In this document: positions 1 to 40,408 of the stretch, in pieces | How the letters are laid out: each line of letters starts with the position of its first letter | How positions within the stretch are numbered: the stretch's first letter is position 1 | Origin: Treponema sp. | Lineage (GTDB): Bacteria; Spirochaetota; Spirochaetia; Treponematales; Breznakiellaceae | DNA: 40,408 bases | NCBI GenBank assembly: GCA_031279555.1 | Contig: JAITIK010000198.1 | Span: forward strand, 1 to 40,408 | Direction: 5' to 3' | Program-made: the position numbers and the translations under genes | Notes under the pieces: model-generated | What the model was told of the DNA's origin: nothing | Database searches by the model: none | Seen by the model: the letters and a program-made list of their open reading frames with translations, nothing else

Positions 1-311
1 TAACTGTATGTATACGGACTCTGCCGTATACGCTTTCGTCGCGGCGGTTCCCATAACCAACGGTTATGCCGTTAAAGGAAAGAGAAAAGAATGTGAATTT
101 AAGCTGCCAGGGGGTGACAAAACTATGAGCGACCCATAATCGCTTGCTTGGGTGAGGTCTGGCCCGGGATCCGGCTTGTAGTTGGCGTTTGGTTGTCTGT
201 CGCTCATGGTTTGGGGGCGGCGCCATAAAGCGAAAGAACTTACGCAGGGTTCCTGCGTTTACTTTTGTTCGATATGTATAGAATGAGAACAACAAAATCA
301 TTGGGGGTTGC

Positions 312-398
312 ATGGATATAGCGGGATTGAGAGAGAAGTTGAAGGGGGTTGAATATCCCCGGCGGCAATGGAGAAACATCAGGCGCAATGTTTTTTGA
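312..398 (+). pseudogene. 5' remnant of an ISAs1-family-like transposase
   Basis: Translation MDIAGLREKLKGVEYPRRQWRNIRRNVF* resembles the N-terminus of ISAs1-type transposases (MDI.ELREKL..V..PR..QWGNIRHKLEDI...) from memory; stops after 28 codons. Confidence 0.4.
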
Positions 399-567
399 AC
401 TGGCGGAACATTTGGGCTACAGCCAATCCACCATATTGTTGTCGAACCGCAGATTCGCTGCAACCGGAACATTATACATGAGGGGATACTTGCCTTTCTA
501 AAAAAGAGCGTGTTTTAGAGCCATCGGGAAGCGTCCGGCGCTACCCGCCCCTACTTGGATCATTGTA

Positions 568-3246
568 TTACGGCGTATAGGACGCATCCCCTACAAGACT
601 TGCCAGCGGCGTACCGGCGGCAATCGTTTGACGGGTACTGTAATTGGCGCTGAATTCCTCATGGCTCATCACATAGTTCGCGCCGTCCCGTCCTGAAGTG
701 TCCAGAGACGCGCCGGTAGAGTCCGTATTGCCGTATTCCCGCAATCCGCAATTCACAGAACCTGCGCCAGGATATATGGTCTTGCCGTCTTTATTCCAGA
801 AAGCGCTGGCGTATTTCGCTGTGTCGACACGGCTCTTGATAATGGCGGCGCTGTCCCACCCATCGGCCGAGACGGACGATCCCGCGCCGTTGGCGCGAGC
901 CATGTACACCGTTCCGGTACGGTTTTCGTCTGCGGTGAAATCACAATCCACGAACACAAAGCCTTTTTTGTTCGCCAAAGTACGGGCTTGCAACACATAC
1001 GCCGGATTGGATGGGCTGCGGTTGTCCGTCCGGGCGTTAATCTCACAGGACTCAAAGAGCGCCAAGTCGTTTGCGCCCCAGATAAAGTCAACATCTCCGG
1101 TAATATAACATTCAAAGAACCAGCAAAAACCTTTGATCTGCAACGTATCCTGCCTGCTGACAAATCGCGCGTTTTTAGCGATGAGCGTACCGCCGGTACT
1201 ATTAAAATAGACCGTTTCCGCCTGATCGCCTGAATTCATTTTGACGCGGGTATTTTCAATGGTCAGGTTTTGTATGGTCACCGCCGCGGCGTTTTGGTTA
1301 ATCAGGAACAATGGTCGTCCGCTCGTACCCGGGTTCAAAGCGTCGCAGTTTTCAAAAGCGATGACAACATCGGCGTTCGTTCCGCCATTTTTGCCTTTTA
1401 TGGTCAATGGACGGGAACTTCTCCAGTCAAGATTTTCGCGGTACATTCCCGCGTCAATTTCAATGGCGACCGCCCCGCTTCCCGATGACGCCGCGTTAAG
1501 CGCCGCCTGTACGGTGCGGAAATTCGCGGAAGCGCCGGACTTGCCCACGGTGATCGTGGCGCCGCCAGCCGTATGCTCCGGACGGACCATGAACTTCCAT
1601 GACTTGCTTGCCGGGCTGAAACCGGTAAAGGTTTGACTGTTCAAAGCGCCCTTTATTACGTCATTTGGTATGGCGACATAGTACTCTTTTTCTGCCGCAA
1701 GCGCGCCGCTGTGCGGAATAATCACGACTTTGTTTCCTTCTTTGCGTACAAGCTGATCAGCCACATTCAGATTGACGCGCTGCCCATACGTATTCGTCTC
1801 GCCGGTCAGTTTTATGGCGTCGGCGATTGAATCATTCGAGGCGTCATAGATATAGATTTGACCCGCGCCCAAGGACGGTTCGGCGTCAAAGGTGATGGAC
1901 AACTCCTCATCCTCGTATACGTTGACAGCGCCCGGGTCGGGATACACTCGCGCTGAAAGGTCGCCATAGTTATCCAAGGCGGGAAAATCGGTGACGGTCA
2001 CATTGATTCGGGCGATAAGGGAAGGAGCCGCCGTATTGGTGATGGTGATAACTGTGGCGCCTGCGGTGAGTCCGGTGAAGGCGATGGTTCCATCCGCCGC
2101 GCTGTCCACACGAACAACGCTTTCATCGCCGGATACCGCGTCAACTGCCGCCGGCGCTCCGCCGGAAGCCGCCGCCGTATACGCCACAGATTCCTGTCCG
2201 CCTTTGGAAACCGATTTTTCGGTTGTGGAAACCGTCAGAATGGGAAGCGCTGTCTGAGGATCAAGCGCGTTAATGCCGTATTCCGTTCCATTATAGGTTA
2301 CTTTTATGTCCGACCATGTTCCTTGCTACACTTGGGTGCCGCCGACGGCGGCATAAATCGCGGCTGTCTCCGGGTATCCGGATGCGGCGGAAAAGCCTCC
2401 TTTGACGCCTAACACGGTAGTCCCGTCAGAATCATAGACGGTAAATATAAAATTTCCACCTGTAAGCTCCGCTTTCAGGATATACGATTTTGCATCCGCC
2501 CCGGTTTCCCATGTGATTCCGGGCGAGAAAGAGGATCCCCCCAGACTGCCCGCGCCGGTATTCTTGATGTTTTGAGCGGTGAGCAGCGAATAGCCGCTGC
2601 GGACGGAACCATTCACACTGATAAAGCCTACGCCGTTATGTCCCGATGTCGCGGCAAATTTAACCCGCGCCTGTATCGCCACCGTGTCGGACGCCGGATT
2701 GATCTTCTGTCCCCAGATAAGATATTTTTCACCTGAACCGAAACCGGTGACGGCTCCGGTACCGTCATAAACGGCGTCAGGAGCGTTAAACTTGATCAAC
2801 CGGACGAGCGGGATGTCATCAGGCTGGTCGTCTGGTTGTTCGGATGCCGCTTCAACCACCGTAATCACGCAACTCGCTGTCTTTTGTCCGTCCTGTGTTG
2901 TGACCGTAACGGTCGCAACGCCGACCTTAAGAGCGGTGATAGTAATGGTGGCCCCTTGCGTATCGCTCAACGCGACAACGCCTTCCTCGCTTGCCGACCA
3001 AGACACCGCCTTATTGGACGCATCTACAGGCGTGGCGATTGCGGTCAGGTTGACAGAAGGGGCGGCTTCACCGCTAGTGAGCGTCAGTGTTTTTTCACTC
3101 AACGGTTCGCCATTCTCTCTTAGCGTCACTTCCGCAACCGGGATATACTTCGCCTCGTCACCACACGACGCGGCGAAGACAAATGTAGTGACACACAACG
3201 CGCCGATAAACCGTTGCGTATTTCGGCTTCTTGCGCCTGTTTTCAT
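568..3246 (-). pseudogene. Secreted lipoprotein pectinesterase (Big_2-like domains + pectin methylesterase), interrupted by an in-frame TAG at 2326-2328
   Basis: ORFs 2326-3294(-) and 568-2187(-) are in the same frame. Reading through gives ...YAAVGGTQV*QGTWSDIKVTYNGTEYGINALDPQTALPILTVSTTEKSVSKGGQESVAYTAAASGG.... N-terminal lipobox signal MKTGARSRNTQRFIGALCVTTFVFAASC; C-terminal pectinesterase motifs SRQDTLQIK and GDVDFIWG. Confidence 0.85.
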
Positions 3247-3384
3247 AAAAACCTCCGTATTATCGCTCCATCTTTTGAGAGCTATGGAAGACATTTTACC
3301 GGTAAAGTTGTAGATTTTAGAGTCTTTTTATTGTCTCTCTTTGGTAGAGAAAAATATGACAGGTTATTGGACTATTCTGTCTTA

Positions 3385-3725
3385 TGGAGCGCCAGGCGCA
3401 TTTGAACCCGGGAAGCAAAAAAAAACATTCGGGCGGGTGTTTTTTGCTTTGATGCCTGTTCGTTGTTTTACGCCCTTCTGTTGAGCCGTGGATATGCTTC
3501 CACCGTTTCGCCGAATGAGTCTTAACTAACGCATAATCCGCGAAAGGTCTCCCCTCTCGTCGGGCATGATGAGCAAATGTATATGGGTCGCATAACACAT
3601 GCCTCACTCAAGACAAGCGACATGATCTTTCCTCCCGCATTACATTCAAAACCCCGTTTTTTGTCATTGGTCCGGGACGTAACATGATACACCGCTCCGT
3701 CAACAAATTCCCGTCTTTTTCTCAT
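3385..3725 (-). pseudogene. Frameshifted remnant of a REP-associated tyrosine transposase (Y1_Tnp / RAYT type)
   Basis: Starts MRKRREFVDGAVYHVTSRTNDKKRGFECNAGGKIMSLVL with an upstream GGAGG; continues in another frame as CDPYTFAHHARREGR...LVKTHSAKRWKHIHGSTEGRKTTNRHQ, resembling the RAYT core (..MPTHIHLLI.P....). Internal frame disruption. Confidence 0.6.
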
Positions 3726-3791
3726 AGGAACCTCCATTCGATATAAGGCGCGAAAGCCCCCATTCGCCTTAAAAAAAGCGCCTGGCGCCCC

Positions 3792-3820
3792 TTGACACAA
3801 ACGCAATATTTCTATATAAA
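3792..3820 (+). promoter_or_regulatory. Predicted sigma70-type promoter of trpEG
   Basis: TTGACA (3792-3797), 17-nt spacer, TATAAA (3815-3820), 25 bp before the trpE ATG; RBS AAGGAGG precedes the ATG. Confidence 0.65.
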
Positions 3821-3845
3821 GAAACATCGTGTTTAAGGAGGAAGT

Positions 3846-5336
3846 ATGGAGTGCCAGCCACGTTTGGAAGCGGCGCTGAAATTTGCCGAAAGCTATCAAC
3901 GGGTTCCGGTTTTGACGAGTCTTCCGGCGGGAAAGCGGGAAGCGTCCGACATTTTTTTGATTCTCAAAAACATAAGCCGCCAGTGTTTTATGTTGGAAAG
4001 CTGCGAGGACTCAAAGGAATGGGGACGTTACACATTTTTGGGCTATGATCCCAAACTCGAAATTACCGCAAGCGGAAATGCCGTGAGTATAAAAAACGGC
4101 GTCAATCTCACGTTGAACGCAGATCAGCCCGCCGTATATATTGAACAGATTTTACGAGAAAATACCGCCCCGCCGCTTCAGGAACTTTCCACTGAATTCC
4201 TGACGGAAATTCCGCCGTTTACCGGAGGACTTGTCGGCTATTTTTCCTATGACTACATTAAATACAACGAGCCGTCCCTGCGGCTGGACGCGGAAGACGC
4301 GGAGCGTTTTAAAGACGTGGATTTAATGTTGTTTGACAAGGTGATCGCCTATGACCGGCTTAAAGAAACGATCATCCTCATCATAACCATCAAAACAGAC
4401 GCGCTTGAAGAAAATTACCGCAAGGCCTGCGCGGAACTCGACCAGATGGCGCGGCTTATCGAAGAGGGGAAACGCGCTGCGGTCAAGCCGCTCACGCTCA
4501 AATCTCCCTTTCGCGCCTTGTTTGACAAGCGGCGTTACTGCGCCATGGTGGAGAAAGTCAAGGAGTACATTCGGGAGGGCGATATTTTTCAAGCCGTGCT
4601 TTCCAATCGGCTTGAGGCTGATGCGGAAGGGAGCCTGTTTGACACGTACCGGTTGCTGAGGGACATTAACCCGTCGCCCTACTTGTTTTATTTTTCAAGC
4701 GATGACATTGAAGCTGCGGGCGCGTCTCCTGAAACGCTCGTAAAGCTGTACGAAGGAACGCTTTGGACGTTTCCGCTTGCCGGCACACGGCGGCGAGGGA
4801 AAACGCTGGAAGAGGACGCCGCGCTGGAACAAGAATTGCTTGCGGATACCAAGGAACTTGCGGAACACAACATGCTGGTGGATTTGGGCAGGAACGACAT
4901 CGGACGCATCAGCGAATTCGGTTCGGTGTCGGTTGAAAAATATTTATCTGTGGAGCGGTTTTCCCACGTCATGCACATAGGTTCAACGGTAAAAGGAACA
5001 ATCCTCAAGGGCAAAACCGCCCTTGACGCAATCGGCGCGGTACTGCCCGCCGGGACGCTTTCCGGCGCGCCAAAGATTCGCGCCTGTGAAATCATCAATG
5101 AGTTGGAAGGTGTCAAGCGGGGAATATACGGCGGAGCTGTTGGATACATCGACTTTTCGGGAAATATGGACACCTGTATTGCAATTCGGCTGGTATTCAA
5201 GAAAAACGGCAAAGTGTTCGTCCGATCCGGCGCGGGAATAGTGGCGGACAGCGTACCCGAAAAGGAATTCGCCGAATGTGAAAACAAAATGCGGGCGGTT
5301 ATTCAGGCGCTGGAACAGACAGGAGGACGCGCATGA
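3846..5336 (+). CDS. trpE: Anthranilate synthase component I
   Basis: Full-length chorismate-binding enzyme; motifs SPETLVKL, GTRRRG, LVDLGRNDIGR, VLPAGTLSGAPKIRA, GGAVGYIDFSGNMDTCIAIR. Confidence 0.95.
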   Translation: MECQPRLEAALKFAESYQRVPVLTSLPAGKREASDIFLILKNISRQCFMLESCEDSKEWGRYTFLGYDPKLEITASGNAVSIKNGVNLTLNADQPAVYIEQILRENTAPPLQELSTEFLTEIPPFTGGLVGYFSYDYIKYNEPSLRLDAEDAERFKDVDLMLFDKVIAYDRLKETIILIITIKTDALEENYRKACAELDQMARLIEEGKRAAVKPLTLKSPFRALFDKRRYCAMVEKVKEYIREGDIFQAVLSNRLEADAEGSLFDTYRLLRDINPSPYLFYFSSDDIEAAGASPETLVKLYEGTLWTFPLAGTRRRGKTLEEDAALEQELLADTKELAEHNMLVDLGRNDIGRISEFGSVSVEKYLSVERFSHVMHIGSTVKGTILKGKTALDAIGAVLPAGTLSGAPKIRACEIINELEGVKRGIYGGAVGYIDFSGNMDTCIAIRLVFKKNGKVFVRSGAGIVADSVPEKEFAECENKMRAVIQALEQTGGRA

Positions 5337-5917
5337 TCTTGCTCATCGACAATTATGACAGTTTTTCGTTCAACCTGTATCAGCTTATAGGCTCCCTCAA
5401 TCCCGAGGTCAAGGTTGTCCGCAATGACGGCATATCGCTGGCGGAGATCGTGGTGTTGCGTCCCAGCCACATTGTCATCTCTCCGGGACCCGGGAAACCC
5501 GCCGACGCGGGCATATGCGGTGAAATGGTCGCCGCGTTTGCCGGAAAGATACCCATCTTGGGAGTGTGCCTTGGGCATCAGGTGATCTGCGAAGCGTTCG
5601 GAGCGACCGTAACTTATGCCAAGACCTTGATGCACGGAAAAGCGTCCGCAGTTACGCTTGACGCGGACTGCCCGTTGTTTGCCGGACTGCCACCGGTGAT
5701 TCAGGCCGCGCGTTATCACTCGCTTGCCGCGGATCCCGCCACCATCCCGCCGGAAACCCTTGCGGTTGTGGCGCGAACCGGCGAAGGAGAGGTAATGGCG
5801 GTGCAGCGCCGCGAGCATCCAGTGTACGGGGTGCAGTTTCATCCTGAATCAATATTAACCCCGCAGGGAAAGCGGATAGTATGCAATTTCTTGAAACAAA
5901 CAAGGAGAGCGGATTGA
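5333..5917 (+). CDS. trpG: Anthranilate synthase component II (glutamine amidotransferase)
   Basis: Overlaps trpE stop (ATGA); LLIDNYDSFSFNLYQ, GVCLGHQ catalytic Cys, GVQFHPESI. Confidence 0.95.
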   Translation: MILLIDNYDSFSFNLYQLIGSLNPEVKVVRNDGISLAEIVVLRPSHIVISPGPGKPADAGICGEMVAAFAGKIPILGVCLGHQVICEAFGATVTYAKTLMHGKASAVTLDADCPLFAGLPPVIQAARYHSLAADPATIPPETLAVVARTGEGEVMAVQRREHPVYGVQFHPESILTPQGKRIVCNFLKQTRRAD

Positions 5918-6004
5918 CAAAAGGTATGATATATGCAAAAAAAAGAGGGGCGTACTGTATTATGCGAAATACAGGCTAAAATGTGGGTGGAAAATTAAAA
6001 AACA

Positions 6005-6077
6005 CTTGAGGCTGTTCCAAAGCGCGAATTTACGTTCAGCGACCTACGTTCGGGTTAGTTTTGGAACAGGCTTGAGG
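6005..6077. repeat. Miniature palindromic element with flanking 7-bp direct repeats
   Basis: CTTGAGG at 6005-6011 and 6071-6077 flank inverted ends CTGTTCCAAA (6012-6021) / TTTGGAACAG (6060-6069). Confidence 0.55.
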
Positions 6078-6125
6078 AGAAGGGGTTAAGGCCGCCTAAT
6101 TTTGAGATCATCCCATCGGGAATAT

Positions 6126-7754
6126 CTAACAGTCAGAAGCGCCCTCTAATGCCGTGGCTGCCGCCACCGCCCACCGTTCCTTTCTCTCCTTGCTCTTGGC
6201 GGCAAAGTCTCGTTCGATCTTGTCAAACGCGCTTTGGAGAAGCGAACGTATTTCTGTTCTTCGCGGTGGCAGAGACAGAATCGCGTCAGCGCGGACGGTT
6301 TGCAGGCCGTTAATGGCAAGACCTTCTTCAGAAAGCGAATAAACCGCAACCGTATGTTGCGAACGCGCCGAATGTATAGCAAAAAGCCTGTTCTCAAACC
6401 ATGTCGCGTAAAGGGAAAGTCTTTTGTCTGTCAGTACTTTGCCGCCGTTTGCCGCGCGCGCATAAAAGGGGACGCCATCCCGCAACGCCCTAAATGAGCG
6501 GGTTTCGGCTGGGCATAAACGCAAGGCTTGAGCGTTGGCCTGTTTTTCAAAGAAAGCGTCTTTGAAATGGGTTTTACAATGAGGAAACGAGAGATCCAAC
6601 CCGGCTATGAAAATAACGGACGGTTCAAGCTCAAGGCAGAAATCAAAAGCCGTTGTGGCGACGGAGCCGCCTGAACCGAGTCGCCCCTTGGGATCGACCT
6701 TTTCTTCGATCTGTTTGCCAAGCGGGAGCGGCGTTGCAAACAAAAAGGCGCGCTTGCTGTGGCGTAGGGTGAGCGGGTATATAGCGCTCTCGGTTACAAG
6801 GCAGGCGTTTGACCTGTCAAGTCGGTCAAGGTGCCGCGAGTTCCAATACTGAGGATCCCCGCTTACGATCCAGTCAGGGTCAACGCCTGATCGAAGCAGG
6901 CAATTCAGGCTCGTGTCAACGCCGGCGACAGCGCACCGTTCGGCAAACGCGGGCAACAGGCCGGCTGCGCCGTCCAGGGAAGGGCCGGCCGCAACGAGCA
7001 GGAGAGGAATTTCCCGTTTCAAAAGCCCTTTTAATCTGGAGACGCCGGGATATGCGCACACACAATCTGAAATCACGCTGTTTTTCCAAAAATTCCGCGT
7101 CCAGCGATCTCCAAAGCGTTTGACAGTCGCTTCATTTACCGTATCCTTTGTTTGCCATGTGTGTATGCGCCGCTCAACGCCTGTGTACCACGCTTCATCA
7201 AGCTGAACAAGGGCGCGGTTTTTAAGGATGCATACGCCGGCTCCGGTTTTTCCATTTTTTTCATAAAAAAAAGAAAGCGCATCAAATATCGCCGCTTCCG
7301 CGCCTTCCGCGCTTCCAAGTACAAATATAATGAAGTTTTTTGATAAGAAACCGGTGAAATCCCTGGTTTCAAAGGCTTTCTTGAGTATTTCAGGATGTTT
7401 CTCAACAATAATGACGGGGCGGCTGTTCCCGCATTTTTCCGCGGCGGCGACAATCGCATACCCAAGCCCAAAGCCCAACGCGACAATGACGCCGCAAGAC
7501 GGTCCGCCTTCCGCGTCGGCATCCATTAGACGGACCGCAAGACGGACGCCTTCCCGCGCCGGCTCCCGTTTTGAATGAACATACATCCCGTTTACAACCA
7601 GCGTAGGCTCCCCATCTGTTGCGGTTTCAAGCCGCAACGCCAGCGGCGGCGCCGACGGGGTTTCCGTGTTGACAATCTGTTCCGCGAGGCCGGGAAAAAT
7701 TTGTGTGATGACAGCGACATTTTTTGTCCATACGTCGTTTTTTTCCACGTTCAC
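6126..7754 (-). CDS. DUF115 / motility-associated-factor (Maf)-like glycosyltransferase family protein
   Basis: Central GVDTSLNCLLRSGVDPDWIVSGDPQYWNSRHLDRL typical of the DUF115/MptE-like fold; size and architecture fit. Confidence 0.7.
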   Translation of the reverse strand: MNVEKNDVWTKNVAVITQIFPGLAEQIVNTETPSAPPLALRLETATDGEPTLVVNGMYVHSKREPAREGVRLAVRLMDADAEGGPSCGVIVALGFGLGYAIVAAAEKCGNSRPVIIVEKHPEILKKAFETRDFTGFLSKNFIIFVLGSAEGAEAAIFDALSFFYEKNGKTGAGVCILKNRALVQLDEAWYTGVERRIHTWQTKDTVNEATVKRFGDRWTRNFWKNSVISDCVCAYPGVSRLKGLLKREIPLLLVAAGPSLDGAAGLLPAFAERCAVAGVDTSLNCLLRSGVDPDWIVSGDPQYWNSRHLDRLDRSNACLVTESAIYPLTLRHSKRAFLFATPLPLGKQIEEKVDPKGRLGSGGSVATTAFDFCLELEPSVIFIAGLDLSFPHCKTHFKDAFFEKQANAQALRLCPAETRSFRALRDGVPFYARAANGGKVLTDKRLSLYATWFENRLFAIHSARSQHTVAVYSLSEEGLAINGLQTVRADAILSLPPRRTEIRSLLQSAFDKIERDFAAKSKERKERWAVAAATALEGASDC

Positions 7755-7757
7755 GCT

Positions 7758-9779
7758 CTACTCCAAATACAACGTAATAACATCCCCATGCACAAGTTGC
7801 GTCCCTGGAGAAGGAGACTGCGTTTTCACGTGTCCATTGCCTTCCAAATGGATGATATAGCCGGAGTCCGTCTCAAACAAGGGGAGGAGGCTCAATTTTG
7901 AATAACCCCTCAAATCGGGCATAACGCCGGCAAGGGGCGGAAGGGGAGGTTCTTCCTCAAAGTACACAGTGCTGGATTGCAGTTCAACCGGATTCTTCCC
8001 CCGGTGCAGTTTCAAGTAGTCGGCGAGGGATTCCGCGGCTTTCCTAATGGGGATAGTTGCGATGCGTCCGCCGAGATAGGACTCGCCTTGGGGCTTCACG
8101 ATCACCGCGTAGAGGATGAGTTTGGGAGCGTCGGCCGGGAATATCGCCATGCAGCTTGCAATAAAATCCGTTTCCGAGTACGCGCCGTTTTCCGCGACTT
8201 GGGCGGTTCCGGTCTTGACCGCCATGGGAATATCGCCGATGGCAGCCCTCCAACCGGTTCCGTCAATCGCAGCAGTGGCGCGCATATACTGCAAGAGGTT
8301 CGCCGCGGTCTGCTCGCTCATCACTCGCCTGGACGCGACTGGTTCAGCGGGATAGTGCGTTTCGGCGCCGTCCGGCGCGGTGAGCTTCAGCGCCAGCTTG
8401 GGTTGCGCCAGTAGGCCCTGATTGGCGATGGCGCTCGCCGCCTGAAGCATTTGCAGCATAGACACCGATATGCCTTGCCCAATGGCAAGCGTGGGTTTGA
8501 AACGTCTGTTATTTTCCTCCCTGAAAATGCCCGCCGATTCACTTGGACTGCCGGAGCCGATCCGCTGTCCAAATCCGAAGCTGTAGATTTTATCGTAAAA
8601 AATCCGACTTTCTATACGTTCGGAAGCTAAACTTACGCCCACATTGCACGAAAGGGCGATGATTCGCTCGGCGTTTACGACGCCGTGAACGGTGAGATCC
8701 GTGATGGCCGGATTTACATGGTTGTAATGCCCGGTACAGACAAAGGTGGTGTTTCCAGTGATCGCGCCGGTGTCCAGAAGCGCGGCGACCGAAAATATTT
8801 TGAACACCGAACCGGGTTCGTATGTGTAGAGGGCGGGCTGATACCGCCACGTCGATCCCGGATAGGCGTTGTAGTTGTTCGGATCAAAACTAGGCAGCGA
8901 TGCGGAACCGAGTATTTCTCCGGTGTGCGGATCCATCGCGGTGAGCATGACTGACTGGGCTTTGTTTTCAACAAGAGCCTCTTCCGCTATCTGCTCCAAA
9001 AAATACTGGATGTTCACATCTATGGAAAGCGTCAACTGTTTGCCGCTTTCCATAGATGTTGGTCTAAGCTCGGACTCAAAAGCCCATTCAATGCCTTCCT
9101 TCCCGTCATTGTCCCTGCCGACCATGCCGATGATTTGGCTCGCCAGTTTCTTTTCAGGATACACCCTGCCGGCCACTATGTCGACTCTAACATGCTCAAG
9201 ATTCTTTCTGTTTTCAAACGCGGCTTTTTCGGCGTCTTCCACAACCTTCCTTCCGGCGCTGTTGTCACCATATATAACGGTGATGCGCTCATAGTCGCTC
9301 TCGTCCAGCAGTCCCGCCTTCGCCGCCTTGATTTTATTCGTAACAGTCTCATCAAGATTTCTTTTCAGCGTCACATAATCCGTGGGCGTTGTCCTTATGA
9401 TGGTAAAAATCTCATTGGACGACATGGAAAGAAGCGGAGAGAGTTTCTCGCTGATGTCCCGGTATATCTGATCAATCTCATCCGCATCGGCTTTTGGATG
9501 CTTCTTGCGGATTGAGGATTTTAGAAGGCTCACCGTCCCTAATTTAGTTTCAACAGCCAAAAGACGCCCGTTCCGGTCGACGATGGCCCCCCGCTCTGTC
9601 GCCGCCATGCGGGTATCGCCGGATGGCGCCCCATTTTTTCTGTTAGGATCGAGCATGATTACACCGTACTGTACTACAATTCGCAGCGCCAGAATCGCAA
9701 AAAGAATGATGTACAGTAAAAATCGGTAGAAATACCTGTCTTTTTGGGCATTATAATAATCACTATTCATTTTATCCAT
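7758..9779 (-). CDS. Penicillin-binding protein (FtsI/PBP2-like transpeptidase) with C-terminal PASTA domain
   Basis: N-terminal TM, ERGAIVDRNGRLLA, transpeptidase motifs SVFK (SxxK), SCN (SxN), KTGTAQ; PASTA-like C-terminus MPDLRGYSKLSLLPLFETDSGYIIHLEGNGHVKTQSPSPGTQLVHGDVITLYLE. Confidence 0.9.
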   Translation of the reverse strand: MDKMNSDYYNAQKDRYFYRFLLYIILFAILALRIVVQYGVIMLDPNRKNGAPSGDTRMAATERGAIVDRNGRLLAVETKLGTVSLLKSSIRKKHPKADADEIDQIYRDISEKLSPLLSMSSNEIFTIIRTTPTDYVTLKRNLDETVTNKIKAAKAGLLDESDYERITVIYGDNSAGRKVVEDAEKAAFENRKNLEHVRVDIVAGRVYPEKKLASQIIGMVGRDNDGKEGIEWAFESELRPTSMESGKQLTLSIDVNIQYFLEQIAEEALVENKAQSVMLTAMDPHTGEILGSASLPSFDPNNYNAYPGSTWRYQPALYTYEPGSVFKIFSVAALLDTGAITGNTTFVCTGHYNHVNPAITDLTVHGVVNAERIIALSCNVGVSLASERIESRIFYDKIYSFGFGQRIGSGSPSESAGIFREENNRRFKPTLAIGQGISVSMLQMLQAASAIANQGLLAQPKLALKLTAPDGAETHYPAEPVASRRVMSEQTAANLLQYMRATAAIDGTGWRAAIGDIPMAVKTGTAQVAENGAYSETDFIASCMAIFPADAPKLILYAVIVKPQGESYLGGRIATIPIRKAAESLADYLKLHRGKNPVELQSSTVYFEEEPPLPPLAGVMPDLRGYSKLSLLPLFETDSGYIIHLEGNGHVKTQSPSPGTQLVHGDVITLYLE

Positions 9780-10168
9780 AACGCTTTTCCTATGATATGA
9801 TCTATTGGCACCGGTCCGTACGACGCCGAATCAAGAGAGACAGCCGGATTGTCGCCTCTCGCAATGAATTCGCGCTGCCGTGTGATTCCCACGCAACGTT
9901 TCACAGCCGTTACGCCTGAAGGCGTCCAAAAAATAACCACATCGCCTATCACCGGTTCAGCCCAGCGCACCAAGTATTTTTCCGACCACGGCAGCCGGAA
10001 TCCGTAAGAAAGTTTCCCTATTACAAGTATGGCGCCGGGCTGTATCGCCGGTTTCATCGAGCTTCCTTGGGCGATCACGACGTCAAGGAGACAGGCTTTC
10101 ACAAAAAGCGCCGTAACCAACGCTCCCAAAACAGCCTGTGAGGTTCTTAGAGGCTCAGTCCTTTCCAT
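9767..10168 (-). CDS. lepB: Signal peptidase I (S26)
   Basis: Start revised to MERTEPLR; QGSSMKPAIQPGAILVIGK (catalytic Ser), AVKRCVGI (catalytic Lys), IARGDNP. Confidence 0.85.
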   Translation of the reverse strand: MERTEPLRTSQAVLGALVTALFVKACLLDVVIAQGSSMKPAIQPGAILVIGKLSYGFRLPWSEKYLVRWAEPVIGDVVIFWTPSGVTAVKRCVGITRQREFIARGDNPAVSLDSASYGPVPIDHIIGKALWIK

Positions 10169-10206
10169 AAATATTATGATAATGTTTTTTTTTTGTTTTG
10201 TCGATA

Positions 10207-11511
10207 ATGAAAAAGATGAGCGATGATATTCTTTCTCAGCAATACATTGATGGACGTCGATATACTTCTCCCATGCTTGAAAAAATGGGCGGCCGTTTGG
10301 TCGTTTATGATCCGAGAAAAATTTATTCAGCGCAGTCACCTACGCTTCCTGCAGTTTCCAATTTCAAGCGCAAACAGACTTATGAGGACGGCGGCAAAAC
10401 CGGCGGATTTTCTGATGAAAAATTTATAGCGGCTTATACCTATACTATTCCCCGACCGGTAGAACAACGGCAAAAAACAACGAAAACCGCGTCCCGCCCC
10501 GAAGTCGCGCCGCAACGCCGCCGGAGCGAATCGCGTCAACGCGCATCGGAAAAAAAAGAAAAAGCCGCGCTGAATTCGACTATGTTGCTCTATACGCTCG
10601 TCATTATAACGGTCTTGTTCGTCGCATTTCTCGTACTAAATTGGCAGATGCAACCCAAAACAACGCTGGATATTGTTCCGGGACCCGACAGCAGCATCAA
10701 AACCTACCTCACGGAATACGCGGGATTGGGACCGGAGGAAGAGTTTGTTGATCCCGATTTTCCCCTTGAAATAACCCAGATTTTCTCTGTCAAACCGTAT
10801 ACGGTTGTACGAGGCGATACGGTGTCGGGCATTGCAGACCGGTTCAACCTTTCAATGGACGCTGTTATCGCGCTGAACGGCATTTCCAACGCGCGGATGT
10901 TGCAGGAAGGAAAAGTTCTGAAAATTCCCAACATGGACGGCATACCCTACACCGTGCAGGCGGGAGACACGTATCAAAAAATCTCGGATAATCTCAACGT
11001 GCCGCTTAACGTCATTCTTGACGCAAACGATATTCAGAATGACGTCATGAATCCCGGGGACACGCTTTTTATTCCGGGCGCGCGCATGAAAAGCGACGCG
11101 CTGAAATTGGCGCTCGGCGACTACTTCATGTGGCCACTTAAAGATCGTACTATCACCTCCCCTTATGGCTGGAGGAAGGATCCGTTTACCGGCATCGGCG
11201 GACGGGTGCATGAAGGGATAGATTTTTCCGCTAAAACTGGAACAACGATCAGAGCGGCCATGGACGGCAAGGTCGCCAAACTCGGCTACAACGCGGTGTA
11301 CGGCAAATATATCATCCTATCCCACGGAAACGGGTTTGAAACCCTGTACGGCCATGTGAACGTTTATTCGGTCAAAGAAGGCGCGTTTGTGTATCAAGGA
11401 ACCAAAATCGCCGAATCCGGCGGAACAGGTCATGTTACGGGTCCCCATCTCCATTTTGGCGTATACAAAAATGGAAAATCCGTCAATCCTCTTGATTATT
11501 TGACAAAATGA
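10207..11511 (+). CDS. LysM x2 / M23 family metallopeptidase
   Basis: TM segment; LysM repeats YTVVRGDTVSGIADRFNLSMDAVIALNGI and YTVQAGDTYQKISDNLNVPLNVILDAND; M23 motifs HEGIDF and HLHFG. Start codon uncertain (TTG 10198 also possible). Confidence 0.9.
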   Translation: MKKMSDDILSQQYIDGRRYTSPMLEKMGGRLVVYDPRKIYSAQSPTLPAVSNFKRKQTYEDGGKTGGFSDEKFIAAYTYTIPRPVEQRQKTTKTASRPEVAPQRRRSESRQRASEKKEKAALNSTMLLYTLVIITVLFVAFLVLNWQMQPKTTLDIVPGPDSSIKTYLTEYAGLGPEEEFVDPDFPLEITQIFSVKPYTVVRGDTVSGIADRFNLSMDAVIALNGISNARMLQEGKVLKIPNMDGIPYTVQAGDTYQKISDNLNVPLNVILDANDIQNDVMNPGDTLFIPGARMKSDALKLALGDYFMWPLKDRTITSPYGWRKDPFTGIGGRVHEGIDFSAKTGTTIRAAMDGKVAKLGYNAVYGKYIILSHGNGFETLYGHVNVYSVKEGAFVYQGTKIAESGGTGHVTGPHLHFGVYKNGKSVNPLDYLTK

Positions 11512-12359
11512 GTTATCCTGTGAAACGCTTTTTCTTTATCATGGCGATATGTTTAACAGGCGGCTTGCTCTTTGCCCAGAACAATAATTTCAAGCAAGGC
11601 GAATTGTTGTTTCTGCAAAACAAGCCGGAAGAAGCTCTCGCCTACTTGGAGGCGGCCGTCGCCGCTCCCGACGCGTCATTGCAGGCGCATCTTTACCTTG
11701 GCATGGCGTATCAACAACTCAACCGCCCTGACGACGCGGCGGCTGTTTATACCAAAATCTTGCCTGATGCCGGAGACAGCGCCGCGCTTGTCGCGTACAG
11801 CCTGGGAAACGTATACTACGGCAAGGGGGATTTCGCTTTGGCTGAAGCCAGTTATACACAGGCGATAGTTGCGGACAATTCCTTTGCGCCGGCTTATTTG
11901 AACCGCGCAAACGCAAGGCTCCAAACCGGTGAAGTCGAGCAGGCCGTGGCGGATTATACGTATTACCTCGTCTTGGATTCTGACGCCCCCCAGCGAAGCC
12001 AAATTGAAGCGGTACTAGCGGCTATTGAAAAAAACGAGTCCGATGCGGCGGCTGAAAGGCGGCGCAAAGCCGAAGAGGAAGCCGCCGTTCTTGCCAAAAC
12101 GCAAGAACGGGAAAGGCAGGCGAAGGAGAGCGTACCGGCGATACTCGCGGCGTTGCAAAGCATGGAAGACATCGCCGTTGCAATGAAGGCGCAGGAAGAA
12201 GCGGCGGAAGCCCAGTCCACCGTTGCTACGGAAGACGGCGGCGCCGTTGATGATTCCCTCGTGTCCGAACCGGCGGATGCGGGAGCGGACGTCCCGCCGG
12301 TGGATAAGATTGAACCGGACGCATCCGAAAACAGCGAAACCCCGCGTAAGGAGGAATAA
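11508..12359 (+). CDS. Exported tetratricopeptide-repeat protein
   Basis: Signal peptide MSYPVKRFFFIMAICLTGGLLFAQ; TPR motifs (LGNVYYGKGDFALAEASYTQAIVADNSFAPAYLNRANARL). Confidence 0.8.
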   Translation: MSYPVKRFFFIMAICLTGGLLFAQNNNFKQGELLFLQNKPEEALAYLEAAVAAPDASLQAHLYLGMAYQQLNRPDDAAAVYTKILPDAGDSAALVAYSLGNVYYGKGDFALAEASYTQAIVADNSFAPAYLNRANARLQTGEVEQAVADYTYYLVLDSDAPQRSQIEAVLAAIEKNESDAAAERRRKAEEEAAVLAKTQERERQAKESVPAILAALQSMEDIAVAMKAQEEAAEAQSTVATEDGGAVDDSLVSEPADAGADVPPVDKIEPDASENSETPRKEE

Positions 12360-12364
12360 GCGAT

Positions 12365-13453
12365 TTGGAAACCGCTCCCAAAAAACATGTTCAAAATTAC
12401 GTATTCGGCGCAATACTCGTTTTGCTGTTTTTTCTCGTCGCCAGATTGTTCGCGCCTTTTTTTTCAGTTTTGCTCTGGTCGATATTGCTGTACATCATAC
12501 TGAGCCCCCTATACGGACGGATTGCCAAAAAATTTGATAAGACTAGATTAAAGGGAAGAATTCTTCAAAGCGTGTGGGCGGGCGTTTTTGCGCTCGGCAC
12601 CCTGATGCTCATTCTGATCCCCCTCTCGTTTATGGTTTTTCAGTTTTCCAAACAGATTATAGAACTACTTCATTACATTCAGAATGTATTTTATGCGAAG
12701 CCCGGCATTGTCCATGAGATTTTTGAATCAATCGCCGGTTTTATTTTAGACATAAGCGCGGATCAGGTTCATATCAGCGCCGATGAAATTCAGCGCAGGG
12801 TTCTGCAATTCCTGAGTTCCGGCTTGCAGGGCGCGATGCAGTTCAGCAGCAACCTGGCGAAAGACATCAGTTCATTCCTTCTCAATATGGTGATGATGTT
12901 CTTCTGTCTATACTTCTTTTATGTTGATGGATATACGCTTGCGACATTGTTGAAACACACCATCCCCATACGAAAAGAATACATGGAAACCTTGTCCTCG
13001 AAATTTTCCGAGATTACAAGGAATCTCGTCATGGGCTACATTGCGGTCGCGGTCATACAAAGCGTCGCGGCGGGCGTCATATTCATGATTTTCAAGATAC
13101 AGGGCGCCCTGGTTTTCGCCACCCTGGTTTTTGTCTGCTCGTTTATTCCCTTGGTAGGGTGCAGCCTTGTCTGGTGGCCGCTCGGCATCCTTCTCCTCCT
13201 GAGCGGCGACATCGTACAGGGCATTGCCTTTATCCTTTTATCTATGGTGTTTATTTCGACCATAGACAACTTTCTGCGCCCCATTTTTTTACAGGATAGA
13301 ATAAAATTGCATCCGCTCGTCATCTTTTTCGCCATCATGGGGGGAGTCGGCGCATTTGGATTAAACGGTCTCATTCTGGGACCCATGATCGTGATCTTGT
13401 TTCTCACGGTGCTGGACATGTTCCTGACCGAACACAAAATAGAAGAAGGTTGA
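12365..13453 (+). CDS. AI-2E family transporter / permease (PerM-like)
   Basis: Multiple TM segments; C-terminal ...VFISTIDNFLRPIFLQDRIKLHPLVIFFAIMGGVGAFGLNGLILGPMIVILFLTV typical of AI-2E family; TTG start. Confidence 0.85.
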   Translation: METAPKKHVQNYVFGAILVLLFFLVARLFAPFFSVLLWSILLYIILSPLYGRIAKKFDKTRLKGRILQSVWAGVFALGTLMLILIPLSFMVFQFSKQIIELLHYIQNVFYAKPGIVHEIFESIAGFILDISADQVHISADEIQRRVLQFLSSGLQGAMQFSSNLAKDISSFLLNMVMMFFCLYFFYVDGYTLATLLKHTIPIRKEYMETLSSKFSEITRNLVMGYIAVAVIQSVAAGVIFMIFKIQGALVFATLVFVCSFIPLVGCSLVWWPLGILLLLSGDIVQGIAFILLSMVFISTIDNFLRPIFLQDRIKLHPLVIFFAIMGGVGAFGLNGLILGPMIVILFLTVLDMFLTEHKIEEG

Positions 13454-13725
13454 TAATGAACGCAATTATTACGGTTGTCGGCGGCGACAAGGTCGGCATC
13501 ATCGCCAAGGTCTCGGCGTTCCTTGCGGATCGGAACATCAATATTGAAGACATCAGTCAAACCGTGTTGTCCGGCAATTTTGTTATGATGATGATGGTGC
13601 ATCTAGCGGATGAACAGACAGGGCTTGAAAGCATTAAAACTGAGCTTGCCACGCTGGGAAACGACATGGATGTGTCCATAAGCCTTATGCACGAAAAAGT
13701 ATTTTCCGCCATGCACAGGATTTAG
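13450..13725 (+). CDS. ACT domain-containing protein (UPF0237)
   Basis: [50 protein letters not shown]; ends in TAG. Confidence 0.9.
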
Positions 13726-13727
13726 AT

Positions 13728-15089
13728 ATGTTGTTTACGCCATTTGAAATAAAAGAAACCGTGGACATGTTTCTGCGTTACAAGCTCGACATACGGGCGA
13801 TCACGCTGGGCGTTTCCCTGCTTGACTGCGTTTCCGCTTCAGGCGTTGAAACGCGGCGCCGCGTCCGGGAAAAGTTGTTGCGGGTCGCCGGAAACCTCGT
13901 GAAGACCGGACGGGAAATTGAGACCGAGTATGGCATACCGATTATCAACAAGCGGGTGTCCGTAACGCCTATCGCGCTTATAGCCGGCGCTTCCGATGAT
14001 GTTGACTATACGCCCTATGCAAAAACACTTGACGAGTCCGCGTCCGAATTAGGCGTTGATTTTATCGGCGGCTTTTCCGCGCTTGTACACAAAGGCTTTT
14101 CCAATGGGGACAGGAAGCTCATCAACTCCATTCCAGACGCTCTCGCCGCAACCGGGCGCATCTGCTCCTCGGTGAATGTGGCGAGCTCAAAGAGCGGCGT
14201 CAACATGGATGCGGTGCGGATCATGGGCGAGACTATCAAAAAGGCGGCGGAGAACACTGCGGAACAATGCGGGATTGCGTGCGCAAAGCTCGTAACATTC
14301 TGCAACGCGCCGGAAGACAACCCTTTCATGGCGGGCGCGTTTCACGGCGTGGGGGAAGGGGAAGCGACGCTCAATGTGGGCGTTTCAGGTCCGGGCGTTA
14401 TAAAAGCCGCCCTTGAATCCCATAAGAACGCAAATTTTGACGAGTTAGCCGATGTCATCAAGAAAACAGCCTTCAAGATCACCCGTATGGGGCAACTTGT
14501 GGGCATGGAAGCGGCGAAACGGATCGGCGTTCCCTTTGGCATACTCGACTTGTCGCTTGCGCCGACATCGGCGGTCGGGGATTCGGTCGCCCGCATCCTT
14601 GAAGAAATGGGGCTTGAGACCGCCGGCGCCCACGGCTCTACAGCCGCGCTCGCCATGCTCACTGACATGGTGAAAAAGGGGGGCGTCATGGCGTCAACTC
14701 ACGTGGGCGGCTTTTCAGGCGCGTTTATACCGGTTTCCGAAGATGAAGGCATGACCGCCGCAGTCAGGTCCGGCGGCATCTGCCTGGACAAACTGGAAGC
14801 GATGACCAGCGTCTGCTCAGTCGGACTCGACATGATCGCGTTGCCCGGGGACACGCGGGCCGCCGCCATATCCGCCATAATAGCGGACGAAATGGCTATT
14901 GGCATGGTAAACAACAAGACTACCGCAGTCAGAGTGATACCCGTTCCGGGCAAAAAAGTGGGAGACTGGGTCGAATTCGGCGGACTCTTGGGCGGCGCGC
15001 CGATCATGGCGGTCAATCCCGCAAAAAGCGACGCCTTCATTGGGCGCGGCGGCAGGATTCCCGCGCCGATTCACAGTTTCAGGAATTGA
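13728..15089 (+). CDS. PFL family protein (DUF711 / UPF0210)
   Basis: Conserved pairing with the UPF0237 ACT protein; [53 protein letters not shown]. Confidence 0.9.
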
Positions 15090-15167
15090 TATGGTTTGAA
15101 ATTCCTTTCCGCTTAAGAAACCTCTTGAATTTTTCTGGAATATAATAAAATAGAATTGCGCTGTCTT

Positions 15168-15283
15168 CTTTAGGGAACTTCTAAAAACGCGAGCCTGCGG
15201 TTCGACAGTTTTTTTGGAGGGGAAGGAGGCTTTTCCCCGGAACCTCTGAAAACTCAACCGGAGTTTCCAGAGGTTCCCTTTAG
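15168..15283. repeat. Palindromic GGAACY...GGTTCC repeat element with CTTTAG flanking direct repeats
   Basis: CTTTAG at 15168-15173 and 15278-15283; termini GGAACTTCT / AGAGGTTCC; nested hairpin GGAACCTCTGAAAACTC-aaccg-GAGTTTCCAGAGGTTCC at 15239-15277. Related copy at 29840-29876. Confidence 0.6.
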
Positions 15284-15446
15284 TCTGATGTTAGGGGATA
15301 AATTGAACGTAACAATGACAATTCATGGTGTAAAAGGAATTAAACACGGGATAATAGAGATTCCAATTGAAATATGTCTTGTTTGTCACAATTAATTAAT
15401 AATAACGGGCTTAATTGGTTTTTACTTGAATATACCGATCAAACCT

Positions 15447-15480
15447 ACCCCCATGCCCGCAACCGGGCATGGGGGTTCTC
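15447..15480. terminator. Intrinsic (possibly bidirectional) terminator between convergent genes
   Basis: Perfect 13-bp stem ACCCCCATGCCCG-CAAC-CGGGCATGGGGGT followed by a T-rich stretch (TTCTCCTTTT); lies between DUF711 (+) and MFS-HEAT (-). Confidence 0.75.
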
Positions 15481-15504
15481 CTTTTCCGCCGCGCCCTAAA
15501 CCCC

Positions 15505-17790
15505 CTATTCCCAGTTTCTCAACTTCTGCGAAGCCCAATGCACAATCAAAAGTTTCAGCCGGTCATACACATTAAGCTCGTCATCAAGAATAGCTTCGGC
15601 AAAAATAGCCTGCGCCGTCGGATTCACCTTCTCAGGCAATTCCAGAATCCAACGGGAAAGCAATGCCGGCTTCTTTTCCAGCATAAAAGCTTTCACCGCA
15701 GGCAACAAGGCTTTTGCCTGACGGGTTCCTTCCGCGAGATTCGCTTCTTTCTTCAAAGAGGCGCCCATTCTCAGACGCCAACCCTTATGCACAGATCGGT
15801 ACTGCTCCTCAGCCGCCTCCGCCTCGTCAATGGCTAAAACGGGAGACAGCGTTTCATCCGCCAGAAATTTAAGCAACAGCGGATAAAACTGATGCAAACC
15901 CAGAATGTCCGCCATTGCAAGCGCCACTCCATCCCGAAGGTATGGTGGAGGATCGACGCTGCGCAGAATATCCAGCAACACGGGAAGCGAGCGGGTGGAC
16001 TTATATATCCCAAGCGCCTCAACGCCCATGAGTTTAAGCCGAGGGTTTTCCGTTTTAACAATGATATTCTCAATTTGAGGTCTACATGCGTGATCCTCCA
16101 TACGGGCAAGCGCGATAATGGCCTCCCCCGCCAACATATAGTCTTGCGAAGCCGCAAGTTCCCTCAACACCGGAAGCGCCGAAGAACAATTGTGTTTGCC
16201 TAAAATACGAGCCGAAATGTACGCCGTGGTGTACGGGTGGTTAAGCAGATCCCTCATAAGCGCTTTTTCAGCCTCTTCGTCTAAAAAAGATATCGTCTCC
16301 ATCGCCCGCAACGCTTCAAGCCGCGTAGAAAGCCGTGGAGATTTCGCTTTGTCCAGCAACCCCTTAATCGCAAGTTGAGAAGGAACGTCATGCAAGGCAT
16401 CCAGAATCTCTTCTTCTTCCTGCGAATCATTGGTCTTGCCCAATTTGTCAAGCAATGTAATAGCCCGCAAATCACGGAAGGAAAATAGCACCTCAAGGGC
16501 GTTCTTCAACGGAAGAGACCCAAGTCGCACCAGTTTTCTTTGATGAATCAACACAACGCCAATGACAATGATAAGCGCGAGGTACAGAAATTTGAAGGCC
16601 GCAAACCGTGAAAAGCCAAGCCCCGTAAACGTATCCAGAAAAAGACCCGCAATGAAAGAACCGCCCGCTCCGGCAATTCCAAAACAAATGAAGTACACGA
16701 TTCCCATGTCAAGCATATATTTTGTGGGAATAAGCCCCAAAAAATAGGTTTGAGCGATGCCTTCCGCGCCAAGAAAGCTAAAATTGAGCATAAAAAGCAG
16801 GATTGCCAAGAAAATAACCGCCACTGTCGCATTGTCTGTAACGCCTCCCGGCAAAAGCGCAATCGGAAGCATGCTTATAAAGCCAAGAATCGTGCAAATA
16901 ATGAAAAGAGGCTTTACACCGATGCGATCAACCAAAAATTTTGTCGCAAACCCAACGGAAAGCTGCCCCAATCCTCCGAACACCGTGTATAACACGACCA
17001 TGCTGTCGTTCTGATGGAACACTTCGCGGCAATATACAACGGCGAAAATTCGCGCGACGCCGGAAGCGAGCGCGGTCATAAAAAGAATCGCCATAAATTT
17101 TTTAAACGGAGCGTCAGAAAAAGATTCTTTGAGCATGTCGCCGAAATTCACCTTTTTGGCGGTTTTGTCTGTTTCTGGATCGGGCAGTTTTCCGAGCATA
17201 AGCCCGCTTATCACGCCGCTGGCAATACCGGCCACGATGAGAACGGCGTAAAGGGCGAGCGGCGGATCCTGCCAGAATGATAGAATCATGGCGACGGCAA
17301 GATTGGTCAGCATGCCAAGCCCCGCGTTGATTATCTGGATGAGGGTCATATAGCTGCCCCTATCCGGACCGGAAGCCAGCGCGTCAAGCACCGGATTATT
17401 GCCTATCATGCCAATACCGCGGTTCAAATGGAAACAAAACGTACCCAGCACCGTAAGCCCAAGCGCAATGTCCCTATGACCGGCCTGAAACACAAAGGGG
17501 GCGGCTATAAGAGGCGTCATAGTCAGTGACCGTAGAATCCACGTCCAACAATACACCTTCATAATCGACAACAACCTTGCAAGCATCTTTCCAACTGGAA
17601 GAAAAAAATAAGCCACATAGACGAATGCGCTGATAATGCCGATAACGGTCGAAGAGGCGTCCATCCTCATCGCCAAAATAGTGATCAAACTGCCGGCAAG
17701 AAGCGTATAGGAAAAAGCGTTGAAAACATTAAATATATTGTACAATGAACGCGCCTTGCCAAGGCGGTAAGGCGATAGACCAGCAGACAT
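15505..17790 (-). CDS. MFS-like transporter fused to C-terminal HEAT-repeat domain
   Basis: About 430 aa with ~12 hydrophobic segments and MFS character, then ~330 soluble aa with HEAT-like helical repeats (ALPVLRELAASQDYMLAGEAIIALARMEDHACRPQIENIIVKTENPRLKLMGVEALGIYKSTRSLPVLLDIL). Confidence 0.8.
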   Translation of the reverse strand: MSAGLSPYRLGKARSLYNIFNVFNAFSYTLLAGSLITILAMRMDASSTVIGIISAFVYVAYFFLPVGKMLARLLSIMKVYCWTWILRSLTMTPLIAAPFVFQAGHRDIALGLTVLGTFCFHLNRGIGMIGNNPVLDALASGPDRGSYMTLIQIINAGLGMLTNLAVAMILSFWQDPPLALYAVLIVAGIASGVISGLMLGKLPDPETDKTAKKVNFGDMLKESFSDAPFKKFMAILFMTALASGVARIFAVVYCREVFHQNDSMVVLYTVFGGLGQLSVGFATKFLVDRIGVKPLFIICTILGFISMLPIALLPGGVTDNATVAVIFLAILLFMLNFSFLGAEGIAQTYFLGLIPTKYMLDMGIVYFICFGIAGAGGSFIAGLFLDTFTGLGFSRFAAFKFLYLALIIVIGVVLIHQRKLVRLGSLPLKNALEVLFSFRDLRAITLLDKLGKTNDSQEEEEILDALHDVPSQLAIKGLLDKAKSPRLSTRLEALRAMETISFLDEEAEKALMRDLLNHPYTTAYISARILGKHNCSSALPVLRELAASQDYMLAGEAIIALARMEDHACRPQIENIIVKTENPRLKLMGVEALGIYKSTRSLPVLLDILRSVDPPPYLRDGVALAMADILGLHQFYPLLLKFLADETLSPVLAIDEAEAAEEQYRSVHKGWRLRMGASLKKEANLAEGTRQAKALLPAVKAFMLEKKPALLSRWILELPEKVNPTAQAIFAEAILDDELNVYDRLKLLIVHWASQKLRNWE

Positions 17791-17821
17791 ATATAAAAGA
17801 TACCGCTTTTAAAGGAGATGT

Positions 17822-18952
17822 TCAAGACAATAACCGTAATGTTAAAAATAGCGGCAAATGATCGCTCAATCCGTTTCCTGTTTTCGGATTATACGACGCC
17901 GGATAGCCGTAAGCATTGATGAACGGCTCGGCGTTTATCACCGAACACGAATCAAAATCCCAGCCCGCGCCGTCAAACAATGGGGCGTTCAAAAGAAAAT
18001 GATCTATCGTTTCCCATGCGTCATGGTAATTATACGATCCGCCGGATAATTCAGATGACCACGGCGAATAAAAAACCGCCGGAGCAAACGCCCAGCCGCC
18101 GCTTTCTGAAAAATACTGCGCCTCCGGCGGCTTCTTCTCGCTTATTACAAGAAAATCCGTACACGGCGCGCTTTCAACGCCTCTTAAAACCAATGCGGCG
18201 GCTCCCGAATCGTCTGGAAGCAATGCCGTAACAACCTTATTGCCTTGCCGGTAAAATTCATCATAATTTTCATTCAAGTCGCCCATTACAACAATCGGCG
18301 CGCTGGCGTATCCCGTCGCATCGCCTTCCCGCCGTATGTCCGACGCCCGTCTTGCAATGACGCGGGCCGCTGATCTCCGAATTTCTTCGGTTTCCGCGTC
18401 TCCGCCCAGCTTCGACTTCCAATGGCACAAAAACAAAGCCAGCGGCTTTTCTTCAACCGCAACCCAAACTTCCAATACCGGACGCGGGATAACCGTCCCT
18501 TGATTTGAGAGCGAATGAACTCTTGTCAGCGTAAACGGGAACCTGCTCAACACCCCTATCCCAAGCGACGCGCCTTCGTTGTTGCCAAAAAAAGTCCAGT
18601 GATACCCATGATCTTTGAGATAATCATTGGCAAGGTCTTCGATAATTTGAGATTTTTCCACCTCTATCAATGCAAGAATATCAGGCGTCTCTTTCAAAGA
18701 ATCAAGGGCATGGGCAATGTTGTTCAGCCGGGCGCGGTATTTTTCCTCTGTCCAGCCCGCGCTGTCAATATATTCCTCGTATTCATACCCGTCTTCGGTT
18801 CCGTCAAAGAGAGCCTGTACATTCCACGTCGTCATATGCAAAACGCCCGCATCCTGTTTTTTTTCGGCGGAATAGTCCTGCGGCAATCCATTGCCGCAGG
18901 CGTTGCAACCGGCAAGAATCAACGGCGGCAACAAATACATCCATACTTTCAT
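17822..18952 (-). CDS. Endonuclease/exonuclease/phosphatase-family lipoprotein
   Basis: MKVWMYLLPPLILAGC lipobox; TTWNVQALFDG, ALIEVEKS, VVMGDLNENYDEF, GLSDHLPLFL. Confidence 0.85.
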   Translation of the reverse strand: MKVWMYLLPPLILAGCNACGNGLPQDYSAEKKQDAGVLHMTTWNVQALFDGTEDGYEYEEYIDSAGWTEEKYRARLNNIAHALDSLKETPDILALIEVEKSQIIEDLANDYLKDHGYHWTFFGNNEGASLGIGVLSRFPFTLTRVHSLSNQGTVIPRPVLEVWVAVEEKPLALFLCHWKSKLGGDAETEEIRRSAARVIARRASDIRREGDATGYASAPIVVMGDLNENYDEFYRQGNKVVTALLPDDSGAAALVLRGVESAPCTDFLVISEKKPPEAQYFSESGGWAFAPAVFYSPWSSELSGGSYNYHDAWETIDHFLLNAPLFDGAGWDFDSCSVINAEPFINAYGYPASYNPKTGNGLSDHLPLFLTLRLLS

Positions 18953-19528
18953 CGCGCCTCCTTTTATGTGGTACATTATAAAAGAGCGTTGAGATGCGGG
19001 GCGCTTTAAATGCGCTTCGAGTGGAGCGTACTATTTTGCCGTAAACACGCCTGCGTATCTGCGTCGGGATAGTTCATGTATAAGCGAACGCATCCCCTGC
19101 GCTTAGGATACGATGACTCCATCGCTGACATTCCGCTGTTCGGAACGGTACACTAGTATTCCGCTGTGGATTTTTGCGGCGCTTTGTACCACAAAAACCA
19201 CGATTATCGGAATCCCGCGAACCTTTGGTTGCGAACTTTTGCTTCGATGTCAGTTTGCGCGGCAAGAAATCGACTAACCGGCGATTTCTTGGGATTTTAT
19301 GCGCGAAGCGCAACAAGTACACCGCCAAACCGACAGGCTTCCATGTCACCTTTACGGCGGGCTGTTCCGTCGTTTCCACGCTCGTTATCCAACTGTTGCA
19401 ATAGGTCAGCTTCCCCGTCTCCCCATTTCGGACGCTCATTTCCAGAGAACTTGAATGGTTCCCGGCCCACGCTCTCGTTTTAGCATGAAATTTTGACGCT
19501 TTGAATTGCCATTTCTGAAACAACCGTA

Positions 19529-19557
19529 TTGACATTTTTTTGAGAATTATTTATTAT
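19529..19557 (+). promoter_or_regulatory. Predicted sigma70-type promoter
   Basis: TTGACA (19529-19534), 17-nt spacer, TATTAT (19552-19557), upstream of the 60-aa zinc-ribbon ORF. Confidence 0.65.
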
Positions 19558-19694
19558 AGAAAAACTGTTTCTAACAGGCGCCCACAGCGTACGGATAAAT
19601 TGTTGGGAAAGGCGTCCTGAATTTATGAGAAGAAGCGGCTTTTGACCGCTTCTAAAGATTCTACTTAAAATTTTTTAATAAGGAGGAACCTACT

Positions 19695-19877
19695 ATGGCT
19701 CAGGCAGGCGGCGGGAAAAGTAAAAACTCCCGTACGGCGGTTACGACCCAGAAATTTTTCTGTTCCTGTGGCGGAGAAGTTAAGATGAAAGAGTTATTCC
19801 AGGGCGGCAAAAGGAAATGCATCGCCGAATGTTTAAAATGCAAGCGGATAGAGCGACGGCCGACGGATTTCATCTGA
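19695..19877 (+). CDS. Small (60 aa) putative zinc-ribbon protein
   Basis: MAQAGGGKSKNSRTAVTTQKFFCSCGGEVKMKELFQGGKRKCIAECLKCKRIERRPTDFI; strong RBS AAGGAGG 5' of ATG; CxC/CxxC pattern; own promoter. Confidence 0.75.
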   Translation: MAQAGGGKSKNSRTAVTTQKFFCSCGGEVKMKELFQGGKRKCIAECLKCKRIERRPTDFI

Positions 19878-19890
19878 TTTCGGTTGTTTT

Positions 19891-20034
19891 TATTGTTATT
19901 TGAGAGTGGTAAATTCTCCCAAATTCATGTTTTTATGAATTTTTTAAAATTTTCCACTATGTATAGTGCCTTCGATTCGTCATATAACACTATATGTAGC
20001 GTCTTTTAAGAACTTGCCACTCTCAATATTGTTA
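19891..20034. mobile_element. MITE-like non-autonomous element with 18-bp TIRs and 8-bp flanking direct repeats
   Basis: TATTGTTA at 19891-19898 and 20027-20034; TIRs TTGAGAGTGGTAAATTCT (19900-19917) and AGAACTTGCCACTCTCAA (20009-20026), 16/18 identical as inverted repeat; no coding content. Confidence 0.65.
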
Positions 20035-20052
20035 GAACTAAGGAGAAAATTT

Positions 20053-20328
20053 TTGGCAAGAAAATACAGTTCCGCTGAAAAGCGGCACAGACAAAGTGAA
20101 GAACGCCGGTTGAGGAATAAATCCGCGCGGAGTTCGGTGCGTACCAGCATAAAGAAATTCGTAGTGCTGGCTCATAAAAAAGAGGTTTCTGGAGCGGAAG
20201 CGGCTCTGAAAGAAATGATTAAAAAGATCGATACCGCCGCGCAGAAGGGCATTATAAAGAAAAATACGGCGGCGCGTAAAAAATCAAGGATGCAACGGCT
20301 TTTTAATACGCTTAGAGCCGCTCAGTAA
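20053..20328 (+). CDS. rpsT: 30S ribosomal protein S20
   Basis: TTG start after AAGGAG; MARKYSSAEKRHRQSEERRLRNKSARSSVRTSIKKF...KGIIKKNTAARKKSRMQRLFNTL. Confidence 0.9.
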   Translation: MARKYSSAEKRHRQSEERRLRNKSARSSVRTSIKKFVVLAHKKEVSGAEAALKEMIKKIDTAAQKGIIKKNTAARKKSRMQRLFNTLRAAQ

Positions 20329-20335
20329 TAGAAAA

Positions 20336-20668
20336 ATGACAGCTAAAAAATATACGAAAGCGGATATTCTTGACGCGATTTACAGCAAGATCGATCTTGA
20401 CCGCAACGATGTCAAGCGTATTATTGATATGTTGATTGAAGAAATAAAAGAGGCTCTTGTAGACCGCAAAACCATTGAATTGCGGGGATTTGGGACATTT
20501 GAAGTGCGTGTACGGAAGGGCAGGCAAAAAGCCCGCAACCCAAGAACTGGTGAAACCGTGTCCGTTGAGGCTCATGGCGTAGCGGCTTTTAGGCCGGGCA
20601 GGGATTTAAAACAGGCTGTGTGGGAGCTTGGAGAGGAAAAACCTGCGAAAACAACCAGAAAAGAATGA
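20336..20668 (+). CDS. HU/IHF family DNA-binding protein
   Basis: KADILDAIYSKIDLDRNDVKRIID...IELRGFGTFEVRVRKGRQKARNPRTGETVSVEAHGVAAFRPGRDLK. Confidence 0.95.
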   Translation: MTAKKYTKADILDAIYSKIDLDRNDVKRIIDMLIEEIKEALVDRKTIELRGFGTFEVRVRKGRQKARNPRTGETVSVEAHGVAAFRPGRDLKQAVWELGEEKPAKTTRKE

Positions 20669-22272
20669 ATATTCAGGCGAGAAAAGGTCTGTTCCTTACC
20701 AACGTAGCGGCGCTTGCATTAGGCGTAGCGTTGTTTGCGGGCGCCTTTCCCAATCCCTTTTTTAAGAATGGAGCGCCTTTTCTTGCATGGATAGCCTACG
20801 TTCCGGTTTTTTGGCTCATTTCCAGGACAAGCGTCGTCGGCTCTGTTTTGTGGGGAGCCGTGTACGGGTATGCGGCGTATGGGCTTTTCAACTACTGGTT
20901 GGGCGCGTTCCACCCCCTTGCGGGCGTTATTGTCTGCGCCATTTACCTTGTTTATCTGGCGATTCTTTTTCTTCTTCTAAAAGCGGCGGTGACGCTGTTT
21001 CCCAGGCGTGGTTACATACTCCAATGGCTGTTGTGGCTTTGTTTTGAATACCTCAGAACACAGGGTTTTCTTGGCTACGCCTATGGCATCACCGGCTATT
21101 CCCAATGGCATATTCTTCCTATTATACAGATCGCGGATATTTTTGGCGTATGGGGCGTGTCCGCGCTCGTTGTGTTCCCTTCCGCATGGATCGCATCGGC
21201 TTTGACGCCGCAGGCGGTAAAAGACACGGTTCCGTATAAAAAGGCGCGGTATAAGCCCGATCTCATTCCACTATGCGTGTGGGCGTTCTGTTTGGCCGGG
21301 TCGCTTGTATACGGGTTTGCCGCGCGGAAAGACTATGCCGCAGAAAAAACCGCCCGCATAACTCTCATCCAGCACAACACGGATCCGTGGCTTGGCGACA
21401 TTGTTGAGTACCGCAGGAATTTTGAAAAGCTCACCCGTCTTTCCGATGATGCGTTGCGCGAAAACCCGGATCTAGTGGTGTGGTCAGAAACCGCGTTCGT
21501 GCCGCGCATCTTCTGGCACCAAACCTACCGCGATGACGAGGCATCATGGCTTTTGGTGAAAGATCTGCTTGATTATCTTGCGAGGCAAACCACGCCTTTT
21601 GTAATCGGCAACGACGACGGACGGCGGGAACCCGATAAAAATCCAAATGCGGACGAAAAATACCGCGTGGATTACAATGCGGCGCTTCTTTTTGAAAGAG
21701 GCGCCATAGTACAGCAGTATCGAAAAAACCATCTTGTGCCTTTTACCGAATATTTTCCATATCGAAAGCAACTTCCTTTCTTCTATAAGCTGTTGAAAGA
21801 GGCGGACACCCATTTTTGGGAGAAGGGAACCGAACGGACGGTTTTTGAAATAAACGATCTTAAATTTTCAACGCCCATCTGTTTTGAAGACACTTTCGGC
21901 TATCTTTCCCGCAGTTTTGTGAAAAACGGCGCGGAACTCATTGTGAATCTCACAAATGACGCTTGGTCGAAAAGCCTGTCCGCGCAAATGCAACACCTTG
22001 GCATGGCGGTCTTCCGCGCCGTGGAAACCCGCCGCTCCCTGGTACGCGCCGCCGCGTCCGGCCAAACCTGCGCCATAGACCCCAATGGCGATATCCTCGC
22101 AATGGCTGAGCCGTTCACCGAAGCGCAGCTTACGGTTGCGGTACCGGTTATGCGCGAGACCTCGCTCTATGTCAAATACGGCGATTTCCTGCCCTTTGTG
22201 AGCATGGCCGCCGTGGTTGTGTTTATAATATTTGGACTGATTATGAGAAGAGCGGGGAAAATCCTATCGTGA
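20665..22272 (+). CDS. lnt: Apolipoprotein N-acyltransferase
   Basis: N-terminal TM bundle plus nitrilase-like domain (VVWSETAFV, YRKNHLVPFTEYFPYR, TPICFEDTFG, VNLTNDAW); ATGA overlap with HU gene. Confidence 0.92.
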   Translation: MNIQARKGLFLTNVAALALGVALFAGAFPNPFFKNGAPFLAWIAYVPVFWLISRTSVVGSVLWGAVYGYAAYGLFNYWLGAFHPLAGVIVCAIYLVYLAILFLLLKAAVTLFPRRGYILQWLLWLCFEYLRTQGFLGYAYGITGYSQWHILPIIQIADIFGVWGVSALVVFPSAWIASALTPQAVKDTVPYKKARYKPDLIPLCVWAFCLAGSLVYGFAARKDYAAEKTARITLIQHNTDPWLGDIVEYRRNFEKLTRLSDDALRENPDLVVWSETAFVPRIFWHQTYRDDEASWLLVKDLLDYLARQTTPFVIGNDDGRREPDKNPNADEKYRVDYNAALLFERGAIVQQYRKNHLVPFTEYFPYRKQLPFFYKLLKEADTHFWEKGTERTVFEINDLKFSTPICFEDTFGYLSRSFVKNGAELIVNLTNDAWSKSLSAQMQHLGMAVFRAVETRRSLVRAAASGQTCAIDPNGDILAMAEPFTEAQLTVAVPVMRETSLYVKYGDFLPFVSMAAVVVFIIFGLIMRRAGKILS

Positions 22273-23218
22273 GAGAGCGATCATAGCCGCGCCTGTAGCG
22301 AATCTATTCTATTCATGGGAAACGCCCGACGTCTTTGTCTCCTGGGTCAAGCGGTTTCCGGACGCCACTGTCCCGCATACTGCCCCTTCTGCGGCGAGGC
22401 GGTAAAAAAATGGTGAAGCGGGACGGCAGAACGTTTGCGTATGCGTCGGAAAGCCTGTGGAAACAGATCAGAAAAACACTGTTGCAGTTCATATTAAAAC
22501 GAGAGGTTTTGAAACATGCTCATTTCTATATAAATATGATCATGAAACAACACAAAAACAAAACCGTAGAGCCGCGCGCCTATATCTTCCATCATCTGGG
22601 TTGCCGCACCGAGGACATTTTCGAACATCTGCGCCTCTCTCATTTGAGGGAAAAAGAGGGGGGTAAGATATGTGGGGGCGATTATCGGTGATATTTAATG
22701 GAAGCGTTACGAACTGGAAGGGATAAAGGACGCGGAGGCCACGTCAATCGCGGTCGTCCCTTCACACATGGGCAAGCTCAAATATAAGATAGAACATATA
22801 TCGAAAAAGAGGTTGGCCACAATCTTTCAGTAGGCGGGAACACTGCCGCCATAACCGGAAAATATGCTTGACTTTGCATCGCTTTAACTTGTATAGAGCG
22901 GCGCACATGCATGGAGCGTATAAAAACTCCTCTTTATTAAAAATCCGTTGTTTGTGAGAAAAACTACTATTGTGGGGGCGCTGACCCGTTATGCAACGGA
23001 ATCGCCTCCGCGCACATTCCACAGTGCAACGAGATTACACACGCTAAACAGCATAGGCCATATTCTCATCATCCGGTTTTGACCTGCGGTCGCGGGTCGT
23101 ATATCCGGCGCGCGATGCGACGTTTAAAATATACTTGCGCATCAAACGCCTGCGCCATGCGCAGTTCAGGCCGACGAACAGCGCTTTGAAGGACGATGCG
23201 TAACGACGCATCATGCTG

Positions 23219-23671
23219 TTATTCTGATAATATGCGTATAATCTCTTCCGGAGTTGTCGCACGGAGAATCTGATTCCGCTTCTCTTCACTCTTAAACAGC
23301 AAACTCACTTCAGCGAGAAATTGAAGATGCGGTCCCGTCTGCTCAACCGGAGAAAGCGTCATAATGAAAATACGGCATGGCTTGTGATCCAGTGAGTCAA
23401 AATCAACAGGCTCATCTGAAATCCCAATACACGCGACTAAGTTCTGCAAGGTTTGGCTTTTGCCGTGCGGGATCGCTATGCCGTGTTTCATACCCGTAGA
23501 CATCTTGGTTTCCCGCTCCATAACTGCCGCAAGCGCGGCGGCGCGATCAGTTATCTTGTTTGCCGCCACCAAGATATCAAGCAACTCATTGATAATGTCT
23601 TCTTTTGAAGAACCTTTTAAGTGCAAACAGATTGTCTCTTTAGTAAGCACGCTCTTTAAATTTATACTCAT
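23219..23671 (-). CDS. PTS fructose-type EIIA / PtsN-like protein
   Basis: MSINLKSVLTKETICLHLKGSSKEDIINELLDIL...TGMKHGIAIPHGKSQTLQNLVACIGIS. Confidence 0.88.
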   Translation of the reverse strand: MSINLKSVLTKETICLHLKGSSKEDIINELLDILVAANKITDRAAALAAVMERETKMSTGMKHGIAIPHGKSQTLQNLVACIGISDEPVDFDSLDHKPCRIFIMTLSPVEQTGPHLQFLAEVSLLFKSEEKRNQILRATTPEEIIRILSE

Positions 23672-23861
23672 AGTAAAAGTATAAACGACTCGTATCCAAA
23701 AGTCAAGTGAGAGTGTTCCAAAACTTTAATTTTCGAGAGAATCTCACGTTTGTGTAATGAACCTCCCCGTGGCATGGCGGCGTCTGAAACGAAAATGTAC
23801 GACAAGGAATTTACGCGAATGGCAACTCGCTTTTTTTTCGGGTTTATGCTATTATCAGCGC

Positions 23862-25340
23862 ATGGCTTATACCGATCTGCAACACTTCATTAACACGCTG
23901 GAACGTGAAGGAGAACTCAAACGCATCACGGCGGAGGTTGATCCCGCGCTGGAAATCAGCGGGATTGCAAACCGCGTTATGAAGGAAGGCGGTCCCGCCC
24001 TGCTCTTTGAACGGGTAAAGGGTTCCGGTTATCCTCTGCTCATCAATGCGATGGGGAGCGAACGCCGCATGGCGCTCGCGCTGGGCGCAAAGAGTCTTGA
24101 CGCAAAAGCAGCCGAAATCGAAGATCTCATAGCGTGGATATGGCAAACGGCGCGGAATTTTTCCAGCATTCCCGCCTTGATGAAAGCTCTGCCGGAAATC
24201 CTGCCCGAATTGCCGAATCTCGTGAAATCCGGTTTGAGTTTGCTTCCTAAAATAATCCGTCATCCGCTTTCCCAGGAAATCGTTGACGATGAGTCCGGTT
24301 TTGAAAGCCTGCCGGCGCTCAAATGCTGGCCTCTGGACGGCGGACGTTTTCTCACACTGCCCCTTGTCTGTACAGATGATCTGGAAACGTGTGTCCACAA
24401 TGTTGGCATGTACCGTATGCAGATTTATGACAACCGCACCGCCGGCATGCACTGGCATATCCATAAGGACGGGGCGCATTTCTTTGAAACATACCGGCGG
24501 CGCGGGCAAAGAATGCCGGTCGCCGTCGCCCTTGGTTGCGATCCTGCGGTAACGTACGCATCCACAGCGCCATTGCCGGAAGGCGTTTGGGAAATGCTTT
24601 TCGCCGGCTTTTTGCGGGGGAAACCTGCGGTGGTATGCAAGGCGACTTTGAGCGATTTGCTTGTGCCGGCGGACGCGGAATTCATCCTTGAAGGGTATGT
24701 CGATCCGAATGAAGTCCGTATGGAAGGTCCCTTCGGGGATCACACGGGTTTTTATTCTCTGGAAGACGAGTATCCGGTGTTTCACCTTGAGCGCATCACG
24801 CGGCGGAAAAACCCGGTGTATCCGGCTACCATCGTCGGTCGTCCGCCCAAAGAGGACTGCTGGATGGCGAAAGCCACCGAGCGCCTGTTTCTGCCTTTGC
24901 TCAGGCAGCTTTGCCCGGAAATCGTTGACATCAACATGCCGGTCGAAGGCGTCTTTCACAACTGCGTTATTGTTTCCATTAAGAAGCGTTTTCCCGGACA
25001 CGCCCGCAAGGTGATGCATTTTCTGTGGGGGATGGGGCAGATGATGTACGCAAAGCTCCTCGTTGTTGTAGACGCGCATGTGGATGTACAGGACTTGTCC
25101 GAGGTCGCGTGGCGCGCGTTCAACAACATTGACGCCCGCCGCGATCTTGTATTGAGCGATGGCCCCCTTGATGCGCTCGATCACTCTTCGCCTCTGCCCC
25201 GCTACGGTACGCGGCTCGGCGTTGACGCGACACGCAAGGGGCGGGACGAGGGACACAGCCGCCCGTGGCCGCCGGAGATCGCCATGGACGCGGATATTGA
25301 GGCTTTGATTGCCCGGCGCTGGAATGAATATGGACTGTAG
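23862..25340 (+). CDS. UbiD family decarboxylase
   Basis: MAYTDLQHFINTLEREGELKRI...EVDPALEISGIANRV; EGPFGDHTGFYS; HNCVIVSIKKRFPGHARKVMHFLWGMGQMMYAKLLVVVDAHVDVQD. Confidence 0.93.
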   Translation: MAYTDLQHFINTLEREGELKRITAEVDPALEISGIANRVMKEGGPALLFERVKGSGYPLLINAMGSERRMALALGAKSLDAKAAEIEDLIAWIWQTARNFSSIPALMKALPEILPELPNLVKSGLSLLPKIIRHPLSQEIVDDESGFESLPALKCWPLDGGRFLTLPLVCTDDLETCVHNVGMYRMQIYDNRTAGMHWHIHKDGAHFFETYRRRGQRMPVAVALGCDPAVTYASTAPLPEGVWEMLFAGFLRGKPAVVCKATLSDLLVPADAEFILEGYVDPNEVRMEGPFGDHTGFYSLEDEYPVFHLERITRRKNPVYPATIVGRPPKEDCWMAKATERLFLPLLRQLCPEIVDINMPVEGVFHNCVIVSIKKRFPGHARKVMHFLWGMGQMMYAKLLVVVDAHVDVQDLSEVAWRAFNNIDARRDLVLSDGPLDALDHSSPLPRYGTRLGVDATRKGRDEGHSRPWPPEIAMDADIEALIARRWNEYGL

Positions 25341-26229
25341 AATCAGGTTTTTTAAACTGTTGAAAACCGCGCGTCTCGTAGGCGAAGCCGTGATGTTCCG
25401 GCATACGCTGTTCTCTCTGCCTTTTGCGATAACGGCGATTTTGCTTGAGACCGATGGGCATCCCGATCCCAAGAAGGCGATCCTCATCCTGATTGCGGCT
25501 ACGGCGGGCAGAAACGCGGCGAACGCCCTCAATCGCGTGATTGACGCGGATATTGACAAAAAAAATGAACGTACCTCGAACAGGCGCATTCCCAGAGGGG
25601 AACTTTCAAAGAAAACGCTGCTCGTTTTTGCGTTCGTGTTATGCGTTGTTTTGGCAATTGCCGCGTGTATGCTGAATTGGCTCTGCGTCATACTCCTTCC
25701 GGCGGCGGCTTTTCTCATCGGCGGTTACTCGTTCTCAAAGCGTTTCACTTGGCTCTGCCACTACTGGCTTGGACTTGCGTGTTGTTGCTCGGTTATGGGG
25801 TCTTTTCTGGCGCTTACGGGGCATTTCGCTGTCCGTTACTTTGCGCTTGCGCTCGCCCACTGCCTCTGGGTCGCGGGATTCGACATCATTTACGCGCTAC
25901 AGGATATAGAATTCGACCGCATGGAACGCCTCCACTCAATTCCGGCGCGTTTCGGCGATAGGAACGCTCGCATCATCGCGGCGGCTTCCCATCTTGGAAG
26001 CGTCGCCGCCTTGTGTTTAGCGCCGGTATTTTGGCGTGTATCGGACGCCTATCTCACCGCCGTCGGAATTTCAGCGCTTCTTTTGGTTGCGGAACATATT
26101 ATCGCGCTTGGCAAGACAGGGTTGTTTCATATAAATAAGGAGCGGCGCATACGCATAGCGAGTTATTCCATCAACGAGATTGTACCGCTTGTCATCCTTC
26201 TTGGCGCGGCGATAGATATATACACCTGA
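25324..26229 (+). CDS. UbiA family prenyltransferase
   Basis: RNAANALNRVIDADIDKKNERTSNRRIPRGE (NxxxDxxxD motif) and YALQDIEFDRMERLHSIPARFG (second Asp motif). Confidence 0.92.
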   Translation: MNMDCRIRFFKLLKTARLVGEAVMFRHTLFSLPFAITAILLETDGHPDPKKAILILIAATAGRNAANALNRVIDADIDKKNERTSNRRIPRGELSKKTLLVFAFVLCVVLAIAACMLNWLCVILLPAAAFLIGGYSFSKRFTWLCHYWLGLACCCSVMGSFLALTGHFAVRYFALALAHCLWVAGFDIIYALQDIEFDRMERLHSIPARFGDRNARIIAAASHLGSVAALCLAPVFWRVSDAYLTAVGISALLLVAEHIIALGKTGLFHINKERRIRIASYSINEIVPLVILLGAAIDIYT

Positions 26230-26262
26230 ACGGGCGCGAATGAATGCGGCGTATGCCCCGCG

Positions 26263-27078
26263 CTAAAAATTTGGAAATTGTTCTCGTTCAAGGGCGCTGC
26301 CTATCCAAATGTTTTCGCCTAGATAACTCTCTTTCCGCCCCTCTATGAGTATCTGAACTTTTTTCACTGTGGGAAATTCGGTCGCCGTCCATAGCACCTG
26401 GTTGATCTGCCCGGCGTAGCCGTCCTTGCCGTGCGTGTTGTAAAGAAATTCTTCGTTAAAGTTGACGTAGGCGATCCCTTGCTGAATGGCGACCGACAAT
26501 AGTTCCGTTCCTTCCGGAATGAGAGAGATGAGCCGTCTCTCTTCTTCGATTTTAGACAACCCGGCCAAAAGCGCCCGCAAGGTTGCGGCGAGGGGAGCAT
26601 CCGTGTCGGGCAACATGCGTTTCACCGCTATACGGTGAAGGTTGCCGTTTTGATCTATCGAAAGAAAATAAAGCGTTCTCGCCTGTTCATTCAGCGCTTC
26701 AGCAGGCGTTTCGCCAGTCGATTTGCCAAGCGTTTCAGCAGGCGTTTCGCCAGAATCGGGAACGGTGAGAGGCTGCATCACATCCGGCGCAAGCTGTTCA
26801 ATGGGAATGGGCGGCAATTCCAGCACAGGATTTTCAATGGCAGGATTCTGCGCCAGAGGCGGCGCAGACTGCATTTCGGACATAGCATCTTCTGTTTCAG
26901 CCGGAGCGGAGACAACCTGCTGTCTGAGAAAGCTCGGAAGGTTGATTCCCAAACTGTACAGATTGGAAAGAATCACCTTTCGATTGAAAACCAAAAGTAA
27001 AATCAGCGCAACGGCAAAAATCAGCCAAAAGACGACGCCCGGATGCCGCGCTAAAGATAATTTTTTTCGACTACGCAT
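26263..27078 (-). CDS. GerMN domain-containing membrane-anchored protein
   Basis: N-terminal TM after MRSRKK; C-terminal GerMN-like region (LRALLAGLSKIEEERRLISLIPEGTELLSVAIQQGIAYVNFNEEFLYN...QINQVLWTATEFPTVKKVQILIEG). Confidence 0.8.
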   Translation of the reverse strand: MRSRKKLSLARHPGVVFWLIFAVALILLLVFNRKVILSNLYSLGINLPSFLRQQVVSAPAETEDAMSEMQSAPPLAQNPAIENPVLELPPIPIEQLAPDVMQPLTVPDSGETPAETLGKSTGETPAEALNEQARTLYFLSIDQNGNLHRIAVKRMLPDTDAPLAATLRALLAGLSKIEEERRLISLIPEGTELLSVAIQQGIAYVNFNEEFLYNTHGKDGYAGQINQVLWTATEFPTVKKVQILIEGRKESYLGENIWIGSALEREQFPNF

Positions 27079-27300
27079 ACCTTTTATAAGATATACCAAA
27101 AAGATGATGCGGTCAAGTTTTTTATTCGCAATGATGTCTAATATCGCGCCCTAAAAAGCGGCCATTTAGGGTGAATTTTTCTTGCTCGCCTCAATAAATT
27201 CACAGCGAATTTTCTAAAATAAAAATTTCTGGTAAAATTACTAATATAAAATTTTTTTTTGTGATATAATAAAATTGTTTTCTTGTAGTGGAGGAACATT

Positions 27301-29787
27301 ATGAAAGCACATCCTATACAGGTCGTTGCGCGGACGGCGGCCAGTGCCATCGCCTTGTCAGTCTGCATATCGCTTATAGCCGCGCTTTTATCCTGTAAGA
27401 GCGGTCCCGATGAGGCCGCGCAAGGCGCGTTGAAAGACGCTCAAGATAAAATGGAAACGGCGCGTAAACAAGCTATGGATTTTGGAGGAGATGTCTACGC
27501 CGCTGACGAGTGGAATGCCGCGGAAACGCTGTATACCGCCGCTAAAAATTTGCCGCTCGTTACCATGCAGGATTATCAGGCGGCAATCCCTCAATTCGAC
27601 GGCATTTTCAATAGTTACATGGATGTTTTTAATAAAGCCGCGCCCCGGTACGTTGAAGCGCGTAAAACCCTGATTGCATCCGTCCGTCAAGAGGCGGTTG
27701 ACGCGGGCGCGGAAACATACCTTGCGCGCGAACTGTCCGCCGTGGATGAACTGGATAAAAATTCTCTCACTCTGTATGCAAACGGCGATTATTACGGGTA
27801 TCAAGCCGCGTCATTTGAATCGGAAAAACGTTACGGACTTTTGAAGACGGAAGCCGCGGCGCTTTCCCTTAAAAATGAGATTATCGCCAATACATTCGAC
27901 CGTTTTGATCCGGATGCTCTTGACGCCGCCAACGAGGGACTTGCGGCGGCGGAAACGGCGTATGCGGCGAATGATCTGGACGCGGCGCAGGGCGCGGCGA
28001 ATGACGCGCTGGCAAAATACCAGCAGATTCTTGCCAATGGGTGGAAAAGTTACGCCGGCGAGCAACAGCCGCGCGCGGAAGCGGCGCGAGCAGACGCGGC
28101 GGCCGTTCATGCCGACATCGCCTTGAAAGACGATTTTGACGCGGCGGACGCGGCGTACAATCAGGGCGTCGCCGATTATGATGGGGAAAGCTATCAGGCG
28201 GCGGCGGATTCATTTGTCAAAGTTCAACCTATGTTCGCCGCGCTTGCCAAAACTGCGGGCGATCAGCAAAAAAACGCCGCAACTGCGTTGCAGGCGGCTC
28301 AAAAAGTGGTGTCCGCCAGTCAGAAGAAGGCGGATGCGCTTCCCGAAGCCGCCAACAACGAATTTCTGGTAAAGGCGAATGAACTGCTTGCGGCGGCTCA
28401 ATCAAGCCTTGACGAGGGCGACTATGCGGGGACGGTTGCGGCCGCTTCAGAAGCTCAGAAAAACGCCGGCCTTTCCGACGCCCATGTGGCCCAGCGACAG
28501 AAAATGAAAGCCGCAAATGATGCGCTTGCGGCGGCGAAGAAGCAGATGGACGGCGTGCCTCCCGACGTCCAGAAAAAATATGCGCCCTTGTACAACACAG
28601 CGACAGCGGCGTATGCGGACGCTCTCAACGCCCAAAAAGCGCAAAACTGGGATACCGTAGCGGCGGATGCGAAAAAAATCAACAACACGGTGGTCGCAAT
28701 AACCAAAGCGAAAGCCGCCGATGACGCGGCGGAAAAGAAAGCCTCGGACGCCGCCGCGGCCGCTCTTGCCGCGGCGAAAAAACGGCTTGACGGCGTAAGC
28801 GCGGACGCCCGGAAGCAGTTTGCGACTCAATGCGGCGCCGCGTCGTCCGCTTACAACGACGCGACGAAGGCGCAGACCGCGAAGGATTGGACTGCGGTGA
28901 ACGCAAACGTAGCGAAAGTAAACGACGCCCTTGATCAACTCGACAAAGCCGACGCCGCGGCCATTGCCGTTGCGGAAGCCCGGCGTAAAGCCGAAGAAGA
29001 GGCTGCCCGTGCTGCTGAAGAAACCGCGCGGCTCGCAGCCGAAACGCAGCAAGCCAACACCGCGACCGCCGCCCTTGCCGCAGCCAAAGGCCGCCTTGAT
29101 TGGGCGGCCGCCATTGGCGCCGCGGAGCAGTACCCTGAGCCTTATGGACAAGCCGCAGCCGCTTACAATGACGGCGAAGCGGCGCTTGCCGCTCAAGAGT
29201 GGGATAAGGCGTCAACAGATGCGCGGACGATTGTAACTCTAGTTGACGGTATCGAGGCGCAGAAAAGCGGCGAGGCGGCTGAAGCCATGTCCATAGCAAA
29301 AGAACGCCTCGACTGGGCTGAGGGCGTCAATGCTGAGGAGAATTACCCGGATAATTTCGCCCAGGCGACCAGCAGTCACGCAGCCGGCGTTGACGCGCTT
29401 GCGGCAAAAGATTGGAACGGGGCTATTATCGCGGCGGACGGCGTTATGACCGCTCTCGCATCGGTTTCCGTACAGCAAAAACCATCGCCGCTTCCCGCCC
29501 AGTACACGGTGCAATCATGGGAAGCCACCCGCGATTGTCTTTGGAATATAGCCGGTTATCCGTGGGTTTACAACGATCCCTCCCAATGGAGACGGCTCTA
29601 CGAAGCGAATCGTGACAAATTGCCGAATCCCAATAACTCAGACCGCATTGAAAGTGGTACGGTGTTAGACATTCCAAGCATTTCCGGAGAAGTTCGTGAA
29701 GGCATGTGGGAGGAAGGCAAGGTGTACGAGCCGCTCGCACGGAATAACAGAAGTTCTATAAGAGGCTCCGATGGCATTTTGGTTTAG
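27301..29787 (+). CDS. Large alanine-rich repeat lipoprotein with C-terminal LysM-like domain
   Basis: Lipobox ...CISLIAALLSC; repeated helical units AAAKKRLDGV..DARKQF...; C-terminal QYTVQSWEATRDCLWNIAGYPWVYNDPSQWRRLYEANRDKL..........ESGTVLDIP (LysM-like); RBS GGAGG and A/T-rich promoter upstream. Confidence 0.85.
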   Translation: MKAHPIQVVARTAASAIALSVCISLIAALLSCKSGPDEAAQGALKDAQDKMETARKQAMDFGGDVYAADEWNAAETLYTAAKNLPLVTMQDYQAAIPQFDGIFNSYMDVFNKAAPRYVEARKTLIASVRQEAVDAGAETYLARELSAVDELDKNSLTLYANGDYYGYQAASFESEKRYGLLKTEAAALSLKNEIIANTFDRFDPDALDAANEGLAAAETAYAANDLDAAQGAANDALAKYQQILANGWKSYAGEQQPRAEAARADAAAVHADIALKDDFDAADAAYNQGVADYDGESYQAAADSFVKVQPMFAALAKTAGDQQKNAATALQAAQKVVSASQKKADALPEAANNEFLVKANELLAAAQSSLDEGDYAGTVAAASEAQKNAGLSDAHVAQRQKMKAANDALAAAKKQMDGVPPDVQKKYAPLYNTATAAYADALNAQKAQNWDTVAADAKKINNTVVAITKAKAADDAAEKKASDAAAAALAAAKKRLDGVSADARKQFATQCGAASSAYNDATKAQTAKDWTAVNANVAKVNDALDQLDKADAAAIAVAEARRKAEEEAARAAEETARLAAETQQANTATAALAAAKGRLDWAAAIGAAEQYPEPYGQAAAAYNDGEAALAAQEWDKASTDARTIVTLVDGIEAQKSGEAAEAMSIAKERLDWAEGVNAEENYPDNFAQATSSHAAGVDALAAKDWNGAIIAADGVMTALASVSVQQKPSPLPAQYTVQSWEATRDCLWNIAGYPWVYNDPSQWRRLYEANRDKLPNPNNSDRIESGTVLDIPSISGEVREGMWEEGKVYEPLARNNRSSIRGSDGILV

Positions 29788-29792
29788 AAGAG

Positions 29793-29834
29793 AACCTCTG
29801 ACAACTAGTTTTAGATTCGTTGTCAGAGGTTTTT
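29793..29834 (+). terminator. Rho-independent terminator of the LysM lipoprotein gene
   Basis: Perfect 13-bp stem AACCTCTGACAAC...GTTGTCAGAGGTT followed by TTT, 6 bp after the stop codon. Confidence 0.75.
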
Positions 29835-29839
29835 ACTCT

Positions 29840-29876
29840 GGAACTTCTGGCGACTCAATGAGTTTCCAGCGGTTCC
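29840..29876. repeat. Second copy of the GGAACYTCTG...CAGMGGTTCC palindromic repeat
   Basis: GGAACTTCTGGCGACTCAATGAGTTTCCAGCGGTTCC aligns with 15239-15277 GGAACCTCTGAAAACTCAACCGGAGTTTCCAGAGGTTCC. Confidence 0.65.
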
Positions 29877-30013
29877 TTGAATTGAGATTTATAAGAGGAA
29901 CATGCTGAACAACAAACCAACGCCAGTCGTTTGTACTGCCTGTTGCGGCGGATCCGATAAAAGCAGGCGGAAGACTGCGCCGACGCTCAATAAGACGCTG
30001 AAAGGACGGTATC

Positions 30014-30388
30014 ATGTACGCCGGCAGGGTTGAAGCGGACTTTGCCGCAGCGCACTTTCTTTCTCACTATCACGGCAAATGCGAGAACTTGCATGGTCAT
30101 AATTACCGCGTCCGGCTCTATATACGCGGCGATACGCTTGACTGTGGCGGCATGCTGGCCGATTTTGCAACGCTGAAACAATGCCTTAAAGCGGCGCTCG
30201 ATCCGCTTGATCATACAAACCTCAACGATATGGAGATTTTTATGCGAAATCCGAGCGCTGAACGCATAGCCCGCTATATTTTTGAGCAGGTTGAAAAGGC
30301 ATTGCCCACTTACGACATAAAACCTGAATTGTTGCATGCGGTGGAAGTGTTTGAAACGCCAGTGAATATGGCGCGGTATGAGCGGTGA
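30014..30388 (+). CDS. queD: 6-carboxytetrahydropterin synthase (QueD family)
   Basis: VEADFAAAHFL, CENLHGHNYRV, DFATLK, LDHTNLND, VEVFETP. Confidence 0.9.
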   Translation: MYAGRVEADFAAAHFLSHYHGKCENLHGHNYRVRLYIRGDTLDCGGMLADFATLKQCLKAALDPLDHTNLNDMEIFMRNPSAERIARYIFEQVEKALPTYDIKPELLHAVEVFETPVNMARYER

Positions 30389-30569
30389 TCACGAATCCCA
30401 CGAACAAGGCGCAATGAAGGTTGCTCCGCTCCGTTCGTATGGTTCGCGTTTAGAGCGGAACGGCGGGGCAACGTAAGATTGTTGTCTGAGATTTAGGAAC
30501 CGCGCAAAAATAAAATGTGGAGCATGTTATTTCCGCACGGTTCCTTAGTCAAATAGCGTCCGCTGATCG

Positions 30570-31325
30570 TCACGCTTCTTCGCCGAACAGACCCGCAAGA
30601 TATGCCGGTACATCGACCTTGATAGGCATAAGGTACAGGTTAAACCCCCGTTCTTTGCAGAAATTAATCATCTGCTTGCCGAAACGTACATTCCACTCCA
30701 TAGCCGGTTCAAAACTATTGGGAAACACCGCGCGGTTGCGCTTTTCCCAATAGTTGCGGCTCTGCGGCAAGACAACCGGAGAGACGCCCCAAAACACTTC
30801 TTTGCCTTCAAGATATTCAGCGTATATTTCAAGAAGCCTGAGATCAAAGAAAGGCTGACTCATAAATCCTATGGCGCCGGCGTCTTCTTTTTCCCTCAGA
30901 TAGTCAAACTCATATCTGATATTCGACCGGTACGGATCAAATGCGGCGTAAATCCTCGTCTCCGGCAATTCTTTCTTGAGTTTCTTGATAAACGGGACGG
31001 TTTTCGTGGGATAGATTTTGTGAGAAGCCGCTTTTTCAGGCGGATCCCCCGCGATGACAAGAATGGTTGATATGTTGTTTGAGCGGAAAAATCCGGCGAG
31101 CGGAAAGGGCGTTTCCATATCAAAGTCTATAGCCCTGATATGAGGAATAAAGATTTTGTCTGGCAGTTCTGCGGCAAGACTAGCGCTCGCATCCCATGAA
31201 CGCAAGGGAAACCGAAGCAAATCTGGAATATTGACGCTATTTATAGAAGGGAAATTTCGTACAATCCCAAGTGTCTGAACGAGCGCTTCGGCGTTCCGGG
31301 GAACGGTTTCAAGAGATACCAGCAT
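30570..31325 (-). CDS. Methylenetetrahydrofolate reductase (MetF)-like protein
   Basis: VSLETVPRN; VIAGDPP; GAIGFMSQPFFD; FWGVSPVVLPQS. Shortened relative to classical MetF. Confidence 0.75.
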   Translation of the reverse strand: MLVSLETVPRNAEALVQTLGIVRNFPSINSVNIPDLLRFPLRSWDASASLAAELPDKIFIPHIRAIDFDMETPFPLAGFFRSNNISTILVIAGDPPEKAASHKIYPTKTVPFIKKLKKELPETRIYAAFDPYRSNIRYEFDYLREKEDAGAIGFMSQPFFDLRLLEIYAEYLEGKEVFWGVSPVVLPQSRNYWEKRNRAVFPNSFEPAMEWNVRFGKQMINFCKERGFNLYLMPIKVDVPAYLAGLFGEEA

Positions 31326-32133
31326 ACAGCCTCAACTCAGCGCGGAAGACCGTCGTCCCGCCGGCATTCTGCGGCGCGTTTTGGACATTTTTTTTCCTGC
31401 CCTCATAAGCAAAGCTGGCAAAGCCAGTGGAGCCTTGTTCGATAGGCGCTTTCCACAATTCAACCGTTTCATTCACCTTCGCTTCGCTTATGTAATTGAT
31501 GTCCAGCCTCATGCTGTCAGCCTTGACCAACATGTACGGATCCGTAACATCTTGAATCCACTGCACATAGCGTGCGTTGTTTACATGTCCGTTGTAATCA
31601 ATGTCCGAATAACAAGACGTTCGTTCCCCTGCAAGCGCCAGATTCTCCCGTGCGGCAAGGCTTACGATTTCGTTCAACGCATCACACCCGTCGTTTTTGG
31701 GCAACGTCTCCACGATAGGCTGGGGGCGCAGAGGGCGATGGGTCTCAATGTCAACGACCAGCCAGCCGCTCCGTCCCCGTACAAGGACATTGCCCGCCGC
31801 ATCCCGAATATCGTAGTCCCTTTTGGCGAAGAGCTTTTCCCAGCTTCGGGGCCAACTCCGTACTATTATTTTTTCACGGAATTTGGGGCGCTTTTCTATA
31901 AGCGCCCCGATCCGCGAAAGAATCCATGCCTGCCTACTCTGCGCCAAAGCCGCGCGTCCTACTCCCAACTCCTCCGCATGGTTAATTGCGGCTTCCTGAA
32001 AGTAGTCAAACGTTCTCGCCAGCGTAAGCCGGTCCGATGTGTCAATATCCCCGAAACCAACGGAGATTTCCTGCATGCCAATATCTGCCATAACAACCTC
32101 TCTAACATACGGTGAAAGCGCCGCCGCTGACAC
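31309..32133 (-). CDS. Acyl-ACP thioesterase (FatA/FatB-like)
   Basis: Double hotdog: VGFGDIDTSDRLTLARTFDYFQEAAINHAEELGVG...SRIGALIEKRPKFREKIIVRSWPR; SDIDYNGHVNNARYVQWIQD. Confidence 0.88.
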   Translation of the reverse strand: MSAAALSPYVREVVMADIGMQEISVGFGDIDTSDRLTLARTFDYFQEAAINHAEELGVGRAALAQSRQAWILSRIGALIEKRPKFREKIIVRSWPRSWEKLFAKRDYDIRDAAGNVLVRGRSGWLVVDIETHRPLRPQPIVETLPKNDGCDALNEIVSLAARENLALAGERTSCYSDIDYNGHVNNARYVQWIQDVTDPYMLVKADSMRLDINYISEAKVNETVELWKAPIEQGSTGFASFAYEGRKKNVQNAPQNAGGTTVFRAELRLYAGIS

Positions 32134-32166
32134 GTTCGGCGAACGTTGTCCGGCAAACGACGTTCG

Positions 32167-33729
32167 TTATTCCTTGTTTTTCGAATCGGATCCCGACGGG
32201 TTTGAAAAAATTTGAAGCAACCGAATAATATCATAAATTTTTTTGTAACAGTTCTGGAGCGTTACAAGGATATCAACCTCCGTCGACGCCTCCAGTTCTT
32301 TCCAATTTAAGATAAATTCGTACTTTTTTTGTTGCTTGTCATCAATAAACGCCTTAATATATCTTCCGATGACGATAAGCGATTGCCCCGTGCTGCTGAT
32401 GATGTCTTGAGCCTCGTTGTTTATGGTTTTGAAAAGATTATTAGAGTACTTTATATAACTTTTCTCACGCTCTGATTTTGCTATGTACAATCTGAGTTTA
32501 TCGCCATATTCGGTGGACAAGGCGAGCGACCGGTCAAAAGCGTTGATTTTTCTGAGAATTGCCGAAATCAAATGAACCGCTTCGGACATATGCTGGGATA
32601 AAGGATGATTCGCCCACTGTCCTTTCACTAAAAAGAGATCAACAATAGGATATACGTCATTCTTGAAAATAGTTTGCATGAAAGCTCTGAGATACCGCAG
32701 TTCAATAGTATGGGTATAGCCGTTAAGTTTTCTTGCAAAATACAACTCATTCGCTTCATCCGTGTAATTTGTAAGTTTATCGATCATCTCCACATCGCCG
32801 AAAATTTGCGTTGCAATCGCAGAAACCACCGAGTTTTTCCTCATGGCGAGGAGTTTCTCTAAGGCTTCCTGCGCTTCAAGACGCCTCTCCTCCAGCCACG
32901 CTTCAACAATGTGTTCCTTGGGAATGGTTGGCTTTACCTGCCACACCGGAGATTTTTCGACAAAACGTACAATAAGCAGGAAAATGCTTGAACTCTGTAC
33001 ATCCTGTAGTTTGACAAGCAACTTATTCCACTGTTCAATAGAAATGATTTCCACATTTTTGTACGCGTTGATTATCTTGATTGCGCGTTTCCAATCCAAA
33101 TCTATGTCCATGGCATACGCCACTTCCATAAAATCTTTGAGATTGCCGGAAATTTTCTCTCCAAGCGTTTTGGTGAATTGCGGTTGATAGTCAAAGTCGT
33201 TTTCCGGCATGTTATTGTCGAATCTTACGAGCAAATCATAGTAATTAAAGATAACAAAGTTGATTAAGCGCAGAATGATATTATAAGATTTATCAATATG
33301 TTTAATGACGTTGAGGTCAAAAGCCTCAGACAAGGCGGCAAGCTCCTTTTTTATCTGAACCCCCAGCATTTCAGGACGCATGGTCTTTCCCCGTTCCGTG
33401 ATAGCTTCAGCCGTAAGAGTCTCGATCATGCCGAGCAGTTTTTCATTCATAAAACTCTCGACAACGTACGCTTTGAATTGCGGAACTTGCATCGTTTTTT
33501 GCAGGAATACTTGAGCCTTGCCAATAGACTTATAAATATCGAAGAAAAATTTAGCCATCTCAACTTCAGCTTCTTCAGTTTTTATTTTAAGAAATTTTTT
33601 ATACCTGCTTTGGCTGATGTCATGCGCCATCATTGTTAATAATTTTTTTCTCTCAACTTCACGCTTTGTTTTTTGTCCGCGCAACTGTGAGAAAAGAGCT
33701 TGCAATTTTTCAAAAAAAAATAAAGCCAT
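32167..33729 (-). CDS. Spirochaete-type conserved protein, DUF5312-like
   Basis: 520-aa ORF, soluble helical; MALFFFEKLQALFSQLRGQKTKREVERKKLLTMMAHDISQSRYKKFLK...; family assignment from memory. Confidence 0.6.
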   Translation of the reverse strand: MALFFFEKLQALFSQLRGQKTKREVERKKLLTMMAHDISQSRYKKFLKIKTEEAEVEMAKFFFDIYKSIGKAQVFLQKTMQVPQFKAYVVESFMNEKLLGMIETLTAEAITERGKTMRPEMLGVQIKKELAALSEAFDLNVIKHIDKSYNIILRLINFVIFNYYDLLVRFDNNMPENDFDYQPQFTKTLGEKISGNLKDFMEVAYAMDIDLDWKRAIKIINAYKNVEIISIEQWNKLLVKLQDVQSSSIFLLIVRFVEKSPVWQVKPTIPKEHIVEAWLEERRLEAQEALEKLLAMRKNSVVSAIATQIFGDVEMIDKLTNYTDEANELYFARKLNGYTHTIELRYLRAFMQTIFKNDVYPIVDLFLVKGQWANHPLSQHMSEAVHLISAILRKINAFDRSLALSTEYGDKLRLYIAKSEREKSYIKYSNNLFKTINNEAQDIISSTGQSLIVIGRYIKAFIDDKQQKKYEFILNWKELEASTEVDILVTLQNCYKKIYDIIRLLQIFSNPSGSDSKNKE

Positions 33730-33983
33730 CTTTCTATGATAGACCTCACCAGGGGGAAATCAAATCTACCTTCCGGCGATTATCCAAAAAGCCGGATGTT
33801 TTGGTTTGAAGATTAAAATTCCACCTGCCGTTCCATAACACACCCCCTAGTAATAATTCGAGACTGTTTCAAAATGTCAAATTTAAAAGCGCCTCATTCG
33901 CCGCCCTGTAAAAACCGTATGATTTGCGGGTTTGCAATTCAAAAGCAAGAAGCTTTGGAGGCGGGTTTAAACCGGCATACATT

Positions 33984-34187
33984 TCAGTCTTTGATATTGT
34001 ACTTCTTGCGGAAGCGTTCAATACGACCCGCAGTGTCCACCAGCTTTTGTTTGCCGGTAAAAAAGGGATGGCACGCCGAGCAAATTTCAACGGTGAGTTT
34101 TTTAACCGTTGAGCGAGTTTCAATGACGTTTCCGCATGCGCACGTGATCTTTGTCAATTCATACTTAGGATGAATTCCTGTCTGCAT
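33984..34187 (-). CDS. rpmE: 50S ribosomal protein L31
   Basis: [63 protein letters not shown]. Confidence 0.96.
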
Positions 34188-34337
34188 AAGTTACTCCTAT
34201 TAATAGCGCCGCGCCGGCGCAAAATAAAAATATAATTGTACATTCCCCACACACAGCCCCTTACAAACGATGCGGCGCTTGGGCGCCGCTCCGTCTTTCG
34301 GAACCGCTCTAGAGAGCCGCTCTAAAGGCGGAACGGT

Positions 34338-36086
34338 TCATTCCGCTCCCGCGCCGCCGGTGTTCATCGACTTGAGGAATGCTTCATTATTCTTACTTTT
34401 CTTCATTCTGTCAACTATCAATTCGATGATTTCGATGTCATCCATAGGATTGATGACCTTGCGCAATATCCACAGTTTCTGCAACTCGTCTTCGGAGAGG
34501 AGAAGATCTTCTTTGCGGGTGCCGGACTTTTTGATGTTGATTGCGGGAAAGAGGCGGCGGTCGGAAATGCGGCGATCAAGGTCGATTTCAAGATTGCCGG
34601 TGCCTTTGAACTCTTCGAAAATGACCTCATCCATGCGGCTGCCGGTTTCGATGAGCGCGGTTGATATGATAGTGAGGCTGCCCCCTTCCTCTATGTTGCG
34701 GGCGGCGCCGAAGAATCGCTTGGGCTTGTGGAGCGCGTTTGAGTCAACGCCGCCAGAAAGTATTTTGCCGGACGCGGGTACGGTCTGGTTGTACGCGCGC
34801 GCCAGACGGGTGATGGAGTCAAGCAGGATAACCACGTCTTTTTTGTGTTCCACAAGGCGCTTCGCCTTTTCAAGCGCCATTTCCGTAACCTGCACATGCC
34901 GGGAGGACTGCTCGTCAAAAGTGGAGGAAATCACCTCGGCGCGTACCGTACGCTCCATATCCGTGACTTCCTCCGGGCGTTCGTCGATGAGCAGCACAAT
35001 GAGGTAGACTTCCGGATGGTTGTAGGTGATGGCGTTGGCTATTTTCTGCATCATGATGGTTTTGCCGGTACGGGGCGGAGCTACGATGAGCGCGCGCTGA
35101 CCCTTGCCGATGGGACAAAACAGATTGATGATGCGGGTGGATATGTCTTCGCTGACAGTTTCCAAATCGAGCTTTTTGTTCGGATACAGCGGCGTAAGAT
35201 TGTCGAACGGGATGCGGTTCTGCGCTACGGTTGGAGAATCGTAGTTTACCGTTTCAACATGGAGCATGGCGAAGAAGCGTTCGCTCTCCTTGGGGCTGCG
35301 GATTTGACCATAGACCGTATCGCCCGTTTTCAGCGCAAAGAGCCGTATCTGGCTGGGGCTTATATAGATGTCATCGGGTCCGGGCAAGTAGGAGTTCTGG
35401 GGGCTGCGGAGGAAGCCGTAGCCGTCCGGCAGAATTTCGAGGGAACCGTAGGCATAGATGACGCCGCCGCGATCCGTGTGGCTTTTAAGAAGGGTGAAAA
35501 TCACCTCCTGTTTCTTTAAATTGACCAGAGCGTCATGCGAAATGCCGTAATACGATGCAAGTTCCCGCAGATCCATCATGTTGAGCCTGATAAGCTCGTT
35601 GATACACAAGCGGGGTTTGCTGGTGTCCTCGTTGCGCGGCTCCGGTTTGCCATAAAGATCAGGCATAGACGGCAATTTCGGTATTGGCAGCGAAAACTGC
35701 GAAGTTGAAGCGTCCGAAAAAGAGGGCGCTATGGACTCAGCGCCGCGGTTCTGCGCAATTCGGACGAAGGCGTGGCGCGTCCGCGTCGTTCTCTGGAACG
35801 AATCGCCGTTGTCCGCCAATGGCTCCTCCCCATTCATCGCTCCGTTTGCGGCTTTGCCCTCTTTTGTGTCTATCAAAATTTTTTTTGACCTTGCCCTAAC
35901 GACTACCCTGCCGGGTTTCTCCGTTTCCGCCGGGGCGTCCCAATTGCCTCCCAGTTCTGAGCCGTCCGTCGCCCCTTCCAAGCTCGAAGATTCACTGTCG
36001 TTAGGTGAATCTATCGTCAGATTTCTATCCGGCGACTCCTCCGTAATAGACGCTTCCAGGTCTATACCATTATTATTATTCATCAA
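34338..36086 (-). CDS. rho: Transcription termination factor Rho, with long N-terminal extension
   Basis: [86 protein letters not shown]. ~150-aa low-complexity extension precedes the Rho_N region. Confidence 0.95.
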
Positions 36087-36270
36087 AGAGAATCCTCCTA
36101 AAAAACTTTGGGTTCCATGATATAGTTAGAGAATAAAACATATTTTTTCTTATTTAGTTTGTTCATTATTTTCATTCATTGCTGAAGGACTTCATATACC
36201 ATTCTTTCGAGGAAAGAAAACGCCGTATTTTGAGACTTTTCCCAATTTTGGAAATATCCCTTTTATTTTT

Positions 36271-36298
36271 ATTTTACACCAATATACCTTTTTGTCAA
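36271..36298 (-). promoter_or_regulatory. Predicted sigma70-type promoter upstream of rho
   Basis: Minus strand TTGACA-16 nt-TAAAAT, giving a ~180-nt leader before rho. Confidence 0.55.
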
Positions 36299-36317
36299 GG
36301 GATAAAACGCTCAAATT

Positions 36318-36842
36318 TCATGTTTTTATATTTTTGCCGTTGTTGGACCGCTGGTTTTCGTCTAAAAAAGCGGCGATTTGCCGTAAAACCGTTTCCACGG
36401 CGCGAAGCCGCACCTCGTTTCTGCGGCCCTCAAAATGAAAATTCGCGGTTCTCACAAGGAAGACGCCTTCTTTTTCACGGATTGCAAGGGCCGTCCATAC
36501 CGCGCCGACAGGCGTTGAGCCGCCGTCTCCGCCGGGACCGGCCAGACCGGTAACCGCGGCGGACATGTCAGCCGCGCTATGTTCAAGCGCCCCGCGCGCC
36601 ATCGCCGCCGCGGTTTCCCCGCTTGCCGCTCCGAACCGGCGTATAACAGCCTCATCAACACCGAGAACACTTATTTTCGCGTCCGCCATATAGGTGATGA
36701 AGGCGCCCCACAAAACGTTTGACGCGCCCGGAATGGCCGCGATGGCGCCGGACACAAGCCCCGCGGTACACGACTCTGCGGTGACAAGCGTTTTTGAACA
36801 CGCGGCGAGTTTTCGGACGACCTCCGCTGCGATTTCATTCAT
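36318..36842 (-). CDS. CinA C-terminal domain protein (nicotinamide-nucleotide amidase type)
   Basis: VTAESCTAGLVSGAIAAIPGASNVLWGAFITYMADAKISVLGV; TGLAGPGGDGGSTPVGAVW. Confidence 0.92.
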   Translation of the reverse strand: MNEIAAEVVRKLAACSKTLVTAESCTAGLVSGAIAAIPGASNVLWGAFITYMADAKISVLGVDEAVIRRFGAASGETAAAMARGALEHSAADMSAAVTGLAGPGGDGGSTPVGAVWTALAIREKEGVFLVRTANFHFEGRRNEVRLRAVETVLRQIAAFLDENQRSNNGKNIKT

Positions 36843-37270
36843 CCCTGTTCGCGGGTTTGTCCCCGAAGCTCCGCTTTTATCTCTTCCATAGGACGGGAAA
36901 ATATCTCAATTTCCTTATCAACGCCAGTCATGTTGCATTGTCCTTCAAAGATAACATTGTCTCCGATGCGGATGCGGGCCATAGTAAGATCCCCATACAT
37001 TTCCGCGCCTGGAAACAGGTCAACCTTATCGGTGGCTCTGACCATGCCGACGACCCGTCCATGTACGGTGAGCGACCTTACAAATATGTGATCCGCCTCG
37101 ACAACAGCCCCTTTATCAACAATGAGCGCGCCTTGGGCGTCTATGGTTCCATGGAATTTCCCTCTTATGCACAGGGTTTCCTTAAATTTGAGCAGTCCGT
37201 CAAAACTGCTGGTTTCACTAAAGGTCACCACAGACGGTTTATTCTTTTTCTCTGCGTTAGACATAGGCAT
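36839..37270 (-). CDS. Bactofilin (polymer-forming cytoskeletal protein)
   Basis: FSETSSFDGLLKFKETLCIRGKFHGTIDAQGALIVDKGAVVEADHIFVRSLTVHGRVVGMVRATDKVDLFPGAEMYGDL. Confidence 0.92.
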   Translation of the reverse strand: MPMSNAEKKNKPSVVTFSETSSFDGLLKFKETLCIRGKFHGTIDAQGALIVDKGAVVEADHIFVRSLTVHGRVVGMVRATDKVDLFPGAEMYGDLTMARIRIGDNVIFEGQCNMTGVDKEIEIFSRPMEEIKAELRGQTREQG

Positions 37271-37368
37271 ATAATACCATGATATGGGAAAAAAAGCAAG
37301 AGCGCGGCGGCTTTCATAAATGGCTTGCGGACTTGCAATTTTCTCTCAAAATAGTTACACTTCCCGCC

Positions 37369-39852
37369 ATGCGTGTTATAAAATTTGGCGGTACCTCAGT
37401 TGGAACACATGGTTCTATCAGGAATATTATTGCGATCTTAAAAAACAAGGAACATGCCGGCGGCGCCCAGGCGGTTGTAGTTTCCGCCTTGTCGGGCGTC
37501 ACCGACGCATTGATCGATATGGCTCGGAAAGCCTGCGCCGGCGACGAGGAATATAAATTCGCGGTGGAAGCTCTGTGCAAGCGGCACTACGACTTAATCG
37601 CCGCTTTTCTGTCCGGAAAACAATTGACCGAAGCCCTTCTCGCCATAGACAGGCTCTGGATAGGCCTGAAAGAAATTTTGGAAGGTATAGTCGCGCTGGG
37701 CGAATTGTCGCCGAGAACGCTGGATAGGGTGATGAGTTTCGGCGAGCGGCTTTCAGCTTCGCTTTTAACTGAAATTTTCGCGGCGCATGACATATCCGCG
37801 TCGTATGTTGACGCGAGAACGCTGGTGAAGACAGACGCGAATTTCGGCGCGGCCCGTTTTCTGGAACAAGAGACATTTGCTAATATACAGAGGCATTTTT
37901 CATTGAGTCCCGACACGACGCATGTGACGACCGGTTTTATAGGCTCGACAACGGACGGCGTCACCACGACGCTCGGGCGGGGCGGCTCCGATTTAAGCGC
38001 GGCTATTTTCGCGGCGGCGCTTGACGCCGATGTTGTTGAAATATGGACCGACGTTGACGGCATGCTCACGGCGGACCCGCGCATGGTGAAAAACGCATTC
38101 AGAATTGAGGAAATTTCCTACACCGAGGCGATGGAGCTTTCCCATTTCGGCGCAAAGGTCGTTTATCCGCCCACCATGCGTCCGGCGCTGATAAAAGGCA
38201 TACCGATCCGCATACTCAACACGTTTAACCCGGACAGTGGCGGGACATGGATAAGAAACAACGCTAAAGCCGGGCTGTACCCCATACGGGGCATTTCTTC
38301 CATGAATAAAGTGGCGCTGGTGCGGGTGCAAGGCGCGGGCATGGTCGGCGTTACGGGCTTTTCAGCGCGTCTCTTTAGCGCCCTTGCCCGGAAAAAAGTG
38401 AACATCGTCCTGATCACCCAAAGTTCAAGCGAGTATTCCATCTGTTTCGCGGTGTTGTCTGAAGATATCGAAAGCGCGGAAGCGGCGATAAAAGATGAGT
38501 TTGCGCGGGAGATGGAGCGCGGCGCCATTGAGCCGGTTGAGACGACGCGGGATCTTGCGATTATCGCGGTAGTGGGATCCCAGATGCGGAAGATGTCCGG
38601 CTGTTCGGGGAAATTTTTCCACGCGCTTGGACGCAACGGCGTCAACGTGATTGCCATCGCCCAAGGCTCCTCGGAACTGAACATATCGGCGGTCATCGCC
38701 AGACAGGATGAAACCAAGTCGCTGAACGCGGTGCATGAGGCGTTTTTCCTGTCCAGTTCCCGTTCCGTCAACCTCTTTTTGGTGGGCGTCGGTCTTATTG
38801 GCGGCACATTGCTTGAGCAGTTGGCTACGCACCGCGAGGCGCTTGCGGCGGAACACAAGATACGCATCAATGTGGCGGGCGTCGCGGACTCAAAGAACAT
38901 GCTGTTGAGCGCGGAGGGCCTTGATCCCAATGTCGTGAAGTCCGTATTGAAGGGCGATATTCCTATGGAAGAGCGGGCGACCGGCGCCCCCTTTGACATT
39001 GATGTTTTCATCAAGCTGATGAAGGCGATGAATCTGCCGAATACGGCGTTCTGCGATTGCACCGCGAGCGATACGGTCGCGTCCAAATACGCCGCAATTC
39101 TGAAAGCCTCCATTCCCGTTGTTACGCCGAATAAACGCGCCAACACCGGCTCCCTTGATTATTATAAGGAAATTACCGGTTACGCGCGGACAAGAGGCAT
39201 ACCTTATTTGTATGAAACGACGGTGTGCGCGGGGCTGCCGGTTATTTCCACGTTGCGCGACCTGTTTCTTTCAGGCGATCATGTCAGGCGCATAGAAGCC
39301 GCGCTTTCCGGCACCTTGAGCTATATTTTCAACAATTTTGACGGCGGCAAGCCGTTTTCCGCTCTGGTGCGGGAAGCGAGAGCCAAGGGCTACACCGAAC
39401 CTGACCCCCGCGACGATCTCAACGCCATGGACGCGGCGCGGAAGGCGCTGGCGCTCGCCCGCGAGTGCGGCATGCCGCTTGAGTTTTCCGCGGTGTCCAT
39501 TGAGCCGATATTGCCCGCATCTTGTTTCAACGCGGCGAATATAGACGCCTTTTTTGAGGAACTGGAAAAAGCGGACGCCGGTTTCGAGAGCCGCCGCGTG
39601 GCCGCCGAAGCGGAAGGCAAGGCGCTCCGCTATGTCGCGATTATTGAAAACAATTCAGCGACAATCTCAATCCGCGCTGAAGGCAAGGACAGCCCGTTCC
39701 GCTCCCTCGCCGATGCGGACAATATCGTCGTCATTACGACAGACCGGTACTCGGCCCTGCCCATGGTGATAAAAGGTCCCGGAGCGGGCGCCCAAGTCAC
39801 CGCCGGCGGCGTGTTCGCGGACATCGTACGCATCGCGAAGACGCTGGTATAA
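37369..39852 (+). CDS. thrA: Bifunctional aspartate kinase / homoserine dehydrogenase
   Basis: Kinase start MRVIKFGGTSVGTHGSI; GRGGSDLSAA; two ACT segments; HSD part VGVGLIGGTLLEQL, TPNKRANTGSLDYY, YLYETTVCAGLPVISTLRDL, YTEPDPRDDLNAMDAARKAL. Confidence 0.96.
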   Translation: MRVIKFGGTSVGTHGSIRNIIAILKNKEHAGGAQAVVVSALSGVTDALIDMARKACAGDEEYKFAVEALCKRHYDLIAAFLSGKQLTEALLAIDRLWIGLKEILEGIVALGELSPRTLDRVMSFGERLSASLLTEIFAAHDISASYVDARTLVKTDANFGAARFLEQETFANIQRHFSLSPDTTHVTTGFIGSTTDGVTTTLGRGGSDLSAAIFAAALDADVVEIWTDVDGMLTADPRMVKNAFRIEEISYTEAMELSHFGAKVVYPPTMRPALIKGIPIRILNTFNPDSGGTWIRNNAKAGLYPIRGISSMNKVALVRVQGAGMVGVTGFSARLFSALARKKVNIVLITQSSSEYSICFAVLSEDIESAEAAIKDEFAREMERGAIEPVETTRDLAIIAVVGSQMRKMSGCSGKFFHALGRNGVNVIAIAQGSSELNISAVIARQDETKSLNAVHEAFFLSSSRSVNLFLVGVGLIGGTLLEQLATHREALAAEHKIRINVAGVADSKNMLLSAEGLDPNVVKSVLKGDIPMEERATGAPFDIDVFIKLMKAMNLPNTAFCDCTASDTVASKYAAILKASIPVVTPNKRANTGSLDYYKEITGYARTRGIPYLYETTVCAGLPVISTLRDLFLSGDHVRRIEAALSGTLSYIFNNFDGGKPFSALVREARAKGYTEPDPRDDLNAMDAARKALALARECGMPLEFSAVSIEPILPASCFNAANIDAFFEELEKADAGFESRRVAAEAEGKALRYVAIIENNSATISIRAEGKDSPFRSLADADNIVVITTDRYSALPMVIKGPGAGAQVTAGGVFADIVRIAKTLV

Positions 39853-40296
39853 GGCGCGTTTTTTTTTCATCCAGCCCCTCGCGCCCCCTCTCGCGTTTCA
39901 ATTCTGGACTATGAGGCCTACGGATTAGGGGGAGGCGGAATATGGGTTTCGCTGAGGGCCGGCGTCGCGCCGGCGCCGCTTCCATAGGAAGGGCGGCCAA
40001 AACTGGTGAAATGTTCCCCAACTACGCCGGGCGCGGGACGCCCTGACAGCCCGCTTGCAGGTTTCGCGCCATTTTACGCCGCAAAGGCCCCGATTTGCGG
40101 GCCGCTTCGCTTGCCGCCGCCGCCCATTATTCCCTTCTCATTGCTTTTGGTCAAACGCGAGGGCCGCGTTACCGGCGATTTCACAAGTACAAAACCATAA
40201 ACCGCATGTATCCCCGCCTGTAACGATCTTCCAGACTTTCAACGAACATCAAGGTTGATGAAGAAAAGAGCAATGTGTCCGTCACCAATGCCGTAT

Positions 40297-40408
40297 TCAC
40301 GAGGGACGCGAATTCTTGAAAAAGAGCGTAAAAAGAAAAAGGCCGCCCAGCAAAACTCCCGCCAATATCCTCATACGCAGAGCTATGTTTTCAGACGCGA
40401 TATAGCTG
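40297..40408 (-). CDS. 3' end of a membrane protein truncated by the window edge
   Basis: Minus-strand open frame ...SYIASENIALRMRILAGVLLGGLFLFTLFFKNSRPS*; hydrophobic segment followed by short basic tail. Confidence 0.4.
   Translation of the reverse strand, partial: SYIASENIALRMRILAGVLLGGLFLFTLFFKNSRPS

Follow-up and report, generated by a model that had tools for sequence, protein, structure and literature searches.

Bacterial non-autonomous transposons (MITEs) such as Correia/NEMIS, ERIC, and RUP are about 100 to 200 bp long, encode no transposase, and have terminal inverted repeats (TIRs) and a target duplication. They are intergenic, have foldback potential, and have ends in common with insertion sequences (IS) (PMC10969869). 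Effects of Correia and ERIC elements through RNase III or RNase E are known (PMC10969869). Among the IS, the ISPepr1 subgroup of IS4 has a full YREK motif, 5'-CT ends with the consensus YT-AA-YTT---A, 7- to 8-bp duplications, and a preference for AT-rich targets; IS701 elements have 4-bp duplications, and the Y of YREK is mostly missing (De Palmenaer 2008, PMC2266710).

We analyzed a 40,408-nucleotide stretch of Treponema sp. DNA (the window), in which a short element lies just upstream of rpsT. The element resembles the bacterial MITEs in its size, lack of a transposase, TIRs, target duplication, intergenic position, foldback potential, and IS-like ends, but its host belongs to the Spirochaetota and no internal promoter was called in it. 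To our knowledge, its sequence is unrelated to that of any bacterial MITE. A literature search found no MITE described in Treponema, and the family that we describe here is previously unlabelled. Comparisons with related genomes show that the element was inserted with duplication of its target, that it is one member of a dispersed family, and that its ends correspond to those of an IS encoding a DDE transposase. We are therefore highly confident that the 127-bp sequence at positions 19900 to 20026 is a non-autonomous transposon, as the initial annotation had proposed.

Anatomy of the element and its empty site

From TIR to TIR the element is 127 bp, with one outer base, T, at 19899. It is the whole unit from 19899 to 20026, to which no strand was assigned, that is missing from the empty site (see below) and whose homologues were found with a sequence pattern and a covariance model. 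The left TIR (TTGAGAGTGGTAAATTCT, 19900 to 19917, plus strand) is an 18-mer whose pattern recurs at IS ends in related Treponema, and the right TIR (AGAACTTGCCACTCTCAA, 20009 to 20026) is on the minus strand, where it reads TTGAGAGTGGCAAGTTCT. These 18-nt arms are 89% complementary and 91 nt apart. They are bracketed by two plus-strand copies of TATTGTTA, at 19891 to 19898 and 20027 to 20034; the extra T separates the left copy from its TIR, and the right end has no such base. When we re-read the sequence, the letters and coordinates of these repeats and inverted ends were as first annotated. The interior was also correctly described as lacking an ORF: it is A+T-rich and gene-free, with no transposase.

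The left neighbor of the insertion is a plus-strand ORF (19695 to 19877) for a 60-aa protein with a zinc-ribbon-like Cys motif. On the other side, the rpsT Shine-Dalgarno sequence AAGGAG (20040 to 20045, plus strand) lies 5 nt 3' of the right repeat and is still present after the insertion. It is followed by rpsT (20053 to 20328, plus strand), encoding ribosomal protein S20 (Pfam PF01649, E = 4.9e-26) from a TTG start, and then by an HU gene and lnt. In nearly all genomes of the host family that we viewed, rpsT is preceded by the 60-aa protein, which has a CxC...CxxC pattern and no Pfam match, and in most of them rpsT has the TTG start. E. coli rpsT also starts with TTG, which is linked to S20 autoregulation.

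Nested hairpins had been proposed for the interior. An A/T-only hairpin, AAATTCAT-gttttt-ATGAATTT (19922 to 19942, plus strand), does appear in the predicted fold; it is followed by a T-rich stretch, and no terminator was called there. However, the CACTA..TAGTG and CATATA..TATATG arms, rather than forming separate hairpins, are predicted to pair mainly with one another in one longer stem. The inner inverted repeat CACTATGTATAGTG/CACTATATGTAGCG (19955 to 20001, plus strand) is a subterminal motif common to the MITE family. Both strands of the element fold far better than 200 dinucleotide shuffles (z = -7.5, 0/200). This is usual for long inverted-repeat DNA, and so it is no evidence of a functional RNA.

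To look for an empty site, as the initial annotation had suggested, we searched a 245-bp stretch around the element against eleven genomes of the same genus. The flanks matched and the element did not. In one relative (G005), query positions 1 to 56 aligned at 949 to 1005 and 184 to 244 at 997 to 1056. The left-flank match runs to base 1005 and the right-flank match begins at 997, so that the two share the repeat alone. This empty site reads ...GGTTGTTTTTTATTGTTATAACTAAGGAG..., compared with ...TATTGTTAT[TTGAGAG...CTCTCAA]TATTGTTAGAACTAAGGAG in the window. A second relative (G001) is likewise empty (TATTGGTATAACTTAAGGAG). Each of the two retains a single copy of the repeat (TATTGTTAT/TATTGGTAT), and the element was missing from all 10 same-genus rpsT leaders inspected (G001 and G003 to G011, with G002 left out). 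This is most simply explained by insertion on the branch that led to the species of the window. Two other same-genus genomes have unrelated extra sequence just 5' of rpsT, of about 190 bp (G009:C27, L035) and about 60 bp (G008:C69, L032), each with its own inverted repeats. This suggests that the gap may accept insertions often.

The same comparison bears on whether the element could instead be an RNA leader or attenuator that regulates rpsT in cis, of the kind present in other ribosomal-protein operons. Its strong sense-strand fold (z = -7.5) and its location 5 nt before the Shine-Dalgarno sequence are what such an RNA would have, but the antisense strand folds equally well, as inverted-repeat DNA does. 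According to the initial annotation, the alternative to a mobile element would be an S20 leader RNA that is single-copy, conserved across diverse treponemes, and supported by covarying stems. What we found was the absence of the element from those 10 leaders, homologues elsewhere in other genomes, and a covariation term of only -0.75 kcal/mol, with both sides changed in 3 of 26 pairs. No Rfam family fit, and nothing came near any gathering score. We rejected an S20 leader RNA on two grounds: close relatives do not have the sequence in front of rpsT, and it is not specific to that gene. We regard this explanation as having almost no chance of being correct.

A dispersed family of related copies

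A TIR-pair pattern (both ends, 90 to 120 bp apart) was searched for in 202 host-family genomes. Matches were confined to the window's own assembly (G000) and two other genomes (G135 and G186), and a reversed control pattern gave none. Four copies aligned with 75% mean column identity, and a covariance model built from them (R1, threshold E < 1e-6) found 18 places in eight genomes from six genera (G000, G035, G047, G115, G135, G186, G187, and G225), 14 of them outside the training set. The element had been expected to occur in multiple copies with variable flanks. This is true of the family in relatives but not of the source genome, a MAG that is 93% complete, in which the intact element has no other copy at a useful E-value. 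A TIR scan of this assembly showed IS ends and one truncated relative, at C29. We checked 16 family copies for ORFs of at least 70 aa, and 14 overlapped none.

Eight of the R1 places are in G186. Six of these copies are nearly identical, 110 bp long, and have ends of the form C-TTG...G, and each is flanked by a private exact duplication of 7 to 8 AT-rich bp (TAATATA, TAATTAT, TTCTTTAA, ATCATAA, TTATTTAA, and TCGTTTA). Two random flanks would share an exact 7-mer with a frequency of about 1.5e-4. A clean duplication was not found at several older family copies. We also considered that the window element could be a shrunken IS remnant and not a MITE that spread as such. It shares only its ends with the IS, and these genomes contain many other truncated IS remnants. 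Against this, full-length homologues of 110 to 122 bp occur at many sites with the same arrangement of inner motifs, and the six nearly identical G186 copies with their private duplications show spread as a small unit. An IS remnant is therefore very improbable, and we continue to treat the element as a MITE. An even smaller sequence, a 58- to 59-bp miniature with both family ends and little interior, is present in another genome of the genus (G010:C183:8022-8080, L246), and is possibly near the minimum size able to move.

The exact 8-bp direct repeats are present as annotated, but the target duplication can also be read as 7 or 9 bp: the candidates are ATTGTTA (7 bp), TATTGTTA (8 bp), and TATTGTTAT (9 bp), the last of which would require that the final base of the right copy had changed to G. 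The family rule is one outer base (C or G) beyond TTG/CAA, and then a 7- to 8-bp duplication. Applied to the window, this gives T at both outer positions and the 7-bp ATTGTTA, with the 8-bp repeat being ATTGTTA plus one coincident T. The length is ambiguous because the window element does not have the outer C/G of the G186 copies, and, given the empty site TATTGTTAT, the 8- and 9-bp readings are about equally parsimonious.

The probable partner insertion sequence

An exact scan of all genomes (264 Gb) with the TIR pattern returned 52 stretches, of which we estimate that about 30 would be expected by chance at the degeneracy of the pattern. Matches outside termite-gut genomes, including a Dulcicalothrix repeat array, were therefore treated as chance. 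About twenty contigs of termite-gut bacteria, most of them from Treponema, contain the 18-mer TTGAGAGTGGYAARTTCT, and many of these break off no more than a few hundred bases from it. Short-read assemblies typically break at multi-copy IS ends. The 18-mer end after AAC, followed by similar A+T-rich motifs, was also seen in Desulfamplus magnetovallimortis, a Treponema MAG, and a deltaproteobacterial MAG (L125, L135, and L139). The IS family may extend beyond spirochaetes.

The suggested search for an IS with matching TIRs led to one with a DDE transposase, in broken or partial copies. Several such copies are in the window's own genome, where the end CTTGTGAGTCGCAAGTTC is at C142 and one-mismatch versions are at C147 and C40, the former running into a broken transposase and the latter adjoining a transposase C terminus. 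Compared with the window TIRs, these ends have 2 differences in 18 positions. In G010, the same end is just past a 335-aa frame that is interrupted upstream by another IS. This transposase matches Pfam DDE_Tnp_1 and reads YAQRFKIEGLFGELK (Y-AQ-R-FKI-E-GLFGEL-K), an exact Y-2-R-3-E-6-K motif. No assembled copy was an intact autonomous IS with a clean duplication and both of its ends; the contigs break inside the IS. The paired ends of three larger copies (L185, L186, and L170) had no clean duplication on inspection. At another locus (L098, 575 to 1900), an IS630-type element is inserted at a TA within an IS copy bearing these ends.

The presumptive partner shares the complete YREK and 5'-CT ends of ISPepr1, and the MITE copies have 7- to 8-bp AT-rich duplications like those of that subgroup. 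Together these point towards ISPepr1, with the CT end and an AT-rich flank seen on the IS itself and the duplications seen on the MITE copies. However, the IS end CTTGTGAGT fits the ISPepr1 end consensus at positions 1 and 2 only, and the window TIRs fit at positions 1, 2, and 5 but not at 4, 7, and 8. Also unlike ISPepr1, and like IS701, the best profile match of the transposase is NCBIfam NF049999 (transpos_IS701_3; E = 5.8e-22), although its 78 bits are below the cut-off of 170; several NCBIfam IS4 models also match below their cut-offs. In contrast to IS701, the transposase has the Y, and the duplications of MITE copies with these ends are 7 to 8 bp and not 4 bp. Therefore, we call the partner only an IS4-superfamily IS.

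From these sequence comparisons, the window MITE was most likely moved in trans by this IS4-superfamily partner. Its Y-2-R-3-E-6-K transposase would have bound both inverted ends in trans and cut the element out of another site, or copied it from there. Joining of the element to staggered nicks in the AT-rich sequence that separates rpsT from the zinc-ribbon-like gene would then have duplicated 7 to 9 bp.

The insertion and rpsT-hup-lnt expression

The initial annotation had also suggested that the element could act as a leader, attenuator, or promoter donor, but nothing in our results supports this. One scan, limited to the sigma-70 consensus for promoters, called no sigma-70-like promoter or intrinsic terminator inside the element. 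In folding predictions, the insertion barely alters the accessibility of the Shine-Dalgarno sequence, which is unpaired at 0.67 with the insert and 0.73 without it. Mononucleotide-shuffled inserts of the same composition gave an average predicted openness of 0.28, and so the self-folding insert would, if anything, be unusually harmless.

A MITE could still have been co-opted later to alter rpsT-hup-lnt expression, by supplying a promoter, a pause site, or a cleavage site for RNase III or RNase E. The element is between two co-oriented genes and directly before the Shine-Dalgarno sequence, and Correia and ERIC elements are a precedent (PMC10969869); the insert may likewise act through RNase III or RNase E. 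The absence of promoter and terminator calls and the small predicted change at the Shine-Dalgarno sequence speak against co-option, and selection for retention is not apparent from an insert in a single genome. We consider co-option unlikely. It is quite unlikely in the specific form of a structured, self-contained 5' leader that alters expression or mRNA processing in one species, for example, through RNase III cutting the paired TIRs as in Correia. Instead, because the ends and inner arms of the MITE are predicted to fold back within it and rpsT keeps an intact ribosome-binding site, the MITE would now be passive, probably tolerated and not regulatory.

This finding leaves the general picture unchanged. 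It defines a small MITE family and its probable partner IS in uncultured termite-gut-type treponemes of several related genera. The window and its relatives make up a clean pair of empty and filled sites beside an essential gene, and the search model made from the family can be used to map recent transposition in these genomes.
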